Source of the DNA: Candidatus Saccharimonadales bacterium | GTDB lineage: Bacteria; Patescibacteriota; Saccharimonadia; Saccharimonadales; UBA4665 | Direction: 5' to 3' | Length of the DNA: 64,000 nt | Assembly (NCBI GenBank): GCA_036388415.1 | Contig: DASVRW010000002.1 | Span: 975,396 to 1,039,395 of the forward strand | Shown here: piece by piece, positions 1 to 64,000 of the stretch | Position numbering within the stretch: the first letter of the stretch is position 1 | Layout of the letters: every line of letters begins with the position of its first letter | The notes under the pieces: model-generated | Databases searched by the model: none | Seen by the model: only the letters and a program-made list of their open reading frames with translations | Told to the model about the DNA's origin: nothing | Program-made: the position numbers and the translations under genes

Positions 1-14
1 TGCTACGATAAATA

Positions 15-29
15 CTATACAAAGTATAG
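15..29. promoter_or_regulatory. 15-bp palindrome upstream of the FMN reductase
   Basis: CTATAC-AAA-GTATAG is a perfect 6-3-6 inverted repeat about 50 nt upstream of the reductase start. It could be a regulator operator or part of a promoter. No regulator can be assigned. Confidence 0.35.
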
Positions 30-80
30 CACGTTTCGCGCCAGTATACGCGCCGAACTGCTTAAAGAAAGGGAAACAAC

Positions 81-662
81 ATGAAAACAGCAATCATTAT
101 CGGCAGTACCCGCGAAGGCCGCCTGACTGACCGCCTGGCCAAATGGGTAGCCAGCGAAGCTGCAAAGCACGGTGACACAGAAGTTCTGGATCTGCGTGAT
201 TATCCAATGCCGTTTTTCGATGAGGCTATCAGCCCTCGTTATAATCCGGCGCGTACGCCGTCTGAAGCCGTCAAAAAGTGGCTCGATAAAGTTGCTGAGT
301 TTGATAGCTACGTCGTAGTAACGCCCGAGTACAACCGCGGCGTGCCGGCAGTCCTCAAAAATGCTATCGATGAACTTGGATTTGAAATCGATAACAAGCC
401 AGTGGCTCTGGTGGCCCATGGATCATCAGGCGGAGCTCAGGCAGTCGCCAGCATGCGGTTCGCGTTACCAGGGGTCGGTGCAGTTACCATCCCACAAGCG
501 ATGTACGTCAATGGCCGTATTGGTGACATGTTCACTGAAGAAGGCGTATTTGGCGAAGCCGATCCAAACAATCCTTACGGACCGCAAGGACAACTGGTGG
601 CCCAAATGGCCAGCCTGAAGTGGTACAGCGACGCGCTTGCTACAGCCCGTGCTGCCGCCTAG
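81..662 (+). CDS. NADPH-dependent FMN reductase family protein
   Basis: This 193-aa protein belongs to the flavodoxin-fold NAD(P)H-dependent FMN reductase family (FMN_red; relatives of SsuE, ChrR and ArsH), which reduces free or bound FMN with NAD(P)H in the cytoplasm. The phosphate-binding loop GSTREGRLTDRLAKW lies near residues 8-22. The flavin-contacting segment TPEYNRGVPAVLKNAIDEL is near residue 80. Length is typical. The ATG at 81 follows a purine-rich AAAGGG at about 68-73. It is monocistronic, with a strong terminator directly downstream. Substrate (quinone, metal, azo dye or FMN only) cannot be told from sequence. Confidence 0.9.
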   Translation: MKTAIIIGSTREGRLTDRLAKWVASEAAKHGDTEVLDLRDYPMPFFDEAISPRYNPARTPSEAVKKWLDKVAEFDSYVVVTPEYNRGVPAVLKNAIDELGFEIDNKPVALVAHGSSGGAQAVASMRFALPGVGAVTIPQAMYVNGRIGDMFTEEGVFGEADPNNPYGPQGQLVAQMASLKWYSDALATARAAA

Positions 663-684
663 ACAGCCGACAGCTACCACACAT

Positions 685-713
685 AAAACCCCGGTATCAC
701 ACCGGGGTTTTTT
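685..713 (+). terminator. Rho-independent terminator of the FMN reductase gene
   Basis: An 11-bp perfect stem (AAAACCCCGGT at 685-695, ACCGGGGTTTT at 701-711), a 5-nt loop and a T run. Confidence 0.9.
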
Positions 714-739
714 GTTTCAGGTACGCCACCGAGTATAAT
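712..739 (+). promoter_or_regulatory. Sigma-70 promoter of orn
   Basis: TTGTTT (712-717), a 16-nt spacer and a consensus TATAAT (734-739). The -10 box covers an upstream ATG at 738, so that codon cannot be the start. The predicted +1 is about 746, one base before the ATG at 747. Confidence 0.7.
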
Positions 740-746
740 GGTAGTA

Positions 747-1298
747 ATGAGTGATATGAGTAGCATACTGCCCACCAAACTGCTGTGGGTGGATCTGGAG
801 ATGACCGGCCTTGAAGTCGACAAAGATGTGATCATCGAGATTGCTGCCGAGGTTACGGACTTCAATTTCAAGACACTTGCCAGCTATGAAGCGCTGGTGT
901 TGCAGCCCGAGGCCAAATTAACGGGCATGAATCCGTGGGCCCAAAACCAGCATGATGCCAGCGGCCTGACTGAGCGTGTGCGCACTCAGGGCAAGCCAGA
1001 GCGTGAGGTCATTCATGAACTCATCGGCTTTATCAAGGGCCAGTTTGGTGACGAGCCTGCTATCTTGGCAGGGAACTCGATTCATAATGACCGGAATTTT
1101 ATCAAACGGTGGTGGCCGGAAGTCGACGCACTGCTGCATTACCGCATGATGGATGTGTCGTCGCTGAAAATATTGATGCAGGCCAAATACGACGTTGGCT
1201 TCGAAAAGAAAGAAACGCACCGTGCCTTTGATGATATCCAGGCTTCAATTGCCGAATTGCAGCACTATCTGGAGTGGTTCGCTGATCAAAAAGACTAG
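747..1298 (+). CDS. orn: Oligoribonuclease (DEDDh 3'-5' exoribonuclease)
   Basis: Orn degrades 2-5 nt RNA oligomers (nanoRNA) left by other nucleases and also linear pGpG. The DEDDh residues are present: D and E in LLWVDLEMTGL near the N-terminus, D in GNSIHNDRNF, and H and D in HRAFDDI near the C-terminus. About 183 aa is normal for the family. The -10 box TATAAT overlaps the ATG at 738, so the start is taken as the ATG at 747; the ATG at 756 is also possible. The message is probably leaderless. Confidence 0.93.
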   Translation: MSDMSSILPTKLLWVDLEMTGLEVDKDVIIEIAAEVTDFNFKTLASYEALVLQPEAKLTGMNPWAQNQHDASGLTERVRTQGKPEREVIHELIGFIKGQFGDEPAILAGNSIHNDRNFIKRWWPEVDALLHYRMMDVSSLKILMQAKYDVGFEKKETHRAFDDIQASIAELQHYLEWFADQKD

Positions 1299-1379
1299 AT
1301 CTTATCCTGAGTCTTTATCCGTTCTAGTCACAAAATTAGCTATCAGCAAATTGGCCTATTATGGAGTAAGTACGGGGTA

Positions 1380-1395
1380 TGTGAAAATTTTCACG
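1380..1395. promoter_or_regulatory. CRP-like palindrome TGTGA-N6-TCACG
   Basis: TGTGAAAATTTTCACG contains a perfect 14-bp inverted repeat (1381-1394) with the half-sites and 6-nt spacing of a CRP/FNR operator. It sits in the orn to 1574 intergenic region. A Crp/Fnr-family protein with the R-E-x-x-x-R recognition pattern is encoded at 51654-52307. Confidence 0.45.
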
Positions 1396-1534
1396 TAGAC
1401 TTTTAATTATATACCTTTGGTCTATTGTTCGCAGTGATTATTGCCGTATTGCCTAGTATGTGTTTTAAGAGCATTGTATGGATATGAACTTCTGTTTGCT
1501 TACAAATCTTTAGATATAAGATTTAAGTACGCAC

Positions 1535-1549
1535 TTCATGGATCATGAA
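1535..1549. promoter_or_regulatory. Palindrome TTCATG-GAT-CATGAA
   Basis: A perfect 6-3-6 inverted repeat 24 nt upstream of the ATG at 1574. It could be an operator or a small RNA hairpin in the leader. Upstream, TATAAG (1515-1520) may be a -10 box. Confidence 0.35.
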
Positions 1550-1573
1550 CTCTAATTGGAATGGAAGGCAACT

Positions 1574-2011
1574 ATGGCAATAGAAGGCATACCAGAGCAA
1601 CCAAAACAATACGGGGAAGTGCTACACCTGCCAATGAATTACTGGGAGTTAGTTAAACAAGCTGCTTGGGAGCGAGTTGACGAGCGTTTAGCGTCAGCTC
1701 TCGATCCGATTGAGGACGACATTAACTTCGTACTTGTAGAGACACAGGCAAAAATTGTGGTCACTGGCCATGAGAAGAGTGGTAAATATTTTCGGGAATT
1801 GCTCCAAGAATATACCGAACGAACGCCGGAAATCGTCGACAATATGCGGCGGCTTGGACAAAATGATACGGCTGTCTTGCGAATTGAATCAGGTACTGTC
1901 GCACCGCTTATTGCAGAAAGAATCGTAACAGAACTCAGAATTGGTTATCAAGCGATTGTCGCAATGGAAAACTGTGACGCCGAGTTGGCAGAACTATTAC
2001 ATTTTGATTGA
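1574..2011 (+). CDS. Hypothetical protein, 145 aa
   Basis: Not recognised. A soluble mixed alpha/beta protein with no signal peptide or membrane segment; charged residues are frequent (for example ELLQEYTERTPEIVDNMRR). The ATG at 1574 is preferred over an in-frame TTG at 1556 because GGAAGG lies 5-6 nt upstream of it. It stands alone, after an intergenic region of about 275 bp carrying two palindromes. Confidence 0.65.
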   Translation: MAIEGIPEQPKQYGEVLHLPMNYWELVKQAAWERVDERLASALDPIEDDINFVLVETQAKIVVTGHEKSGKYFRELLQEYTERTPEIVDNMRRLGQNDTAVLRIESGTVAPLIAERIVTELRIGYQAIVAMENCDAELAELLHFD

Positions 2012-2045
2012 TTTGCTAGTTTAAGAATTATTGATGCGTATATTG

Positions 2046-2375
2046 TCATTTACCGGTGTTTTGAAAGGCAGTTGGGTCTGCTGAAGGAATGAGATCGCTC
2101 GGGTCGATGTTTTTAGCTGCATCCCCCACGTCTAGTCCAAAATCGATAACTTCGGCTATTGGATGCGCGACGATATTGAGAGGGTTTTTGGAATATGTCA
2201 GGCTTTCATCGCTTGTACGGAGTCCGTACAAATCAACAGCGCTCGTAAATGCAGTAGCTGCCAAGATACCAATACCAATACGCCTAGCTACACGCTTCTC
2301 ATGTTTAGTTAAAGGCACATATTCCCGCCCACTGTTATTAGGGTGGTTCGAATTTGAATTGCGCAAGGATGTCAT
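2046..2375 (-). CDS. Hypothetical protein with one hydrophobic segment, 109 aa
   Basis: Unrecognised. A basic N-terminus (about residues 1-33, with KHEKRVARR) is followed by a hydrophobic stretch GIGILAATAFTSAVDLYGL, so it may be a single-pass membrane protein. The start is strongly supported: on the minus strand TTGACT, a 17-nt spacer, TAATGT, 6 nt, then ATG, which puts the start codon exactly at the predicted +1. Divergent from the gene at 2445. Confidence 0.6.
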   Translation of the reverse strand: MTSLRNSNSNHPNNSGREYVPLTKHEKRVARRIGIGILAATAFTSAVDLYGLRTSDESLTYSKNPLNIVAHPIAEVIDFGLDVGDAAKNIDPSDLIPSADPTAFQNTGK

Positions 2376-2381
2376 AAATAT

Positions 2382-2410
2382 ACATTAGCACAAACATTAT
2401 ACAAAGTCAA
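2382..2410 (-). promoter_or_regulatory. Promoter of the 2375 gene (leaderless)
   Basis: On the minus strand TTGACT (2410-2405), a 17-nt spacer and TAATGT (2387-2382). The predicted +1 is 2375, the A of the start codon. Confidence 0.7.
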
Positions 2411-2444
2411 TAATATGTTCCATTATTTTGATATAATAGAGGGA

Positions 2445-2837
2445 ATGAATCATAAAATCGTCGAAGATTATATATTGAGCATGCCGGATACGGTGCGAGA
2501 ATATCCGTTTGGCGAGGGAGTTGCCGTTTATAAAGTTGCCACCCGGCGCGGAGCAGAAGACGCCAAAATGTTTGCACTGATTGCAGAGGATAGTGATCCG
2601 CTACAGCTGAGCCTGAAATGCGACCCGCAGTTGGCCGTACTACTGCGTGAAAAATACGAGACCGTCATGGCCGGCTATCACCTGAATAAAAAACATTGGA
2701 ATACAATGATACTCAGCGGGCAAGTACCAGTGGATGAAGTCCAGGACCTGATCCGACATTCATATGTACTGGTGTCGGGGATAACCGAGCTTCCTGAATA
2801 CGTCAGCAAAACACCTGGCCGTCCGAAATCGAAATAG
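2445..2837 (+). CDS. MmcQ/YjbR family protein
   Basis: This 130-aa protein matches the MmcQ/YjbR (CyaY-like fold) family in pattern: an N-terminal helix, then YPFGEGVAVYKV, LIAEDSDPLQLSLKCDP, and HLNKKHWNTMIL followed by VPVDEVQDLIRHSYVLV. Members are thought to bind DNA or act in stress responses; their biochemical role is poorly defined. TATAAT at 2432-2437 puts +1 at 2444, so the ATG at 2445 is a leaderless start and the in-frame ATG at 2415 lies upstream of the transcript. Confidence 0.8.
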   Translation: MNHKIVEDYILSMPDTVREYPFGEGVAVYKVATRRGAEDAKMFALIAEDSDPLQLSLKCDPQLAVLLREKYETVMAGYHLNKKHWNTMILSGQVPVDEVQDLIRHSYVLVSGITELPEYVSKTPGRPKSK

Positions 2838-2861
2838 CCAACCGGCCGAATGTGCCAATCA

Positions 2862-2982
2862 TGCGTCTCAAAACCTTCACCTTAGTGGCGACCTGCGGGG
2901 CGGCCCCAAAATTGTTTATCTTAGGATAAAAATTTTAGGGGCGGACAGGTTGACGAGGCTCATGGGTAGATTTTGAGACGCA
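2862..2982. other. 121-bp structured inverted-repeat element between convergent genes
   Basis: A perfect 12-bp terminal inverted repeat (TGCGTCTCAAAA at 2862-2873, TTTTGAGACGCA at 2971-2982) closes a region with nested pairing: CGACCTG with CAGGTTG, CCCCAAAATT with AATTTTAGGGG, and TTTATC with GATAAA around a TTAG loop. GGGGCGGCCCC offers an alternative local hairpin. There is no T run, so it is not an ordinary terminator. It could be a structured RNA, a convergent-transcription terminator or a small non-autonomous repeat. No second copy was noticed in the window. Confidence 0.5.
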
Positions 2983-2988
2983 GGTCAC

Positions 2989-4050
2989 TTACGGCTGGCT
3001 GATCATCTGTAGCAGCAGTTGCGCGGCTGACAGCTCTTTTTCGACGATGGCACGTTCGCCTGCAGCAGGTTTGGCGTTTATAATTTTTTTGAGATTTGTA
3101 ATGTAGTCACTGAGTAACGACTGCATGGCGGTCGTAAAGACGGCGTCGTACGTACCGGCCGCCTGGGCAGCTTCAAGTGACTGGTCAATGGCGGGGCTGC
3201 TAATCAGAGCAAGCTGTTTGGCGTCTATTGTGCCGCCGCGCTGATTGATGTAGGTAATGAGTTCCTGCTGGGCTGACGTCGTTGAAACCTTGGCAGTGGT
3301 AGCAAAATTGATCAGGTTTTGCGATTCAAGCGTCTTGAGGCCAGCGTCACTAGTGCGGATAATGCGCTGCTGGTTAGAGGTGAGCGACGATAACCCGGGT
3401 GTGTCACCTTGGCCGCCGCGGAAGATGCTCAGCACAATTGCTAGCACGATGAGTGCCGCAAAAGCTGCCGCCGCCAGGAGTAATATAGTAGTAAACTTTG
3501 AACCGTTGCCGGGAAGTCGCTTTTTAGCAGGCTTCGGCTTACTTTCCAAGAAAAAATCGTAGGGCGTGCCAGCTGGCTGAGCCGGCAGTACCTGCGCCGG
3601 ATAGGTGGGCTGCATTTGCGACGGGTGGGCGATGTAGCCAGAATTTTGCGGCTGTGTTCCGGCGATTGGCGGGTATGCTGGCTGCTGCCGGGGAGGAGTG
3701 GCACTATGCTGCTCTGGGGCAGGGTATCCAGGCTGTTGGACCGGCTGCGGTATTGGAATAGATGGTGCCGAAGCCGACTGTGCGCCGGGCTGCTGCCCTG
3801 GTTGTGGCGGCAGATAATAAGCTGGCTGTTGACCGGGCTGAGCTGGCAGATAGTAGGGCTGCTGGCCTGACTCCAGCGGATAGTACGGCGCTGGAGCAGG
3901 TGGCGGTACCGGATTGGACTGCGTGGGTGGCTGAGAGGCAAATGGCGTGCTCGGTGTAACCGGCATGGCCGGAATCGGGCCGGGCTGCTGCGGTTGTTGT
4001 GCGGGATAGCCGCCTGGACCTGGTCGAGGAGAGTTATTTGCTGGAGGCAT
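2989..4050 (-). CDS. Membrane protein with Pro/Gln-rich N-terminal domain, 353 aa
   Basis: The first ~170 residues are low-complexity Pro/Gln/Tyr-rich (repeats such as QPGQQPYYLPAQ). A basic segment (KPAKKRLPGNGSK) and one transmembrane helix (FTTILLLAAAAFAALIVLAIVLSIF, roughly residues 187-211) follow, then a ~140-aa helical domain. With positive charges before the helix, the Pro-rich part is predicted cytoplasmic and the C-terminal domain extracytoplasmic. No known family is recognised. Divergent from dnaG. Confidence 0.7.
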   Translation of the reverse strand: MPPANNSPRPGPGGYPAQQPQQPGPIPAMPVTPSTPFASQPPTQSNPVPPPAPAPYYPLESGQQPYYLPAQPGQQPAYYLPPQPGQQPGAQSASAPSIPIPQPVQQPGYPAPEQHSATPPRQQPAYPPIAGTQPQNSGYIAHPSQMQPTYPAQVLPAQPAGTPYDFFLESKPKPAKKRLPGNGSKFTTILLLAAAAFAALIVLAIVLSIFRGGQGDTPGLSSLTSNQQRIIRTSDAGLKTLESQNLINFATTAKVSTTSAQQELITYINQRGGTIDAKQLALISSPAIDQSLEAAQAAGTYDAVFTTAMQSLLSDYITNLKKIINAKPAAGERAIVEKELSAAQLLLQMISQP

Positions 4051-4165
4051 CTGTCTTATTTAATCATAAACGGGTTCAAATACACAGGGGTGCACCGATG
4101 CAAACCAGCTAAGACGGGCGGGCGGCTTGCTACTTCACCAGAGATACTGCACACTAAATAGAGAT

Positions 4166-5974
4166 ATGGATGCAGTCGAGGAAGTCAAGAGTCGTTTGGG
4201 CATTGAGGATGTCATTGCTGAATATGTCGAACTCAAACGCGCCGGGCGGAATTACAAGGGTCTGAGCCCGTTCAGCAGCGAAAAGTCACCGAGCTTTGTT
4301 GTCAGTCCCGAAAAGCAGATTTGGCATGATTTCTCATCTGGCAAGGGCGGTGATATGTTCAGCTTTGTTATGGAAATGGAAGGGCTCAATTTTAAGGAAA
4401 CACTAGCGCTGCTGGCCCGCAAAGCGGGAGTGGACCTGGAGCAGTTCCGTGGATCCGGCAACGGCCAGAACAATGCCCGGCGCAAAGAACGGCTGTACGC
4501 GGCCAGCGAGCTGGCTGCCAAATTTTATCAGGTGCAGTTCAGTCGCAGCAAAATAGCGCTGGAATATGCCCTCGGTAAACGTAAGTTTAGTAAAGAAACG
4601 GCGCTGCAGTGGCAGCTGGGTTATTCGCCAAACACTGGTAGCGCCCTGTGTGATTTTCTCATGTCCAAAAAGTTTACGCCGGATGAGATCCGTGACGCCG
4701 GACTCAGCTCCGCCAATCGCTACGGTAATTCGGGCAGAAATAGTCTGCGCGATATGTTCCGCGGCCGGCTGATGATACCGCTGCATGATCCGCAGGGCAG
4801 AGTAATCGGCTTCACGGCGCGCTTACTGGAAGATAATAACGTCTCTCCCGGCGCAGCGCAAAGCGGCTCGTACGATGCCCCCAAATACATCAATACGCCG
4901 CAAACTGCTCTGTACGACAAAAGCCGACATGTCTACGGGCTGCACCTGGCCAAAGAATCGATCCGCAAAACCAAATACGTAGTGCTAGTCGAAGGGAACC
5001 TCGATGTCATCAGCAGTCACCAAGCGAATGTCCGGCAGGTGGTGGCTACAGCAGGGACGGCGATGACTGAACAGCATTTGAAGGCGCTCAGTAAATTTAC
5101 GGGTGACATCCGGCTGAGCTATGACCAGGACAAGGCCGGACTGAATGCGACCGAGCGCGCCATCGGTGTGGCTGCAAAAGTTGGCGTCTCAATCAGCATG
5201 ATTACGATTCCTTCTGGCAAGGATCCCGACGAGCTTATCAAACAGGATCCGCAGATCTGGCGTGATGTCATAGAAAAGCATCAGTATGCCCTCGACTGGC
5301 TGATTGACCGTTACCAGAGCCTACTCGATATATCGAGTGCGCAGGGCAAGCGTGAATTCAGTGACGTACTGCTGCCGGTGGTGCGAGGGTTGCAGGACAG
5401 TGTCGAACGGGATCATTATCTGCAACGGATCGCTGGTATTATTGGTGTCAGTCAGGATGCCCTCACTGATAAATACGAACAGACCACCCGCGAGTTGCCA
5501 GTACCGCGCAAGCGCCAAACCGCGACGCCAGCCCAGGTTGACCGTCAAACTGCCGAAAACTTCCGCATCCAAGATCAACTGCTGGCCCTGGCGCTGATGC
5601 AGCCATCACTGCGCAGCCATCTGGCGCCGATAACGCCGGACATGCTCTTTAGTGACAATGCCCGGACGCTGCTGCAATTTTTGCAGAACCATCCGGATTT
5701 TACCGGCAAAGAGGCTGATAGGGTTGCGGAATTGCGGCCTATCGCGGATTATGCTAAAATATTATCTGTAGCATATGAAGAGCTCTATCAGGGTATTGAG
5801 ATTGTCGACCTCCAAAGTGATGCGACCCGGCAACAAACCCGGTTGATAGAAAATTATGTAAAAACGCAAAAACTCCAAATAACAGACAAGCTGGCAACTG
5901 CCGATGAAGCCGAAACCCGACACCTGCTCGGACGGGTACGGCAGCTCGACCAGCTCCTCAAACAAGTGAAGTGA
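4166..5974 (+). CDS. dnaG: DNA primase, zinc ligands missing
   Basis: DnaG lays RNA primers for replication. The N-terminal primase fold is clear (RNYKGLSPFSSEKSPSF, residues 28-44), as is the TOPRIM core with VEGNLDVISSHQ and SYDQDKAG. In canonical DnaG the zinc ribbon uses C-x2-H and C-x2-C. Here all four positions are changed: Ser34, Ser37, Asp55 and Ser58 (HDFSSG for HCFGCG). The fold seems kept without metal. The C-terminal DnaB-interacting region is present. The start is ATG 4166, not the in-frame TTG at 4127, because DAVEEVK is the usual N-terminus. GATACT at 4143-4148 is a possible -10. The rpoD start lies 65 nt downstream, a common arrangement. Confidence 0.95.
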   Translation: MDAVEEVKSRLGIEDVIAEYVELKRAGRNYKGLSPFSSEKSPSFVVSPEKQIWHDFSSGKGGDMFSFVMEMEGLNFKETLALLARKAGVDLEQFRGSGNGQNNARRKERLYAASELAAKFYQVQFSRSKIALEYALGKRKFSKETALQWQLGYSPNTGSALCDFLMSKKFTPDEIRDAGLSSANRYGNSGRNSLRDMFRGRLMIPLHDPQGRVIGFTARLLEDNNVSPGAAQSGSYDAPKYINTPQTALYDKSRHVYGLHLAKESIRKTKYVVLVEGNLDVISSHQANVRQVVATAGTAMTEQHLKALSKFTGDIRLSYDQDKAGLNATERAIGVAAKVGVSISMITIPSGKDPDELIKQDPQIWRDVIEKHQYALDWLIDRYQSLLDISSAQGKREFSDVLLPVVRGLQDSVERDHYLQRIAGIIGVSQDALTDKYEQTTRELPVPRKRQTATPAQVDRQTAENFRIQDQLLALALMQPSLRSHLAPITPDMLFSDNARTLLQFLQNHPDFTGKEADRVAELRPIADYAKILSVAYEELYQGIEIVDLQSDATRQQTRLIENYVKTQKLQITDKLATADEAETRHLLGRVRQLDQLLKQVK

Positions 5975-6039
5975 TATAACAGGTCATTACAGCCTGTTTG
6001 TATGGTGGAATTCACGGTATTTATAATAAGGAGACATGC

Positions 6040-7251
6040 ATGGCAGACGCCCCCAAGAACGACAAGAACGAAGAAGTGAACAAAAAGAACGACGGCAAAA
6101 AGGACAAAGCCGCCAAGAAACCAGCTGCAACTGACAAGGCTGCAGCGACAACTGTCGAAGAGCAGAAGCAACAGCTGATTGCCAAAGCCAAAAAAGACGG
6201 CCACATTGAGCAGCGCGAAATATTCGCTGTTATACCCGAAACACCAGAAAACGCCGAAGCGCTTGATGCGCTCTATACTGAATTAGCCGAGACAAACGTT
6301 GAAGTGACGACAACCGACCCCGATGTTGCCGCCTTTACCGATGACTGGGTCGCCGAAGCCGAAGAGGAGGAAGCGGAAGTCGCCGGCAGTGGCAGTGCTA
6401 TCGTCTATCTAGACGACGACGTCGCTGACGACTCCGTTCGTCTGTACCTTCGCGAAATTGGTAAAATCCCGCTGCTAAACGCCGAAGAAGAACTCAAGCT
6501 GGCCTATGAAATCAAAGCCGGTTCCAAAAAAGCCAAAGACAAGATGGCCGAAGCCAATATGCGACTCGTTGTCTCGATCGCTAAGCGCTACGTCGGTCGC
6601 GGTCTTGATCTGCTCGATTTGATTCAGGAAGGCAACACTGGACTGCTGCGTGCCGTTGAAAAATTCGATCCTGACAAGGGGTTCAAATTCTCAACCTATG
6701 CAACCTGGTGGATCCGCCAGGCAATTACCCGTGCTATCGCCGACCAGGCGCGTACCATCCGTATTCCTGTCCACATGGTGGAAACCATCAACAAGCTGCT
6801 ACGTACTCAGCGCCGCCTGACCCAAGAACTCAACCGCGAGCCATCAAACGAAGAAATAGCCAAAGAGATGGAAATCGAAGTCGACAAGGTCGAGCATATT
6901 ATGAAAATCAAGCAGGATATTTCCAGTCTTGACGCCTCTATTCGTGACGACGAAGAAGATTCCGTTTTATCTGATTTCATCGAAGACGAAGACACGGTGA
7001 GTCCCGAGGAATCCGCTACCAATCAGCTGCTGAAAGAGCAGGTGAAGGAGATATTAAGTGCTCTGACAGAGCGCGAGCAGAAAATTTTAAAATTGCGCTT
7101 CGGCCTGGAAGACGGCAAACAGCATACTTTGGAAGAAGTAGGCCAGGAATTCAGCGTCACCCGTGAGCGCATCCGTCAGATTGAAGCCAAAGCCCTTGCC
7201 AAACTGCGCAAGCACAAAGACGCCAAGAAGCTGCACGACTACATTAAGTAG
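6040..7251 (+). CDS. rpoD: Primary RNA polymerase sigma factor (sigma-70)
   Basis: A 403-aa housekeeping sigma factor. After a ~125-aa charged, Lys/Ala- and Glu/Asp-rich N-terminus come region 1.2 ([16 protein letters not shown]), region 2 ([41 protein letters not shown]), region 3, and region 4 with the helix-turn-helix ([20 protein letters not shown]). Region 2.4 and 4.2 are canonical, in line with the TTGACA/TATAAT-type promoters across the window. The start at ATG 6040 is set by AAGGAG at 6028-6033. An in-frame codon at 5998 is upstream of this SD. Probably cotranscribed with dnaG. Confidence 0.96.
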
Positions 7252-7362
7252 CATTTCCACTCCCTTGACGCCATCAGTGCCGCTACAAATTTGACAACAT
7301 TTATTATTTGTATCTGCAAAGGTATGTGGTTATTATCAAAAAATAACTGGAGAAGGTAGCTG

Positions 7363-7638
7363 ATGACTGAACGAAGTGTATACATACAACCTTACGAGGG
7401 TAATGATGGCTCTGACGAGAGTGACTGGCGTGCTTATGCCCTCTGCGCCCAAACAGATCCAGAAGCTTTTTATCCTGAAAAAGGAAGAGGGAGCGCAAAA
7501 GCGGCAAAAGCAGTCTGTAAGGTATGTACCGTCAAGGAACCATGTTTAGAAGATGCCTTGAAAAATGGAGATCGATTTGGTGTATACGGCGGATTATCTG
7601 AGCGTGAGCGCCGCAAGCTGCCTAAAGACCGTAAGTAG
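7363..7638 (+). CDS. WhiB-like Fe-S transcriptional regulator
   Basis: A 91-aa protein with the WhiB signature. Cys28, Cys52, Cys55 and Cys61 give C-x23-C-x2-C-x5-C, the ligands of a 4Fe-4S cluster. The turn motif GVYGGLSERERRK follows (GVWGG in most members), then a short basic tail that would contact DNA. WhiB proteins bind region 4 of the primary sigma factor and sense O2 or NO; here the gene lies next to rpoD. The family is regarded as characteristic of Actinomycetota and their phages, so transfer from an actinobacterial host is plausible. GGAGAAGG precedes the ATG by about 6 nt. A TTGACA at 7291-7296 may belong to its promoter. Confidence 0.88.
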   Translation: MTERSVYIQPYEGNDGSDESDWRAYALCAQTDPEAFYPEKGRGSAKAAKAVCKVCTVKEPCLEDALKNGDRFGVYGGLSERERRKLPKDRK

Positions 7639-7731
7639 CTGCATGGTTACATTAGATAGGAGGGGTATAAATCAGAATAACAGGTGCAACACGTCTGTCA
7701 TTCCTGTCATAATGTGGTAAGCTTAAGTTAA

Positions 7732-8328
7732 ATGCAGAAACCAAAATTAAAGTCATATTTCAGTCTGTTTACTCCGTCGCCGCTTGGTATAGTGTTTTAT
7801 GTCTTTTGGTCGGTGCTAGCAATAGCTTTGAATCAAATCGACGCTATTCAGAAGGTGTTGCAGCTGCCGCGCGGACTCGATTTTATTGGTGCGATAGCAA
7901 GATTTGCCGATCGGGTTTTGACATCAGCAATTGGTGAATCCAGTACCCAAACGCTGGTGGTGGGATTGTTTTGGGCCGGTGTTGGTATGGTCGTTTATGT
8001 TTTCCTGCGAGCATTGTCAAAGTTAGTGGTTGAGCTGGACGATGATATCGATGAGCGGCGCTACGTCTGGCCGAAAGGCATGAACCGCTCTGGGCCGCTG
8101 CTGATTTTTATAGAAAAGGGCATCTTGCGCACCGTTGCGGCTATTGCACTGATCCTAACAATTATCGGACCACTCGCAACGGTCATTAGCCGGCCGGTAT
8201 TTACTGATTTTCTTGGTTCAAATAAGCCACTGCAGTATATCGTATGGTTCATAAGTAGTGTGATCGTGTGGCACGTCGTGGTCGTACTGCTACGTTTAGT
8301 CGTACTTCGAGCCCGGTTGTTCGAATAA
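7732..8328 (+). CDS. Four-helix integral membrane protein, 198 aa
   Basis: Not recognised. Four hydrophobic helices can be read, at about residues 16-36, 75-97, 131-154 and 168-193. A charged loop (ELDDDIDERRYVWPKG) sits between helices 2 and 3. No catalytic motif is seen. CATAAT at 7708-7713 is a possible -10. No SD is visible before the ATG. Confidence 0.7.
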   Translation: MQKPKLKSYFSLFTPSPLGIVFYVFWSVLAIALNQIDAIQKVLQLPRGLDFIGAIARFADRVLTSAIGESSTQTLVVGLFWAGVGMVVYVFLRALSKLVVELDDDIDERRYVWPKGMNRSGPLLIFIEKGILRTVAAIALILTIIGPLATVISRPVFTDFLGSNKPLQYIVWFISSVIVWHVVVVLLRLVVLRARLFE

Positions 8329-8358
8329 GACACGGCTTTACGGTATAATTGTGCAGGT

Positions 8359-8979
8359 ATGAGTATGATTATTATTGGAATTGCTGGAACCAACGGTGCC
8401 GGCAAGGATACGGTTGGTCGCATCTTGGCTGAACAGCATGGCTACCTTTTTGTGTCAGTCACTGACGTGCTACGGGCCGAGCTGCGGCGCCGAAACTTAC
8501 CGATCGATCGTTTGCATATGCGTGATCTCAGCGCCGAATGGCGCCGGGAGTATGGCTACGGCGTACTTATCGACCGGGCGGTGGATGCTTATAAATCGGC
8601 TATGGCTACCGGTACATACAACGGTATGGCCGTTGCCAGCTTGCGCAATCCTTATGAAGTCGACCGCGTACACGAGCTCCAAGGAGTTGTCTGGTGGGTG
8701 GATGCCGACGCCCGGCTGCGCTTTGACCGCATTCAGCGCAATGCCGCCACTAGAGCCCGCGCCGGAGAAGACGAAAAAACTTTTGAAGAATTCCTGGCAG
8801 AAGAAAAAGCGGAAATGTACTCCAGTGGCGACGAAGCCACGCTCAATATGTCGGCCGTTCGGGATAAATGTGATGTCAAACTCCAGAATGGTGGCAATTC
8901 GCTGGAAATGCTCGAGCAGGAAATTACCGGCATGTTTGATGATCCGCAAATTGAAGGCGCCGGTGGGCTGCAGGTCTAA
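8359..8979 (+). CDS. P-loop kinase of the dephospho-CoA/nucleotide kinase type
   Basis: A 206-aa protein with a Walker A loop GIAGTNGAGKDTVGR at residues 7-21. A basic LID-like segment (RLRFDRIQRNAATRARAGED) suits a small-molecule or nucleotide kinase. It resembles AAA-type nucleotide kinases and archaeal-type dephospho-CoA kinases; substrate is undecided. TATAAT at 8344-8349 puts +1 at 8356, 3 nt before the ATG, with no SD, so the message is probably leaderless. Confidence 0.75.
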   Translation: MSMIIIGIAGTNGAGKDTVGRILAEQHGYLFVSVTDVLRAELRRRNLPIDRLHMRDLSAEWRREYGYGVLIDRAVDAYKSAMATGTYNGMAVASLRNPYEVDRVHELQGVVWWVDADARLRFDRIQRNAATRARAGEDEKTFEEFLAEEKAEMYSSGDEATLNMSAVRDKCDVKLQNGGNSLEMLEQEITGMFDDPQIEGAGGLQV

Positions 8980-9029
8980 GTGGCGTCCAACGGGTTAGCA
9001 CTCAAGGTAGAGGTTTTGAGATCAAGTCG

Positions 9030-9821
9030 CTAAACTTTTCGTTTTGCTTGGCGTGGCAGCTTTTTGTAGCCAGGATCTTTGCGAATCGAGCGATCAAGTA
9101 ACTGCCACAATTCCTTGAAGGCGCGGGCCACAACTTTATTTTTGACGCGGATTGCCGATGCTTCGTGTTCGAAGCAGACAATCATTAGTTCATGGCCGCT
9201 GACTGTCCATTCGACGGGAGCGGTGTAGTCATCGTTATGTATCCAGGTTCGCGTCAGATTGTTCTCGCGGTCAATGGCCGGATTGGCTGAAGCCTCAAGG
9301 CAGTCCTGCGTTATACCGTAGCGCTGCGCGCCGACTTTGGCTGGAAGACTGCGTAATTTACTCATAGTTTCATGTCCCATAACCGGGATATCAGCCCGCG
9401 TCTTTATAAAATAGATCGGCTGCTTCAGGCCCGTTTGATGCTCGTACAAAGAAGCTACGACCTGGTTGCCGTGGTAACTGCGCACATCCTTTTCGCCGGT
9501 AGATTTTTCATAGTCGCGGCGAAGCTCCTGCAGGGAGTCGCGGATACCTTGCTCAAGTGCCAGCAAACGGTTGCGCTCGGTGGCAACGATACCCGTGAGC
9601 GCGATCGGATCTTCAGCCTTATAGACAAACTTTCCGCGGACTTCAGCGCGTGCAATCAGCTGCATCTCAAATAATTTTTCAAGCACCTTGTAAGCGTTCG
9701 AACGAGTCAAGTCCAATGCTTTGGCTATTTGCGGCGGGGCTGACTCACCCTGTTTGAGAAGATACAAATATGTTTTGGCCTGAACATCGTTGAGACCGAC
9801 CTGCTGTAATAAGTTTTCCAT
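9030..9821 (-). CDS. TrmB-family transcriptional regulator
   Basis: The N-terminal winged helix-turn-helix (LNDVQAKTYLYLLKQGESAPPQIAKAL and LTRSNAYKVLEKL) is the TrmB pattern. A coiled-coil linker (about residues 90-115) and a ~140-aa C-terminal effector domain follow. TrmB proteins are best known from archaea as sugar-responsive regulators; the ligand here is unknown. The start is taken at ATG 9821 (MENLLQQV): on the minus strand TTCACA (9856-9851), a 17-nt spacer and TATATT (9833-9828) put +1 exactly there. The codons at 9839 and 9827 lie in the promoter. A perfect palindrome overlaps the -35, which suggests autoregulation. Confidence 0.82.
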   Translation of the reverse strand: MENLLQQVGLNDVQAKTYLYLLKQGESAPPQIAKALDLTRSNAYKVLEKLFEMQLIARAEVRGKFVYKAEDPIALTGIVATERNRLLALEQGIRDSLQELRRDYEKSTGEKDVRSYHGNQVVASLYEHQTGLKQPIYFIKTRADIPVMGHETMSKLRSLPAKVGAQRYGITQDCLEASANPAIDRENNLTRTWIHNDDYTAPVEWTVSGHELMIVCFEHEASAIRVKNKVVARAFKELWQLLDRSIRKDPGYKKLPRQAKRKV

Positions 9822-9841
9822 AAGCATAATATAGCACAATT

Positions 9842-9878
9842 TGTATATATTGTGAACGTAATATTCACAATATATACA
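9842..9878. promoter_or_regulatory. Perfect 15-bp inverted repeat operator at the TrmB promoter
   Basis: TGTATATATTGTGAA (9842-9856), a 7-nt spacer, then TTCACAATATATACA (9864-9878): every base of the arms pairs. It covers the -35 region of the TrmB-family gene. The core is TGTGA-N9-TCACA. A site with the same core spacing occurs at 10631-10649. Confidence 0.75.
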
Positions 9879-9971
9879 TTATATAACAGATACGCCAACA
9901 ATATTGTCACAAATAAGTTTCAGTAAAATATTTATTATGAAATAATGTTAACTGTAAAGAAAGGATGTTAT

Positions 9972-10373
9972 ATGAAAGCACCGGAAACCTATGAAATACC
10001 TCGTAGTACATTATTGGGCGAAGAAATAATGAAGTTGCTACAGCCAAGTACAGTTGTTGAATTCGAAAGTGCCCTTCGGAGGGATGGGGAATTGGAATAC
10101 CGAGAATCCGTCTGCCGACTCGTAGACACGGATCGGTTTATGGGCTGTGTTGCCGTTGAATATTACAATGAAGATTTTGCCTTAAATCCAGGATATGAGC
10201 GAGGTACTCGCAAAACACTGGTTATAGCGGGAGTTGTCGAAGGTGACATGGTAAGCTACAAGAAATCTGATTATGTTGAACCCAATCTAGGTGTCATCCA
10301 CTTAAAGCACGTAGAGATTGCCATGGAAGAAGTAATACAAAGCTTACATGATCATCTTGCCACCCTTGAATAG
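9972..10373 (+). CDS. Hypothetical protein, 133 aa
   Basis: Unrecognised soluble protein. It contains a beta-rich middle (YRESVCRLVDTDRFMGCVAVEYY) and a C-terminal helix (EEVIQSLHDHLATLE). The ATG at 9972 is preferred to the ATG at 9945 because AAGAAAGGA lies just upstream. Divergent from the TrmB-family gene and sharing its operator region, so co-regulation is possible. Confidence 0.6.
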   Translation: MKAPETYEIPRSTLLGEEIMKLLQPSTVVEFESALRRDGELEYRESVCRLVDTDRFMGCVAVEYYNEDFALNPGYERGTRKTLVIAGVVEGDMVSYKKSDYVEPNLGVIHLKHVEIAMEEVIQSLHDHLATLE

Positions 10374-10578
10374 ATCAGTTTCCTACATCCGCTATATAAG
10401 TCCTACCAACATCTTGGTCTCTCCGCCGGACGCGGTTTGGAATCCGGAAAAGCCTGGTACGCTCAGCGAGACGTACCAATTGGTAAAATTTTTGAAAAAC
10501 CGTGGTTGGGAGTGGGGCGGTGACTGGCTTCCAAAAAGTGGCCGCACAGATTATCAGCATTTCCAAAAACTGATCTAA
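10348..10578 (+). pseudogene. C-terminal remnant of an M15 (LAS-type) peptidase
   Basis: The reading frame over 10375-10578 encodes NPEKPGTLSETYQLVKFLKN, then GWEWGGDWLPKSGRTDYQHF. This matches the C-terminal end of M15C/VanY-like peptidoglycan peptidases (GFxWGGDW ... HF). The upstream part with the S-x-H-x2-G-x-A-x-D zinc motif is absent: the neighbouring 133-aa gene occupies that position. It reads as a truncated, inactive fragment. A short standalone protein cannot be excluded but would lack two of the three zinc ligands. Confidence 0.6.
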
Positions 10579-10630
10579 ACTGCCAACCCTTCAAAGGTTA
10601 ACAAAGGTAGACCAACGAGGTTTATATAAA

Positions 10631-10649
10631 TGTGATATCGAAATTCACA
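10631..10649. promoter_or_regulatory. Second TGTGA-N9-TCACA site
   Basis: TGTGATATCGAAATTCACA has the same half-sites and 9-nt spacing as the core of the palindrome at 9842-9878, with imperfect AT-rich flanks of similar kind. It lies in the 254-bp intergenic region upstream of the gene at 10833, so it may be a second target of the TrmB-family regulator. Confidence 0.45.
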
Positions 10650-10782
10650 AATATAGTTATCCACGTGTGCATTATTTCTAATGTATAAATAAAATTCACA
10701 GTTTTAGAGTGTGCTCGACTTGCACATCATACAAATTAGTTGTATGGTTATTGCTACCAAGAAGTGTATATGTACACGTAAT

Positions 10783-10790
10783 GGGGGGGG
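10783..10790. repeat. G8 homopolymer in the promoter region of the 10833 gene
   Basis: A run of eight G residues just upstream of TATATACGTATATA (10796-10809, a perfect palindrome) and TATAAA (10806-10811). If TATAAA is the -10, the tract occupies the -35/spacer zone. Two further short palindromes occur: GTGTA-TATG-TACAC (10764-10777) and GTGTACAC (10822-10829). Confidence 0.55.
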
Positions 10791-10832
10791 TGTCGTATAT
10801 ACGTATATAAATCTGATGAAAGTGTACACCTT

Positions 10833-11399
10833 ATGGCAGAACAGTTAGATCAATCCTTTACCCCTGAAACGCCAGATATTTGTATGGTTATGGCAAACAT
10901 GTTTCGCAACAGACTTACAATCCTTGAGGCATCGAAACATCTGGGTGAATTAGCGACACTCGACCCATACGAGATTACTGTGCCTGAAGTTGAAACATTT
11001 GAGGATACGACTGGCGGGGAACTTAAAGAATTTGCTGACCAAATGTTGGAATTCGATGCTTGCACTGAGAAATCACCAAACGGAAAAACTGAATTCTGGA
11101 TAATTCGTGAGAAGACTGACTATGCCGGTAGGCCACTAAAGGCGCTTCGTAAATTAGGTCGTGCGAAGAGCTGGCTGCCGCAAGCTATAGTTGTTACGAC
11201 AACCGGCCGGCTCGATATTGCCACGGCTGTCGACATACGAAAATCGGCATTTCGACCCGAGGGAAACACTAATCTGTTGTCTATCTTAAGCCTGCCACGT
11301 ATTCGCAGTACTGATCAACAAAATGTAGTCCACGGTAAATTACTCGCAGATCTTTGGATGGCTGAGGATAGATACTTAGACGCCGATAAGCCCGTCTGA
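10833..11399 (+). CDS. Hypothetical protein, 188 aa
   Basis: Not recognised. A soluble protein with no signal peptide. It shows a helical N-terminal half and a basic central segment (GRPLKALRKLGRAKSWLP) followed by a beta-like stretch (QAIVVTTTGRLDIATAV). Its upstream region is unusually rich in palindromes and contains a G8 tract. No SD is seen before the ATG. Confidence 0.6.
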   Translation: MAEQLDQSFTPETPDICMVMANMFRNRLTILEASKHLGELATLDPYEITVPEVETFEDTTGGELKEFADQMLEFDACTEKSPNGKTEFWIIREKTDYAGRPLKALRKLGRAKSWLPQAIVVTTTGRLDIATAVDIRKSAFRPEGNTNLLSILSLPRIRSTDQQNVVHGKLLADLWMAEDRYLDADKPV

Positions 11400-11476
11400 T
11401 AGTTGGTTTTGATATTGCCGCCTGACCTCTACTGATCGGCTGGTTAGTTGCTGGACGGTAACGTATACTTTAATTT

Positions 11477-14161
11477 ATGAGTGAAAAGAGTCAGGCGTCT
11501 CGCAAGAAGCTCGTCGTCATTGACGGCAAGTCAGTGTTTTACCGTGGCTATTATGCCATGCCGAATTTATCGACAAAGGACGGTACACCGACAGGTGGTG
11601 TGTTTGGCTTTGCGTCGATGGCGCTCGAAGTCATCAAGCGGTTGCAGCCGGACTATGTGGCAGTAGCCTGGGACAAGCCAAAGACCAACATTCGCCGCCG
11701 CCTGGCGCTGTATCCAGAGTATAAAGCTGGTCGTAAGCCGACGCCGCCCGATTTCAAAGCGCAGATACCGGTGCTGCAGGAATTACTACAGGCATTTGGC
11801 TGGCCGCTGTATGAAATGGACGATTACGAGGCTGACGATATAATGGGCGCTTTGGCGGTGCAGGCAACAGCCAAAGATATCGAGACCATGCTTATTACCA
11901 GTGACCTCGACATGCTCCAGCTGGTCAATCCGCACGTCCACGTCTACGCCCTCAAAAAAGGCCTCAGTAATATTGAAGAATTTTCGCCGGAGAGTCTGGA
12001 AGCGAAATACGGTATTCGTGTCGACCAGATGTTGGACCTAAAGGCTCTTAAGGGCGACTCGTCGGACAATATTCCTGGTGTGCCCGGCATTGGTGAAAAG
12101 GGTGCCGTCGCACTGCTGCAAGAGTTCGGAACGCTTGACAATATTTATGAAAACCTTGGCCTCATCAAGGACGCCACGCGCCGCAAGCTGGAAGCTGGCC
12201 GTGAACTGGCATATCTGAGCAAGCAGCTGGGTGCTATCTGGACGGACGCTCCGCTCAAGCTCGATCTGAAAGAAGTCGATGGTACGCTGTGTGATCCACA
12301 GAAGATTCTGGATCTGCTGCAAAAATTAGAATTCAAGAGCCTGGTACGTCAATTGCCAGATGTTATGCACATCAAGGGTAAAATAACAGCCACCAATGCT
12401 TTCCAGCAGGGAAAGCTAGCCAAAAACACCATTATCTCATCCATCGATGAGCTACAAAATCTTAAACTGACGCCGTCGCAGGAACTGACAGTGCACGCTC
12501 GGGCCGCTGGCCGGCATGGCAAAGATCCGCGCGTCCTGCTGCTCAGTCCAAAATCCGATGAAGTTTATAGCTTTGATCTGGCCAAGCTGCCGCACGAAGC
12601 AGTTGCCGAAAAACTGAACGATTATATGGGTGAGAGCGGCGCTTACCTCATTGGTTACGATATTAAAGCATCTCTGAAGGTACTTCGTGAAATTGGTGTT
12701 GGCAGGCCGGCAGTCGGCCACGATGTCATGATTGGAGCCTTTTTACTCAACGCGCTGCGCCGTGAGCAGACACTGACCGATCTGGCAGAAGCCGATCTCA
12801 ATTATGCCGGCTCATCGCTTGAGGACCTTAGCGATGAAGAAATTATCCAACGGGCCCCAGATTTTGTATCACTCATCGCGGCACTGTACGAGCATCAGGC
12901 TACATCGCTCAAGGAAATCCCGAAGCTCGATCAGCTTGCCAAGGATATCGAATGGCCGGTTATCACCGTGCTGGCCGACATGGAATATGAGGGCATGCTG
13001 CTCGACACTGCGTACCTGGCGGACTTCTCAGACGAAATAAACAGCCTGATTGGCGGTTACGAACAGCAGATATATGAACTGGCCGGGCAGGAATTCAATA
13101 TCGGCAGCCCAAGCCAACTGGCCGATATATTGTTCGACACGATTGGTATGTCGCCGCTCGGCATCAAAAAGGGCAAAACTGGCTACAGCACTGCTGCCAG
13201 TGAACTAGATAAGCTGCGCGGTCAGCACCCAATTATCGACCTCATCACGCAGTACCGCGAAGTCGCTAAGCTGAAGAATACCTACGTCGATACATTGCCG
13301 AAGCTAGTAGACGACGAATCGCGGGTACATACCACGTTCGCTCTGACCGTGGCCCAGACTGGCCGGCTCAGCAGCAACGATCCGAATCTGCAAAATATCC
13401 CAACCCGCACCGACCTCGGTCGCCGGATTCGCACGGCCTTTGTAGCGGGCCATTCGGGAGACGGCAGGCGCAACAAGTTTGTCAGTGCCGATTACAGCCA
13501 GTTCGAACTGCGTCTGGCCGCGGTGATGGCCAAGGACGCCGAGCTTGTCAGTATGTTTAATAGCGGTGCCGATATTCATACTGCAACTGCCGCCAGGGTG
13601 TACGGCCGTCAGGTAGAGGATGTGACGAAGGGTATGCGCCGGGCGGCGAAGGTAATTAACTTCGGGATTTTATACGGCATGAGCCCGCATGGCCTGTCGA
13701 TAGCCACCGGCATGAGCCGCGAACAAGCAGTGACCTTTATCGACAAATACAAGCAAGTGCGGCGGCCACTGTTCGACTATATGGACCGTACGCGCGAACT
13801 GGCCCGATCTCAAGGCTACGTTGAAACCCTGCATGGCCGCCGCCGACCGATGCCTGATATCCATTCGCCGAATTTCATGGTCCGCCAGGCTGCCGAACGG
13901 GCTGCCATCAATATGCCCATCCAGGGCACCGAAGCCGACCTCATGAAGCTAGCTATGATCCGGGTTGACGAATTGCTGCATGAAAATTTCCCGGCATCAA
14001 AGCAGCTGCTGCAGGTGCACGATTCTATTCTCGTCGAATGCCCCGAAGCAGACGCCCCGGAAATCGCCGCGCTGCTCAAGGAAGCCATGGAAAACATCTA
14101 TACGCTACCAGTCCGGCTTGATGTCGACGTGACAATCGGAGACAACTGGGGAGAACTATAA
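11477..14161 (+). CDS. polA: DNA polymerase I
   Basis: An 894-aa family A polymerase: a 5' nuclease domain (about residues 10-300, with IDGKSVFYRGYYAM, MDDYEADDIMGAL and KGDSSDNIPGVPGIG), a degenerate 3'-5' exonuclease-like domain without the DxE motif (so probably no proofreading), and the polymerase domain (about 490-894). Motif A is DYSQFELR (Asp672; Phe676 where Ile is usual). The O helix is RRAAKVINFGILYG. Motif C is QVHDSILVE (His848-Asp849-Ser850, where Glu usually follows HD). TATACT at 11464-11469 puts +1 at 11476, so the message is leaderless. It acts in Okazaki fragment processing and repair. Confidence 0.96.
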   Translation: MSEKSQASRKKLVVIDGKSVFYRGYYAMPNLSTKDGTPTGGVFGFASMALEVIKRLQPDYVAVAWDKPKTNIRRRLALYPEYKAGRKPTPPDFKAQIPVLQELLQAFGWPLYEMDDYEADDIMGALAVQATAKDIETMLITSDLDMLQLVNPHVHVYALKKGLSNIEEFSPESLEAKYGIRVDQMLDLKALKGDSSDNIPGVPGIGEKGAVALLQEFGTLDNIYENLGLIKDATRRKLEAGRELAYLSKQLGAIWTDAPLKLDLKEVDGTLCDPQKILDLLQKLEFKSLVRQLPDVMHIKGKITATNAFQQGKLAKNTIISSIDELQNLKLTPSQELTVHARAAGRHGKDPRVLLLSPKSDEVYSFDLAKLPHEAVAEKLNDYMGESGAYLIGYDIKASLKVLREIGVGRPAVGHDVMIGAFLLNALRREQTLTDLAEADLNYAGSSLEDLSDEEIIQRAPDFVSLIAALYEHQATSLKEIPKLDQLAKDIEWPVITVLADMEYEGMLLDTAYLADFSDEINSLIGGYEQQIYELAGQEFNIGSPSQLADILFDTIGMSPLGIKKGKTGYSTAASELDKLRGQHPIIDLITQYREVAKLKNTYVDTLPKLVDDESRVHTTFALTVAQTGRLSSNDPNLQNIPTRTDLGRRIRTAFVAGHSGDGRRNKFVSADYSQFELRLAAVMAKDAELVSMFNSGADIHTATAARVYGRQVEDVTKGMRRAAKVINFGILYGMSPHGLSIATGMSREQAVTFIDKYKQVRRPLFDYMDRTRELARSQGYVETLHGRRRPMPDIHSPNFMVRQAAERAAINMPIQGTEADLMKLAMIRVDELLHENFPASKQLLQVHDSILVECPEADAPEIAALLKEAMENIYTLPVRLDVDVTIGDNWGEL

Positions 14162-14247
14162 CGCAGAGCGCTACCGTAAATTATTCTACTGCCCGGGCGC
14201 AGCAAATCCGGTACGATACAACCACCATATAATCTGGAGATCCTACC

Positions 14248-15069
14248 ATGCCTGAAATACCTGACCTTACACTGAATACCGGGGCCGCAATACCACAAAT
14301 CGGCTATGGACTATGGCGTAATGCCGATCATGATGAGTGCGTTGACGCAGTAGCCTATGCCCTTGACGCCGGCTATACGCACTTTGACGGTGCGCAGATA
14401 TATGGCAACGAGCAACACCTCGGTGAAGCGATCGCGAACAGCGGAGTTGACCGGGCAGAATTGTTTATCACTACCAAGATCTGGACCGATAATATGGACG
14501 CTGGCACCGTCGAACCGAGCTTTCGAGAGTCACTAGGGAAGTTGCGCACTGACTACGTTGACCTGCTGCTGTTGCATTTTCCGGTTACCGAAACGCGCGC
14601 CGAAGCCTGGCTGGAGCTCGAGAATATATACGAATCGGGCGCCGCTAAAGCAATTGGCGTCAGTAATTACACCGTCGGTCATCTGGAAGAATTATTAAAA
14701 ACCTGCAAGGTTAAACCAGCCGTAAACCAGGTGGAACTCAGCGTCGTGTTGCAGCAGCCGGAGCTAGTAGAATACTGCAAAGATAACGACATAATTGTCG
14801 AGGCCTACACGCCGCTTGCAGAAGGCCATTTCTTTGACGATCCAATCTTGAAGGAGCTGGCAGCCAAGCATGGCAAATCCGTCCAGCAGATCATGCTACG
14901 CTGGTGTATCGATTACAGCGTCGTTTGTTTAACCAAGTCTGCCAAAAAGGACCGCATTGAACAAAACATTGATATATTTGATTTTGAACTGGATAAAGAC
15001 GATATGACAAAACTCAAAACACTTGATCAAAATCACCGCACAAACTGGGACCCAACCCACGTTGCGTAA
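14248..15069 (+). CDS. Aldo/keto reductase
   Basis: A 273-aa NADPH-dependent TIM-barrel reductase of the AKR superfamily. The catalytic tetrad is visible: Asp and Tyr in HFDGAQIYGNEQHLGEAI, Lys in LFITTKIW, and His in DLLLLHFP. The family signature KAIGVSNYTVGHLEELL is present. The C-terminus (KSAKKDRIEQNIDIFDFEL) carries the cofactor-binding motif. Related to 2,5-diketo-gluconate reductase-type enzymes; the substrate is unknown. SD GGAG lies 8 nt before the ATG, and a hairpin terminator follows. Confidence 0.92.
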   Translation: MPEIPDLTLNTGAAIPQIGYGLWRNADHDECVDAVAYALDAGYTHFDGAQIYGNEQHLGEAIANSGVDRAELFITTKIWTDNMDAGTVEPSFRESLGKLRTDYVDLLLLHFPVTETRAEAWLELENIYESGAAKAIGVSNYTVGHLEELLKTCKVKPAVNQVELSVVLQQPELVEYCKDNDIIVEAYTPLAEGHFFDDPILKELAAKHGKSVQQIMLRWCIDYSVVCLTKSAKKDRIEQNIDIFDFELDKDDMTKLKTLDQNHRTNWDPTHVA

Positions 15070-15126
15070 ATAGCGCAGCCTAGTATCTTACTGACAATGC
15101 ACGAGCATAAGCCCATGATAGGAGTT

Positions 15127-15153
15127 AGAAGGCACACACAACGTGCCTTCTTT
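15127..15153 (+). terminator. Hairpin terminator after the aldo/keto reductase
   Basis: AGAAGGCAC (15127-15135) pairs with GTGCCTTCT (15143-15151) around a 7-nt loop and is followed by TT. The T tract is short. It ends 3 nt before the SD of the next gene and could also act as an attenuator. Confidence 0.6.
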
Positions 15154-15170
15154 AAGTGGAGGTATATGAA

Positions 15171-15533
15171 ATGGTAAAATTTGAAGGCGACGATGAATTG
15201 CAAACGCAACCTGGTTCTATGTCTGGTGGTGTAAATACATCGGAAGAAGATTTACCAGAAATAACCAGCGGTGAGCGACCATTTTATGCGGGCCGACAGA
15301 GCAGTGAGCCAATCCCAGGTATACATACGGAAATCAATGAAGATGATCAATCGGATATGTCTGCGGAGGCAGGTGATATGGCACATACTAACCTCTCAGG
15401 TTGGGAAAGAGACCCTACTAAATTATCACAGTTGCCACGCGAAGATGTGCCTGAAGCACTAGGTAGCTTAGTTGTGCCAATCCCTGATCCGGTAGTTCCC
15501 GTCAAGCCTGGCTCGGATAACTTTTTACCATAA
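15171..15533 (+). CDS. Hypothetical acidic protein, 120 aa
   Basis: Unrecognised, rich in Asp/Glu/Ser/Pro with little predicted structure (for example GDDELQTQPGSMSGGVNTSE). No membrane segment. The start ATG 15171 is set by GTGGAGGT 7 nt upstream; the in-frame GTG at 15156 is part of that SD. The next small gene begins 23 nt after the stop, so the two may form an operon. Confidence 0.6.
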   Translation: MVKFEGDDELQTQPGSMSGGVNTSEEDLPEITSGERPFYAGRQSSEPIPGIHTEINEDDQSDMSAEAGDMAHTNLSGWERDPTKLSQLPREDVPEALGSLVVPIPDPVVPVKPGSDNFLP

Positions 15534-15556
15534 GACTACGAAATGGAAGTTTAGTA

Positions 15557-15826
15557 ATGGATGAACAATTACTTCGCTCAGTACAACGACAGCTCCGCGC
15601 GATTAAAATAATGCTCGGATTCTTTTTTGTCATGATTTTAGCTATGCTGGCGATTCTCGGCTTCATTACCTATAAAGTCGTTACTTTTACCCAGGATATT
15701 ACAAACAAAGTTACAAATATCCAAGATCAGACCAAGCAAAGCCTGAACCTAAAAAGTCAGGTTTGTGAGAATAAATCTTTAACCAATTTGCTCGGTAGCA
15801 ATAATAGTTTGTGTAATGGTCGATAA
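15557..15826 (+). CDS. Small single-pass membrane protein, 89 aa
   Basis: One strong hydrophobic helix (MLGFFFVMILAMLAILGFITY, about residues 17-37), preceded by a basic amphipathic N-terminus and followed by a ~45-aa Gln/Asn/Lys-rich tail with two Cys. Unrecognised. Probably cotranscribed with the preceding gene. Confidence 0.6.
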   Translation: MDEQLLRSVQRQLRAIKIMLGFFFVMILAMLAILGFITYKVVTFTQDITNKVTNIQDQTKQSLNLKSQVCENKSLTNLLGSNNSLCNGR

Positions 15827-15931
15827 ATTTCTGCCGACCGATGAATAATATGCATATGCTATTGCAATATAGCTAACTATGTGCTATTATAAGCACACTA
15901 CGCTCAATATAGGTGAGGTGTGTACATAATT

Positions 15932-16495
15932 ATGAAATTTATCATTGGTTTTCTTATCTCAATCGGACTGCTCATCTTTGTGTTTGTCCTGATTTTTCGT
16001 GGCGGCGGTGATTCCGCTGACCAGACGACCAAACAGGGAACGAAGCTTATTGATTATGCCAATAGTAGTAGTGCTGTTATGCAATTTACGCAGGAGGGAC
16101 CGGTAACGGCCGACCTCACACACAACCGTGTCCGGATTACTGTTGGCCGTGACCAAACGACAATAGAAACGTTCAAGGGTTACGAGGGTCCTGCCGTAAA
16201 TAGCAAATCGTATGCCAATAACTCCACGGCATATGCTGATTTTCTGCAGGCTTTGCAACTCGCTGGCTATACCGAAGGCAATAGTGACAAAGAATTTGCC
16301 GATGAACGTGGCCGTTGTGCAACTGGTCAGCGCTACATCATGGGCATCCAGGATGGCAGCAGCGAAATCCAACGCTTTTGGGCAACATCATGTGGCGGCG
16401 CAGCTACCTTCAAGGGTAAATCAGCAATTGTTCGAAGCCTCTTCATTCGCCAAGTCCCGGACTATAACACCGTCGCTGGCAATCTATCCCTCTAG
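15932..16495 (+). CDS. Membrane-anchored or secreted hypothetical protein, 187 aa
   Basis: An N-terminal hydrophobic helix (FIIGFLISIGLLIFVFVLIF) acts as signal anchor. The ~165-aa extracytoplasmic domain contains two Cys (GRCATG and TSCGG) that could form a disulfide. No family recognised. The ATG at 15932 is preferred over a GTG at 15920 because AGGTGAGG lies just upstream of the GTG, too close to serve it. Confidence 0.62.
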   Translation: MKFIIGFLISIGLLIFVFVLIFRGGGDSADQTTKQGTKLIDYANSSSAVMQFTQEGPVTADLTHNRVRITVGRDQTTIETFKGYEGPAVNSKSYANNSTAYADFLQALQLAGYTEGNSDKEFADERGRCATGQRYIMGIQDGSSEIQRFWATSCGGAATFKGKSAIVRSLFIRQVPDYNTVAGNLSL

Positions 16496-16528
16496 GCAGA
16501 CCGGACCGCAGCCTTATATACTGGTAGA

Positions 16529-17113
16529 GTGATACAAGCTGTAATATTTGATTGTTTCGGCGTCCTGACGTCTGACGCTTGGCTACCGTTTAAGCGGCGC
16601 TATTTTGGTCATGACCCAAATCTGGAGCAGCAGGCAACTGACCTCAACAAACAAGTCGATGCCGGCCTGGCGGATTATGATGATTTTATCAATGGCATCG
16701 CTGAACTTGCAGGCATGCAACCGACGCAAGCCCGGGCGGAAATTGCTAACAACGTCGCTAACGAAGCCCTTTTCGAATACATGGCTCAATTTTTGAAGCC
16801 GCAGTATAAGATTGGCTTGTTGTCAAACGCTGGCGCTAATTGGCTCGACGAACTGTTTGGCGAAAAGCAGGCCGGTCTGTTTGATGCTGTTCAGTTATCC
16901 TGCGACACCGGCTTTGTGAAACCCGACGCCCGTGCCTATCACGGTGTGGCCGACGCACTTGGCGTGGCACCGGAAGCATGCATTTTTATAGACGACCAAG
17001 AGCGGTACTGTACCGGGGCCCGCGACGTCGGCATGCAGGCTGTGGTGTACCATGAGTTTGAACAATGCAGAGACGAGCTTGAGGGGTTGCTGGGGCGCTC
17101 AAGCCCACGCTAG
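16529..17113 (+). CDS. HAD-superfamily hydrolase
   Basis: A 194-aa subfamily IA-type HAD protein: motif I AVIFDCFGVLTSD (nucleophile Asp), motif II GLLSNAG, motif III Lys in GFVKPDARAY, and motif IV FIDDQERYC. The second Asp of the DxD pair is Phe, as in HAD enzymes that are not classical phosphatases. Substrate unknown. TATACT at 16517-16522 puts +1 exactly on the GTG at 16529, so this is a leaderless GTG start. Confidence 0.88.
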   Translation: MIQAVIFDCFGVLTSDAWLPFKRRYFGHDPNLEQQATDLNKQVDAGLADYDDFINGIAELAGMQPTQARAEIANNVANEALFEYMAQFLKPQYKIGLLSNAGANWLDELFGEKQAGLFDAVQLSCDTGFVKPDARAYHGVADALGVAPEACIFIDDQERYCTGARDVGMQAVVYHEFEQCRDELEGLLGRSSPR

Positions 17114-17127
17114 GCTGGTATGTCCGC

Positions 17128-17367
17128 TTAAGCAATCCGAAAGATGAGCCGTTTGCTGGTGCTGGCCGCCCGCTGAATCTGGCGTGTCTGCATCCGCAGC
17201 GAACTAGTAAAGGCGGCGCCCTGGGCCGTTATGATAATTTCTTTGTCGCGCACCGTCACGGCGACGGTTTTGCCAAATGCCTCAAGTACATAGCTTTTGA
17301 TAGCGAGTGCTTCGTCGGGTTCATCATAATTTCGGTTTAGTAATATATCTGCGAGAGAATTGCTCAT
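17128..17367 (-). CDS. Small protein, possibly DciA/DUF721-like, 79 aa
   Basis: The pattern of a long helix followed by TVRDKEIIITAQGAAFTSSL, then a helix and RLIFRIA, recalls the DUF721/DciA fold, which loads or assists the replicative helicase. The match is by eye only. The start is taken at MSNSLADIL (17367), as the upstream in-frame sequence to 17424 looks non-coding. Convergent with the HAD gene and divergent from mutM. Confidence 0.5.
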   Translation of the reverse strand: MSNSLADILLNRNYDEPDEALAIKSYVLEAFGKTVAVTVRDKEIIITAQGAAFTSSLRMQTRQIQRAASTSKRLIFRIA

Positions 17368-17471
17368 AGCTATGTAGTATGAATTTCTTGTGTGTATTCG
17401 GCAAGTACGTAGTAAATGGACCAACTGTAGTTGCTTGTGTTTATAGCTGTTTTACTTGCTAAACTTGACGT

Positions 17472-18347
17472 ATGCCTGAATTACCAGAAGTTGAAACCGT
17501 TAAGCGTGGTTTGTCGCGGCTGTTGCCGGGCCTGACAATCACGCACGTATCGCATGATACTCCCAAGAGCTTTCCGAATGCTGAACATGACGTCGCGCAG
17601 TTTTTGCTGAGTTCAACGGTCGTTGCGGTCACGCGGCGGGCCAAAGTGCTGCTGATAGAACTCAGCAGCAAATACAGCTTGGTCATACATCTGAAGATGA
17701 CGGGACAACTCGTCTACCGCAGTAGCTCAGAGCGCTTTGGGGCCGGCCATCCAAATGCCAGCCTGATCGGGGAACTGCCGGATAAATCGACGCGAGTGAC
17801 GATAGATTTCAATAATGGGGCGCATCTGTATTTTAATGATCAACGCAAGTTCGGCTGGGTGCGGCTGGTACCAACCGTCGAAATTCCGCAGATTGATTTC
17901 TTCAAAAGGGTTGGGCCAGAGCCGTTGTCGGACGATTTTACGTGGCAAATTATGCGTGAACGCCTGCAGCGGCGCAAAAACACCAGTATCAAAGCTGCCT
18001 TGCTCGATCAGTCGGTCATAGCTGGTGTTGGTAATATATACGCTGACGAAAGCCTGTGGGGTGCGATGATTCATCCTTCAACGCTGGTCAAAAATGTTTC
18101 AGACAATCAAATACAGTTGCTCTATACTGCGCTGCGCGATGTGCTGCAGCTGAGCATCGACAAAGGTGGCTCAACAGATCAGCATTACGTCGATGCCGAA
18201 GGTAAGCCGGGCAAATACCTGACATTTGCCAATGTCTTCCGCCGCGAAGGTTTGCCATGCTCCCGCTGCGCCGCGACGATAGAAAAATCGCGCGTTGCCG
18301 GGCGGGGGACACATACTTGCCCGCAGTGTCAGGTCCTGTATGTGTAG
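17472..18347 (+). CDS. mutM: Formamidopyrimidine-DNA glycosylase
   Basis: A 291-aa Fpg/MutM that excises 8-oxoguanine and FaPy lesions. The N-terminal PELPEVETVKRGL supplies the catalytic Pro and Glu. The conserved Lys lies in RRAKVLLIEL, HLKMTGQL and FNDQRKFGW follow, GVGNIYADESLW is the helix-two-turn-helix, and an intact C-terminal zinc finger has CSRC and CPQC. The intact zinc finger contrasts with the zinc-less DnaG. TAAACT at 17460-17465 puts +1 exactly at the ATG. Confidence 0.96.
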   Translation: MPELPEVETVKRGLSRLLPGLTITHVSHDTPKSFPNAEHDVAQFLLSSTVVAVTRRAKVLLIELSSKYSLVIHLKMTGQLVYRSSSERFGAGHPNASLIGELPDKSTRVTIDFNNGAHLYFNDQRKFGWVRLVPTVEIPQIDFFKRVGPEPLSDDFTWQIMRERLQRRKNTSIKAALLDQSVIAGVGNIYADESLWGAMIHPSTLVKNVSDNQIQLLYTALRDVLQLSIDKGGSTDQHYVDAEGKPGKYLTFANVFRREGLPCSRCAATIEKSRVAGRGTHTCPQCQVLYV

Positions 18348-18382
18348 TTGCTGACGCTTGGCCAGGATGGTAGATTGATACG

Positions 18383-18958
18383 ATGCAACATAATAAGTTA
18401 ACACCGAATAACATGATGTCCCGACAATATGACGATTTGGTTCTCACGGCAAACGTTAAAGCCGAGAGGGTGGGTTCAAAAGACGTGTTGGACGCGACAA
18501 GTGCATTAATGAGTGTGGCCGCCACAGAAAGACTAACTGTAGGCGAAATACTGATGAGCGGTCAGTACAGAAAGGGAACATTATTACCAGTATCGTCCGG
18601 AGTGTACACATTTGAACTCGATAACGTCGTCAGAGAGAGCCTGCTGGTATCAGGCGACAGACTTACAGTACGGAGCATTGCGCACGATAGCGATGCGGCC
18701 GTAATCCGTCTTGCGGGCACGGTCTTGACGGCTGCCTCGGAGCCATACCAACTGCAGCGAATTGCCAGTTTGGTGAGTCGGGTATCAAGACAGGGTCATG
18801 TCGGCCCTCGCCAGCGCACGTTGTCAATTGTGGGACAAAATGTTGTAGAAGATTTCTGTAGTTCGCTGCAAACATTTGATACAAAGCGTGGCTCAATGGT
18901 CGCGGAAGCAATAACGGATTTAGTCGTTGAATACGGCCCAAAACTCATCGAGGATTAG
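18383..18958 (+). CDS. Hypothetical protein, 191 aa
   Basis: Not recognised. Soluble, without signal peptide. A beta-rich middle (SSGVYTFELDNVVRESLLV, GDRLTVRSI) lies between helical ends. It starts 35 nt after mutM and could be read with it. Convergent with otsAB. Confidence 0.6.
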   Translation: MQHNKLTPNNMMSRQYDDLVLTANVKAERVGSKDVLDATSALMSVAATERLTVGEILMSGQYRKGTLLPVSSGVYTFELDNVVRESLLVSGDRLTVRSIAHDSDAAVIRLAGTVLTAASEPYQLQRIASLVSRVSRQGHVGPRQRTLSIVGQNVVEDFCSSLQTFDTKRGSMVAEAITDLVVEYGPKLIED

Positions 18959-18965
18959 ACGCGGA

Positions 18966-21212
18966 TTATGCGCTCAGTCGTTTGAGTAATGCATAGACAT
19001 CATCCGTCGTCTGTACCCGGTAGCGGGCTATCGACCGGCCACGGCCGACTTTGATGGTGTAAGCCGTGAGCGGCAGGCTGTCGAACATATCTTCATCGGT
19101 GTAATCATCGCCCATACAGAGGATAAAATCTGGAATTTTAGCTGCCGGGTATTGGTCTAGCAGGTGCGTTACGGCTGAACCCTTGTTGACGTCAGTTGGC
19201 TTGATCTCGAGAATTTTATTACCGTTAAACACGCCGAGGCCATGAGATTTGGCGTAGGGCCGCAGCAAACGCCGTAATATGACGAGATGCTTCTGCGCAT
19301 AGTAGGGCGACGCGGCGCGGTAATGCCAGACCAGCGAGAAGTTTTTGGCTTCGACGAAGGCGCCGGGCGTATTAGCGGCGTATTTCTCAAGGATTGGCAG
19401 TACGGCGTCTTGCCAGGCCGGCGAGGCATCAGTCAGACGCTGCCATTTGGCGTGAGCTGCTTTCTTGGCTGCAGGTTTGCTGCTCTTCGTGCTTTTGGTA
19501 GTTTTGCTGGGCCGAAGCAGGGCACCGTGCTCAGCTACCAGACTTATCGGCAGGTCCCCAAGCCACAGCTCCAGGTCCTGCTGGCTTCGGCCGCTGATGA
19601 TGGCTATGTCTACTTTCTCGGTTTGGCTGAGTTTGTTGAGCGTCCGGAGTATTGATGTAGTCGGCGCTGCTTTGGCTGGGTTGGTGACATGCGGCGCTAG
19701 CACACCGTCGTAGTCGAGCAATAATAGCGGCCGCTGTGCCCGGCTGAATGTTTCGAATAGGTCCTCTTGACGCTCCTGCGTGAGCGTCCTGGTGATATGG
19801 CGAGTGCCAGGAATCGGCTTTTGAAGCGATTGCATGAAGTTACCGGCCCAATGTTGCACGGTATGCGTGGCGATCTGTTTGTGCATGGTCGAAATGCGAT
19901 GTTTTAGTTCACGTTTCGGCATTTTGACAGCGCTCGTCAATGCTTGGACCAATGACTCCGGACGGCGTGGATTAACGAGTAGGGCGTCGGTCAGCTCCTG
20001 GGCGGCGCCAGCGGTGCTACTGAGAATGAGTACGCCGTCGTGTTTGGGGCGGCTGGCAATATATTCTTTGGCAACCAGGTTCATACCGTCGCGCAGCGGG
20101 GTGATAAAGGCGACATCCGCTACCTGGTACAGTGCCGTTACGGCTTCGACGGACATTGAGGTATACATGTAGTCAACTGGCTGCCAGGATTTGGTGCCGA
20201 ACTCTTTGGATATGCGCGCCACCAGGTCTTCGACGCGTTCCCGCAGCTGTATGTACTCATCAATCTCAGTGCGCGACGGCACGGCCAGCATGACCATAAT
20301 GACTTTGCCATGAATAGTTGGTGTCCGGCGTAGAAATTCATAGTAGGCTTCCAGGCGTTCTACGAGGCCCTTGGTCGGATCGAGCCTATCGACGGTCAGG
20401 ATGACTTTGAGACCTTTGTACTTTCGTTTATGTTGCCTCAGTTCTTTTTTGACGGCGCTGAGTTTGCGGGCACGGGTAAAGCGATCGTAGTCGATGCCCA
20501 TTGGAAAGTCCATAACCCGAGTCGTATGCACGCCTTGAATGACCTGGCCGGACTCAACAATTTCACTCGTCAACTCTTTGCATGCTTCGAGATAGTTATC
20601 GGCGTATGACTTAGTATGCAGCCCCATAAGGTCGGCGCCGAGCGTGCCGGCCAGCAAATGTTTGGCAGAGGGAACCTTTTGAAAATGTTTGAGCGACGGG
20701 AAAGGGATGTGCAGGAAAAAGCCGATTTTGGCTTTAGGTCGAACGACACGCAGCAGGGCAGGCAGGATGAGCAATTGGTAATCGTGTACCCAGATGGTGC
20801 TGCGCGTATCGCTCAGCGCCAGTACGACGCCGGCAAAAGCTGAATTGACCGATTTGTAAGCTTTCCAGTATCTGTCGTGAGCTTCGGTATGGGCAGGCAG
20901 ATCGTGAAATATTGGCCATAGAATGGTATTGCTGTAGCCGTTATAGAAATTATCCAGTTGTTTTTGTGTCAAAAATACGGGGTAGCAATTGCTTTTTCGA
21001 AGCGTTGTCGTGATCTCTTCGCGCTCGGCCTTTGTCAGGTCGTCGCTCGGAATACCCGGCCAGCCAATCCATTTGTTTCGCTTGTCGTCGACATATGCGG
21101 CCAGGCCAGTTGCCAGCCCGCCAACACTTGGATAAAAGGCCAAGCTGCCGTCCGCAGACTTCTTAATACTGATCGGCAGCCGGTTTGAAACAATAACTAC
21201 TGATGGTGTCAT
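18966..21212 (-). CDS. Bifunctional trehalose-6-phosphate synthase/phosphatase
   Basis: A 748-aa fusion. Residues ~1-470 are a GT20 trehalose-6-phosphate synthase (VSNRLPISI, WIGWPGI, WVHDYQLLILPALLR, DRLDPTKGL, PLRDGMNLVAKEY). Residues ~490-740 are a HAD trehalose-6-phosphate phosphatase (LLLLDYDGVLAPH nucleophile motif, IISGRSQQDLE, GDDYTDEDMF). Together they turn UDP-glucose (or another NDP-glucose) and glucose-6-phosphate into trehalose, a compatible solute. A Lys/Ser/Thr-rich insert lies near TKSTKSSKPAAKK. The start at MTPSVVIVSN is the usual GT20 N-terminus; the 7 residues upstream are doubtful. Confidence 0.95.
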   Translation of the reverse strand: MTPSVVIVSNRLPISIKKSADGSLAFYPSVGGLATGLAAYVDDKRNKWIGWPGIPSDDLTKAEREEITTTLRKSNCYPVFLTQKQLDNFYNGYSNTILWPIFHDLPAHTEAHDRYWKAYKSVNSAFAGVVLALSDTRSTIWVHDYQLLILPALLRVVRPKAKIGFFLHIPFPSLKHFQKVPSAKHLLAGTLGADLMGLHTKSYADNYLEACKELTSEIVESGQVIQGVHTTRVMDFPMGIDYDRFTRARKLSAVKKELRQHKRKYKGLKVILTVDRLDPTKGLVERLEAYYEFLRRTPTIHGKVIMVMLAVPSRTEIDEYIQLRERVEDLVARISKEFGTKSWQPVDYMYTSMSVEAVTALYQVADVAFITPLRDGMNLVAKEYIASRPKHDGVLILSSTAGAAQELTDALLVNPRRPESLVQALTSAVKMPKRELKHRISTMHKQIATHTVQHWAGNFMQSLQKPIPGTRHITRTLTQERQEDLFETFSRAQRPLLLLDYDGVLAPHVTNPAKAAPTTSILRTLNKLSQTEKVDIAIISGRSQQDLELWLGDLPISLVAEHGALLRPSKTTKSTKSSKPAAKKAAHAKWQRLTDASPAWQDAVLPILEKYAANTPGAFVEAKNFSLVWHYRAASPYYAQKHLVILRRLLRPYAKSHGLGVFNGNKILEIKPTDVNKGSAVTHLLDQYPAAKIPDFILCMGDDYTDEDMFDSLPLTAYTIKVGRGRSIARYRVQTTDDVYALLKRLSA

Positions 21213-21328
21213 ATCTACGCTAGAATGTATCACACTTTTGGCCTTTCTTTAGTAAGATAGCCTACTTTGTGGAGCAGCAGAAGGGTCATACGTATGCGTA
21301 AAACCAGCGCGGCTGGCCAGCGTTTGTT

Positions 21329-22264
21329 ATGATTGGAGCAGTGATTACGATACTATCGGGAACCAATAATTATCTGTTGCGGGCGGAGCTGCGCCAAATG
21401 ATAGCAGTATTCGAAGCTGAGTACGGCGATATGGCGCTTGAGCGGCTCGACGGAGAAGACTCGTCCTACGAACGCATCCAAGAATCGGTACAGAGTTTGC
21501 CGTTTTTATCTGACCGCAAAATGGTGGTGCTGCTGACGCCAGGGGCGAGTAAGCAATTTGCCGAAAAAGCCCCAAACCTGCTGCAAGAACTGCCGGATAC
21601 CACTGATCTCATCATCGTTGAGCCCAAGCTCGATAAGCGTTCAACCTATTATAAATTCCTCAAAAAACAGTCAGGGTTTACCGAATATAACGATCTCGAT
21701 GAAATGGGCCTGGCCAAATGGCTGGTAGGTCTCGCTCGAGAAAAACAGGCCCAGCTCGGCATTGCCGATGCAAAATACCTGATTGAGCGAGTCGGCAGCA
21801 ATCAGCAGATGCTGGCCAGTGAAATCGAAAAACTATCGCTCTATCAATTGGACATCAGCCGGACGGCTATCAACGCACTGACCGTCGCTGCGCCGCAGAG
21901 CACTATATTTCAGCTGCTCGAAGCCGCTTTTGCCGGCAACACCCGCCAAGCGCTGCATATCTACGGCGAACAGCGAGCACTGAAGGTCGAACCGCAGCAG
22001 ATTATCGCAATGCTTGCCTGGCAGCTGCATGTGCTGGCGCTCATCAAAGCCGCCGGCAACGGCTTCGCGCCCGATGTCATCGCCCGCGAAGCCAAGATCA
22101 GCCCGTACGTGGTGCGCAAAAGTGCGAGCATCGCCCGCAAGCTAACCGTCGCTCGGACGAAGCAGCTCATTTCCGACCTGCTGGTTATCGATGAGCGCCT
22201 GAAGCGCGAGAGCCTGAACGCCGATGATGTATTGCTGGATTACTTGATCCGGCTCGCAGACTAG
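21329..22264 (+). CDS. holA: DNA polymerase III delta subunit
   Basis: A 311-aa clamp-loader subunit that opens the beta clamp. Recognisable by the N-terminal SGTNNYLLRAELRQMI, the SLPFLSDRKMVVL motif (beta-interaction and fold), a long helical domain (IFQLLEAAFAGNTRQALHIY) and the C-terminal collar (LLVIDERLKRESLNADDVLLDYLI). The neighbouring minus-strand rpsT is often beside holA in bacteria. The start could be ATG 21329 or GTG 21341; TATGAT at 21328-21333 would put +1 near 21340 and favour the GTG. Confidence 0.9.
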   Translation: MIGAVITILSGTNNYLLRAELRQMIAVFEAEYGDMALERLDGEDSSYERIQESVQSLPFLSDRKMVVLLTPGASKQFAEKAPNLLQELPDTTDLIIVEPKLDKRSTYYKFLKKQSGFTEYNDLDEMGLAKWLVGLAREKQAQLGIADAKYLIERVGSNQQMLASEIEKLSLYQLDISRTAINALTVAAPQSTIFQLLEAAFAGNTRQALHIYGEQRALKVEPQQIIAMLAWQLHVLALIKAAGNGFAPDVIAREAKISPYVVRKSASIARKLTVARTKQLISDLLVIDERLKRESLNADDVLLDYLIRLAD

Positions 22265-22299
22265 ATGCATGCCCCGGCTGCGTGTGCTCATTCGTCCAG

Positions 22300-22332
22300 A
22301 CAAATAAAATAGCCGCTCAACGAGCGGCTATT
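22300..22332 (-). terminator. Terminator of rpsT
   Basis: AATAGCCGCTC (22308-22318) and GAGCGGCTATT (22322-22332) form an 11-bp stem. Read on the minus strand it is followed by TTTATTTG. It lies between the convergent holA and rpsT and may serve both. Confidence 0.85.
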
Positions 22333-22352
22333 AGGAGTTCTAGCTGATAAGA

Positions 22353-22748
22353 CTATTTTTTTGCAGCTGGTTTCTTAGCAACGGGCTTCTTGGCGGCTGC
22401 CGGCTTCTTGGCAGGGGCTTTAGCAGCTACCTTTGGAGCGGCTTTGCTGGCTGCTGGCTTTTTTGCTGCCGCTTTTTTAACTGGGGCTGCCGCACCGGCG
22501 TCTTTGGCTTTCTTGGCGAGCTGCGCTTTTTGGCGGGCAGCTTTGTTCTTGTGAATCAGTCCTTTTTTGGCAGCTTTGTCGATGTTGCTTTGAGCAGCGG
22601 CGTGGGTGTCAGCCGACTTTTCACCGCCAGTGATGGCTTTGTGAAAAGCTTTCAATGCAGTTTTGAGCGTCCGCTTGGTTTTGCTGTTGCGAATGGCAGC
22701 TTTTTCAGCAGTACGGACACGTTTTTTGGCTGATTTGATAATTGGCAT
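22353..22748 (-). CDS. rpsT: 30S ribosomal protein S20 with long Ala/Lys/Pro tail
   Basis: Residues 1-85 are S20 (MPIIKSAKKRVRTAEKAAIR, LIHKNKAARQKAQLAKKAK), a 16S rRNA-binding helical bundle. A ~45-residue extension of AAKKPAA/KAPAKKP repeats follows, making 131 aa against the usual ~87. The tail resembles histone H1-like basic tails and is probably disordered and RNA- or DNA-binding. Confidence 0.95.
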   Translation of the reverse strand: MPIIKSAKKRVRTAEKAAIRNSKTKRTLKTALKAFHKAITGGEKSADTHAAAQSNIDKAAKKGLIHKNKAARQKAQLAKKAKDAGAAAPVKKAAAKKPAASKAAPKVAAKAPAKKPAAAKKPVAKKPAAKK

Positions 22749-22933
22749 GAAAGGGTTCCTTTGATTACGTATCTATTGGTTGTTCGATTGTAAACTATAA
22801 CAGATATAACCGAGTGTTGTAAAGAAGGGCATAGACGCTTGTTGTCACAAAATGATTATGGTAAACTGACAGTAAGGCTATTTAAGAATATTGTACAAAA
22901 CGTATTCTACAAGACAGAAAAATAAACAAACAT

Positions 22934-24616
22934 ATGAATGAAACACCTATGAATCCGAATAACAGTTCGCGCGACCCCAAATCTCAAATAGTCGAGAAGC
23001 TGAAGTCTACCAACAGCATACTCGTGACAGTCAGTGCTAATCCATCCATAGACCAATTGGCGGCATGTCTCGCCATGACGATGGTCCTCAATAAGATTGG
23101 CAAAAGCGCTACGGCAGTATTCAGCGGCAAAGTGCCATCGGTACTTGAATTTTTGCATCCCGACGAAACGTTGCAGACGACGACCGACAGTCTGCGTGAC
23201 TTTATAATCGCAATTGATAAATCCAAGGCCGACAAACTGCGCTACAAGCTGGAAGACGAAGTCGTCAAAATCTTTATTACACCGTACAAAACCAGTATTA
23301 CCGAAGCTGATCTCAAGTACAGTGCCGGTGATTTCAATGTTGAGCTTATCTTGGCGCTTGGTGTCAAGCATCAGCAGGATCTGGACGCCGCGATTACCGC
23401 CCATGGCCGTATTTTCCACGATGCCGTGACTATGAGTATCAACGCTGCTCCCGGCGGTGACTTCGGCGTAGCAAACTGGGAAGATTTGAATGTCAGCAGT
23501 TTATCTGAGCAGGTCGCCAGCCTGATCGACGCGCTCGACCCGCGTCTGCTTGATGCTGATATTGCGACTGCATTACTGACTGGCATCGTTGCCGAAACCA
23601 GCCGGTTCAGCAACGTGCGGACCCGCCCAAGCTCCCTGACGGCCAGCGCGGCGCTGCTGGCTGCTGGTGCCGATCAGCAGCTCGTCAATCTGAAGCTCCA
23701 GGAGCTCATCGGTACGGTGGTAGATCTACGGGCAGGCGACGAAATTGCACCGACAGTCAGCGACCCAAGTTTAGTGCGTCATGACGTTGCCGAAGAGCTT
23801 GTGATTGATGAACATGGCGCATTTAAACAGATTGAAAATACGCTTGCGCCATCAGGCGAAGTGGTGCCGCAATCAGATGAAGCAACAGCAACAGACAAGG
23901 GTATAGAAACAGCTGCAGATGATAATGCAAACCCGTCAGCTGAATCTGCCTCTCGCGTAACGGCTGAACTGCATGCTGACGTAGCTGCACAACCGGACCA
24001 AGAGAGAGCTGCTGGCGATGCTTCAGATTCAACGGCTGAGCCTAGGTCCACGCCGGCTCAAGCAGCAGATACATCTGATCAGCAAACGCCTCCAGAAGCC
24101 GAACTTGCCAATCCGACCGCATCAGAAATGTCTCAAGCTGCACCATCAGAACCCGACGATGCTGCTTCGGCTCGGCAGGCAGTCGAAGCAGCACTCAGTA
24201 GCCTCGATGCGGTAGCCCACACCGAACCGGCTGTCGTTATAAACCCGTCGCCACAAACACAAGAGCCGTCAGAACCATCAGAATCTCATGTCGATGCTGT
24301 ACCGATCAGTATTGTCGAACCTGCGGCGCCGCAGTTTCAAAATCCGTTGATTACGCCAATATCGCCAAACCAGCCTTCCTATAGCAATCCGGCAACAATG
24401 ACCAATTATGACGGCCCGCAGGCGCCAACAGCACAGAATAACGAACCGGCACCGCTGAGCATGTCGCCAGCCGACCAAGCCTTCACAATGCCAATGCCGC
24501 CCGCCAGCGCTATGCCGGCAGCAAACCGTCCGATGTTTCCGCCACCGCCCACACCACCAGAACCGGCCGGTAATGTACCACCCCCATTGCCTCCGCCAAT
24601 GATGCCAGGCGCTTAG
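22934..24616 (+). CDS. DHH phosphoesterase-like protein with degenerate active site and Pro-rich tail
   Basis: Residues ~20-270 follow the layout of the DHH/NrnA-type family (NPSIDQLAACLAMTMVL, FIIAID, NAAPGGDFGVANWEDL, LTGIVAETSRFSN). The metal-binding residues are replaced: the first motif lacks the usual D-x-D and the DHH triad position reads INAAPGG. Activity is therefore doubtful. Residues ~280-560 are low-complexity Ala/Glu/Pro/Gln, ending in a poly-Pro stretch. The role may be structural or regulatory. Start could be ATG 22934 or 22949. truB starts 52 nt downstream. Confidence 0.75.
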   Translation: MNETPMNPNNSSRDPKSQIVEKLKSTNSILVTVSANPSIDQLAACLAMTMVLNKIGKSATAVFSGKVPSVLEFLHPDETLQTTTDSLRDFIIAIDKSKADKLRYKLEDEVVKIFITPYKTSITEADLKYSAGDFNVELILALGVKHQQDLDAAITAHGRIFHDAVTMSINAAPGGDFGVANWEDLNVSSLSEQVASLIDALDPRLLDADIATALLTGIVAETSRFSNVRTRPSSLTASAALLAAGADQQLVNLKLQELIGTVVDLRAGDEIAPTVSDPSLVRHDVAEELVIDEHGAFKQIENTLAPSGEVVPQSDEATATDKGIETAADDNANPSAESASRVTAELHADVAAQPDQERAAGDASDSTAEPRSTPAQAADTSDQQTPPEAELANPTASEMSQAAPSEPDDAASARQAVEAALSSLDAVAHTEPAVVINPSPQTQEPSEPSESHVDAVPISIVEPAAPQFQNPLITPISPNQPSYSNPATMTNYDGPQAPTAQNNEPAPLSMSPADQAFTMPMPPASAMPAANRPMFPPPPTPPEPAGNVPPPLPPPMMPGA

Positions 24617-24668
24617 TCCTGCCTACAACGGCGTAGTAAACTGCGCTTGTATCAGGTAAGCTAGTGCC

Positions 24669-25388
24669 ATGCAGGGAATACTCCTTATTGATAAGCCGCG
24701 CGAATGGACGTCATTTGACGTCGTCAATTACGTGCGACGTCAAGTAGCCCAGCTGGAAGGCAAAAAACCCAAAAACTGCAAAGTCGGTCATACTGGCACG
24801 CTTGATCCACTGGCAACCGGGCTGCTTATACTAGTTGTCGGCAAGGAATATACCCGCCGGGCCGGAGAATTCAGCAAACTTGATAAAACATATGAAGTGA
24901 CCATGAAACTCGGAGAGACCAGCACCACCGGAGACGAGGAAGGTACAAAAAGTGCCGGTTCGACCAATACACCAACTGAACAGCAGATTACAGACGCCTT
25001 GCGGGCATTCACAGGCGATATTATGCAAACACCGCCAGCTTTCTCGGCCATGAAAATCAACGGTGTCCGCGCCTACAAGCTGGCCCGCGAAGGCAAAACA
25101 GTCGCCATGGAGGCGCGGCCGGTTACTATTTACAGCAACACCCTGACAGCATATGACTATCCGTTCATAACGTTCGTCAGTGCCGTGAGCAGCGGCACTT
25201 ACATACGCAGTCTCGTCGAAGACATTGGCAGGCAACTAGAGACAGGCGCGTACATGAGCGACCTGCGCCGTACAAAAGTTGGCGTACATTCTATCGCCGA
25301 CGCTACAGAGGTAGAAAATATAAACATGAGCAATATCACATTGCGGCTGTTGACATTACCTGCGACGGAGACTATACCGGAATCATAG
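24669..25388 (+). CDS. truB: tRNA pseudouridine(55) synthase
   Basis: A 239-aa TruB that isomerises U55 in the T loop of tRNAs. It shows the N-terminal GILLIDKPREWTSFDVV, the catalytic Asp in GHTGTLDPLATGLL, the LDKTYEVTMKLG strand, and SGTYIRSLVEDIG. It lacks a long PUA extension, as in short bacterial forms. Neighbouring rpsO and pnp make this a translation/RNA cluster. Confidence 0.95.
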   Translation: MQGILLIDKPREWTSFDVVNYVRRQVAQLEGKKPKNCKVGHTGTLDPLATGLLILVVGKEYTRRAGEFSKLDKTYEVTMKLGETSTTGDEEGTKSAGSTNTPTEQQITDALRAFTGDIMQTPPAFSAMKINGVRAYKLAREGKTVAMEARPVTIYSNTLTAYDYPFITFVSAVSSGTYIRSLVEDIGRQLETGAYMSDLRRTKVGVHSIADATEVENINMSNITLRLLTLPATETIPES

Positions 25389-25607
25389 CCTTTTGTGCGA
25401 ATAATGGCATAAAAGAGAAAGCGTATGCCTACGTAGCCATCAATAATATGCGTCTCCCGATCGGGTGACTGTTTTGTACGTCTCAGCCCGACTTGCTATA
25501 AGAGAGTATTTAAACCCGTACCTATTGACAATAAATATTATATATTGTATTATTATAACTTCAGTTTATTTTTACTGCCGTGTGCGGTATAAGAAAGTGT
25601 ATTGATA

Positions 25608-26177
25608 ATGTTTCTCAGTACAGAGAACGCGCCGCAGATTCGGCAGTTTGGCATTGAGCATACCGGCACCCTCAAGCACTCGCCGATTGCAACTCGTGTC
25701 GGTGTAGCTGTCGTGTTTCTTGCAAACGATTCTGAAGCTATTTATTATGACAATAACATGGCCGAAATGCAGGATGCGCAGGCAAGTTGTATATCAAGTG
25801 CCGGCGTTGAAGTGTATACCAGGGCGCAGTTATGTGTGGATGGGGAGCATCCTGATGATGATATTGGCGGACGGATTAGCTCTATTATGCCTCGAAGCGA
25901 GGCCGGTACCATCATGGTAATACAGAGCGGCGTGTTGTATGCAGCAGTTCATCATATAGCTCAAAAGCTACGCGTTTTACAAGATACAAGTAAATATCCA
26001 GAAGAGGCTATAGCAGCTATGCTATCTAATCGTATGATGGACGGACGGAAAATTGACTATATTGTCAGCGAAACCTTCGACAATAATATGCGTCAAACTG
26101 ACGTCACGTTCTGTAAAGTAGGGAGTGCGGCACGCGCCCCGAGAGCCAGTCGAGTGTCGCTGCCACAAAACGTATAG
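25608..26177 (+). CDS. Hypothetical protein, 189 aa
   Basis: Unrecognised soluble protein. Shows a beta-type core (GVAVVFLANDSEAIYY, GTIMVIQSGVLYAAVHHIA) and a basic, Arg/Ser-rich C-terminus. The ATG at 25608 lies 8 nt after the +1 predicted from TATAAG (25588-25593). The 219 bp upstream holds the palindrome CCCGATCGGG (25456-25465) and otherwise nothing recognisable. Confidence 0.6.
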   Translation: MFLSTENAPQIRQFGIEHTGTLKHSPIATRVGVAVVFLANDSEAIYYDNNMAEMQDAQASCISSAGVEVYTRAQLCVDGEHPDDDIGGRISSIMPRSEAGTIMVIQSGVLYAAVHHIAQKLRVLQDTSKYPEEAIAAMLSNRMMDGRKIDYIVSETFDNNMRQTDVTFCKVGSAARAPRASRVSLPQNV

Positions 26178-26186
26178 ACTGGCATC

Positions 26187-26215
26187 TTGCAGTAGGATGC
26201 TGTATCTGGTAGAAT
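26187..26215 (+). promoter_or_regulatory. rpsO promoter
   Basis: TTGCAG (26187-26192), a 17-nt spacer, TAGAAT (26210-26215). The +1 is about 26222, three bases before the rpsO ATG, so the message is leaderless or nearly so. Confidence 0.65.
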
Positions 26216-26224
26216 ACCATTCAT

Positions 26225-26491
26225 ATGATTACAAGTGAGAAGAAACAAGCAGCTATCAAAAGCACACAGGTCCACGCCAAGGACACTGGTGGTGCGTCTG
26301 TCCAGGTCGCGATTGACACTGAGCGCATTAAGGAACTGACCGAGCACCTCAAGGTCAACAAGAAAGATTTTGCGGCCCGCCGCGGTCTGTTGCAGCTCGT
26401 TGGTAAGCGTCGCCGTTTGCTCCGCTACATCGCCGGACGCAATAGCCAGGGCTACCTTGATCTTATCAAGCAACTCGGCATTCGCCGCTAA
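26225..26491 (+). CDS. rpsO: 30S ribosomal protein S15
   Basis: An 88-aa S15, an early 16S rRNA-binding protein. Conserved features: Q-V-A-I-x-T-x-R-I near residue 30, LTEHLKVNKKDFAARRGLLQLVGKRRRLLRY (residues ~38-68), and the C-terminal YLDLIKQLGIR. Directly upstream of pnp, the classical rpsO-pnp order. Confidence 0.96.
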   Translation: MITSEKKQAAIKSTQVHAKDTGGASVQVAIDTERIKELTEHLKVNKKDFAARRGLLQLVGKRRRLLRYIAGRNSQGYLDLIKQLGIRR

Positions 26492-26536
26492 TACTATATA
26501 GAGCCGTACGATAAAGACCGCTAAATAGTTCACTGC

Positions 26537-26581
26537 GCACAAACCAGGACCTTTATACTATAGAAAGGTCCAAGCTTGTGC
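26537..26581 (+). promoter_or_regulatory. Long stem-loop in the rpsO-pnp intergenic region
   Basis: GGACCTTT (26547-26554) pairs with AAAGGTCC (26564-26571). The stem extends outward through GCACAA (26537-26542) and TTGTGC (26576-26581) with a few mismatches. There is no T tract. By position it resembles the RNase III-processed leader that controls pnp in Escherichia coli. A TATACT (26554-26559) in the loop could instead be a -10 element under an operator. Confidence 0.5.
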
Positions 26582-26716
26582 ACATTTAAAAGGCAGAGTT
26601 CCATACGTTGGCTGCAAAGCTACAGATATATCGCGTCGAGACTACTATAGACGCACAAGCGTACGCATATATTTGAACCTTGCAACCAACATCTCAGCCA
26701 GAAAACAGGAGTACCT

Positions 26717-28876
26717 ATGAGTGCAACTACACCAACAACCACCCAGAAAAATCCAATGGGCAAGGACATCATTAAAGTAGAGACAGAGTTTTGCGGCCGC
26801 ACGCTGAGCCTGGAGGTCGGCCGCGTCGGCTTCCGCACCTCTGCCTCGGTCATTGCACGCTACGGTGATACAGTCGTACTGGGAACGGCTATGGTCAGCC
26901 CGCGGACTGTACAGGGAATGGATTATTTCCCGCTCAGTATTGATTATGAAGAAAAATTTTATGCTGCCGGCAAGATTAGTGGCAGCCGCTATATCAAGCG
27001 TGAAGGCCGTCCGAGCGATGATGCTATCCTGATCGGCCGGCTGATTGATCGTCCAATCCGCCCACTGTGGCCAAAAGGCTATCGCAACGAAGTACAAGGC
27101 GTGGCCACAGTTCTGTCCATGGATCCAGCCTTTCGGCCCGATATGATCGCTATGATTGCGCTCAGCGCAGCGTTTATGCTCACTGGTGCGCCGTTTGATG
27201 GTCCGGTGGCCGGACTTCGCCTCGGTATGGTCGACGGCAAAATCACACCGTTCGCATCCGCCGAGCAGCTGAATGCTGGCGCGCTCGACCTTGTCGTTGC
27301 TGGAACGAGCGAGGGTATTATGATGGTCGAAGCTGGAGCCTCAGAAGTTACCGAAGAGCAGATCGTCGAAGCCTTGGCCATGGCCCAAGAAGCCATGCAG
27401 CCAGCCATTGCACTGCAAAATGAGCTCGTCAGCCGAGTCGGCGTTACCAAGCAGGAATATGAGCTCGTACTACCTGACGAAAACATCCAAAAAACCGTTG
27501 CCGAATATGTAGCCGAAAAGCTTGGCGAAGACCTGCGCGCACCGTACCCAGAGCGCAATGAACTTGTCGCAACGCTGCGCGGTCAAACAATGGACCATTT
27601 CAAAGAAGAAGTCGGCGAAGATTTCGCCAGCCTCAAAAACGAATACGATGAAGCTTTCACGATGGCGCTGCACAAAGACGTCCGAGCCGGTATTATTAGC
27701 GATCAAACCCGACCAGACGGCCGCAAATTGACAGAAATTCGTCCGTTATCATCCGAAGTCGGACTGTTGCCGCGCGCTCACGGATCCAGCTTGTTTACCC
27801 GTGGATTGACACAGGCGCTAAATGTCGTAACATTAGCACCACTCAGCTACGCTCAGATGGTTGACACCATGGAGCGCAATGACGAACGGCGATACATGCA
27901 TCATTACAATGCGCCGGGATGGACGGTCGGTGAAGTCCGCCGTCTTGGCAGTCCTGGCCGCCGCGAAATTGGCCACGGCTACCTAGCTGAGCGTGCTCTG
28001 ACGGCGGTACTGCCGCCAGAAGCAGAATTTCCGTACGCCATTCGTGCAGTTACCGAAATCATGTCGCAGAATGGTTCAACGAGCATGGCCGCAACCTGTT
28101 CTTCGACGCTCGCGTTATTGGACGCTGGCGTGCCACTAAAAGCACCTGTTTCCGGCATCGCTATGGGGCTGATGATGGACGGTGACACGCCGTACGTGCT
28201 CAGCGACATCGCTGACGCTGAGGATTTTGCTGGAGACATGGACTTCAAGGTGACAGGTACCAGCAAGGGAATTACCGCGCTTCAGATGGATATGAAAGTC
28301 CACGGTTTGCCCGTCGAAATCCTCGCCAAGGCACTCGAGCAGGGCAAGCATGGTCGCGCGCATATCTTGGAGCACATGGTATCGGTTATGCCGAAGCACC
28401 GCGATAGCCTTAGCCCATTCGCGCCGCGCGTCGAATCGATCCAGATAAATCCCGACAAGATCCGCGAAGTCATCGGCAAGGGCGGTGAAGTCATCCAGAA
28501 GATTACTGCTGAAACTGGTGCCGAGATCGACATTAAAGACGACGGAACAGTCATGATTGCCAGCCCGGACGGGGCAAGCATTGATGCTGCCAAAGATTGG
28601 ATTATGAGCATTGTCGCCGAGCCGGAAGTCGGCGCTATCTACCGTAATAAACCGGTGATGAGCGTGCTTGATTTCGGAGCGTTTGTTCAGATCATGCCCG
28701 GCAAAGACGGACTAGTGCACATCAGCGAAATATCCGAAGACCGAGTCGAGCAAATTGGCGACGTCATCAAAGAAGGCGACAAAGTCACCGTCAAACTTGT
28801 CGCTATCGACGACCGCGGCCGCCTACAGCTCAGCATGCGCGCAGCTGCCCGCGAACTAAATGACGCGCAGGAATAA
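26717..28876 (+). CDS. pnp: Polyribonucleotide nucleotidyltransferase (PNPase)
   Basis: A 719-aa phosphorolytic 3'-5' exoribonuclease. Two RNase PH domains (first: FCGRTLSLEVGRV, DYEEKFYAAGKISGSR, IGRLIDRPIRPLW; second: TRPDGRKLTEIRPLSSEVG, MQNGSTSMAATCSSTLAL-type core) are joined by an all-helical linker. A KH domain (KIREVIGKGGEVIQKI) and an S1 domain (VLDFGAFVQIMPGKDGLVH) follow at the C-terminus. GGAG lies 6 nt before the ATG. It forms trimers and degrades mRNA; the RNase J gene lies 0.9 kb downstream. Confidence 0.97.
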   Translation: MSATTPTTTQKNPMGKDIIKVETEFCGRTLSLEVGRVGFRTSASVIARYGDTVVLGTAMVSPRTVQGMDYFPLSIDYEEKFYAAGKISGSRYIKREGRPSDDAILIGRLIDRPIRPLWPKGYRNEVQGVATVLSMDPAFRPDMIAMIALSAAFMLTGAPFDGPVAGLRLGMVDGKITPFASAEQLNAGALDLVVAGTSEGIMMVEAGASEVTEEQIVEALAMAQEAMQPAIALQNELVSRVGVTKQEYELVLPDENIQKTVAEYVAEKLGEDLRAPYPERNELVATLRGQTMDHFKEEVGEDFASLKNEYDEAFTMALHKDVRAGIISDQTRPDGRKLTEIRPLSSEVGLLPRAHGSSLFTRGLTQALNVVTLAPLSYAQMVDTMERNDERRYMHHYNAPGWTVGEVRRLGSPGRREIGHGYLAERALTAVLPPEAEFPYAIRAVTEIMSQNGSTSMAATCSSTLALLDAGVPLKAPVSGIAMGLMMDGDTPYVLSDIADAEDFAGDMDFKVTGTSKGITALQMDMKVHGLPVEILAKALEQGKHGRAHILEHMVSVMPKHRDSLSPFAPRVESIQINPDKIREVIGKGGEVIQKITAETGAEIDIKDDGTVMIASPDGASIDAAKDWIMSIVAEPEVGAIYRNKPVMSVLDFGAFVQIMPGKDGLVHISEISEDRVEQIGDVIKEGDKVTVKLVAIDDRGRLQLSMRAAARELNDAQE

Positions 28877-28928
28877 GAACGCATAATATTTCAGAGTAAT
28901 TCGGGAACCAAAGGTACAAGCATACTAT

Positions 28929-29135
28929 ATGAATAATCAAAACAAACTTTTTGCCTGGCAGGAGACGAAGATTGGCTTAGCCGTTATAGTGCTGTTCGAC
29001 GCGGTTATAACGTATGTTTGGGTTTTATTGGCCATCGACACCGGTAGTTTGCTTAATTACTTCCTGGCCTTTTTGTTCTTGCTATTCGGTATAACGGCTG
29101 CGGTAAAGCTTTTTAAGAAAGTAACGCATAAATGA
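28929..29135 (+). CDS. Small two-helix membrane protein, 68 aa
   Basis: Two hydrophobic helices (IGLAVIVLFDAVITYVWVLL and NYFLAFLFLLFGITAAV) with a short extracytoplasmic loop and a basic C-terminus. Unrecognised. Its stop overlaps the start of the uracil-DNA glycosylase gene as ATGA, implying translational coupling. Confidence 0.65.
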   Translation: MNNQNKLFAWQETKIGLAVIVLFDAVITYVWVLLAIDTGSLLNYFLAFLFLLFGITAAVKLFKKVTHK

Positions 29136-29734
29136 GCACCAGTAAGCAACAACAGCTCGACGCTATTCGACAAAGCATTCTGGACGATCAGGTAACGCCG
29201 GAGCTGGCGGCCAGTGCGACGCAGCTCGTACTGGGGGATGGCAACCCTGATGCCGACATCGTGCTTATTGGTGAAGCTCCCGGCAAACAGGAGGATATAC
29301 AGGGAAAACCATTTGTTGGCGCGTCGGGTAGGTTTTTGAACGAAATGCTTGCTATAATACAGTTACAGCGCGAGGATATTTATATCACGAACATCGTCAA
29401 ATACCGGCCGCCGGAAAACAGGGATCCGACGCCGGAAGAGAAAAAGTCGTTCCTGCCATATTTACAGGCCCAGTTAGAAGTAATTCAACCGAAAGTTGTC
29501 GTGACGCTCGGTCGTCACAGTAGTAATTGCTTCTTACCGGATCTGCAAATCAGTAAAGAGCATGGGAAGCCGAAGCGCCTGCGGCTGGCATTCCGATCCG
29601 ATCCGTCCCAAGTGCTCGAAGTTGTTGTCCTGCCTCTGTATCATCCGGCAGCTGCACTGTACAACGGCGGTATGCGCCAAACGCTTATCGACGACTTCGC
29701 GCAGATACCCGACATAATCAAGAAAATTACATAA
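29132..29734 (+). CDS. Uracil-DNA glycosylase, family 4-like, lacking Fe-S cysteines
   Basis: A 200-aa protein with the family 4 motifs GEAPGKQEDIQGKPFVGASG (residues 47-66), ITNIVKYRPPENRDP and YHPAAALY. It removes uracil from DNA. Family 4 enzymes normally hold a 4Fe-4S cluster through four Cys: a CxxC near residue 15, the Cys of KCRPP, and one ~16 residues on. Here the N-terminus has no Cys, KCRPP is KYRPP, and the fourth position is in KSFLPYL. The only Cys (133) is elsewhere. It appears to be a cluster-free variant. Coupled by ATGA to the upstream membrane protein. Confidence 0.88.
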   Translation: MSTSKQQQLDAIRQSILDDQVTPELAASATQLVLGDGNPDADIVLIGEAPGKQEDIQGKPFVGASGRFLNEMLAIIQLQREDIYITNIVKYRPPENRDPTPEEKKSFLPYLQAQLEVIQPKVVVTLGRHSSNCFLPDLQISKEHGKPKRLRLAFRSDPSQVLEVVVLPLYHPAAALYNGGMRQTLIDDFAQIPDIIKKIT

Positions 29735-29772
29735 TTTAATCGAAGAAATAAGATATTAAACAAGGAGATTCT

Positions 29773-32109
29773 ATGAATCCAGAAGAAAATACGCCAAGGG
29801 AAAACCCCGGCAATACTAACAATAATGGTAGCTCAAACAGCGACCTCGGCAATGGTGGAGCAAACTCAGCTGGAAACAGCGACAGTCAACCACGCCCAAG
29901 GGGACGCGGCAGCCGCGGCCGTGGTGGACAAGGCGGCCAAAGTGGCGGCGGCGGTGGACAGCGCCAAGGCGGTCCGAACGGCTCAAACAATGCTAACGGC
30001 CAGAATGGCTCGAATGGCCAAGGTGGACGCTCCCAAAACGGCGGTGGCCGCAGCTCCGGACGACAGTCCGGTGGTAACGACCAGCGCGGACAAGGCAATG
30101 GTAGCGGCCAGCGGATGGGTGGCGCCAGTGGCGCATCCCGGGGTGCGGCTGTCCGCGCTCAGAAGCGTTCTCAAATGGATGCTCAAAAAATTGCCAATCA
30201 GTACCAATCGGCAAATATCGAAGGTGCTCCCTACAACAGGGAACGCGCCAACGTTGTCGACGATCGCCCACGTCTTAAAGTGATTGGTCTTGGCGGTATG
30301 GACGGTGGTGGTTCCAAAAACATGATTCTCGTTGAATACATCAACGACGCAGTTATTATGGACTGTGGCAACGACCTTGGCGTTGACTTGCCCGGTATCA
30401 ACTACGGTATTGCCGATACGGCATACCTGGAGACAATCCGCCACAAGCTGCGGGCCTACATCATCACCCACGGCCACCTGGACCACATCGGCGCCTTGCC
30501 GCATATCGTCCCAAAATTCCCAGCACCTATTTATGGATCCAAATTCACAATTGGCCGCGTCGAAGAAATCTTTGAAAATTTTGGCCTGCCAATGCCTGAA
30601 GGTTTTGAGCTGAGAACGGTGACAATGAATGAAAATACGCACGAAAAACTCAAAATCGGTGAATTCTTCGTTGAGCTCGTGCGTATTACACACTCTATTC
30701 CTGGCTCGACTTGCATCGTGCTTGATACGCCCGTGGGCCGTATCATTAACACCGGTGATTTCCGTTTCGATCCAAACCCGCTCGACCACGAGAAAAGTGA
30801 TTATGACCGTCTGACCGAGCTCGGTAACGAAGGCGTGCTGGCACTACTCAGCGAAAGCACGACAACGGAGCGCATGGGCCGCACGCCGTCAGAAAGCACG
30901 ATCGAGCAGAGCTTCGTCGACATTATCAGCAATGCACCAGGCCGGATATTCGTCGGGCTGTTTTCGACCAACATGAACCGCGTCCAGATGATTGTCAACG
31001 CCGCCGTCCATCACAACCGCAAAGTTGCCATGGACGGACGCAGTATGGTAAGTACGCTTGAAATGGCAATCCGCCATGGATTTATGAAAGTCCCTAAGGG
31101 AACATTCGTGCCGATCGCCTCTGTACCGACTATGAAGGATCAGGACGTCGTCGTAGTCTGTACCGGTTCTCAGGGCGAGCCAAGCAGTGCTTTGCAACGC
31201 ATGGCTGGCGGCGAACATCGCCATATCAAGCTCAAAGAGCAAGATACGGTTATTTTGTCCAGTACGCCAATCCCTGAAAGCGGTAACGATGCGCACGTCG
31301 GCACGATGGTCGACGGGCTAACTCGCAAAGGTGTGCATGTCTTCGAAGCTCGCCACCACGAGCTTGATGGCGTTGGACCACTGCACGTATCCGGCCACGC
31401 CAGCCGCGACGAATACGCTGATATGATTAACATGACAAAACCAAAATTCTTTATACCGATCTACGGCGCGTACCGCACCAAGCAGCGTCACATCGATATT
31501 GCAATCGAGCAGGGAATTCCACGAGCTAACTGCGTTAACGTTGAAAACGGTGATGTTATCTGCTTAACCGCCGACAAAATGACCGTCGAAGGCCAAGTGC
31601 CGCACGGTACAATCCTGGTCGACCAAACCGGAGCTATTGTCAGTAACGTCGTCATCAAAGACCGCGTCCTGCTCAGCGAAGAGGGTCTAGTCGCTATCGT
31701 GCTGACTGTCGACAAAAAAACTGGCAACCTAATGACCAGTCCAGACATCATTAGCCGAGGCTACATATATATGCGTGACAACGAAGATCTGATGAACGGT
31801 CTACGCATTGAGCTGAAGCGGGCTGTTCAACAACGCTTCAAACGCGTCGATCTTGACCGCTTCAAGGCGGAGATCAAAGACCACGTGACGCATTACCTGT
31901 TTGAGCACACGCAGCGCAGCCCAATCATCATCCCAGTTGTCAATGTCATTAGCGGTGGCAAGGGCGGGGATAACGGCCCTAAGCCCACTGACACCAAACT
32001 CCCAGCTGGTGCCAAGCCGAAGTCAGCCGAAGAGGTTGCCATTGAGCAACAAAAGCGTTTTGATGAAATGCGCGCCCGCTTACTGACTCAAGACGCCCGC
32101 GTCGATTAA
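29773..32109 (+). CDS. rnj: Ribonuclease J with Gly/Asn/Arg-rich N-terminal extension
   Basis: A 778-aa metallo-beta-lactamase/beta-CASP nuclease with 5'-3' exo- and endonuclease activity in RNA decay and rRNA maturation. Zn motif ITHGHLDHIGALPHI (residues ~235-249), then ITHSIPGSTCIV, NTGDFRFDPNP, the beta-CASP region (SGHASRDEYADM) and a C-terminal domain. Residues 1-~150 are a low-complexity Gly/Asn/Gln/Arg extension with RGRGSRGRGGQGG-type repeats, which could bind RNA or drive condensation. GGAG precedes the ATG by 6 nt. Confidence 0.95.
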   Translation: MNPEENTPRENPGNTNNNGSSNSDLGNGGANSAGNSDSQPRPRGRGSRGRGGQGGQSGGGGGQRQGGPNGSNNANGQNGSNGQGGRSQNGGGRSSGRQSGGNDQRGQGNGSGQRMGGASGASRGAAVRAQKRSQMDAQKIANQYQSANIEGAPYNRERANVVDDRPRLKVIGLGGMDGGGSKNMILVEYINDAVIMDCGNDLGVDLPGINYGIADTAYLETIRHKLRAYIITHGHLDHIGALPHIVPKFPAPIYGSKFTIGRVEEIFENFGLPMPEGFELRTVTMNENTHEKLKIGEFFVELVRITHSIPGSTCIVLDTPVGRIINTGDFRFDPNPLDHEKSDYDRLTELGNEGVLALLSESTTTERMGRTPSESTIEQSFVDIISNAPGRIFVGLFSTNMNRVQMIVNAAVHHNRKVAMDGRSMVSTLEMAIRHGFMKVPKGTFVPIASVPTMKDQDVVVVCTGSQGEPSSALQRMAGGEHRHIKLKEQDTVILSSTPIPESGNDAHVGTMVDGLTRKGVHVFEARHHELDGVGPLHVSGHASRDEYADMINMTKPKFFIPIYGAYRTKQRHIDIAIEQGIPRANCVNVENGDVICLTADKMTVEGQVPHGTILVDQTGAIVSNVVIKDRVLLSEEGLVAIVLTVDKKTGNLMTSPDIISRGYIYMRDNEDLMNGLRIELKRAVQQRFKRVDLDRFKAEIKDHVTHYLFEHTQRSPIIIPVVNVISGGKGGDNGPKPTDTKLPAGAKPKSAEEVAIEQQKRFDEMRARLLTQDARVD

Positions 32110-32210
32110 GTTTGCATCTGCGCACAGTCGGCAAGAATAACCATGCCCTTTTTTGCAGCAAAACTTTGAGGTTGTTTTTACAACACATCTGTCTTATACG
32201 CAAAAAGTCC

Positions 32211-32238
32211 TTGCTATATTACGAAGCGTAAGCATAAT
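32211..32238 (+). promoter_or_regulatory. Promoter of the scaffold gene
   Basis: TTGCTA (32211-32216), a 16-nt spacer and CATAAT (32233-32238) within TAAGCATAAT. The same TAAGCATAAT precedes the anchor gene at 36735, and related TAAGCAT or AGCATAAG sequences precede 39052, 41843 and 56832. Confidence 0.5.
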
Positions 32239-32273
32239 AGTATGCAAAGCAATGTAATACATTTGGATATAGC

Positions 32274-35200
32274 GTGAAGTGGATACAATCCCGTCGAGAG
32301 TTAGTACGAAATAGTTTAGCCGTAATTGTTGTGTTGATCGTCAGTATACTTGGCGTAAAAATATTGATGGGCAGCCAGGCTGCAACCGGTGCGACCATGT
32401 CAATGAAGACGTCGTCTACCTCTCTTGCCCCTGGATCAACTTTTTCTGTGACGCTGAGTGAAGACAGCGGTACTGATTTAGTAAACAGCGTACAGGCTTC
32501 ACTGAGTTACGATGCGGCTCAGCTGCAATATGTCAGTATCACCAACGGCACAGCCTTTCCAACGGTAGCCGCCAACAGCACAAGCACGCCAGGCATCGTT
32601 CGCGTCGGCCGGGCTGCCACCACTCCCGTTAGCGGCGTTAAAGACATCGTTACGGTTAACTTCACGGTCCTAGCCAGCTCCGGCACGATCGGCCTGACCT
32701 ATGATAAGAATTTCTCCTTTGTTGTACGCAGCACTGACAATACGGATATTTTGACGACAACAACCGGTCTCAGCCTGCCAGTATCTGGTGGCTCAACAGC
32801 CAGCGCCAGCATGTCGCTCAGCCCTGCGTCGGGGAATGTCGCAGCCGGATCGACTTTTACGGTCACTGTTCGCGAGAACAGCGGCACGTCTGCTGTTAAT
32901 ACTGTCCAAACAGCTATCACGTATGATCCCGCCAAATTGCAGTATGTCAGTATGGCTGAAGGAAATGTGTTCACAAACATTGCTGCAACGGATACGGTAA
33001 CGGCGGGCAGGGTACGGGTTGCCCGAGCCGTTCAAGCTGGCTCGGCCGGCGTTTCGGGCGATAATCCGGTCGTTGTGTTAACTTTCAAAGCATTGAGCGC
33101 GTCAGGAGCGACCTCGCTGACCATAGACAAGACTCAGTCATACGTCAATCTTGCTAGCACGAGTGCAAATATCCTCGGAACTGTTGCCGGCAGTACGTTC
33201 ACTATAGCCTCCGCGCCAGCGCCCGCTTCTGCCACCTTATCACTTAGTCCGACGAGCGGAAGCTTTGCAAACGGCTCAACCGTCGCAGTTACGGTTAAGG
33301 CAACCAGTACTGCTGCACCTATGACAACGGTTCAGTCAACTATAAATTATCCTGCGGCTCAGCTGCAATACGTTAGCACTACCGAAGGCGGCGTCTTCCC
33401 AACGGCGCAGCGCACCAATACCGCCACAAGCGGAGTCATTGACATCATTCGCAGCTTACCTGGTGGGAGCGATGGAGTGACTGGTGCAAATAATGTTGTG
33501 ACGATCAGCTTCAAAGTTATTGGTACGACCGGAGCAGCAGCACTAACTTTCGGAAATACCTCAGCTATCTACGATGATTCTGGCACCGGCACAAACATTC
33601 TTAGTATCGTTAATTCGACGGCTGCAAACTATACCGTAGCTTCGCCACAGCCAACTTGTACCGGCAACCCAAGCCAGCCAACCGCGCTAACCCGAACCAG
33701 CACCAATTACACGACGCTTGGACTGTCCTGGACCGCCAGCACGCCAGCCAGCGGTTGTACACTCGCCGGATATCACATCCTCCGCGGCGGGGTGAGCATT
33801 GGCGATGTCACGACTGGTACGACGTTTACCGACAGCGGCCTCGTATCAGGAACCAATTACGTGTACAGTATTCAAGCCTTCGATACTGCCGGTCGTGTAT
33901 CGACTGCCAGCACCGCTGTAACCATGACAACGAAGGCAGACGATCAGTCTCCAACCGCTCCGGCTGGCGTGACGGCTGCGGCACCCGGAGCAGTCAGCGT
34001 CAACCTTTCCTGGAATCCAAGTACTGATTACCCTATACCCGGTGGAGTAGGGCTTGCTGGATACCGTATATACCGTAACAATGCAACGACACCGACCTAC
34101 ACAGTCACAAATGGCACAACCTATACTGATACCAATGTAACTGCCAGTACTACCTACGGCTATACGGTGACAGCCTATGACAACCTCGGCAATGAAAGCG
34201 CACCGTCGAACGTTGTTTCAGCCAGGACTGCTACCGGCACGGTAGCATGCACCGGCAATCCTACGGTACCGACTGCGCTGGCATCTGGTGCGAGCACCAT
34301 GACCACGACCAGTTTGTCCTGGACTGCCAGCACGCCAGCCAGCGGTTGTACGCTCGCCGGCTACCGTATCCTGCGCAATTCGACAGTTATCGGCAGCTCC
34401 GCTACTACCAGCTTCAGCGACACCGGCCTGACACCAAACACCAGCTACACATACGCTGTTCAAGCATACGATGCCAATGGTAATGTATCGGCACTCAGCA
34501 CCGCCAGGACGGTTGTCACGGCAAGTGACACGACAGCGCCAGCTGCACCAACTGGCGTAACCGGTACTGCAGTATCGCCTGGACAAGTGACACTTGCCTG
34601 GACCGCCAGCACTGATAATGTCGCCGTAACAGGGTACAAGGTATACCGCGGTACAACGCTCCTGACGACAACGTCAGCTACAGCTCGCACTTACAATGAC
34701 ACGACGGTCAGCGCCGACACCAGCTACGTGTACACCGTTTCAGCTATCGACGGAGCGGGCAACGAGAGTACCAAGACAGCAGCGACACCAAATCCAGTCC
34801 GCACCCCAATAGCCACTGATGCAACCGCACCAAGCGCTCCCGCTAGCCTCCGAACTGTTACCATAACGACAAGATCAGTTGCGCTCACCTGGAACGCCAG
34901 CAACGATAATACCGCAGTCACCGGCTATCATGTCTACCGAAATGGTGCCCTCATCGGTGATGCGACTGGGCTGTCCTACACAAATACTGGTCTGACCGCC
35001 AACACGGCTTACGTCTACACCGTCAAAGCCTTCGACCGGGCAGGTAATACATCTGCAGCGTCAAACGCATTAACGGTTACGACTCTTACGCCAACTGGCA
35101 CAGAGCTCGGCGATTTCAACGGCAACGGCATGGTCGACCTGTCAGACCTGTCTACGCTGCTGACACACTGGCAAGAAAGAAATGTACCGATAAGGTACGG

Positions 35201-35276
35201 AGACTTAAACCAGGACGGTATAGTGGACCGCACTGACCTTTCAACGTTACTGAGTTACCTAGGAGAGAAAGTATGA
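32274..35276 (+). CDS. Scaffoldin-like protein: 3 cohesins, 5 FN3 domains, C-terminal dockerin
   Basis: A 1000-aa surface protein. An N-terminal signal/anchor helix (residues ~13-33) is followed by three cohesin-like beta domains (41-170, 178-312, 318-455; each with an NSVQ/NTVQ strand, YDAAQLQYVS, and VTxxFxVLG/FKVIGT). Then come five fibronectin type III domains (466-553, 560-653, 664-750, 755-838, 853-938) and a dockerin (945-998). The dockerin has two calcium loops, DFNGNGMVDLSD and DLNQDGIVDRTD, each followed by LSTLL. Cohesins bind dockerins of partner proteins with calcium. Start is GTG 32274; no SD is seen. Overlaps the next gene by ATGA. Confidence 0.88.
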   Translation: MKWIQSRRELVRNSLAVIVVLIVSILGVKILMGSQAATGATMSMKTSSTSLAPGSTFSVTLSEDSGTDLVNSVQASLSYDAAQLQYVSITNGTAFPTVAANSTSTPGIVRVGRAATTPVSGVKDIVTVNFTVLASSGTIGLTYDKNFSFVVRSTDNTDILTTTTGLSLPVSGGSTASASMSLSPASGNVAAGSTFTVTVRENSGTSAVNTVQTAITYDPAKLQYVSMAEGNVFTNIAATDTVTAGRVRVARAVQAGSAGVSGDNPVVVLTFKALSASGATSLTIDKTQSYVNLASTSANILGTVAGSTFTIASAPAPASATLSLSPTSGSFANGSTVAVTVKATSTAAPMTTVQSTINYPAAQLQYVSTTEGGVFPTAQRTNTATSGVIDIIRSLPGGSDGVTGANNVVTISFKVIGTTGAAALTFGNTSAIYDDSGTGTNILSIVNSTAANYTVASPQPTCTGNPSQPTALTRTSTNYTTLGLSWTASTPASGCTLAGYHILRGGVSIGDVTTGTTFTDSGLVSGTNYVYSIQAFDTAGRVSTASTAVTMTTKADDQSPTAPAGVTAAAPGAVSVNLSWNPSTDYPIPGGVGLAGYRIYRNNATTPTYTVTNGTTYTDTNVTASTTYGYTVTAYDNLGNESAPSNVVSARTATGTVACTGNPTVPTALASGASTMTTTSLSWTASTPASGCTLAGYRILRNSTVIGSSATTSFSDTGLTPNTSYTYAVQAYDANGNVSALSTARTVVTASDTTAPAAPTGVTGTAVSPGQVTLAWTASTDNVAVTGYKVYRGTTLLTTTSATARTYNDTTVSADTSYVYTVSAIDGAGNESTKTAATPNPVRTPIATDATAPSAPASLRTVTITTRSVALTWNASNDNTAVTGYHVYRNGALIGDATGLSYTNTGLTANTAYVYTVKAFDRAGNTSAASNALTVTTLTPTGTELGDFNGNGMVDLSDLSTLLTHWQERNVPIRYGDLNQDGIVDRTDLSTLLSYLGEKV

Positions 35277-36658
35277 ATCGTGCACTTGCTAAATTTAACC
35301 ACCTAGAGAAGCTGATGCCGCTGCTTGTTGTCGGCGTTCTCATAGCGGCGGGTGCGGTAATCTACAATTTCAATGCCCGAGCAGCTACAGCCGGTTTCTC
35401 GTTCACTACCTCAGCAAACAGCTACAAGATTGGCGACACTTTCGAAGTCGCAGTCTACGAGAACTCTGACACCCAGTGTGCCAACGTCGTCCAGGCTGAT
35501 TTCACCTATCCGGCAAATTTGCTCAAATACAACGCTGCATCGGCTAGTGGCAGTAAATTCGAAAGCGTTCTGTCATCAGACTCAGGAAATGGCACCGTAT
35601 CGCTGCAACAATACACCACACGCAAAGAGTGTGGCAGCGGGGGAGCCTCTACCTCCGGCGTCAGTGGCAATCAACTGATCGCACGTGTGTCATTTACGGT
35701 TATCAATGCTGGCACAGCAGCACTGAATTTCAGCCCTAACAGCACTGCCATAAGTAGCTCCGACAACCAGACGAATGTCTCACCTAGCAGCACGGGCGTT
35801 AGCCTTACGCTGACACCGCAGACTTCAACCACCACACCGCCCGTAACTTCTCCGCCAGTTACAAAGCCGCCGTCAGCACCTCCGAAGCCAGCCCCACGTC
35901 CAGTTACCGCCATCACGCCGACGACGACCGGCACGGCAATCCCCCTGAACGACAACGATGTTCTTCAGCTAGAAGCACCAGCTGATGTCACGCCACTGCC
36001 TGTCCAGCCTGATGGTATCAACAGAATCGAGTATTACCTTGGTGGTAAGCTGGTCGCAACAGTCAAGACTGCGCCGTACAAATACCGCCTCGATACCGCT
36101 AATATGCTCAACGGCAGGTACAATCTGACGACCAAGACCTACTACGCCAACGGTCAGTTCAAATCAGTCAGTCAGACAGTAATCGTTGATAATCCATTCG
36201 GTTTCACGCAGTTCAAACTCATCATGAAGAAGTTCGCATGGCTCATCATCCTGCTGCTTCTACTCATCGCTGCCGCAGTTGCCGCCTGGATCATGCACCG
36301 CGGTGGAAAATGGAATGGACACGATGACGACCCGACCGACTTCACGCCTGGAACCCACAATGTTCCTAGTGACGGACCAGTCATTCAGCCCAGCAATGTG
36401 CCGCTTGTATCTAAGCCAGTTGCTCCCAAGAGCAGTGAAGCAGTGAGCGCTGACATCAAGAAATCACCAGCAACTCAAACAGTGTGGCAGCCCCGACCGC
36501 TTCCTTCGTCGCCAGCAAAAACTGTAAAGCCCAGTGAAGCACACGATCTGACCATTGCCTCTCCCCCCAAGGAAACAGCTGCCGTCGGCAAGCCTGAAGT
36601 CTCGGATGATGGTGCAAACATCATACACCCGACGACTCCGACCGATACCGCACGGTAA
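35273..36658 (+). CDS. Membrane-anchored single-cohesin protein
   Basis: A 461-aa protein: N-terminal hydrophobic helix (~16-32), one cohesin-like domain (~41-180), a Thr/Pro-rich linker (182-222), an Ig-like domain (~228-307, with INRIEYYLGGKLVATV and NGRYNLTTKTYYANG), a strong transmembrane helix (~321-341), then a ~115-aa cytoplasmic tail rich in Pro/Lys/Ser. It could present its cohesin at the surface as an anchoring scaffoldin for dockerin proteins. Translationally coupled to the scaffold gene (ATGA overlap), so the two are made together. Confidence 0.82.
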   Translation: MNRALAKFNHLEKLMPLLVVGVLIAAGAVIYNFNARAATAGFSFTTSANSYKIGDTFEVAVYENSDTQCANVVQADFTYPANLLKYNAASASGSKFESVLSSDSGNGTVSLQQYTTRKECGSGGASTSGVSGNQLIARVSFTVINAGTAALNFSPNSTAISSSDNQTNVSPSSTGVSLTLTPQTSTTTPPVTSPPVTKPPSAPPKPAPRPVTAITPTTTGTAIPLNDNDVLQLEAPADVTPLPVQPDGINRIEYYLGGKLVATVKTAPYKYRLDTANMLNGRYNLTTKTYYANGQFKSVSQTVIVDNPFGFTQFKLIMKKFAWLIILLLLLIAAAVAAWIMHRGGKWNGHDDDPTDFTPGTHNVPSDGPVIQPSNVPLVSKPVAPKSSEAVSADIKKSPATQTVWQPRPLPSSPAKTVKPSEAHDLTIASPPKETAAVGKPEVSDDGANIIHPTTPTDTAR

Positions 36659-36734
36659 TTACAAACATAGATAACTAGTTTTATAGCCTCTGAAAATGTG
36701 CTAACATAAGCATAATGTGCAGGGAAAAGAAGGC

Positions 36735-38999
36735 ATGGTAAAATCAATAATTTTGAACAATAGACGTTTTCGTTCTGCTGTATCACTTACGGTAGCGTTG
36801 CTTCTAGTAGGTGTCATCAGCTACCTAGGTGTCACTACGTACCGGGCCAGCCAAGCGTCGACAGGCCCGTCCATATACGCCAGCCCAGGATCTGCGACAC
36901 TTGTCAGTGGTTCGACAGTCTCGATTACAATCCGTGAGGACAGCGGTACTGAAAAGGTCAATAGCGTCCAGACGACGATGAATTATGATGCCGCTGTCCT
37001 GGAATTTGTCAGTATGAGCGAAGGCGGTGTTTTCCCAGTTGTTGCCGCCACAGATACCAGAACGCCTGGCGTTATCCGTGTTGCTCGGGCCATAGCCGAC
37101 GCCGACGTCAGCGGCGACAAGCCAATTGTCACGATCAGCTTCAAAGTCATCGGTACCACCGGCAGTGGGGCAATCGGATTTGATAAAGCCTACTCTTACT
37201 TAGTACGAAGTTCAGACAATAAAGACATTCTGCAAAATGTTGGCAGTGGCAGTGTGGCTATTGGGCCATCTCCTGGATCTGCCACTCCAGTGGCAACTGC
37301 GCCAGCTACTAACTCATCCAAGCCGACATTTTATATCAATCCGCCAACCGGATCATTTGCACCAGGTTCAACCATTACGGCTGCCGTCCGCATAAACACC
37401 CATAGCGTAGCCGTTACGACTGTCGAAGCTGCCATTAGCTATCCAGCAAATCAGCTGCAATACAATGGAGTCAGTGAAGGCGGACCATTTGTAACCAAGC
37501 AGCGTACCAGCGCCGGCAACGGCACGATTAATGTCATTCGCAGTATCCCGGGTGGCAGCGAGCCGGTGCAGGGCGACGAATCGGTAGTGACAATTTCATT
37601 CAAGGTAATTGGCCGGTCAGGCGATGCGACACTCAAATTCGATGCATCATCAGCAGCTTATGACGCCTCCGGAACCGGCACCAACATACTCGATCAGGCA
37701 AGTTCCGGCATTGGTAAATATACTATTTCGTCGACGGCGCCAGCCACATCAGCCAGCACCGAACCGGCCGTTCCAACAACCGTCGTATCTCCGGCTCAGG
37801 CAGTATCGATCACATCGAAAGGCACAAGTGGCCGGGCGGCTATAACCTCCGACAGCAGCGGCGCGACCATCACCGAACTATCTGGCGAAGTAACGCTGGC
37901 TCCTATCATAGATCCAACCGTCACAACGCCTGGTTCCAAAGAAACAGTCAAAAAAGTCGAGTATTTCCTAGGAGAGGAATTAATCGTATCCAAAAGCAGC
38001 CAGCCGTTTAGCTTCACCTTTGATTCAAAGTCCAAACAGAACGGTACCTACACGCTTGTCGTCAAAACATATTACAGTAGCGGCAGGGTAGATTCCCGCA
38101 CCGATACGCTGCTTATCAAGAACAAAGTTGACGCTACCTACGTTGCCCGCAATTACGGCAGTTATGTCCTGGTCACGGCCATCACGCTCGGGCTGCTCGC
38201 ATTTGTCATAGTCAAACTCGTCATCCCGCGCGCCGCGCGCCGCCACTCGGCTACACCAACGAAGGACCCAGATGCACTCTACGGTTTTAGCCAGCAACCA
38301 AATACATTCAATGGCGGACCAGTTGCCAGCGATCCGACCGTCGTTGCCCCCACCGGCAGCCTGGCCGCGCCAACCGCAGTCGCTGGTATGTCATCGGCTA
38401 TGATGACGCCAGCCCTGCCAATGAATAATACGAACGATATCAACACGACCAATCCGGTCGTTGCAGAATTGCTTGCTCCTACCATGCAAGCCAGCCAGGC
38501 GCTTGCCGCACCGCTAAATCCAACTCCGTCGCCGCAAAGTCCGTCAGCACCGATTGCTCCACCCGTATCGTCATCGTCAACAGGGGCTATCTCTCCCGTT
38601 ACCAATTCGATAGTGACACCGTCGGCTACGCCACAGGCGTCCGGCTTGCCGCTGTCGTCAGCAGTACGCTACGTCGATGGTATCCGCCCTCCCGCAGCCA
38701 CGTCGTCGCCCGTGCGCCCGGCGCCAGCCGATGCACAAACTCCGTCACCGATGCCTGCTCCTGTCCAGCCGTCCAGCTCGTCTATATCACCAGTATCAGC
38801 CACGTCGTCCATGCCACTAACACCGTACTCGCCTGCGACTGCTTCCGTGCAACCAATTGTCTCAATTTCGCCAGCCGTCCCACTGACGAACAGTGTGTCG
38901 CCGGTCCTCAACTCGCCCGTGTCTACGAGCTCACAGCCGTTACCAACCCCACCATCAACCCCAACTCCACCAACATACGCTCCATCGGCCACCGTCTAA
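36735..38999 (+). CDS. Membrane-anchored double-cohesin protein with long Pro/Ser/Thr tail
   Basis: A 754-aa protein: N-terminal helix (~15-33), cohesin A (~45-178, NSVQTTMNYDAAVLEFVSM) and cohesin B (~197-332, TVEAAISYPANQLQYNGV), an Ig-like domain (~385-464) like that of the upstream neighbour, a transmembrane helix (~476-497), a basic stop-transfer (RAARRH), and a ~250-aa low-complexity Pro/Ser/Thr/Ala tail predicted in the cytoplasm. The first cohesin is close to those of the scaffold, so the domains look recently duplicated. The start is ATG 36735; GTG 36717 lies directly after the -10 CATAAT and upstream of the predicted +1. Confidence 0.82.
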   Translation: MVKSIILNNRRFRSAVSLTVALLLVGVISYLGVTTYRASQASTGPSIYASPGSATLVSGSTVSITIREDSGTEKVNSVQTTMNYDAAVLEFVSMSEGGVFPVVAATDTRTPGVIRVARAIADADVSGDKPIVTISFKVIGTTGSGAIGFDKAYSYLVRSSDNKDILQNVGSGSVAIGPSPGSATPVATAPATNSSKPTFYINPPTGSFAPGSTITAAVRINTHSVAVTTVEAAISYPANQLQYNGVSEGGPFVTKQRTSAGNGTINVIRSIPGGSEPVQGDESVVTISFKVIGRSGDATLKFDASSAAYDASGTGTNILDQASSGIGKYTISSTAPATSASTEPAVPTTVVSPAQAVSITSKGTSGRAAITSDSSGATITELSGEVTLAPIIDPTVTTPGSKETVKKVEYFLGEELIVSKSSQPFSFTFDSKSKQNGTYTLVVKTYYSSGRVDSRTDTLLIKNKVDATYVARNYGSYVLVTAITLGLLAFVIVKLVIPRAARRHSATPTKDPDALYGFSQQPNTFNGGPVASDPTVVAPTGSLAAPTAVAGMSSAMMTPALPMNNTNDINTTNPVVAELLAPTMQASQALAAPLNPTPSPQSPSAPIAPPVSSSSTGAISPVTNSIVTPSATPQASGLPLSSAVRYVDGIRPPAATSSPVRPAPADAQTPSPMPAPVQPSSSSISPVSATSSMPLTPYSPATASVQPIVSISPAVPLTNSVSPVLNSPVSTSSQPLPTPPSTPTPPTYAPSATV

Positions 39000-39016
39000 C
39001 ACCGTAGACCACAATA

Positions 39017-39045
39017 TTGACATAAGCATGATACTTTGATATAGT
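39017..39045 (+). promoter_or_regulatory. Near-consensus leaderless promoter
   Basis: TTGACA (39017-39022), exactly 17 nt, TATAGT (39040-39045), and the ATG at 39052 exactly at predicted +1. It is the clearest example of the leaderless layout in the window. Confidence 0.85.
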
Positions 39046-39051
39046 ATTGAT

Positions 39052-39381
39052 ATGGCAAATCCAAACAAAAATTCCCCATTTGGTGATTCAGATCCCAGAG
39101 ATCCTCAAAGAATTGGACAAATTTTTGACCAATTTATCGAGAAGGGCTTTGAGACGACCGGCGCTGACGAAAGTGGTCTAACTATTGAACAAAAAATTAA
39201 ACTTGCCGCTGATCGCAAGCGACTGTTAGAAGAGGAGGGCGATGAGCTTCGTGCCCTTGGGGATGCTGCCGACCCACTACTCGTCAGAGATTATAAACAA
39301 CGGCTACTACAAGGAATTGCAGACGTGCACGAATTAAATGAAGAGTCAGGTGGTTTTCCTTACCGCGAACCAGAAAGCTAG
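39052..39381 (+). CDS. Hypothetical protein, 109 aa
   Basis: Unrecognised. Highly charged and mostly helical (EQKIKLAADRKRLLEEEGDE), without a membrane segment. Leaderless: the ATG is the predicted transcription start. The hairpin ACCCTCT/AGAGGGT (39382-39402) after the stop may terminate it, though it lacks a T tract and overlaps the ftsK -10. Confidence 0.65.
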   Translation: MANPNKNSPFGDSDPRDPQRIGQIFDQFIEKGFETTGADESGLTIEQKIKLAADRKRLLEEEGDELRALGDAADPLLVRDYKQRLLQGIADVHELNEESGGFPYREPES

Positions 39382-39416
39382 ACCCTCTTCGCACGAGAGG
39401 GTATACTAAAACAGTT

Positions 39417-41669
39417 ATGGCAAAAAAGAAAAAACAAACAAGAAGCAAAAAATCAGCTCCGAGGCAGCCGTCTCCGTTTTGGCAGTACGCCAGTGCTGTA
39501 TTTCTGATACTGCTAGCACTCTTCGTACTACTTGGCGGTTTCGGGACTGGCGGCGCATTACCGATCAGCCTGTTTGACGGTGCTCAGTCCGGGCTTGGTC
39601 TGGCGGCCTACATGCTGCCCGTTGTACTCGTCTATTGGGGCGTTATCAAATTCATGTCCGACAATCACCGCATGCCGCTTGGCAAACTACTGAGTTTGTT
39701 CGCAGCTCTGTTTATAGCTGCTGGGTTCTTGCATATCGTCACGGCAGTGCAGGGCACGGCTCTGGATGGTACGGCAGCCTGGCTGGACGGCAAGGGCGGC
39801 GCTATCGGCAGCTTCTTTGGCGGGCTGTTACTCGGCGCGCTCGACAAACTGCCGGCTGCCATCGTATCAATTGCCTTATTTATACCAGCCGTCTTCCATG
39901 CTTTCGGGATTCCACTCAGCGTTATTTGGGATACCCTCAAGTCTATGATTCCTGAACCGCGGGAGCGCGAGGATACCGACCTGAGTACGCTTAAGAAACG
40001 CAGCAAAGCTGAGCCAATCGGCTTCAAGATCAATGAAGGCACACCGTCTATCATCGAAGCAGCCGAACCAGAAGAAGCACCGGCCCGGCCGCGTTTCGGC
40101 GGCCTCAAAAACAGTGGTGTTCGCATGGCTGCTACGGCCGCCGAAACCACCCAGGACGCGCTTACCACTACCAGCGACCCGAATTGGCAACTGCCGACGC
40201 TGACGCTGCTCAACCAAAAGCAGGATAAGCCTGACGCCGGTGATGTCAATGGCAACGCTGCTATCATCCACGACACCTTTGCCAACTTCAATATTGATGT
40301 CGAAATGGAACACGCCAATATCGGTCCGCGCGTCACCCAGTACACCCTGAAACCGCCGACTAACGTCAAACTGACTAAGATTACCGCCCTCGAAAACAAC
40401 CTGGCACTCGACCTGGCAGCTCACTCTATCCGCATGGAAGCGCCGATTCCCGGCCAGCGCGCCGTCGGTATCGAGGTACCAAACGAAAAGGCTGCGACCG
40501 TCCGCATTGGTAATCTCTTCGGCTCGGCCGCCTGGAAGAAATTATCAGCAAACCCGCTCGGATTTGTTATCGGCAAGGACATTGCTGGTGACGTCGTGGT
40601 AGCAGACTTGGCCAAAATGCCGCACCTCCTCGTGGCTGGACAGACCGGCTCCGGTAAGTCAGTTATGATTAATACATTCCTGACAAGTCTGTTGTACCAC
40701 AACAGTCCGAGCGACCTGAAGCTGATCCTGGTCGACCCCAAGCAGGTTGAAATGGCGCCGTACAATGACATTCCGCACCTGCTGTGTCCGGTTATCAATG
40801 AGCCAGAGAAGTGTATCAGTGCCCTGAAATGGGCGGTTGCAGAAATGGAACGCCGTCTGCGGACCATGGCAGACGTCGGTAAGCGCAATATTGGTGAGTA
40901 CAACAACCTGAAGAAGGAAGAGGGCATGCCGTACATCGTGATCGTTATCGACGAGCTGGCTGACCTGATGATGATGGCCGCCCGCGATGTCGAAGCGCTC
41001 ATCGTGCGTCTGGCTCAGAAAGCCCGCGCCGCTGGTATACATTTAGTGCTTGCTACCCAGCGCCCAAGCGTCGATGTTATTACCGGACTTATTAAGGCCA
41101 ACGTCCCGGCCCGTATCGCCTTTACCGTTGCCAGCCAGGTCGATTCCCGGACTATCATCGATCAGATGGGTGCCGAAAAGCTGCTTGGCCGCGGTGACAT
41201 GCTGCTGCTGACAAGCGACATGCCAAAACCGAAACGTGTCCAGGCCGCGTTGATCGAAGATGACGAAACCGCCAAGGTAACTGACTTCATCAAGATGCAG
41301 CGTCCGCCAGCGTATGACATGGATGTTATCAGCCAGCCAGTCCAGCTAAACGGCAAGGGCGGGGTGGTAGCTGATTCCGGCAGCGGCGGCAGTGATGCCG
41401 AGAATGATATGTTCCGCGACGCAGTCCGCGTCGTCATCGAAGGCAAGAAGGCCAGCACCAGCTTATTGCAGCGCCGCCTGCGTATCGGCTACGGTCGAGC
41501 CGCCCGCTTGATCGAGGAAATGGAAGAGCAGGGCATCATCGGCCAGGCCGACGGCGCCCGGCCGCGCGAAGTGCTGGTGAGCAGCTTGGAACAAGTATTC
41601 GGCGGCGGCAACGCTGAAGGCGACCCCGCGGCTACAGAGCCCGAACCAGCTGTCCGGCTTGTCCAGTAA
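39417..41669 (+). CDS. ftsK: DNA translocase FtsK/SpoIIIE
   Basis: A 750-aa septal DNA pump for chromosome segregation. About four N-terminal transmembrane helices (residues ~20-180), a short linker, then the motor: beta/alpha core with Walker A GQTGSGKSVMINTF, Walker B IVIVIDELADLMMM, and the LATQRPSVDVITGLIKANVP motif. A C-terminal gamma winged helix (RRLRIGYGRAARLIEEMEE) would read KOPS-like DNA. TATACT at 39402-39407 puts +1 at 39414, three bases before the ATG, with no SD. It sits between the cohesin genes and the dockerin enzyme gene, functionally unrelated to them. Confidence 0.96.
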   Translation: MAKKKKQTRSKKSAPRQPSPFWQYASAVFLILLALFVLLGGFGTGGALPISLFDGAQSGLGLAAYMLPVVLVYWGVIKFMSDNHRMPLGKLLSLFAALFIAAGFLHIVTAVQGTALDGTAAWLDGKGGAIGSFFGGLLLGALDKLPAAIVSIALFIPAVFHAFGIPLSVIWDTLKSMIPEPREREDTDLSTLKKRSKAEPIGFKINEGTPSIIEAAEPEEAPARPRFGGLKNSGVRMAATAAETTQDALTTTSDPNWQLPTLTLLNQKQDKPDAGDVNGNAAIIHDTFANFNIDVEMEHANIGPRVTQYTLKPPTNVKLTKITALENNLALDLAAHSIRMEAPIPGQRAVGIEVPNEKAATVRIGNLFGSAAWKKLSANPLGFVIGKDIAGDVVVADLAKMPHLLVAGQTGSGKSVMINTFLTSLLYHNSPSDLKLILVDPKQVEMAPYNDIPHLLCPVINEPEKCISALKWAVAEMERRLRTMADVGKRNIGEYNNLKKEEGMPYIVIVIDELADLMMMAARDVEALIVRLAQKARAAGIHLVLATQRPSVDVITGLIKANVPARIAFTVASQVDSRTIIDQMGAEKLLGRGDMLLLTSDMPKPKRVQAALIEDDETAKVTDFIKMQRPPAYDMDVISQPVQLNGKGGVVADSGSGGSDAENDMFRDAVRVVIEGKKASTSLLQRRLRIGYGRAARLIEEMEEQGIIGQADGARPREVLVSSLEQVFGGGNAEGDPAATEPEPAVRLVQ

Positions 41670-41712
41670 CACCGCTTGATAGCTGTCCAGTTTGCGTTAC
41701 TGCCGACAGGTC

Positions 41713-41787
41713 AGGGTAGTCAAAGCTACTCTGTTAGCTGCTTCGACACCGCCACCGGTAAAAGCAGGCAGCCAGGCGGCTCTACCC
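41713..41787. other. Structured region between ftsK and the GH5-dockerin gene
   Basis: AGGGTAG (41713-41719) can pair locally with CTACTCT (41726-41732), or its GGGTAG with the distal CTACCC (41782-41787). CTGCTT (41738-41743) pairs with AAGCAG (41762-41767) around a nested ACCG/CGGT hairpin. The mutually exclusive pairings recall a riboswitch or attenuator, but the visible downstream promoter lies 3' of it, so it would be in the ftsK 3' UTR or be a separate RNA. Confidence 0.35.
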
Positions 41788-41842
41788 AGGAAGTGGCACT
41801 GGTAACTTGCAATCGTGCCATGTACAATTAGCATAAGCTTAA

Positions 41843-43747
41843 ATGAAAAACAAAATGAAACGCGTATCAAAAGCTAGGTTTAACAAAGACAAATGGCTGC
41901 TGCTAGCCGTTGTCGGCCTGTTCGTCGTCGGCGGTGCCATCACGCTGCTGCGAAGCCAGGCTGCTGTGCCGACGCCGACGAGCGGCTTCGTGACTCGTAG
42001 CGGACCGAATCTGATGCTGGACGGCCAGGAGTTCCGCTTTTCCGGCCCAAACATCTACTGGCTGGGACTCGATGAAAACGTCGGTGGCGTTGACTATCCA
42101 ACCAAGCAGCGTATTGACGATGCCTTCCGCGATGCCAAATCAATGGGCGCTACAGCGGTGCGGGCGCACACGCTTGGCATTTCAGTTGGTTGCGCTAAGT
42201 GTATCTCACCGGCTCTCGGACAGTACAATGAAGCGGCCTTTGATACTATTGATTACTCCATTATGAAAGCCCGCGACAACGGCCTGAAACTGCAAATACC
42301 GCTGATTGACCAGTGGAATTATTATCACGGTGGCAAGAGCACTTTTCTAAATTGGCGCGGTCTGGCCCCAAAGGATTCTGACCGTGATAGCCGCAGCAAT
42401 ATATTCCATACTAATCCGCAGGTTATCCAGGATTACAAAAATTACATCAGCCATATCCTGAACCATACCAACAAGTACACGGGCGTGGCGCTGAAAAATG
42501 ACCCGACCATTATGATGTGGGAGACGGGCAACGAGGTATTTACCTGGACCGGCGAAGGCAAGGGCGGTGACGAGTGGTGGAGCCAGCAGTGGACAGCCGA
42601 CATCGCGGCTCATATCAAGAGTTTGGCGCCAAAGCATTTAGTAATGGATGGCCGCGGCGGCAACGAGGAACATGTACTAACAGAAGCCCAGTATGCCGCG
42701 GCTCTAGCTGAGCCCCTGATTGATGCCATGTCAATTCATCATTATCCGATGCGGACGGCCAATCTGCTCACCAGCACTGACATTGCTACCCGCAGCAACA
42801 AAGCAATCGTTATGGGCGAATACGATTGGACCAACAAAGCCGGGCAGGGCGACTCGCTCGACAGCTTCCTGGCAGCCATTGAGGGTTCCGGCATGGACGG
42901 CGATATGTATTGGAGTCTGTTCCCGACCTACGTGAACCACAACGACGGCTATACGCTGCACTATCCTGGCGATGACGACAATATGAAGGCCCGCGTTACT
43001 AAGCTCACGGACCACGCCCGCAAAATGTCGGGTCTGAGCGGACCGATTACGCCGTTGCCACCACCAACACCGCCAGTTGTCATTCCGGGTAATGTTTTGC
43101 AGAATCCATCGTTTGAAACCAATGCTACCAAAAACGGCAACCCGCGCACGACCTTTGACCCTTGGTGGCTGGAGATCAAGACCGGTGCTGATGCCACCTT
43201 GAGCCAAGATACGACGACATATTCCGACGGTGGTTCGTCGGCTCGCGTCAACATAAACGCTACCGATGCCTTCTACAAAGTGCAGTTGCTACAACATGTA
43301 GCAACCACCAGCGGCAGCCGGTACACTGCCAGTTTTTGGGCCAAGGCGGCTACGCCGCGCCGCGTTGTGCTGGCCATCCAGCAGGCAGTCAGCCCCAACA
43401 CGCTATACCAGGAAACATCGTTTGCCGTGACGACAGAATGGAAGCAGTACAGCGTGGTCTACAACGCGGCAGTCAGCAATAGCGATACGCTATTTGCTCT
43501 CAATGTTGCTGATGCAACCGGCGCTGTCTGGATCGATAATGCCGGCCTGACGACACAGTCTGGCGGTACGACTCCGCCGCCACCATCAGGAAATGGTGAC
43601 GCCAACGGTGATGGCCGCGTTAATGCCTTGGACCTGTCAATACTGCTGTCGCGCGACCGGCAAAACTACCCTCCAGCTGATTTTAATGGCGACGGCACCG
43701 TCGGATCGGCCGACATGGCGATATTACTCGGACGTTGGACCTGGTAG
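41843..43747 (+). CDS. GH5-like glycoside hydrolase with carbohydrate-binding-like domain and dockerin
   Basis: A 634-aa secreted or signal-anchored enzyme. Signal/anchor helix ~18-37. The GH5-type (beta-mannanase/cellulase-like) TIM barrel ~48-395 has acid/base Glu231 in WETGNE, nucleophile Glu326 in VMGEYDW, and SIHHYP and DMYWSLF motifs. A Pro linker and a CBM4/9-like beta-sandwich follow (~416-570, NVLQNPSFETN ... VWIDNAGL). The C-terminal dockerin (~585-634) has calcium loops DANGDGRVNALD and DFNGDGTVGSAD. It could dock onto the cohesins encoded 3-10 kb upstream. Substrate (mannan, glucan or other) is undecided. TACAAT at 41823-41828 may be the -10. Confidence 0.88.
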   Translation: MKNKMKRVSKARFNKDKWLLLAVVGLFVVGGAITLLRSQAAVPTPTSGFVTRSGPNLMLDGQEFRFSGPNIYWLGLDENVGGVDYPTKQRIDDAFRDAKSMGATAVRAHTLGISVGCAKCISPALGQYNEAAFDTIDYSIMKARDNGLKLQIPLIDQWNYYHGGKSTFLNWRGLAPKDSDRDSRSNIFHTNPQVIQDYKNYISHILNHTNKYTGVALKNDPTIMMWETGNEVFTWTGEGKGGDEWWSQQWTADIAAHIKSLAPKHLVMDGRGGNEEHVLTEAQYAAALAEPLIDAMSIHHYPMRTANLLTSTDIATRSNKAIVMGEYDWTNKAGQGDSLDSFLAAIEGSGMDGDMYWSLFPTYVNHNDGYTLHYPGDDDNMKARVTKLTDHARKMSGLSGPITPLPPPTPPVVIPGNVLQNPSFETNATKNGNPRTTFDPWWLEIKTGADATLSQDTTTYSDGGSSARVNINATDAFYKVQLLQHVATTSGSRYTASFWAKAATPRRVVLAIQQAVSPNTLYQETSFAVTTEWKQYSVVYNAAVSNSDTLFALNVADATGAVWIDNAGLTTQSGGTTPPPPSGNGDANGDGRVNALDLSILLSRDRQNYPPADFNGDGTVGSADMAILLGRWTW

Positions 43748-43795
43748 ACGAAACAGCCTAGATTTTCTTGCCGTAAGCGTAATACGGGCGTACTA

Positions 43796-43801
43796 TATAA
43801 T
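43796..43801 (+). promoter_or_regulatory. -10 box upstream of the 37-aa ORF
   Basis: A consensus TATAAT with predicted +1 near 43808. No convincing -35 at 17 nt was found. It would drive the short ORF at 43834 and, by readthrough, the gene at 44003. Confidence 0.5.
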
Positions 43802-43833
43802 CAAACACAAACCTAAGCTGGGCGGAGGATAGC

Positions 43834-43947
43834 GTGCCACAAATGCAGCGTGTCGGGGTTCGCCTCAGTCGTTTCGACGATATCACGCTGCAGCACGCCA
43901 TGCAGTTACAGCCCGGCTGCAAGGAAATCTATGGGTTGGGTACATGA
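43834..43947 (+). CDS. Short ORF, 37 aa, possible leader peptide
   Basis: GTG start 6-7 nt after a good SD (GGCGGAGG) and downstream of a consensus -10. It encodes a basic, Gln-rich peptide beginning VPQMQRVGVRLSRFDD. Its stop overlaps the base of a terminator hairpin by one nucleotide. With only 24 nt between that terminator and the next gene, it fits a leader peptide controlling readthrough. It could also be an independent small gene. Confidence 0.5.
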   Translation: MPQMQRVGVRLSRFDDITLQHAMQLQPGCKEIYGLGT

Positions 43948-43978
43948 AGCTCTTGTCGAATGCGACAGGGGCTTTTTT
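43947..43978 (+). terminator. Terminator/attenuator before the 44003 gene
   Basis: AAGCTCTTGTCG (43947-43958) pairs along all 12 positions (two G-T) with CGACAGGGGCTT (43963-43974), followed by TTTTTT (43973-43978). Confidence 0.85.
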
Positions 43979-44002
43979 ATTGTTTAAGCGCAGGGAGGCG
44001 TC

Positions 44003-44773
44003 GTGATTGGTGACTACGAATTGGGTAGTGGCATGGCCAGCCTCGCACCTCCGGTAAGTAACGAAGCTTATGGTTTTGCACCGCTGGCTGAGTCGTTCAC
44101 GGGGGCAATCAGCTACAAAGAAGGCTTGCCGCCGTTGGACGTCCGCTTGCTCAATGCGCAGCACGACAAGATACCGACACCAATCAATGATCTCGGTCTG
44201 ATCGATGTCGACCAGCTGATCGTGGACGTCAATCGAACCATTGCGCCCGGCTACACCTGGCCGTCGCCCCCGAGCCGGCACCATATATACTGGCCTCGTA
44301 CCGATTATGTAGAATTTCAAGAAGATCAGCCTGAAGTGCCGGCCGTGCGCTTCCGGGAACAGTCAGCGCACCTGATCCGCGTGCCACGTGAATTTGAAAA
44401 CTGGCTGCACGCCATAACTGAACCGCCGCCCATGCCCGAGCCAGAGGTGATGGAGCAGGTTAACGCAGCCTGGACGGTCGCACAGGGCTTGTTCCATAGC
44501 ATCCGCGAAACAACCAAAACGGTGCGTATGTTTGAGCGCGCCCGCGGCTACCGTGAGTTTAGCGAGGCGCAGGAAGAAATTATCCATGATATGGTCAGCA
44601 ATGATCTAGCGGGGGTGGTGACACATCTTTATAAACTGGATGAAATCCCAGTCGAGTTCTGGCCGTTTAGCCCTGATGTGCAGGCGCAGATCGCGGCCGG
44701 ACAGATCGGCGAGATTATGACCAAGGGCTGGCTGCGCAAGACTCGAGCCGCCAATCAGCGTGACGCAGCGTAG
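44003..44773 (+). CDS. Hypothetical protein, 256 aa
   Basis: Unrecognised soluble protein. Pro-rich patches (YTWPSPPSRHHIYWP, TEPPPMPEPE) precede a helical C-terminal half (NAAWTVAQGLFHSIRETTKT). GTG start with GGGAGG 4-5 nt upstream. There is no room for a promoter between the terminator at 43947-43978 and this SD, so expression probably depends on readthrough. Confidence 0.62.
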   Translation: MIGDYELGSGMASLAPPVSNEAYGFAPLAESFTGAISYKEGLPPLDVRLLNAQHDKIPTPINDLGLIDVDQLIVDVNRTIAPGYTWPSPPSRHHIYWPRTDYVEFQEDQPEVPAVRFREQSAHLIRVPREFENWLHAITEPPPMPEPEVMEQVNAAWTVAQGLFHSIRETTKTVRMFERARGYREFSEAQEEIIHDMVSNDLAGVVTHLYKLDEIPVEFWPFSPDVQAQIAAGQIGEIMTKGWLRKTRAANQRDAA

Positions 44774-44846
44774 ACTCCCACTGAGATAGGAGTTACACAT
44801 GTTCTGTATGACTTTGTTGAAATAGTTATCAATGTGTAGGCATGAG

Positions 44847-44966
44847 AAAAGCCGCGTGGTGATGAATGTAGATGAGATGAGTAGAGAAGTGGGTGTCTTG
44901 CGGTGAGGCAAGGCGGTCATAATCTCGATACTGTTATCGATCATCCGGGTCATCAGACGCGGCTTG
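44847..44966. ncRNA. Candidate structured RNA, ~120 nt
   Basis: AAGCCGCGT (44849-44857) pairs with ACGCGGCTT (44956-44964), and TGATGA pairs with TCATCA just inside. The enclosed part holds CTTGC-GGTGAG-GCAAG and TCGATA-CTGT-TATCGA hairpins. No SRP, 6S, tmRNA or RNase P signature was recognised and the strand is undecided: the minus strand ends with CTTTTCTC. It occupies most of the gene-free stretch 44774-45080. Confidence 0.4.
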
Positions 44967-45006
44967 TTGTTCGTCTACCGTTGGACTGCTCTGTGTATTG
45001 TGTCTT

Positions 45007-45064
45007 GCCCTCTGGGGAACCAATCACGCTCACGGTGCATGCGTAATCTCAGTATCCAGAGGGC
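45007..45064. other. Second inverted repeat in the same gene-free stretch
   Basis: GCCCTCTGG (45007-45015) and CCAGAGGGC (45056-45064) are perfect complements around a 40-nt loop that itself contains ACGC/GCGT pairing. On the minus strand it follows the stop of the 52-aa gene by 16 nt and may be its 3' end structure. Confidence 0.4.
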
Positions 45065-45080
45065 GGGTGACAGAGTGATG

Positions 45081-45239
45081 TCAGGGCTTGTCTTTCGACA
45101 GCCGGCCAGAACAGAAAGCGGACACGACCGCAATGCACGCAGATCCGACAGCTGCACTAGTCTCGTGCTCGTAAGCAAGGACGAGACTAACAGGTGCCAT
45201 TACGCACGCTACGAACAGTCCTAGGATTGTTGCTAGCAT
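45081..45239 (-). CDS. Two-helix microprotein, 52 aa
   Basis: Begins MLATILGLFVACVM. Two hydrophobic segments (residues ~2-22 and ~29-43) are separated by YEHETS, with a short basic tail. A strong SD GGGAGGTG lies 6 nt before the ATG. It is second in a tandem with the 51-aa gene at 45434-45279 and similar in size and layout, so the two may be diverged duplicates. Function unknown: membrane peptide, possibly bacteriocin-, holin- or toxin-like. Confidence 0.55.
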   Translation of the reverse strand: MLATILGLFVACVMAPVSLVLAYEHETSAAVGSACIAVVSAFCSGRLSKDKP

Positions 45240-45278
45240 GATTTCACCTCCCTCTGGGATGTTGTTGGGCCATGCGGG

Positions 45279-45434
45279 TCAGAACAAGCTGGTCGACACT
45301 CGTCCAGCGGTGTGAGCACACCCCACTGCGATGCCTACGAATGCGACCGCAATAGTTCCGCGACGCTTCTTGTTGGCCACAATGCTTGCCGCTACAGCCG
45401 CTGTCACGATCAGTAGCAGGAAGAAGTATGCCAT
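45279..45434 (-). CDS. Two-helix microprotein, 51 aa
   Basis: Begins MAYFFLLLIVTAAVAAS. Two hydrophobic helices (~3-18 and ~24-40) are joined by a KKRRG loop. SD GGAGGGAAG lies 9-10 nt before the ATG at 45434. A promoter on the minus strand (TTGACT, 17 nt, TTAACT, near 45520-45490) is plausible. The first of two tandem small membrane-protein genes; no family recognised. Confidence 0.55.
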   Translation of the reverse strand: MAYFFLLLIVTAAVAASIVANKKRRGTIAVAFVGIAVGCAHTAGRVSTSLF

Positions 45435-45550
45435 TATCTTCACTTCCCTCCGAGGTAAAATATGCGCGGTATCCGTTGGTGAACGAACTAGTATAGTTAA
45501 CATATATATCGTGTAAAAGTCAATCATAGGACATAATCGGATATACTGAA

Positions 45551-45579
45551 TTGACTAACAGGGGTAGGTAGGCTATAAT
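45551..45579 (+). promoter_or_regulatory. rpsF operon promoter
   Basis: TTGACT (45551-45556), 17 nt, consensus TATAAT (45574-45579); +1 near 45586. The 97-nt leader that follows is unusual here, where most genes are leaderless, and could carry the S6:S18 autoregulatory RNA known from other bacteria; that motif was not identified. Confidence 0.8.
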
Positions 45580-45682
45580 TGTATGTACTATCAACTTCAG
45601 CTTGCAGCTATCGCTCCCAGATTCTTTCCGAATCACGCGGGGCACAGGCGTGCAGGCTTAACCCAATGGAAGGAGTACTGAT

Positions 45683-46102
45683 TTGAATCAGTATGAAATC
45701 GCTGTGTTATATCACCCGGATCTCGAAGTAGATCTGGATAAGGCCACCAGCCGTGTCGAGAAAATCTTCACGGATAACGGCGGCAGTGTCGTGTCTCAGG
45801 ACAACTGGGGCAAGCGCAAACTGGCGTATGACATCAAGAAGTGCGAATCAGCAATCTATGTCATCTACACGGTTGAATTCCCACCGGAAAATGTTCGCAA
45901 AGTCGAAACGACGTTGAACATTACTGATGAGGTTATCCGGTTCTTGATCACCAAGCCTGACCTTAAAGCTATTGCCAAGGCAGAAGCTGCCAAAGAGGAA
46001 AAAGCCCGCAAGAACGCTGAACGCGGTGAAAATGCCAACGACGACGACCGCGAAGAGCCAGAAGAACCACGCGAACGCCGTGGCCGCCGTGACGACCGCT
46101 AG
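45683..46102 (+). CDS. rpsF: 30S ribosomal protein S6
   Basis: A 139-aa S6 (QYEIAVLYHPDLEVDLDKA, GKRKLAYDIKKCESAIYVIY, ITDEVIRFLITKPDL) with a ~45-residue charged C-terminal tail rich in Glu/Arg/Asp. Starts at TTG 45683, supported by GGAAGGAG about 7 nt upstream and by the conserved N-terminus. First gene of the rpsF-ssb-rpsR cluster. S6 pairs with S18 on 16S rRNA. Confidence 0.95.
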   Translation: MNQYEIAVLYHPDLEVDLDKATSRVEKIFTDNGGSVVSQDNWGKRKLAYDIKKCESAIYVIYTVEFPPENVRKVETTLNITDEVIRFLITKPDLKAIAKAEAAKEEKARKNAERGENANDDDREEPEEPRERRGRRDDR

Positions 46103-46131
46103 ATAAATAATCGGTGGGAAGGAGAAAAATT

Positions 46132-46383
46132 ATGGGAAATGAATATAAGCAAATACCAGGCGAAAATGGTGAAACTATGAAAGCAGTGACACACAGTTGG
46201 GATGGTGCTCCTGAAACTGATTTGGGTGAGTTTAGTATGACTAGAGTTGCCGATCCAGAGGTAGTTGCAACAGTTGGAACAATAGAGGTAGTTAGGCACA
46301 AATTCCAACTCCGACCAGTAGTTTCTGAGGGTTCCGGCGATCAAAATGATACTTCCGCTGAATCTCTATTCAACAAAAGGTAA
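46132..46383 (+). CDS. Hypothetical protein, 83 aa
   Basis: Unrecognised, acidic, probably partly disordered (QIPGENGETMKAVTHSWDG). SD AAGGAG lies upstream of ATG 46132. Inserted between rpsF and ssb, which are normally adjacent. Composition is AT-richer than the neighbours. Confidence 0.6.
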   Translation: MGNEYKQIPGENGETMKAVTHSWDGAPETDLGEFSMTRVADPEVVATVGTIEVVRHKFQLRPVVSEGSGDQNDTSAESLFNKR

Positions 46384-46483
46384 AGTTGTAGAATTAACTT
46401 CCTCACTTGACGGCAATTGCATGTAGAGCGTAGGGTAAGAATACAAATTAACAGGACATAGTTCCTACAAGGAGGATAGCCAC

Positions 46484-46996
46484 ATGGCTCGTAGTCTCAA
46501 CCAAGTAACTTTAATGGGCAACCTGACTCGGGACCCAGAACTTCGCAGTACACCAACTGGCCAGCAGGTCTGCAGTTTCAGCCTCGCGCTGAACCGCAGC
46601 TACAAAGCTGCTGATGGCGAATGGCAGGAAGCCACCGATTACATCGACGTTGTAGCCTGGGGACCACTCGGCGAGCGCGTCGCTCAGTATCTAGCCAAGG
46701 GTCGCCGCTGTCTCGTACAGGGCCGACTCCAAAGCCGCAGCTGGGAACAAGAGGGACAGAAGCGCAACAAAGTCGAAGTACTTGCCAGCGACGTAACATT
46801 CCTCGATGGCCGCGGCGAAGGCGGCGAGGGTAGTTCTGAGGGTAGCGGCTCCGGCGGCTACACCCGCGGCAGCGGCACTTCGACCTTCAATGGTGGAAAT
46901 GGCGGAGGCAGCAAGTCTCCAGCTAAGAAGAAAGATGACGTCGTCATCGAAGACATCGGTGACGAGCCGATCAACCTTGACGATATTCCATTCTAA
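46484..46996 (+). CDS. ssb: Single-stranded DNA-binding protein
   Basis: A 170-aa SSB: OB fold in residues 1-110 (NQVTLMGNLTRDPELRSTPT, FSLALNRSYK, YIDVVAWGPLGERVAQYLAKG), a Gly/Ser-rich linker, and an acidic C-terminal tip ending LDDIPF that recruits replication and repair proteins. SD AAGGAGG lies upstream. Lies between rpsF and rpsR as in most bacteria. Confidence 0.97.
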   Translation: MARSLNQVTLMGNLTRDPELRSTPTGQQVCSFSLALNRSYKAADGEWQEATDYIDVVAWGPLGERVAQYLAKGRRCLVQGRLQSRSWEQEGQKRNKVEVLASDVTFLDGRGEGGEGSSEGSGSGGYTRGSGTSTFNGGNGGGSKSPAKKKDDVVIEDIGDEPINLDDIPF

Positions 46997-47009
46997 GGAA
47001 CAATAAAAG

Positions 47010-47156
47010 ATGATTTTTTTATCGGTACTACTGATTGGAGTGGTGATTGGCATTCTTGCGCTCCGCCCACAGCTACACATACTTGTAAAATTGCTACTAA
47101 TAGTAGCGGCATTCGCTATAGTAGCAACATTCGTGTATATCGGAACTAATAGATAA
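47010..47156 (+). CDS. Small membrane protein between ssb and rpsR, 48 aa
   Basis: ATG 47010 with AAGGA upstream; begins MIFLSVLLIGVVIGILALRP. Two hydrophobic helices fill nearly the whole length, broken by RPQLH. It sits 13 nt after ssb and 32 nt before rpsR, so it is probably cotranscribed. No family recognised. Confidence 0.5.
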   Translation: MIFLSVLLIGVVIGILALRPQLHILVKLLLIVAAFAIVATFVYIGTNR

Positions 47157-47188
47157 TTAATAGTAGCTTTACTATAGGAGAATAGATT

Positions 47189-47392
47189 ATGGCAAAGATA
47201 TTTAAACACCGAACAGATGTAGCATATTTCGACTACAAGGATTACAAAACCTTGCAGCGCTATGTAAACGTCTATGGACAGATTGAAACCCGCAAGAAGA
47301 CTGGCCTGACTGAGTCTCAGCAGCGCCGCTTGGCGAGCGCGATCAAGAAGGCACGACACATCGCTCTTATGCCATTTGTCGCAAACAACTAA
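47189..47392 (+). CDS. rpsR: 30S ribosomal protein S18
   Basis: A 67-aa S18 with YKDYKTLQRYVNVYGQIETR and LTESQQRRLASAIKKARHIAL, ending PFVANN. Partner of S6 on the 30S platform. SD AGGAG lies 8 nt upstream. No Cys ligands (zinc-free form). Confidence 0.96.
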   Translation: MAKIFKHRTDVAYFDYKDYKTLQRYVNVYGQIETRKKTGLTESQQRRLASAIKKARHIALMPFVANN

Positions 47393-47446
47393 CGAGTACT
47401 GTTCATATTGGCAGAATATTAGGCGTGATGCCGGTACAATAGAAAT

Positions 47447-47782
47447 ATGAATCCGCCAACATCACCGTTCGTACTATCGACCCGGCTTGCCGGGTACATT
47501 GGGGGTATACTGTCCGCGTATGACATCGACATGCTCGACCAGGGTCAGCGCCGGGAATTTGCGCTTATGCGCCAGCTGATGGCTGACGCACGGCTTGATG
47601 CCCGTGACTATGAACTCAGCGAAACCAGGGCAGAACAGCTCGAAAACGCGATTACCACCAAGAACCGCTTGGAAAAGTTACGTTTATTGATTTTGCGGTC
47701 CAGTGAACGCGATGTCTTCAGTGCTATCGATGTAGCACAGATATCAGCACAGCTCGATGAAATAGTTGATCAGCTGCGGTAA
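47447..47782 (+). CDS. Hypothetical protein, 111 aa
   Basis: Unrecognised helical protein (AITTKNRLEKLRLLILRSSE, VAQISAQLDEIVDQLR). Leaderless: TACAAT (47435-47440) puts +1 exactly at the ATG. Confidence 0.62.
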   Translation: MNPPTSPFVLSTRLAGYIGGILSAYDIDMLDQGQRREFALMRQLMADARLDARDYELSETRAEQLENAITTKNRLEKLRLLILRSSERDVFSAIDVAQISAQLDEIVDQLR

Positions 47783-47874
47783 AATGAGTGGAGTAATAAA
47801 GTGAGTGTAGTTACTGGTCCGGCAACCAGCGGCTGCACGAAGTATGCAAGCCGCAATAACAGGAGGAACTCCCC

Positions 47875-48180
47875 ATGGCATCACCGTATGAACCGTATTA
47901 CAAACAGGCGCTCAAATTAGAATTCCGTTACAAAGATATTGTCGACGACCAGGATAACCCGCTGGCTCAAAATCTCCAACGCGAGATCCATGCGCTTGTC
48001 GAAGATCTGAAGGCAGAAAAGGATCCGAGGGACGTCGAAGAACAGATCAAAACCATCGATCGTCAGTTGTTGCAGGCCCGTGCGCAAGGCGAAATATGCA
48101 TGAGTTACCAAGATATTGATCAGCTACAGGACGAGTACCGTGAGCTCCGGGAAGATATTCGCGAACTGCCAAATTATTAG
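47875..48180 (+). CDS. Hypothetical helical protein, 101 aa
   Basis: Charged and largely alpha-helical, with coiled-coil character (NLQREIHALVEDLKAEKDPR, YQDIDQLQDEYRELREDIRE). SD AGGAGG lies about 8 nt upstream. The stop is 20 nt before efp, so probably in one operon with it. Function unknown. Confidence 0.65.
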   Translation: MASPYEPYYKQALKLEFRYKDIVDDQDNPLAQNLQREIHALVEDLKAEKDPRDVEEQIKTIDRQLLQARAQGEICMSYQDIDQLQDEYRELREDIRELPNY

Positions 48181-48200
48181 ATAAGAAGTAGGAGTACCAG

Positions 48201-48767
48201 ATGGCATTAAGCATTACAGAACTCAAAAAAGGTACGCTATTCCAGCTGGATGGTGTCCCGTACCGGGTGGTTGATTACAACCAAAAAGTCATGGGCCGGG
48301 GTGGTTCGATTGTCAATGTCCGTATCAAGAGCCTGCTTGATGGCAAAGTTCTGGAAAAGACATTTAAGGGCAATGAGCAGCTCGATCGGGCTGATGTCAA
48401 CAACCAGACGGTCCAATATCTGTACAGTGACGGCAGTACGTTCTATTTTATGAATGAAGAGACTTTTGAGCAGTTTGAAATATCGGCGGACCTCGTCGGT
48501 GATGGTGCCGGCTATCTCAAAGAAGGCGACAAAGTGACGCTGCAGTTCTTTGACGGCGTAGCTATCAATGTCGAGCTGCCTAAGAATGTACCGCTGCTGG
48601 TAACCTATGCTGAAAATGCCGTCAAAGGCGACACCAGCTCATCGATAACCAAAGAAGCGACGCTCGAGACTGGCATCACGATCCGCGTTCCGGCATTTAT
48701 CAAGCAAGGTGACCTGATCTCGGTCGACACCAGTAACGGTTCGTACCGCGAGCGCGTCAAGGCGTAA
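48201..48767 (+). CDS. efp: Elongation factor P
   Basis: A 188-aa EF-P that rescues ribosomes at polyproline. Three OB-type domains; recognisable N-terminus (SITELKKGTLFQLDG, YRVVDY) and C-terminus (LETGITIRVPAFIKQGD, IRV...DTSNGSYRERV). The tip loop reads KVMGRGGS with Arg33 where lysylated forms carry Lys34. An Arg tip is used by EF-Ps modified by EarP rhamnosylation. No modification enzyme lies in this window. Many polyproline-rich proteins here (for example at 2989, 22934 and 36735) would need it. Confidence 0.96.
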   Translation: MALSITELKKGTLFQLDGVPYRVVDYNQKVMGRGGSIVNVRIKSLLDGKVLEKTFKGNEQLDRADVNNQTVQYLYSDGSTFYFMNEETFEQFEISADLVGDGAGYLKEGDKVTLQFFDGVAINVELPKNVPLLVTYAENAVKGDTSSSITKEATLETGITIRVPAFIKQGDLISVDTSNGSYRERVKA

Positions 48768-48769
48768 GT

Positions 48770-49264
48770 ATGGCGGAAACTGGCGACTATATCGTGGTGC
48801 ACTTGGTGGATACGCGGAAAGTAGGCGACCGGTTTGAACGCAAGCGGCTCAGCTGGCCGCTGCACATTACGCTGGTGCCGTGGTTTGTGGCGTCAGACAT
48901 GCAAGCGGTGAGCGGCTTGCTCGAGCAAGTGGCAGCACGTCACGAGCCGTTTGAGGTGCGAGTCGGCCAGATTGACCATTTCGGGGCTGATAATGAAATT
49001 CCCGTCAATGTCATAGCAGGTCCGCAGCCGCTGCGACGAGTGCACAGTGATGTACTTCAGGTTCTGCAGGATACTCATGCCACGCTGCGATCAGTACGGT
49101 GGACAGGTGACAACTACATACCGCACATTACCCGGCACGAGGCAACGGATCATTATAAAAACGACGGTGATATGGTGCGGGTTGCAGATTTTCATGTCGT
49201 TAAACTAACCGATGATAATTGGTGCGAAGTCGACGCCGTGTACCGACTGAAAGGGGACGTATAA
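48770..49264 (+). CDS. 2'-5' RNA ligase family (2H phosphoesterase) protein
   Basis: A 164-aa protein of the LigT/2H superfamily with the paired catalytic motifs LHITLVPWF and YIPHITRHE. Members hydrolyse 2',3'-cyclic phosphates or related bonds in RNA. Starts 2 nt after the efp stop, so it is in the same operon; followed at once by a 34-aa gene and tlyA. Confidence 0.85.
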   Translation: MAETGDYIVVHLVDTRKVGDRFERKRLSWPLHITLVPWFVASDMQAVSGLLEQVAARHEPFEVRVGQIDHFGADNEIPVNVIAGPQPLRRVHSDVLQVLQDTHATLRSVRWTGDNYIPHITRHEATDHYKNDGDMVRVADFHVVKLTDDNWCEVDAVYRLKGDV

Positions 49265-49265
49265 C

Positions 49266-49370
49266 ATGGCAAAATACGAAAAACATCCGTACCGCGAAGG
49301 TGTGCGGCATTTTGGTAAAGCTGCGGTAGTAATAGGCGGCCTGGCAGTCGGCGCGGTGATACTATCATGA
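49266..49370 (+). CDS. Tiny membrane protein, 34 aa
   Basis: Begins MAKYEKHPYREGVRHFGKA and ends with a hydrophobic AVVIGGLAVGAVILS. The ATG is 2 nt after the upstream stop and its TGA overlaps the tlyA ATG (ATGA), so coupling on both sides supports it being translated. Function unknown. Confidence 0.5.
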   Translation: MAKYEKHPYREGVRHFGKAAVVIGGLAVGAVILS

Positions 49371-50086
49371 AACAGCGCCTCGATCAGACGCTGGTAACGC
49401 TCGGACTCGTGCCGACACGGTCGCAAGCTGAAAGCTATATCAAGCTCGGTGATGTCAAAGTCAACGGCCGTGTTATCACTAAATCTGGCGAGCCAGTAGG
49501 TGAGCAGGACAAGATTGTGCTGGCGCCGCGCCAGCAATATGTATCGCGAGCTGCCCTGAAGCTGGCTTCCGTCACAGCCGCGCTCAATATCAGCTTTAAG
49601 GGCAAAACAATTCTGGATGTTGGCAGTTCAACCGGTGGATTTACGGATTATGCGCTCAAGCACGGCGCCGTCAAGTCGATCGCCGTCGAAGTCGGTACAA
49701 ATCAGTTGCATCCTAGCTTGCACGGTAATCCGCTGATTGAGCTGCACGAACAGACGGACATCCGTGATTTTAAAACCGATCAACTGATCGAGATTGTTGT
49801 GGCCGACGTATCATTTATTAGTCTCCGCGAAATACTGCCGAGCGTGGCCCGGCTGTGCACGCCACAGACTGCTATTATTGCTATGGTCAAACCGCAGTTC
49901 GAGGCGGGCCAGTCCAGTCTGAAACACAAAGGCGTCATCAAAAACGACCGCATGCGCCGCGATATATTGCACGATTTTGAAACCTGGACCAAAAGCCACT
50001 TCAAAATCGTCAGCAAAGCCGACTCGCAGGTCAGCGGCAGCAAAGGCAACGTCGAGCGCTTTTATCATTTGCAGAAACTCGTGTAA
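49367..50086 (+). CDS. tlyA: TlyA-type rRNA 2'-O-methyltransferase
   Basis: A 239-aa protein: N-terminal S4 RNA-binding domain (RLDQTLVTLGLVPTRSQAES, GDVKVNGRVITKSGE) and an FtsJ-like SAM methyltransferase (LDVGSSTGGFTDYALKHGA, VVADVSFISLREILP, MVKPQFEAG). TlyA methylates 16S C1409 and 23S C1920 and sets capreomycin sensitivity in mycobacteria; haemolysin naming is historical. In the efp operon. Confidence 0.93.
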   Translation: MKQRLDQTLVTLGLVPTRSQAESYIKLGDVKVNGRVITKSGEPVGEQDKIVLAPRQQYVSRAALKLASVTAALNISFKGKTILDVGSSTGGFTDYALKHGAVKSIAVEVGTNQLHPSLHGNPLIELHEQTDIRDFKTDQLIEIVVADVSFISLREILPSVARLCTPQTAIIAMVKPQFEAGQSSLKHKGVIKNDRMRRDILHDFETWTKSHFKIVSKADSQVSGSKGNVERFYHLQKLV

Positions 50087-50210
50087 TTCGTCGATGCTTA
50101 CATGAGTCTGCAATGCAGCCGAAAACAACCAATAAAACAATACTGTTGACAACACTCAAATATTATAAGAGTATAAGACCACAAATATTGGTAGATAATG
50201 AGGAGTCAGT

Positions 50211-50897
50211 ATGTCCGAATTAAACAAAATGCCACCATACGCAGGAAATATTCTGCATAGACAACGAAGCGACCGCCGGGCCTTGGGCGCGCTGGGACTG
50301 GCAGTAGCGGTCGCTGTGCTGCCGGCAGGATGCTCGGCCGTAGGACAAGATGATACTATTCGAATGCAAGCGAACGGTGTAACTCTCGAACCGTTAACCG
50401 TCACAACGACCGTCACGGTCGGACCTGAAATCAGTGCTACGCCCGCACCGACACCTGAGGTCACGCCTGATAACCCACTCCCTACGCCATCGGCTACAAC
50501 AAAAATGAAACGTTATAAAAGGATCAGTCCTAATCATCTAAAACCACTTACTATTGCCAAATGTGAGTCTGAAGGAGTGTTTGATAGAGAATTTTCCTGC
50601 GAAGCACGTATGTCGGGCATTTACTCACTCGTTGAGAGGGGTGATGTCATCGACCAAGAAACTGTATCGGCAGGAGAGGAATTCCGTTTGAAGGATAAAC
50701 GCAAGTCCAGTTCTGAGGCCGCGGATTGCAGGACTGCTACCGTGATCTTTCAGAAAACTGCTGACGCACAAAAACATTTTGTCAGGAGTAGTTATCCCTG
50801 CGGCAAGCTCAGTCCAAATTCGGGAAACCGCGATCTGACCTTTACACCGGATAGTTCACGCCAAGAGCAGGACGCTCTACCCCAAATACAAAAGTAA
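50211..50897 (+). CDS. Putative lipoprotein, 228 aa
   Basis: A basic N-terminus (HRQRSDRRALG), hydrophobic core (ALGLAVAVAVLPA) and lipobox-like PAGCS suggest lipidation at Cys ~42 after an unusually long n-region. A Thr/Pro linker follows, then a ~120-aa domain with four Cys (KCESEG, FSCEAR, DCRTA, YPCGK), likely two disulfides. No family recognised. TTGACA at 50146-50151 may be the -35; a TATAAG follows at nonideal spacing. GAGG lies near the ATG. Confidence 0.65.
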   Translation: MSELNKMPPYAGNILHRQRSDRRALGALGLAVAVAVLPAGCSAVGQDDTIRMQANGVTLEPLTVTTTVTVGPEISATPAPTPEVTPDNPLPTPSATTKMKRYKRISPNHLKPLTIAKCESEGVFDREFSCEARMSGIYSLVERGDVIDQETVSAGEEFRLKDKRKSSSEAADCRTATVIFQKTADAQKHFVRSSYPCGKLSPNSGNRDLTFTPDSSRQEQDALPQIQK

Positions 50898-50962
50898 TTT
50901 TTGCAGGTAATGCACACACAAACGTGGTTACCTTACCTGCTGAAGATGCTAAAATAGAGCAT

Positions 50963-51643
50963 ATGTATTTCGCCAGTCGCTTGCAGGCCGGCCGTATGCT
51001 CGCCAGTCAGATGTCTGGGAAATACGCCGACAAAGATTGCGCCGTGGTGGCACTGTCGGACGGTGGGGTGATTGTTGGCGCCCAGATTGCGCTTGCGCTG
51101 CACGCGCCGATTGGTATGCTGCTCGCCGATATGATCGAGTTGCCGCGCGAACTGACGGCAATCGCCGGCATCACGCAAGACGGCGCCTTTAGCTACAATC
51201 AAGCCTACTCAGATGGTGAAATCGAAGAAATCGTCAGCGAATACCGTGGTGTTATCGAGCAGCAAAAATTAGAGAAACTGCATGACATGCACCGTATGCT
51301 GGGCAAAGACGGCCTGATACGGGAAGATTATCTCAAAAATCATCATATTATTCTGGTTTCGGACGGGCTGTTAAGCGGTTTCTCGATTGATCTGGCGCTG
51401 CAATTTCTGAAACGTATTTCAATCAAGAGTATTGTCGTAGCAACGCCTTTTGCCAGCGTGCCGGCCGTTGACCGCATGCATATTCTGGCTGATGATATTT
51501 ATTGTCTAAACGTGCTCGAGAATTATATTTCGACTGATCATTATTATGACTCGCAGGACGTACCGGAACACGAAATTATCATCGCTAAGCTTGAAAAAAT
51601 TACCCGCGAATGGACACCGCCCGACCAGTTGCCGCCAGCCTAA
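50963..51643 (+). CDS. Phosphoribosyltransferase-like protein
   Basis: A 226-aa protein with a PRTase-type fold: CAVVALSDGGVIVGAQIA near the N-terminus (PPi loop side) and the PRPP-binding-like segment HIILVSDGLLSGFSIDLAL, followed by SIVVATPFASVPAVDRMH. The latter resembles the PRTase domains often annotated next to dienelactone hydrolase-type genes. Substrate unknown. The ATG at 50963 is set by TAAAAT (50950-50955), +1 at 50962; leaderless. Confidence 0.75.
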   Translation: MYFASRLQAGRMLASQMSGKYADKDCAVVALSDGGVIVGAQIALALHAPIGMLLADMIELPRELTAIAGITQDGAFSYNQAYSDGEIEEIVSEYRGVIEQQKLEKLHDMHRMLGKDGLIREDYLKNHHIILVSDGLLSGFSIDLALQFLKRISIKSIVVATPFASVPAVDRMHILADDIYCLNVLENYISTDHYYDSQDVPEHEIIIAKLEKITREWTPPDQLPPA

Positions 51644-51653
51644 TGGCACCAAA

Positions 51654-52307
51654 TTACTGTAAGTAGCTATGAAGTTTGTTGAGATCTTTGAGTGTAATAA
51701 GTGACTGATGGTTCGTCAGCAGATCTTTGCGTTCCAGCGCCGCCAGCTCACGGGTGGTGGTTTCCCGGCTGGCATTGATCGAGCTGGCGATATCCTGGTG
51801 TCGCAGAGGCACGTTAATTAGCAGCCCGTCACGCGTTTTTTTGCCGAAGCGGTGCGACATAGTGAGCAGGAACGAGATAAGCCGTTCGCGGACGGAGCGG
51901 TATTCCAGATTGAGGATGCGTTCACTATGAATCCGGTACATCTCAAGTGTCATATCGAGCAGGGGGGCGAGAGCTTCCGGGTTGCTGCCAATATGCGCCA
52001 GAAAATTGTCGCGGGTAATCTCCCAGACAGTGGTCGGTCCGATTGCTTCGTAGATTACCTGGCGTTCCTGACCGGTGATAGCCCAGATGAGCGGGAACAC
52101 TTCGCCCTCGCGGCGGATGATCAGTAGGTTTTCTTCGCCGTATTTGGTGATATCGTAGGCTTTGACCAAACCGGATTCAATATAAAAAACGCCTGAAGGA
52201 ATTTCCCCAGGCCGAATGATAAACTCACCTTTTTTATAGGTGTATTTGGAACCTTGTCTTCGAAATACTTCCAGTAATTCTTCGGTTTGTTGTATTGTTG
52301 CTAACAT
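51654..52307 (-). CDS. Crp/Fnr-family transcriptional regulator
   Basis: A 217-aa protein: cyclic-nucleotide-binding-like beta barrel (~1-115, RPGEIPSGVFYIESGLVKAY), dimerisation helix (~115-150), and a C-terminal winged helix (RHQDIASSINASRETTTREL). The recognition helix has R181, E182 and R186, matching E. coli CRP R180/E181/R185 that read GTGA. The cAMP pocket signature (RSA) is replaced (ERQV) and no Fe-S Cys set is seen, so its ligand is unknown. GATAAT lies just before the start with only a 3-nt leader predicted. A matching DNA site is at 1380-1395. Confidence 0.9.
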   Translation of the reverse strand: MLATIQQTEELLEVFRRQGSKYTYKKGEFIIRPGEIPSGVFYIESGLVKAYDITKYGEENLLIIRREGEVFPLIWAITGQERQVIYEAIGPTTVWEITRDNFLAHIGSNPEALAPLLDMTLEMYRIHSERILNLEYRSVRERLISFLLTMSHRFGKKTRDGLLINVPLRHQDIASSINASRETTTRELAALERKDLLTNHQSLITLKDLNKLHSYLQ

Positions 52308-52460
52308 TACCTCTGTATTATCTCATAATCGATACCAAATCGCCTCATCATTATCAAGCGGCAAGTTTGTGATATTAATCGGTATTTCTGTGTGAGGGAA
52401 GGTACGGCAGAACTGCAGGCAACCATCTATGATGAGAATACTAAGGAAAGGAGGAGTCGA

Positions 52461-53234
52461 ATGGTTACTTTATCCGTCGTCGATGCACAACTCAAACAAG
52501 CGGGGTGTCCAGTCCGTATGTGGGGCCGCGCCGAAGTGAAAGAGCTCTGCGAAATCCTCCTGCCCGGCGAAACGATCGCCCAAGCCGTCAATGGCCAGTA
52601 CGATGCCGGCTTCGCCATGCTGGTCGCCACCGACTTCCGGGTGCTACTGATCGACAAGAAGCCCAAATACCTGACACTCAAAGACATTCGCTTCGATATG
52701 ATAACCGAGCTCGACTACGCCAACCGCCTGATGGATTCGACCATACGCATCTTCACGCCGAACAGAGAGCTGCGCTTTACGGCATTCAACAGTGCCCGCC
52801 TGCGTAAACTCTTTACTCACAGCCAGCACAAGGTTATGGAGATCCGCAATCACTTTATGATGCAGCAATTCGAGCAGCACCACCTGGCTAAGAACACGCC
52901 TCCCGGCTTGGCGATGACTATGCAGCGTTACGGCGAAGCTCTAGACGTCACGGCGCTGCAGGACTACGCGCCAAACCGCAATCAGGCTACTTCCGGCGCA
53001 AGCCAAGAGCAGCACCCGCGGCAAGCCCAAGCACCGCATATCTACGAATCGACCGAGGAACAGCTCAAGCTGGCCGCCGCCATGGGTGCTGCAGGACTAC
53101 GCAGTATCGTGCACAACGGCCGCGTCATCAAGGACTACATGTCAGTACCGTTCACGCAGCGCTGGCGCAAGCGCCCTTACGGCTATACGAATACGCCACT
53201 CAACAACCGGCCGCAGGCCACCACCGGATCGTAG
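52461..53234 (+). CDS. PH-like domain protein, 257 aa
   Basis: The central part resembles bacterial PH (YokE/bPH-type) domains: ILLPGETIAQAVNGQY, FAMLVATDFRVLLIDKKP, FDMITELDYANRL, STIRIFTPNRELRFTAF. The C-terminal ~100 residues are Gln/Ala-rich and basic. Such domains occur in membrane-associated or stress proteins; no function can be given. The start at ATG 52461 is set by AAAGGAGG upstream; a longer frame to 52392 is unlikely. Confidence 0.7.
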   Translation: MVTLSVVDAQLKQAGCPVRMWGRAEVKELCEILLPGETIAQAVNGQYDAGFAMLVATDFRVLLIDKKPKYLTLKDIRFDMITELDYANRLMDSTIRIFTPNRELRFTAFNSARLRKLFTHSQHKVMEIRNHFMMQQFEQHHLAKNTPPGLAMTMQRYGEALDVTALQDYAPNRNQATSGASQEQHPRQAQAPHIYESTEEQLKLAAAMGAAGLRSIVHNGRVIKDYMSVPFTQRWRKRPYGYTNTPLNNRPQATTGS

Positions 53235-53360
53235 ATTGCGCCGTCAGGATATACAGTCCCAAGATTGCGCTCTACAGGCAGGCGCCTGATTACATCAGAG
53301 CCTGGCCTATGGCGCTAGCTATTCTCTCGACACTGCATATTCCTGAGGCGCGACCAGTGG

Positions 53361-54458
53361 TTACTTGCTGACGTTGAATTTGAATTCAACGATGTCGCCC
53401 GGCTGCATAACGTACGTTTTGCCTTCGGTACGTAGCTTGCCGGCTGCTTTGGCTGCCTGGAGCGAACCGGCCGTCATTAGGTCAGCGTAATCGACAATAT
53501 CAGCGGCGATAAAGCCACGCTCAAAGTCTCCGTGAATCACGCCTGCCGCCTGCGGGGCGGTCGAGCCGCGGCGAATCGTCCAGGCGCGAACTTCTTTCTC
53601 GCCGGCCGTCAGGTAGCTCTGCAGTCCGAGCGTGTCGTAGGCAGCATGGATCAGCTGCAGTAGGCCAGACTCAGTTTGGCCGTAACTCTCGAGCAGTTCG
53701 GTGGCATCTGCTGGATCGAGTTCCTGCAGTTCGCTCTCCAGCTTGGCGCAGACGAACAGGGCAGTAGCCGGCGCGACCAGCTGGCGCAGTTCAGCCCGGC
53801 GCGTCTCGTCGCCCATGTTGTTTTCATCCATGTTAAACATATAGATAATCGGCTTGGCCGTGATCAGCTGCAAATCAGCAATGTGTTCGTGGTCTATATC
53901 GCTGCTGCTCCAGAGCGGCGTGCCAGCGTCTAGCAGTGCCAGAACTTGTTGATAAGTTTCGACGATCGGCTTGAGTTTCGGATTGGCACGGGCTTCCTTT
54001 TCGGTACGTGGCAGACGCTTCTGGATAGTTTGCAGATCAGCCAGCACCAGCTCAGTGTTGATGACGTTGATGTCCGTACCGGGACTGCGCTTGACGGCCT
54101 TGTCGTCGTCCACATGAATAACATTATCGTCATCAAAGGCGCGCACAACCTGCACGATTGCGTTACAACTGCGGATGTGGCTGAGGAACTGATTGCCGAG
54201 ACCTTCGCCCTTGCTGGCACCCGCCACCAAACCAGCGATATCTACAAAAGTAACGGTAGCAGGGATGACTTTATTGGTATTGTATAGCTCGGCAAGTTTC
54301 TGCAACCGCACGTCAACCACCGGTACAATACCGGTATTCGGCTCAATCGTTGCAAACGGATAATTGGCGGCCAGAATATTGCTGCCAGTCAAGGCATTGA
54401 AGAGGGTAGATTTGCCGACGTTGGGGAGGCCGACGATGCCACAACTAATAGAACTCAT
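53361..54458 (-). CDS. ychF: Redox-regulated ATPase YchF (Obg-like)
   Basis: A 365-aa TRAFAC GTPase-fold protein that prefers ATP. G1 GLPNVGKSTLFNALTG, G2/G3 FVDIAGLVAGASKGEGLGN, G4-like NMDE in IYMFNMDENN, and a C-terminal TGS domain (ARAW-type TIRRGSTAPQAAGVIHGDFERGF). Binds ribosomes and influences translation and oxidative stress. TATACT on the minus strand (54471-54466) puts +1 at 54459, one base before the ATG at 54458, so the message is leaderless. Confidence 0.96.
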   Translation of the reverse strand: MSSISCGIVGLPNVGKSTLFNALTGSNILAANYPFATIEPNTGIVPVVDVRLQKLAELYNTNKVIPATVTFVDIAGLVAGASKGEGLGNQFLSHIRSCNAIVQVVRAFDDDNVIHVDDDKAVKRSPGTDINVINTELVLADLQTIQKRLPRTEKEARANPKLKPIVETYQQVLALLDAGTPLWSSSDIDHEHIADLQLITAKPIIYMFNMDENNMGDETRRAELRQLVAPATALFVCAKLESELQELDPADATELLESYGQTESGLLQLIHAAYDTLGLQSYLTAGEKEVRAWTIRRGSTAPQAAGVIHGDFERGFIAADIVDYADLMTAGSLQAAKAAGKLRTEGKTYVMQPGDIVEFKFNVSK

Positions 54459-54485
54459 TAATGCAAGTATAACAGATTGAGTGTA

Positions 54486-54514
54486 TTGCAAAAACTGAAA
54501 TAATATGCTAATGT
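54486..54514 (+). promoter_or_regulatory. TTGCAA-17-TAATGT promoter (copy 1)
   Basis: TTGCAA (54486-54491), 17 nt, TAATGT (54509-54514); +1 at 54521, one base before ATG 54522. It is nearly identical over about 31 bp to the promoter at 55482-55510. Confidence 0.65.
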
Positions 54515-54521
54515 ATAAATT

Positions 54522-55378
54522 ATGTCATTTGAATCATTAGAAGAAAAAAGAATCGAGCACCGATTACCAACCGTAGAAGCGATACCTGCCGATAGAGTAG
54601 TTACAGACCCTGCCCATGCGTGGCATGCAGTTCGCGGTTTCGATTTTGCAGGCCTAGAGGATATCGTAACTAACGGCTTACGCCCAGCGGATAATCAGGG
54701 TAGTTCTGCGGTATGTATGTCAGCATCACCGACAATCTCACATTCGGTTGGTCGAGAAGCAAACTCATTCTATGCATATACATTGCAGAATGGAATCAGC
54801 CTAGCGGTTAATACTGAAAGCCCCGTGTATCCCCGGGGAGTCACGGCGGATTTGTAGATGAAGTTAGAGTGCCATCCATCAGCGGAAACTCCATCGACGG
54901 CGTAATGTTGCCTGAAAAAGCTCTAGATATGCCACTTGCGGAAATCACAACGCGGCATGAGGCCCGAAAACCACTGCAGGCAATTGCATTTAATGAGCGA
55001 ACAATTCGCCACTTATCGGATTTAGGCATTGAGCTGACTGAAGCCGAAAAAGCTAAAGTTGAAGAAGCTGATCGCATTAGCCGTCAGGGCGAGTATCTTG
55101 ACAGGGAACTGGCACAAGAGCTGGAGAAAACTTTCCTATCCGCATATGCTGGTTACTTGAAAACTGAACTGGGTGTTGAAGCTCCGACCGTGAGGGATAT
55201 GCTCGGAGTAGTATTGGCAGAAGCTGGTCGTGCTGACGACATCACTGTCTATACATATGATGATGATCTGAAGCGAGAAATAGGAAGTGCGAACGCGAAA
55301 ATTGCCGCTCAAAGTCCGAATTACAGTCGGTTTGGTAGTATCGGTATGTATGAAACTTCGTACCGATTCAAAGACTAG
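54522..55378 (+). pseudogene. Frameshifted hypothetical gene (about 285 aa if restored)
   Basis: Two parts in different frames, 54522-54857 (111 aa) and about 54842-55378, read as one protein if one base is restored in or near CCCCGGGG (54831-54838). The first frame reaches SPVYPRG and stops 20 nt later. The other frame is open through SHGGFVDEVRVPSISG and continues as a helical domain with no SD of its own; a GTG at 54869 is the only in-frame start near. It may be a real pseudogene, a sequencing or assembly error in the homopolymers, or programmed -1 frameshifting. Product not recognised; the start (GFDFAGLEDIVTNGLRP ... VCMSASP) vaguely recalls ADP-ribosyltransferase-like folds. Confidence 0.7.
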
Positions 55379-55481
55379 TTCGACAATTTAATTCAAATTC
55401 AATCTCAAAAAGTTGGTTTACTGCGTAACCATGGTGCAGGAAATAGAGCTCATATAAATTGTGTATGTCGGTATGCGCATA

Positions 55482-55510
55482 TTGCAAAAAACGTAATAAT
55501 ATGCTAATGT
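55482..55510 (+). promoter_or_regulatory. TTGCAA-17-TAATGT promoter (copy 2)
   Basis: TTGCAA (55482-55487), 17 nt, TAATGT (55505-55510). The spacer ends in the same AATAATATGC as copy 1 at 54486. Here the ATG lies 18 nt after +1. Confidence 0.65.
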
Positions 55511-55534
55511 TTATATAGAACAGAAAAACAAAAA

Positions 55535-56626
55535 ATGCCCGAAACATTCCCAAGACCATCAGCCGAACAAAATTTAGATCCATCTGTCCAAGACAGGGAG
55601 GCTATAGAACATGCTGCATGGCAGCAAACACGTCAGGAATTTGCAGATGCGGCATTTACCAAATTAGAGCAAACTAATCCGGAGCTCATGGAAGGCAAGG
55701 TAGCGCAGCAATTCGCGGAGAAGCTGAAGCTGGCCGGCTACGACCGGTATGCGGTTGGCTTCAATCAATCTGATGCCATACAGACCATCGATGAAGCGGA
55801 GGAATTACTAGATGAACAGGGAGGCGTAGCGCTGGGTATGTACAATATCTATCAGCGCTTCCTTATACATGACCAGGAGTCCCCCATGCCAGAATATACT
55901 CTTGGTTACTATGGGCCGCGTGCGGGCCGGTTTGTATACGTATTTCCAGTGGATAACAAATCAAGTCAGCCCGCCCGTGTCGAAGCGTCGCACGCTTCCG
56001 AAATAGACAATGAACATTTGCCAGCCGACATGTTTCTTGAGGGACCCGACGAAGAGCCGGTGGTAAATAGTAAGTATTGCGTTGGCTTTATAGACGGCGA
56101 ACAAAATTTCCACCCGAATGAAGATTTTATGGAAGACGCTGAAGGCAACGAAGTTGGTAGGCTTCTGCTCAGCAGCGGAATAGGAGAAACGGCTTTAGGC
56201 GGTGAAGGCCTTGCTACCCCTAGCGAGGAAGATAATATGGCCGAAACGGTGGATGCTGCCGCGCAAGTGGTAGAGGTAAACGGTACGGATATTGATTCTC
56301 AAAGTCAGAAGTTTGAGGGTACTGTGAAGGAGCGGGTTCACAGCATATGGACAGCTGCCATGTCGGAAGGCCGGCACCAGCTCACCTCGCAGGAATTATC
56401 AGAAATCAAAAACTTAAGCGAGCTAGTCACACAACAAAGAAAATTTACAGAGCGATTCAAGCAGTCACAAGAAAATTCTGTAGAATCTGATGCGTCTGCC
56501 AGTGCGCAAAATGCCCAGAGACTAGTAGACAGGTACGCGGCCATAGCCCAGGACAGGGGCTTGAATGCTGCCGAGAAACTAGCTTATCGGAAAGCAAAAC
56601 TGTTCTTACACGAGCGCGGCGCTTAG
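55535..56626 (+). CDS. Hypothetical protein, 363 aa
   Basis: Unrecognised cytoplasmic-type protein. N-terminal acidic/helical part, a beta-rich middle (LGYYGPRAGRFVYVFPVD, YCVGFIDGEQNFHPNEDF), and a helical C-terminus ending YRKAKLFLHERGA. Driven by the same kind of promoter as the frameshifted neighbour. Confidence 0.68.
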   Translation: MPETFPRPSAEQNLDPSVQDREAIEHAAWQQTRQEFADAAFTKLEQTNPELMEGKVAQQFAEKLKLAGYDRYAVGFNQSDAIQTIDEAEELLDEQGGVALGMYNIYQRFLIHDQESPMPEYTLGYYGPRAGRFVYVFPVDNKSSQPARVEASHASEIDNEHLPADMFLEGPDEEPVVNSKYCVGFIDGEQNFHPNEDFMEDAEGNEVGRLLLSSGIGETALGGEGLATPSEEDNMAETVDAAAQVVEVNGTDIDSQSQKFEGTVKERVHSIWTAAMSEGRHQLTSQELSEIKNLSELVTQQRKFTERFKQSQENSVESDASASAQNAQRLVDRYAAIAQDRGLNAAEKLAYRKAKLFLHERGA

Positions 56627-56764
56627 TCGAAACAAATATAACGCTGTATCAAATGTATTACGCTAAAGCTTAAGTTATCTCTAATTTTTTGGCAAAAACA
56701 GGGGAGTAACCTTTCTTTCCTAAGCCAGGCTTCGGTAGCTGGGAAGATATAAAACACTACATTA

Positions 56765-56793
56765 TTGACAAATAAGCATAAGTGTAGTAAAAT
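56765..56793 (+). promoter_or_regulatory. Consensus promoter of the 56832 gene
   Basis: TTGACA (56765-56770), a 17-nt spacer containing TAAGCATAAG, and TAAAAT (56788-56793). +1 near 56800 leaves a leader of about 32 nt with AGGAA before the ATG. Confidence 0.8.
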
Positions 56794-56831
56794 GTTACGT
56801 ATAATAACAAAACGACAAATGTAGGAAATGT

Positions 56832-57353
56832 ATGTCAGAAATTTTTCCCCAATCTAATCAAGAACAACCAAAAATACTTGAGCTTATTCCTCATCCTGAA
56901 GAACCATCATCCGTATATTTCGGAATAGACCGATACACAAGAGGCGTTGACGTTACAACTACTCTTCGCTACCTGGATCCAAGCTCAGAGAAGGTGCGTG
57001 AACAAATAGACGCAATGCTAGAATGGGGAATTGAAAAACGCGGGTTATTGAAAAACGCGGAAATAGTCGTAAAGGATCCAATTGGTTATGTTTCGGGGCA
57101 ATTATCATTTACGAGATCTATTAAGCTGGGTGAAAAACCTAAATATAGTGAAATAAAAGATGCACTGAAACTTATATATGGTGACGATACTCAACAATTC
57201 GAAGAGTACATATTTGTCAGTTTGGTAGACGAGGGAAAATATGTGGGTTGTACAGTACAGGGTTCGCAGCATAATGAAATTGCTGTAGCAGAACCAGATC
57301 AAATTCTGTTGGAAATGGAAGCGTTGAGTAGAGAATTCGGTAAAGATAGTTAA
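56832..57353 (+). CDS. Hypothetical protein, 173 aa
   Basis: Unrecognised, soluble, mixed alpha/beta (SSVYFGIDRYTRGVDVTT, YIFVSLVDEGKYVGCTVQG). AT-richer than most neighbours, as are 46132 and 54522, which may mark younger lineage-specific genes. SD AGGAA lies 5-6 nt from the ATG. Confidence 0.65.
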   Translation: MSEIFPQSNQEQPKILELIPHPEEPSSVYFGIDRYTRGVDVTTTLRYLDPSSEKVREQIDAMLEWGIEKRGLLKNAEIVVKDPIGYVSGQLSFTRSIKLGEKPKYSEIKDALKLIYGDDTQQFEEYIFVSLVDEGKYVGCTVQGSQHNEIAVAEPDQILLEMEALSREFGKDS

Positions 57354-57380
57354 AATTGCGAAAACAGCATCAGTTTCAAG

Positions 57381-59390
57381 CTACAAACCAGCGGTCCACC
57401 ACATAGCGTTCTGATGGTTATTGTAGTCATTGCTGGTTTGGCTGAGGAGCTCGATGAGGAGCGTGGTGATGCCGAGTTTGTCGTAGAGCCAATCTTCCAT
57501 GGCGCCGGTAGTGTCGTAGTCGAAAATGGCACCAGTTTGGGCGTTGGCGGAGAAGTAAACCGATGATTTGTCAGCATATTGGCGGGCGACTGCCACGCTG
57601 TCACCGGCGTCGTTCGGAATGACAATATTGCCGGAGGCGTGATAGGTCAGTACCAGCCGCGGACGCTGGGCTACCAGGTAGTCGGCGATGGCTCTGGACT
57701 CGGGCTCTGATAGCGGTGCAGACCCGCCGCCAGCGGGCAGGAATGTTTTGTTGGGCAGGGTGACGCCGGACTTCCAGTTGTTGGCCGGAAAGTTGCGGTT
57801 GAGATCGACATTGCTGGCGTTGGTGCGGCTGTTGGCGGCGTACCCGTCGGGATTGAGGGCAGGAATGACGATGATGGATGTCCGAGCGGGAATGCGGCTG
57901 GACTGGGCTTCGAGCTGTTCGATCCAGCGGTTCAGTATGGTGACGGAACTCTTTTCGTTGCCATGCGTGCCACCGACATAGACGATTTTGTTATCTCCGT
58001 TACCGAATCGGTAAGCGGTGATGCCTCGGCCGGCGGTAGACGTGCCGATGCTGAAAACTTGCTGGCAGGTTATGCGCGATGCGTACTGCCAAGCCGATCC
58101 CCCGACGACGCCGTGTTCGTTCTTCAGGCCGTCGAGTACTTTGACGGTAAATCCGGAGCAGGGCGCCAAACTGGCTGGTCGAATGGTAATGCTATTGCCA
58201 CTGGCAGATATGGCGGCGCTGACGTTGCCGCCTGATTCAATCTTGATAAAATCATTGAGATTTTGACCTGCGCCAATTGGGCTGTCGAAGGTCAGCACGA
58301 TCGGCTGGCCGGAGGAGATTTTGTAACTGCCAATGTTGACTGATTGCACTTTTGGGCCGCCCGATGTTGCGAAAGCAAGTGTATATGGAGCTGCTAAATA
58401 GCCGCCGTCGGCGGACGTGATGTTCTCAACGCTGAGCTGTAGCGACACGCTCCGGGGCAGCGGCTGTTCCAGCTTGAATGTCACGACCTTGTCTTTGAAC
58501 GTTGGGGTGGCCTTGATTGTCAGGGCCGGGCCGGTGGTGGTCTTGAGTGTCACATTCTTATAATTGTTGGCGGGCTTGTTGAGAGTCAGGGTAATTTCTG
58601 TCGGTATGCTGTATACGGTCTGTCCGCCAGTAATCGATGAGCTGACGACTTGCAGCGGCTCAACTATCTGAATAGACTGTCGGAGGGCGGTGCCAGCTGG
58701 ACGGCCCGCATAGTGCCGCTCGATGGCTACGTCGTAGCGGGCACCTTGGGTGAGGCGCAGGCTCGGCAGATCGCAGAGCAGCGCGTTGTCTTTCTGAGGA
58801 CATTCCGCCCGAACAGCCTTGGACTCGGTAATAGTCGAGATATGATACGTAAATACACGGTCGGCTTGATTGATGGTAAAGCGCAGCGGATCTTTGGTAG
58901 ATATGAGCTGACCTGGTGTTACTGACCGGCTCAGTGCTGGATATGAGCCAGTGGACACGCTGACAGTCTTGCGCAGCGCCGGTATACCGGGCAAGGCTAA
59001 TTTGATCTGTTGCTGAGAATTCTGCTGCGGAATATTGACGGCACGGAGACATGCGGTTCGGGCAAACAATACAGTTTTGCCAATAGATACGGTGGGGACG
59101 GAATCCAGCCGGAAGCTGCGGCTTGGTTGCTGACGGGTCGTACTTGGCAGAAACTGGGGCAAGAAGGTACAAGACTGGCTGGAATACGAAAATGCCACCG
59201 TCTTTGGCACGTAGAACTGCAGTACGTACACAGCGGCCAGCACCGCGAACACGATACCGAATATGATCGCAGATTTGCGTCTGCCGGGGAGCTTGCGACT
59301 GAGCGATTTGACATGTGCAACAAACGAACTGGCCATAGTCTGGCGAGGTTGTTGCTCGATTGGAGATTGCTGTACGTTGCCCGGATCCAT
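57381..59390 (-). CDS. Membrane-anchored M14 zinc carboxypeptidase
   Basis: A 669-aa protein. A transmembrane anchor (~41-61) precedes a ~380-residue extracytoplasmic region of beta domains (Big_5/Ig-like, e.g. ITLTLNKPANNYKNVTL). The catalytic M14 domain at ~445-669 has zinc ligands His476 and Glu479 (HGNE) and His584 (TYHASGN), substrate-binding Arg532 (VDLNRNFP), and catalytic Glu647 (LLIELLS). Similar enzymes trim peptidoglycan peptides (gamma-D-Glu-mDAP) or host proteins, fitting a surface role in an epibiont. Start at MDPGNVQQSP. Confidence 0.9.
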   Translation of the reverse strand: MDPGNVQQSPIEQQPRQTMASSFVAHVKSLSRKLPGRRKSAIIFGIVFAVLAAVYVLQFYVPKTVAFSYSSQSCTFLPQFLPSTTRQQPSRSFRLDSVPTVSIGKTVLFARTACLRAVNIPQQNSQQQIKLALPGIPALRKTVSVSTGSYPALSRSVTPGQLISTKDPLRFTINQADRVFTYHISTITESKAVRAECPQKDNALLCDLPSLRLTQGARYDVAIERHYAGRPAGTALRQSIQIVEPLQVVSSSITGGQTVYSIPTEITLTLNKPANNYKNVTLKTTTGPALTIKATPTFKDKVVTFKLEQPLPRSVSLQLSVENITSADGGYLAAPYTLAFATSGGPKVQSVNIGSYKISSGQPIVLTFDSPIGAGQNLNDFIKIESGGNVSAAISASGNSITIRPASLAPCSGFTVKVLDGLKNEHGVVGGSAWQYASRITCQQVFSIGTSTAGRGITAYRFGNGDNKIVYVGGTHGNEKSSVTILNRWIEQLEAQSSRIPARTSIIVIPALNPDGYAANSRTNASNVDLNRNFPANNWKSGVTLPNKTFLPAGGGSAPLSEPESRAIADYLVAQRPRLVLTYHASGNIVIPNDAGDSVAVARQYADKSSVYFSANAQTGAIFDYDTTGAMEDWLYDKLGITTLLIELLSQTSNDYNNHQNAMWWTAGL

Positions 59391-59440
59391 GTCTTGTGTA
59401 TAAGTATAAGGGTTATGAGTGAAGCCGGCAAAAAATGTAC

Positions 59441-59869
59441 TTATTCTGGCTGCAGGACAGTCTTGCAGCTACTACAGTAGCCGTTTAATTCCACAGTGTG
59501 CTGCCGTAGGTCGAAGCCGTATTCTGCCTCGATATCGTGTAATGCTTTCTCAAGCCGGTCGCTCTTGATAGCTATGGATGTACCACATTGCAGGCAAGAG
59601 AAGTGATGATGGTGGGCAGAAAATCGCTCGCTGAGCTCGACACTGCTTTTCATGCCATTCCACACCCGGTGTACGATACCGATTTTTTCAAAGAGCCGGA
59701 TAGTTCTGTATACAGTAACTTTGTCGAGTGCAGGCAAGCTGTATATGAGTTGCTGGACGGTAGCCGGTTCATGCAGGTTTACCAAGGCTTCAAATATGCG
59801 GAGCCGCGGCAATGTCATGCTGTAGCCATGTTTGCCAAGTAATTCTGTAAGCTTTTGAGAAGTCTCCAT
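59441..59869 (-). CDS. Fur-family metalloregulator (possibly Nur- or Zur-like)
   Basis: A 142-aa Fur protein: N-terminal winged helix (MTLPRLRIFEALV, KVTVYRTIRLFEKIGIVHRV), the metal-sensing HHHHFSCLQCG (His86-89, Cys92, Cys95), and a second CxxC (Cys132, Cys135) for structural zinc. Its own promoter (TTGCAA, 17 nt, TACTAT at 59883-59878) gives +1 at 59871, 2 nt before the ATG. Three TTGCAA boxes lie over this region, suggesting autoregulation. The TTGCAA-N5-TTGCAA pair is like the Nur (nickel) box of Streptomyces. Next to a His/Cys-rich protein gene. Confidence 0.93.
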   Translation of the reverse strand: METSQKLTELLGKHGYSMTLPRLRIFEALVNLHEPATVQQLIYSLPALDKVTVYRTIRLFEKIGIVHRVWNGMKSSVELSERFSAHHHHFSCLQCGTSIAIKSDRLEKALHDIEAEYGFDLRQHTVELNGYCSSCKTVLQPE

Positions 59870-59870
59870 A

Positions 59871-59906
59871 TTGCAAAATAGTACACAAATTGCAACTAAT
59901 TTGCAA
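59871..59906. promoter_or_regulatory. TTGCAA operator cluster / shared divergent -35
   Basis: TTGCAA occurs at 59871-59876, 59890-59895 and 59901-59906; the last two are 5 nt apart. The palindromic box 59901-59906 is at -35 for both promoters: 17 nt to TACTAT (59883-59878) for the Fur gene and 17 nt to TAAAAT (59924-59929) for the gene at 59944. A repressor bound here would block both. Confidence 0.7.
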
Positions 59907-59943
59907 ATATAGCTGAGCTTACCTAAAATTCAAGGTACAGCTT

Positions 59944-60573
59944 ATGAAAATATACGATACATTCGATGCGGTAATACACGATTATTTCGAGACAAATGCG
60001 GTAGGGTTCAGCTTTGACACGTGGGCTATCGCGAAGTTTTTGCATACATCTGATGCAGATTACCAGCAATTAGTTGCAACCGGCGGCAACACCCTTGGCT
60101 ATCAGCCGACAATGCTCACGCTTGCAGATCCATTGCAGCAGCAAAAAGATGAAGTAATAATTCGGAATCTTCCGACCTCAACCTATGCCGCAGTCCGCGA
60201 GCAGTATGCGCATCGTTTCATCGACCAGCTGCCTGGTCGGTTTGGGCTGTTTCACAGCGACAAAAAACAAGCCGATGCCATCTTTAACTCCTGGGAAGAA
60301 TTTGCGGGTGAATGGCTGGAGCGGGATGGTCAAAGTTTACTGCCATACAATCTGCCACTGTTATTTGACCATGTCTCAGACGCGGAATACTGGGGCTGGC
60401 AGCAAAAAGGTTTCGATCCTTGCGGTACGCAGCGTTTGATAGTGACGGTGTTTCAATATCGAACTGGCCGGTTCGCCGATGTATTCATAACCAATGTGAC
60501 TGATGCTGAAATGGCCCGTATCCGCATGCTGATCATGAGCAGATTGACACTCGGGATAAACGAAATTTTATGA
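59944..60573 (+). CDS. Hypothetical protein in the Fur divergon, 209 aa
   Basis: Not recognised. A soluble protein with conserved-looking aromatic/acidic patches (NSWEEFAGEWLERDGQSLLP, AEYWGWQQKGFDPCGTQR) and a single Cys. Its promoter shares the TTGCAA -35 with the Fur gene. The ATGA overlap with the His-rich protein gene means the two are coupled, so it likely works in the same metal-linked process. Confidence 0.65.
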   Translation: MKIYDTFDAVIHDYFETNAVGFSFDTWAIAKFLHTSDADYQQLVATGGNTLGYQPTMLTLADPLQQQKDEVIIRNLPTSTYAAVREQYAHRFIDQLPGRFGLFHSDKKQADAIFNSWEEFAGEWLERDGQSLLPYNLPLLFDHVSDAEYWGWQQKGFDPCGTQRLIVTVFQYRTGRFADVFITNVTDAEMARIRMLIMSRLTLGINEIL

Positions 60574-62507
60574 GTGGCTGCGAACAGCCGCATGATCATC
60601 GTGAGCATGAAACCGGCTTGCATACTGAGCATGGACTTGATGAGCACGTACACGGCCCGCACTTTCCAGAACAAAGCCAGCTGCCTGAACATACAATTGA
60701 GATCAAACATGCTCATGCCTGCGAGGCAGATTGCCCGGACCATCGGCAGAGTAATCATCAAGAAAATGGCGATAACATCAGTCGTGAGAATGCTCATGAG
60801 CCGAAACACCATATCGAACAGAAACCGCACGCTTGCGGTGCAGATTGCCATGAACATGGATCGGCGTCGTCGGTACACGAGCACAGTTCTTCTGTCGAAA
60901 AAAATCGTCTTGCGCCACCGATTATCGAACGGAAGCCCCATGCTTGCACAGCCGACTGTCCGGAACACGGCAGTCAGCATCATGCGGAACATAGTCATCG
61001 ACCTGAGAAAGCTCACGCGCCTGCCGTTGAGCTCAAAAACCAGTGCTGCGGCGTAGACGGGCCTCATGTCCACCACGGTGAGCATGAACACGCTCATGAG
61101 AAGCCGCACGAGCAAGCACGCCAGGGACGTCGAGAACATAGTACAGCGGCAATAGAGCATACACATCATCAGCACGACAAGAAACACGCAGAAGTACCGG
61201 TTGCTGATATTGCGCCGGCAGTTGAAAAACAACGCGCAGAAACAATCCCTGATAATTATGTGCTCGCAGAGGAAGCGCTACGCCGAACTGAAGCCGAGGT
61301 AAAGCAGAAAGAACTGGCCGCAGATGTGACGCAAGCTGTAAATGCGCAAGCCGTAAAAATCCGCGCGGAGCACTCGGAGCAAGCAGATGTGAATAATCAT
61401 GCAGAGCGCCACATGGATAAAAATCTGGAAGCGGTTGCTGAGAAGACAAACGAGGTTGCAGAGTCTGTCGAACCAGCTGCTGCCGTACGTGTACGAAATA
61501 GTGAGCCGATTACTGAAACCGAGACAGTAAATAACGAAACACACGTGCAGCCCCAAGCTGAAATAGTGGAAGACCATCCGACGCAGCAAACATCAAAGAC
61601 GTTAATGAATCGTGAAGGTGCGTCAATATCTGAGCCGACATATGAAGGCCAAAATGTTGTCAGTGCAGGCGAAACGACAGATTTTCAGGATGCTGACACA
61701 CTGGAAGTATCGAAGCTAGCAATAGCAGAATCGTATGCTGACATAGAAGATGAATCTGCACCTGCGGAGCGCGAACTTGACTTGGCTGAGGGCGAGGCGA
61801 CGCCTATACTCGCTGCTGTTGATGGCAGCGTTGATGTGCCAACAAGTCATTTTGAACAGTTTGAGTCGCAGCTGGACGTACCCATGATACCAGAGAAGGG
61901 CGCTGCGGATTCGGAACGTGCAGAACATGTTATTTTGCCTGCGCCGCTGCAGTATGCAGAAACTGACGAACTAGTAGAAAAGACTATAGATGTCGCGGCG
62001 GATTCAATTGGTTTAACAGAGCCGCAAAATACCGAACAAAATATTGAACTTGGCGAGCGAGCAGTGCCAGCCGAACTTGAAGCGCTCACCGCTGCAATAA
62101 CCGAACGGTACAAAGGAGAGCTCCGCAAACGTGCCGATAATGTAGAGACTACCAGCCCTCAATTTGCCCGCTTGGCAACAAGCATCGAACAATTATCGAC
62201 CACCAAAAATCGACTACCCGTCGAGGCCGCCCATGCATTGATATTGGAACAATTGCAGCTCCTCGGGTTTGAGCGGCCTATGCAAACACTTCAGTATTAC
62301 CACACACATTACGGAGAAGAATTTCTGCATGACATACTGAATCATTTGCGCCAGTTGATTGTCGACGGCAATACATTCGAAAGTATCGGTGGTCATGCCC
62401 GGCCGACTGCCGCTACGTTCCGTCATGGTGACGATATCACCGCCACTGTCGGTAAGTTTGTATTGCTTATTTTTGGTAATAAAGCCAGGTTCAGTACTCA
62501 GGTATAA
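60570..62507 (+). CDS. His/Cys-rich metal-binding protein, 645 aa
   Basis: The first ~206 residues contain about 40 His and three near-identical HACxADCxxH repeats (HACEADCPDH at 49-58, HACGADCHEH at 87-96, HACTADCPEH at 124-133), spaced 37-38 residues, plus a degenerate fourth (NQCCGVDGPHVHH, ~157-169) and HEHEHAHEKPHE. Such sequences bind Ni, Zn or Cu. The middle (~210-500) is acidic, Glu/Ala-rich and likely disordered or coiled. The C-terminal ~140 residues (LEALTAAITERYKGELRKRA ... ) look folded and helical. No signal peptide, so a cytoplasmic metal store or chaperone is the simplest view. Confidence 0.75.
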   Translation: MSGCEQPHDHREHETGLHTEHGLDEHVHGPHFPEQSQLPEHTIEIKHAHACEADCPDHRQSNHQENGDNISRENAHEPKHHIEQKPHACGADCHEHGSASSVHEHSSSVEKNRLAPPIIERKPHACTADCPEHGSQHHAEHSHRPEKAHAPAVELKNQCCGVDGPHVHHGEHEHAHEKPHEQARQGRREHSTAAIEHTHHQHDKKHAEVPVADIAPAVEKQRAETIPDNYVLAEEALRRTEAEVKQKELAADVTQAVNAQAVKIRAEHSEQADVNNHAERHMDKNLEAVAEKTNEVAESVEPAAAVRVRNSEPITETETVNNETHVQPQAEIVEDHPTQQTSKTLMNREGASISEPTYEGQNVVSAGETTDFQDADTLEVSKLAIAESYADIEDESAPAERELDLAEGEATPILAAVDGSVDVPTSHFEQFESQLDVPMIPEKGAADSERAEHVILPAPLQYAETDELVEKTIDVAADSIGLTEPQNTEQNIELGERAVPAELEALTAAITERYKGELRKRADNVETTSPQFARLATSIEQLSTTKNRLPVEAAHALILEQLQLLGFERPMQTLQYYHTHYGEEFLHDILNHLRQLIVDGNTFESIGGHARPTAATFRHGDDITATVGKFVLLIFGNKARFSTQV

Positions 62508-62662
62508 ATTGGCATGCAGTTGCATGTATTGTACTCAGCGTGATCTTTCGATGTTCGCAGAAACTTATATCAGCAAAACACTTCGCGTTTAATGCTGTCT
62601 TAAGTTAATCTTAATGAATAGAGCATATACTGAATACGTAGTAGCAATAATAGGGGGCAGAT

Positions 62663-63196
62663 ATGGACAATGACAGAGGCAATACCAGGAGTGCTGATAA
62701 TAAAAAAACAAAGCTCATTGCGTGGGTTGTTATATTAGCTGCAATCGCAATAGTATATATTGTGGTAGCGTCGAGAAATAGCCAGGAGCCGGCGCCAGCA
62801 TCAAGCACGACAACTTCGAAAACCAGCGCTGCTGACACTACTGGTGCTAGCGAGACTAACGCAGGCGAGCAGGACACTGCTGCGAGCAGTGCGTACACCG
62901 ATGGCACATACACGGCGACTGGGTCATACCGCACGCCCGAAGGCACGGAATCGATCGATGTGACGCTGACAATTGCCAAAGGCGCGGTAACCGATTCATC
63001 GGTTGAAACCTCGGCCAGCGACCCGAAGTCAGCAAGGTATCAAGAGGACTTTACTGACAACTACAAGCAATATGTCGTTGGCAAGAGTCTGGACGAAATT
63101 AATCTGTCGCGTGTTTCCGGCTCATCGCTGACTTCGAACGGTTTTAATACGGCGCTGGAAGACATAAAGACAGAAGCAGCCACGCCAGCTGGCTAG
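62663..63196 (+). CDS. Membrane-anchored FMN-binding domain protein
   Basis: A 177-aa protein with a basic N-terminus and transmembrane helix (~18-37), a Ser/Thr/Ala linker, and an FMN_bind domain (~79-171, DGTYTATGSYRTPEGTESID). The flavin-attachment motif S/T-G-A-T is represented by SGSSLTS (residues 152-158), with Ser155 at the acceptor Thr position. Such domains carry covalent FMN attached by ApbE and pass electrons outside the membrane. TATACT at 62626-62631 may be the -10. The apbE gene follows 13 nt later. Confidence 0.85.
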   Translation: MDNDRGNTRSADNKKTKLIAWVVILAAIAIVYIVVASRNSQEPAPASSTTTSKTSAADTTGASETNAGEQDTAASSAYTDGTYTATGSYRTPEGTESIDVTLTIAKGAVTDSSVETSASDPKSARYQEDFTDNYKQYVVGKSLDEINLSRVSGSSLTSNGFNTALEDIKTEAATPAG

Positions 63197-63209
63197 GTAC
63201 GAAGATAAC

Positions 63210-64000
63210 ATGCAGGATACACGCTACCGTTTCGAGGCAATCGGCACAACCTGGACAATTGATATTTTTGATGCGATTGCAGCGGATAGCGCTGAACAAT
63301 TAATGCAGGCTGTGCATGAGCGGATTGAACGATTCGACAGCACCTATTCGCGCTTTCGAGAAGATTCAATGGTTACTAGCATGGCCGCTGAAGCCGGTAC
63401 ATATGTACTACCGGATGACGCTAGACCGCTGATGGACATGTATCAAAAGCTTTATGAAATGACAGATGGGCTGGTGACGCCGCTGATCGCCAGTACACTT
63501 GCTGAAGCTGGGTATGATGCTGCATATAGCCTGCGTCCTGGACGCATTATAGCGCCGCCAACATGGGAGGACGTCTTGGTGTATGACTTTCCAAACTTAA
63601 CGCTCCAGCAGCCAGCGCTGCTGGATTTCGGCGCCGCTGGCAAGGGCTATCTGGCTGATATTGTCGGAAGTATACTGGAAGAGCAGGGCATATCGGGGTA
63701 CTGTATCGATGCCGGCGGGGATATGGTGTATCGCACGCAGAACACTGAAAAATTAGATGTTGCGCTCGAACATCCGTCTGATCCGACGATGGCGATCGGC
63801 GTAGCAAAAATATATAATCAAAGTATCTGCGGATCATCCGGCAACCGGCGGGCATGGGACAAATATCATCACATCATAGACCCGGCATCTCTTGAGTCAC
63901 CGCGTCATATCGCTGCACTCTGGACGGTGGCTAATACGGGGCTGATGGCCGATGGGATCTCGACGGCACTGTTTTTCGTCAGTCCCGATGTGCTAGCGCG
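63210..64000 (+). CDS. apbE: ApbE FAD:protein FMN transferase (truncated by window end)
   Basis: 263 codons are visible. ApbE transfers FMN from FAD to Thr/Ser of FMN-binding proteins. Motifs: FDSTYSRFREDS, LLDFGAAGKGYLADIV, CIDAGGDMVY, YHHIIDPAS, and the magnesium-binding MADGISTALF. The frame is open at the window edge (64000); only a short C-terminal part should be missing. It has no signal peptide or lipobox, unlike most exported ApbE proteins. Operon partner of the FMN-binding protein gene. Confidence 0.93.
   Translation, partial: MQDTRYRFEAIGTTWTIDIFDAIAADSAEQLMQAVHERIERFDSTYSRFREDSMVTSMAAEAGTYVLPDDARPLMDMYQKLYEMTDGLVTPLIASTLAEAGYDAAYSLRPGRIIAPPTWEDVLVYDFPNLTLQQPALLDFGAAGKGYLADIVGSILEEQGISGYCIDAGGDMVYRTQNTEKLDVALEHPSDPTMAIGVAKIYNQSICGSSGNRRAWDKYHHIIDPASLESPRHIAALWTVANTGLMADGISTALFFVSPDVLA

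Follow-up and report, generated by a model that had tools for sequence, protein, structure and literature searches.

The stretch of DNA analysed here, hereafter the window, comprises 64,000 nucleotides from the genome of a Candidatus Saccharimonadales bacterium. It includes the gene of a Fur-family metalloregulator (fur) that is divergent from a two-gene operon encoding a 209-aa protein and a His-rich protein. The start codons of the divergent genes lie at 59869 (fur, minus strand) and 59944 (partner, plus strand), and the gap between them contains a palindromic box. The key features are listed below.

59441..59869, minus strand: fur, Fur-family metalloregulator of 142 aa, the proposed repressor (PF01475, E 2.1e-18)
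59871..59876: additional TTGCAA, between the fur -10 and the fur ATG
59878..59883, minus strand: proposed fur -10, TACTAT, with a spacer of 17 to TTGCAA 59901-59906; the ATG follows 8 nt on
59890..59895: the other operator half, TTGCAA, within the fur spacer; the -35 of neither gene
59890..59906: proposed operator TTGCAACTAATTTGCAA, a 6-5-6 palindrome; its exact copy occurs once in the window
59901..59906: palindromic TTGCAA, proposed -35 for both divergent promoters, with a spacer of 17 to either -10
59924..59929, plus strand: proposed -10 of the rightward operon, TAAAAT, with a spacer of 17; the ATG follows 14 nt on
59944..60573, plus strand: rightward operon gene 1, 209 aa
60570..62507, plus strand: rightward operon gene 2, His-rich, 645 aa, with a 4-nt overlap with gene 1 (ATGA)

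The regulator belongs to the Fur superfamily, whose FUR domain has a winged helix and HHxH/CxxC motifs (PF01475, 67.1 bits against a cut-off of 23.1), and residues H86, H88, H89, C92, C95, C132 and C135 are invariant among 11 aligned sequences taken from 62. Its sequence matches in the PDB include Fur and Zur proteins, and its best NCBIfam matches are Fur models, all far under the cut-off. The 209-aa protein has no Pfam or NCBIfam profile matches and no relatives in 97 other genomes. The first 215 aa of the 645-aa protein contain 41 His and 9 Cys, including three HAC-x3-C-x2-H repeats, and this protein has no relatives in 117 other genomes. A different His-rich protein occupies the position equivalent to this operon in one relative (locus L156 of genome G180).

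The box and the candidate promoters in the window

The exact 17-mer TTGCAA-N5-TTGCAA occurs once in the window against 0.03 expected (100 shuffles), and the complete layout, ANNNTA-N17-TTGCAA-N17-TANNNT, occurs once in the window and in none of 100 shuffles. At up to two mismatches there is no enrichment in the window (6 copies observed, 4.9 expected), so the signal resides in exact and near-exact copies. The possibility that the box is a chance repeat was considered and rejected: the exact copy stands out, though the two-mismatch copies do not.

An earlier note on this DNA had placed the palindromic TTGCAA 59901-59906 at 17 nt from both TACTAT and TAAAAT, and had combined it with 59890-59895 into TTGCAA-N5-TTGCAA. 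A scripted re-check reproduced the coordinates, the spacers and the composite box exactly. Though both halves of the box read TTGCAA in the window, only the one at 59901-59906 is flanked on either side by a suitably spaced -10-like hexamer. The fit to the E. coli consensus is moderate, with TTGCAA matching TTGACA, and TACTAT matching TATAAT, at 4/6 positions each. For this reason a generic sigma-70 scan missed the leftward promoter; it reported the rightward one (9/12), together with a further minus-strand candidate, TTGAAT-16-TATATT, at 59933-59906. Because the partner operon is without relatives, the case for the rightward promoter of the window is one of geometry alone. The TTGCAA at 59871-59876 is a third copy, absent from the earlier note; across the boxed loci described below, TTGC lies no more than 12 nt ahead of the fur start in 52/96, against 1/69 on the partner side.

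The 1.14 Mb genome contains three exact boxes. The second, TTGCAACAAATTTGCAA, ends 47 nt upstream of a ZIP transporter gene located apart from fur (locus L002; PF02535, E 1.9e-19), whose sole NCBIfam match, to ZupT, is under the cut-off. A 6-codon mini-ORF (L002 1440-1475, minus strand) occupies the position where ZIP genes usually have their leaderless start, and its stop overlaps the ZIP start (ATGA). The third exact box lies between dprA and pth (locus L001), an intergenic gap in which no ORF or gene and no Rfam match was found; it is directly downstream of a promoter-like TTGACA...TAGAAT (L001 1460-1700).

Conservation of the box and of the -35 geometry

Homologues of Fur were detected in 66 of the 98 genomes searched, that of the window included. 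A scan of named genomes added only two loci, both distant and from Peregrinibacteria/Peribacteraceae; the window's genome yielded no 16S gene, and a TM7 16S primer had no match. The comparison covered 110 Fur-family loci, namely the window and its relatives, with some genomes contributing two. The first set comprised 69 fur loci (70 minus L074, a fragmentary second copy with stops in G090). The held-out set comprised 41 loci from a second batch of genomes of the same class, for which the rule was fixed beforehand; the places left out of it were G170 (contig end) and G211, G148, G151, the second place of G167, G164, G155 and G150 (weak). TTGCAA-N5-TYGCAA with at most one mismatch is found upstream of fur in 61/69 loci of the first set and 35/41 of the held-out set, that is, 96/110 in total, counts that do not represent independent events, the loci sharing descent. 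The distance from box to fur start is 34-40 nt in 81 of these 96 loci. Several loci (L160, L170, L175 and L184) have two tandem boxes upstream of fur, the chosen one being 66-71 nt from the start. Genome-wide, exact TTGCAA-N5-TYGCAA occurs in 60/98 genomes against 14/98 for the reversed control. Among the non-fur copies in relatives that were inspected, a part of the total, many lie inside coding sequence or lack the fur-like placement relative to a start codon, and no obvious common target emerged.

The gene-distal TTGCAA of each box served as the reference point for the offsets of TAnnnT. In the first set, TAnnnT is located at a spacer of 17 or 18 on the fur strand in 50/61 loci and on the opposite strand in 44/61, and any other single offset on the partner side accounts for 0 to 6 loci. 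The held-out set gave 22/35 for the partner side. Pooled, the partner-side motif is present at 17-18 in 66/96 loci, against a shuffle mean of 6.1 (maximum 14) and a mean of 5.7 (maximum 17) for other offset pairs on that side, and is missing from 30/96; the fur-side motif is present in 73/96. A single TTGCAA combines a partner -10 at 17/18 with a fur -10 at 16-19 in 64/96 loci. The suggestion in the earlier note that two promoters have a common -35 thus gains further backing from the relatives, where, as read from sequence, one core element is placed to act in two directions, the hallmark of a bidirectional promoter. The partner-side signal recurs in every partner class (ZIP-I 20/24, ZIP-II 19/27, ZnuA 12/12, other 15/33), which makes it less likely that a single sequence was simply inherited beside one gene, an argument limited by the descent of all loci from a common group.

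The two halves of the box differ in their constraints. When a search pattern that treats both halves alike is applied, 97/110 loci match with at most one mismatch. Position 5 of the doubly used half is A in 94 of these 97, so the partner strand retains TTG; in the other half, its mirror position is C in 62/97 and T in 35/97, giving TCG instead of TTG in 62/97. The half predicted to serve two promoters is therefore held to TTG on both strands, and the other half is free of that requirement.

These observations bear on a simpler interpretation, in which the TTGCAA halves constitute an operator only, the -35 contacts are incidental or located elsewhere, and the fixed spacing reflects the positioning of the repressor over each promoter. 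Such an arrangement would account for the 4/6 match of TTGCAA to TTGACA and could draw on the alternative minus-strand candidate at 59933-59906. We nevertheless consider it unlikely, given that two -10 elements lie at an equal 17-18 nt from one half, on both strands and next to unrelated partners, and that the halves are constrained asymmetrically.

Under the preferred reading, with TTGCAA as the -35 for both directions, the position of the start codons is also informative. The first ATG comes 6-7 nt after the -10 ends in 65/96 loci on the fur side and in 42/96 on the partner side, tallies that take the first ATG after the -10 with individual gene starts unchecked. Such distances suggest leaderless mRNAs on both sides, and both are probably leaderless in general across the loci. 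In the window, the fur mRNA is probably leaderless as well, with its ATG 8 nt past the -10; the 14 nt separating -10 and ATG of the partner imply a short leader.

Partner genes and the metal signal

The partners at the 96 boxed loci include 51 ZIP genes, 12 ZnuA-type genes and 33 others, as classified with four probe proteins, so that any ZIP or ZnuA too distant for these probes is counted among the others. This last group contains short-chain dehydrogenases, ParA/ArsA-like ATPases, a heavy-metal P-type ATPase and another His-rich protein. At L192, the gene divergent from fur behind the box encodes a protein of the nicotianamine-synthase family (PF03059, E 3.2e-36), and L185 has a similar-looking partner that matches CntL weakly. 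These two loci, from relatives G139 and G141, could represent a metallophore pathway in very small genomes.

The search for ZIP genes away from fur covered 27 genomes in which no ZIP match adjoined the fur locus examined. Seven were found, of which one (G021) is just downstream of the first gene on the fur-divergent side. Among the six that are apart from fur, five have an upstream box with at most one mismatch and one (G089) has none; the background is 0/1200 stretches, a count biased downward by the exclusion of the best-box stretch of each locus. Thus, when ZIP lies away from fur, the box, judged by its position, tends to accompany it.

What the partners have in common is most simply explained by zinc, which is most likely the signal. 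Going by box position alone, the targets are of the Zur type, with a ZIP or ZnuA partner at 63/96 loci and the ZIP gene of this genome behind an exact box. The protein is probably an autoregulated, zinc-sensing (Zur-like) repressor that would close two promoters via one operator. The regulatory zinc site of Zur uses a Cys ligand (C88 in E. coli, C76 in FurB of M. tuberculosis). The sensing-site Cys was not found in the Fur-family protein, which has Glu78 and Phe83 in that stretch and no Cys before residue 92; Glu78, at the Zur Cys position, is Fur-like, and His33 is not retained in relatives. These features count against a Zur of the textbook kind, and sensing of Mn or Fe would be compatible with them.

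A manganese- or iron-sensing repressor of the Fur/Mur type, with the promoter architecture unchanged, is accordingly an alternative that we regard as somewhat improbable. Apart from Glu78 and the missing Cys, it agrees with the Fur models that lead the sub-threshold NCBIfam matches, and ZIP- and ZnuA-family partners are compatible with it, since proteins of these families transport Mn or Fe too. The ZIP of this genome, however, matches the ZupT model, though under the cut-off, and the His-rich, Cys-containing partner would appear better suited to zinc. Nickel sensing of the Nur type, with the two-way operator likewise unchanged, is very unlikely. The earlier note had called the box Nur-like, and this holds for the motif itself: 59890-59906 matches exactly the consensus tTGCaa-N5-ttGCAA given in the available part of PMC3919588. 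The extension to nickel, for which this motif is the main argument, fares poorly, because the partners are mainly ZIP (51/96) and ZnuA-type (12/96), because no nik or sod genes were recognised among the partner families, part of the other partners having been scanned, and because, among the PDB sequence matches, Fur and Zur proteins outrank the Nur structure 3eyy. Nickel could still be accommodated by the two relatives with nicotianamine-synthase-like partners, nicotianamine being a carrier of nickel as well as zinc, and by the partner at L026, which Pfam assigns to DsbD_2 and which contains a HGITPDEH stretch reminiscent of nickel/cobalt permeases.

A proposed two-way switch and its relation to known systems

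From the box, its geometry and conservation, and the partner genes, we infer, with a probability of roughly 0.7, that the site serves the adjoining Fur-family regulator as its operator and doubles as the core of a two-way promoter, with zinc as the likeliest signal. RNA polymerase would take the palindromic TTGCAA 59901-59906 as a -35 in either orientation and, using the -10 elements 17 nt to each side, would produce two mRNAs, that of fur leaderless and that of the operon for the 209-aa and His-rich proteins with a short leader. When metal is plentiful, a metal-loaded dimer on TTGCAA-N5-TTGCAA would cover the -35 common to both promoters, along with the fur spacer, so that one binding event shuts both. 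When metal is scarce, both promoters would be open, though only a single polymerase could use them at once. Through the second copy of the box, the same control would extend to the distant ZIP importer gene.

The chances seem about even that an entire class of reduced-genome bacteria retains such a switch, with approximately 66 bp separating the start codons, in which one palindromic hexamer is both operator half-site and -35, leaderless genes lie on both sides, polymerase leaves in one direction per event, a single repressor dimer silences both genes, and the partner is swapped over evolutionary time among ZIP, ZnuA, nicotianamine synthase and His-rich proteins. If so, a sequence-defined metal regulon, with a box that predicts targets, would be available for this group, along with a natural, many-times-repeated test of two promoters that have the -35 instead of the -10 in common. 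The consequences that could be probed include an obligatory switching between the two directions, repressor and importer made in matched doses, and repression from a single site. A search of mainly open literature, partly off-topic, found no described case of a two-way promoter with a shared -35 and no description of a zinc/Fur regulon of Saccharibacteria, Patescibacteria or CPR.

The system resembles Streptomyces Nur in the family of the regulator and in the box (PMC3919588, in its accessible part). It differs in its ZIP/ZnuA partners and in the shared -35, the targets of Nur, as far as the accessible text of PMC7055735 goes, being nik transport and sod genes. With Zur it shares the Fur family and, by box position, targets of the ZIP and Znu types. 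According to the portion of the review PMC6103462 at hand, autoregulation is known in some Zur systems and is apparently confined to zur genes that are members of an operon. In the present case, the gene of the regulator and those of its targets face opposite ways, and the Zur sensing Cys was not found. In the bidirectional promoters of E. coli, as presented in the accessible sections of PMC12825309, the -10 is shared through sequence symmetry, polymerases compete, and the starts flank the -10 or fall inside it. The common principle is that symmetry allows one element to work both ways; unlike in those promoters, the element shared here appears to be the -35, the predicted starts are far apart, and the element is part of an operator. 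A Fur-family operator is in itself ordinary; the new aspect is that it apparently also supplies one -35 to two genes, mostly leaderless, in an arrangement conserved with partners that change.

Follow-up and report, generated by a model that had tools for sequence, protein, structure and literature searches.

The locus examined here raises the question of what a large protein exceptionally rich in His and Cys, referred to as HCR, does for its bacterium, and under which conditions it would be produced. It is encoded in a 64,000-nucleotide stretch of DNA (the window) from a Candidatus Saccharimonadales bacterium, whose genome comprises 1.14 Mb in 2 contigs. A sequence-only reading of the window had described three HACxADCxxH repeats, a long acidic region and a folded C-terminus, together with coupling to an upstream gene for an unknown protein and control by a Fur-type regulator. 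We propose that HCR and its upstream partner, X, form an undescribed zinc-handling module.

The HCR gene, its repeats and its partner X

The Fur-family gene, on the minus strand, is separated by a 74-bp gap from X, which is followed by HCR, by a gene whose FMN-binding match is weak and by an ApbE gene. The features of the locus are as follows.

59441 to 59869, minus strand: Fur-family regulator gene, Zur-like by the neighbours of its relatives (Pfam FUR, PF01475, E 2.1e-18)
59890 to 59906, no strand assigned: predicted operator of Zur type, TTGCAACTAATTTGCAA, in the gap separating X from the divergent regulator gene (25.7 bits)
59944 to 60573, plus strand: X, a 209-aa partner protein, internally duplicated
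60570 to 62507, plus strand: HCR, a His/Cys-repeat, acidic protein of 645 aa, with an ATG start overlapping the stop of X
60690 to 60803, plus strand: repeat unit 1, motif HACEADCPDH at 60714-60743 (repeat profile E 1.4e-13, the unit itself being within the profile)
60804 to 60914, plus strand: repeat unit 2, motif HACGADCHEH at 60828-60857 (repeat profile E 3.6e-13, likewise with the unit in the profile)
60918 to 61022, plus strand: repeat unit 3, motif HACTADCPEH at 60939-60968 (repeat profile E 5.2e-12, again with the unit in the profile)
61038 to 61187, plus strand: Cys-Cys and a dense His cluster, residues 157-206 of HCR, read from the sequence
61188 to 62069, plus strand: acidic stretch, residues 207-500
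62070 to 62504, plus strand: C-terminal region of HCR, predicted helical (AF2 from a single sequence, low confidence)

Two neighbouring loci were noted in passing. Directly 3' of HCR, the region 62663-63998 codes for an ApbE flavin transferase and a small membrane-anchored protein that weakly matches FMN_bind; the two likely form a unit for flavin-based electron transfer with no relation to the cassette. On the other side, 57381-59390, next to the Zur-like gene, encodes a zinc carboxypeptidase (Peptidase M14) that is anchored in the membrane, carries Big_5 domains and is a possible zinc client.

The first 206 residues of HCR contain 41 His and 9 Cys, and the three motifs start at residues 49, 87 and 124, giving spacings of 38 and 37 residues. 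The repeats previously reported at 37-38-residue spacing were thus confirmed, and the claimed richness in metal ligands holds as far as can be judged from the sequence. When residues 1-206 were shuffled 20,000 times, two copies of the looser motif HxCxxxCxxH appeared in a single shuffle and three copies in none, while the strict HACxADCxxH form was never obtained; the repeats are far beyond chance. The Cys-Cys and His cluster that follows is perhaps a degenerate fourth repeat unit. The acidic stretch (65 D/E versus 21 K/R) is presumably a disordered linker, as suggested by its composition. The earlier description of an acidic region therefore stands, whereas that of a folded C-terminus does not, since the helical AF2 model of the last 151 aa reached a pLDDT of only 49. 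Hydropathy over 19-residue windows peaks at 1.08, too low for a membrane helix, and no signal peptide was seen in HCR by eye. Comparison of HCR and X with Pfam and NCBIfam revealed neither a family match nor a signalling domain. The repeat family, which the sequence-only reading had not recognised, was present in the sampled genomes only alongside X. No paralogue of the C-terminal region was found in the same genome, and apparent HCR-like C-terminal tails on other proteins of the region turned out to be chance ORFs.

The TGA stop codon of X overlaps the ATG of HCR as ATGA at 60570-60573, in keeping with the proposed coupling to the upstream gene; X and HCR probably constitute a translationally coupled two-gene cassette. 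The AF2 model of X (pLDDT 86) shows elements in the order beta-alpha-beta-alpha-beta-beta-alpha, twice. Profile comparison of the two halves gave a score of 39.6, against at most 15.3 in 40 column-shuffled controls, and X is therefore an internal duplication. A PDB fold search with X returned nothing at E <= 0.001 (TM scores near 0.2), and no solved structure resembling X was found. Weak PHROG matches to X (E 0.001-0.006), which cover partial stretches of families without known function, were set aside, and PADLOC gave nothing useful. What had been listed as an unknown protein can now be described as the partner of HCR, conserved with it in two other families and duplicated internally in its fold.

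Distribution of the X-HCR pair

Whole-protein searches with HCR and X within the bacterial family recovered the window genome alone. At the level of the order, X homologues were identified in four further genomes (G139, G152, G180 and G244) belonging to two other families. Five of the 393 genomes sampled from the order, in three families, encode X, and the same five encode an HCR-type repeat protein; in all of them, the HCR gene lies directly 3' of X, overlapping or adjoining it, with a Fur-family gene nearby. A repeat-unit profile run over the 393 genomes matched exactly the five that bear X; as the profile derives from the same proteins, this indicates that the repeat is confined to genomes with X and is not an independent discovery. 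In a sample of 380 genomes from the phylum, no X was detected outside the order, and searches of viral contigs and plasmids found none. A contig scan with profile A2 returned only the locus of GW2011_GWC2_48_9 (Candidatus Saccharibacteria), which is G244 and was already known. Weak matches of profile A1 in loci L027 and L028 were rejected as X because the matched sequence encodes a membrane protein and no His-rich product is encoded beside it. The X-HCR cassette is rare.

Across families the repeat core reads HxCxxxCx(x)H, with H, C, C and H as the only invariant columns. The window protein has three units, those of G152 and G139 two each and that of G180 four (one counted in another frame), while G244 shows one clear and one partial unit beside a run of N. 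A conserved LAEDLF-like segment follows each unit in two families and is absent from the window HCR. Outside the repeat core the window HCR can barely be aligned with the other four, and its homology to them therefore rests on its position after X, its composition and the core itself.

The surroundings of the cassette vary, X lying behind pth in G180 and G244 and beside an rmuC-like gene in G139 (names assigned by eye). In G180, the HCR gene shifts reading frame inside the first repeat (L016, about 7700-7930), which may reflect a sequencing error, a broken gene or a phase-variable repeat. In G244 (L015 6067-6459) and G180 (L016 5755-6171), a small protein without assignment is encoded on the opposite strand in the interval from the Fur-family gene to HCR. 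Just beyond lies a DUF475/TerC-family membrane protein (L015 3992-5065 in G244, L016 3673-4764 in G180); TerC-type proteins have been tied to metal handling.

The regulator, its predicted operator and the proposed regulon

The divergently transcribed regulator matched PF01475 with 67.1 bits (cut-off 23.1). Against the NCBIfam Zur model PRK11639 it scored 40.8 bits, below the cut-off of 167; none of the curated NCBIfam Zur, Fur or PerR models was passed, scores were slightly higher for Fur than for Zur models, and its paralogues are inseparable by sequence alone. "Zur" is therefore used here as a functional label drawn from context and not as a family assignment. It is the best such label because, of the 29 loci with regulator orthologues in relatives, 12 have a ZIP homologue as neighbour and 2 have ZnuA. 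The ZIP protein of the window genome resembles the zinc transporter ZupT.

Upstream of Fur-family genes in the bacterial family, a TTGCAA-N5-T[T/C]GCAA-like site was found in 25 of 28 regions, the window included, mostly 17-20 bp 5' of the start codon. The best box match in these regions averaged 10.6 of 12 positions, versus 7.3 for shuffled and 7.5 for reversed sequences. A position matrix was then built exclusively from sites upstream of Fur-family genes in relatives belonging to the window's family, with no X-upstream site used. With this matrix, TTGCAACTAATTTGCAA was the only site of at least 9 bits in the window; a further TTGCAA occurs at 59871, also in the gap between regulator and X. 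Ahead of X, the matrix gave 25.7 bits for the window site, 20.8 for that of G244, 21.9 for G180 and 20.2 for G139, values never reached in 1000 shuffles per genome. The box lies 21-37 bp 5' of X in all four genomes whose contigs reach past the start of X; that of G152 begins inside X. Fur-type control, as proposed by the sequence-only reading, is thus supported, with a probable operator now placed at 59890-59906.

Exact copies of the box number three in the window genome: the operator before X, one before the ZIP gene and one opening a structured non-coding stretch. The ZIP genes of G000 (the window genome), G180 and G244 carry the box, in the latter two about 30 bp upstream; a ZIP gene was not convincingly found in G139 or G152. 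As ZIP and X share this type of site, ZIP and X-HCR are apparently co-controlled in two families, and X-HCR in three. Judged by these predicted sites, X-HCR, ZIP and the regulator gene constitute a putative Zur-type regulon.

Two further observations were made around box-bearing genes. The non-coding stretch (L003 1490-1900; G000:C2 about 99933-100343, outside the window) spans about 400 nt with very strong predicted structure (z -9.4); its start is promoter-like (TTGACA-N17-TAGAAT), its end resembles a terminator, and the 5' end carries an exact TTGCAA-N5-TTGCAA box. It gave no Rfam match at the gathering score and no tRNA or tmRNA call, and is possibly an undescribed RNA, perhaps of the same regulon as X-HCR. 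In several relatives, a membrane protein of about 300 aa faces a box-bearing Fur-family gene (L043 1985-2890, L045 1985-2890, L048 1989-2894 and L058 1993-2886). It carries the motif HGITPDEHTWPI, lacks a Pfam match (that in L048 weakly resembles DsbD_2) and is a candidate for an unrecognised metal transporter.

Proposed function and comparison with known systems

Because X-HCR shares an operator type with uptake genes, its expression is expected when metal is scarce, provided that the regulator represses, as Zur proteins usually do. Since the regulator looks Zur-like and appears to control an importer, metal starvation should switch the pair on, and the growth assay under metal excess suggested by the sequence-only reading is probably the wrong way round. 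We lean, with somewhat better than even confidence, towards HCR being a cytosolic zinc scavenger or chaperone that is induced by zinc starvation and served by X as its dedicated partner. When zinc is sufficient, the Zur-type regulator would repress X-HCR; when zinc is scarce, the pair would be switched on along with the ZIP importer. HCR would then collect zinc in the cytosol: each HxCxxxCx(x)H core would offer up to four ligands per zinc ion, and the surrounding His clusters would add weaker sites. Zinc entering via ZIP or freed in the cell would be captured by HCR and kept available, and X may dock HCR or unload it onto clients. The predicted operator and regulon, the gene linkage, the repeats and the duplication of X are well supported at the sequence level. 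From these we infer that the metal would be zinc, that HCR would bind it, that the role would be scavenging or delivery rather than storage, and that X would contact HCR.

Several other readings of the locus were weighed. His-rich proteins frequently bind nickel, and the regulator might be a Nur-type nickel sensor, with HCR binding nickel in the manner of Hpn or of the HypB and UreE tails for scavenging or delivery. TTGCAACTAATTTGCAA satisfies the Nur operator consensus of Streptomyces, tTGCaa-N5-ttGCAA (PMC3919588), and nickel therefore remains a rival to zinc. However, the neighbours seen next to regulator orthologues are ZIP and ZnuA, chiefly zinc importers, and the ZIP protein of the window genome is ZupT-like. 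The presence of Cys in the repeats also favours zinc, so that we regard nickel as unlikely. The classical iron sensor, Fur proper, with HCR as an iron-binding protein, is highly improbable: the top NCBIfam scores of the regulator were to ferric uptake regulators, though far below cut-off, and in one relative its gene (L037) adjoins a VIT1-family gene, but the box does not resemble the classical Fur box and the usual neighbours are again ZIP and ZnuA.

If the metal is zinc, HCR could instead be a store or detoxification sponge loaded when zinc is plentiful, the function implied by the sequence-only reading and one in keeping with the abundance of ligands in each chain (41 His plus 9 Cys within 206 residues). 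Sharing its operator with importer genes, HCR should however be silent when metal is abundant, unless this promoter is activated by the regulator, and we find storage quite unlikely. HCR may also be pictured as a zinc or redox sensor, in which the HxCxxxCxH units, on taking up zinc or being oxidised, would alter the binding of X, and X would relay the signal. The long acidic linker separating the repeats from the C-terminal region, the LAEDLF-like segment as a possible docking motif in two families and the invariable position of X directly 5' of HCR fit such a sensor; yet the window HCR lacks the docking segment and neither protein contains a recognised signalling domain, and we consider this role very unlikely. 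Our preferred reading thus remains a zinc-scavenging or zinc-delivering HCR with X as its partner. Taken as a whole, the interpretation of the sequence-only reading kept its ligand richness, Fur-type control and unrecognised repeat and lost its folded C-terminus.

Among known systems, the Zur-regulated COG0523 GTPases (YciC/ZagA/ZNG1 type) offer a close functional parallel: they are cytosolic, are expected to be induced when zinc is limiting, and have been proposed to allocate scarce zinc. They are often rich in His, a His-rich region being present in about 40% of COG0523 proteins (PMC2770081). Unlike them, HCR has no GTPase domain, neither X nor HCR has a Pfam cobW match, and the fold of X is unrelated. 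A COG0523/cobW search found none in the five cassette genomes, with 13 of 14 control genomes positive; weak cobW matches in G180 and G244 were discarded, as they lie inside a Der-type GTPase gene. It is possible, although we would put it well short of even, that X-HCR allocates zinc in Saccharibacteria without any GTPase, a repeat-based carrier and its dedicated duplicated-fold partner taking the ZNG1/YciC role where COG0523 was undetected.

Dense His clusters in cytosolic proteins are familiar from Hpn, Hpn-like and the tails of HypB, UreE and SlyD. HCR shares these traits but is much longer, combines HxCxxxCx(x)H repeats with an acidic linker and is coupled to X, and its regulator has zinc importers as neighbours. 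With bacterial metallothioneins (SmtA, Pseudomonas MTs) it has repeated Cys/His metal ligands in common; in contrast to these, HCR is a His-dominated 645-aa protein with only 9 Cys, repeats every 37-38 residues and no Pfam metallothionein match. PA4063 of Pseudomonas, a proposed chaperone, is a periplasmic protein made in zinc deficiency with His-rich disordered zinc-binding segments (PMC8561739). Predicted production in zinc deficiency and His-rich segments relate HCR to PA4063 and to the AztD-type periplasmic zinc carriers, from which it differs in having no visible export signal, Cys-containing repeats and a long acidic linker. Classical Zur regulons (znuABC, zupT, zur) likewise comprise a regulator gene, an operator and an importer, whereas X-HCR is an extra transcription unit matching no searched family.

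Zur regulons with accessory zinc proteins are an already known kind (PMC2770081; PMC8561739); the fold of X, the repeat and their coupling are absent from the libraries searched. A survey of open-access papers yielded nothing relevant on Zur in Saccharibacteria or the Candidate Phyla Radiation, or on zinc management in reduced Patescibacteria genomes. The locus provides a concrete predicted operator, a putative three-part regulon of regulator, ZIP and X-HCR, and a new protein pair that looks like an undescribed zinc-handling module. If X-HCR is indeed a zinc chaperone, it would represent a second, non-GTPase way to allocate scarce cytosolic zinc.
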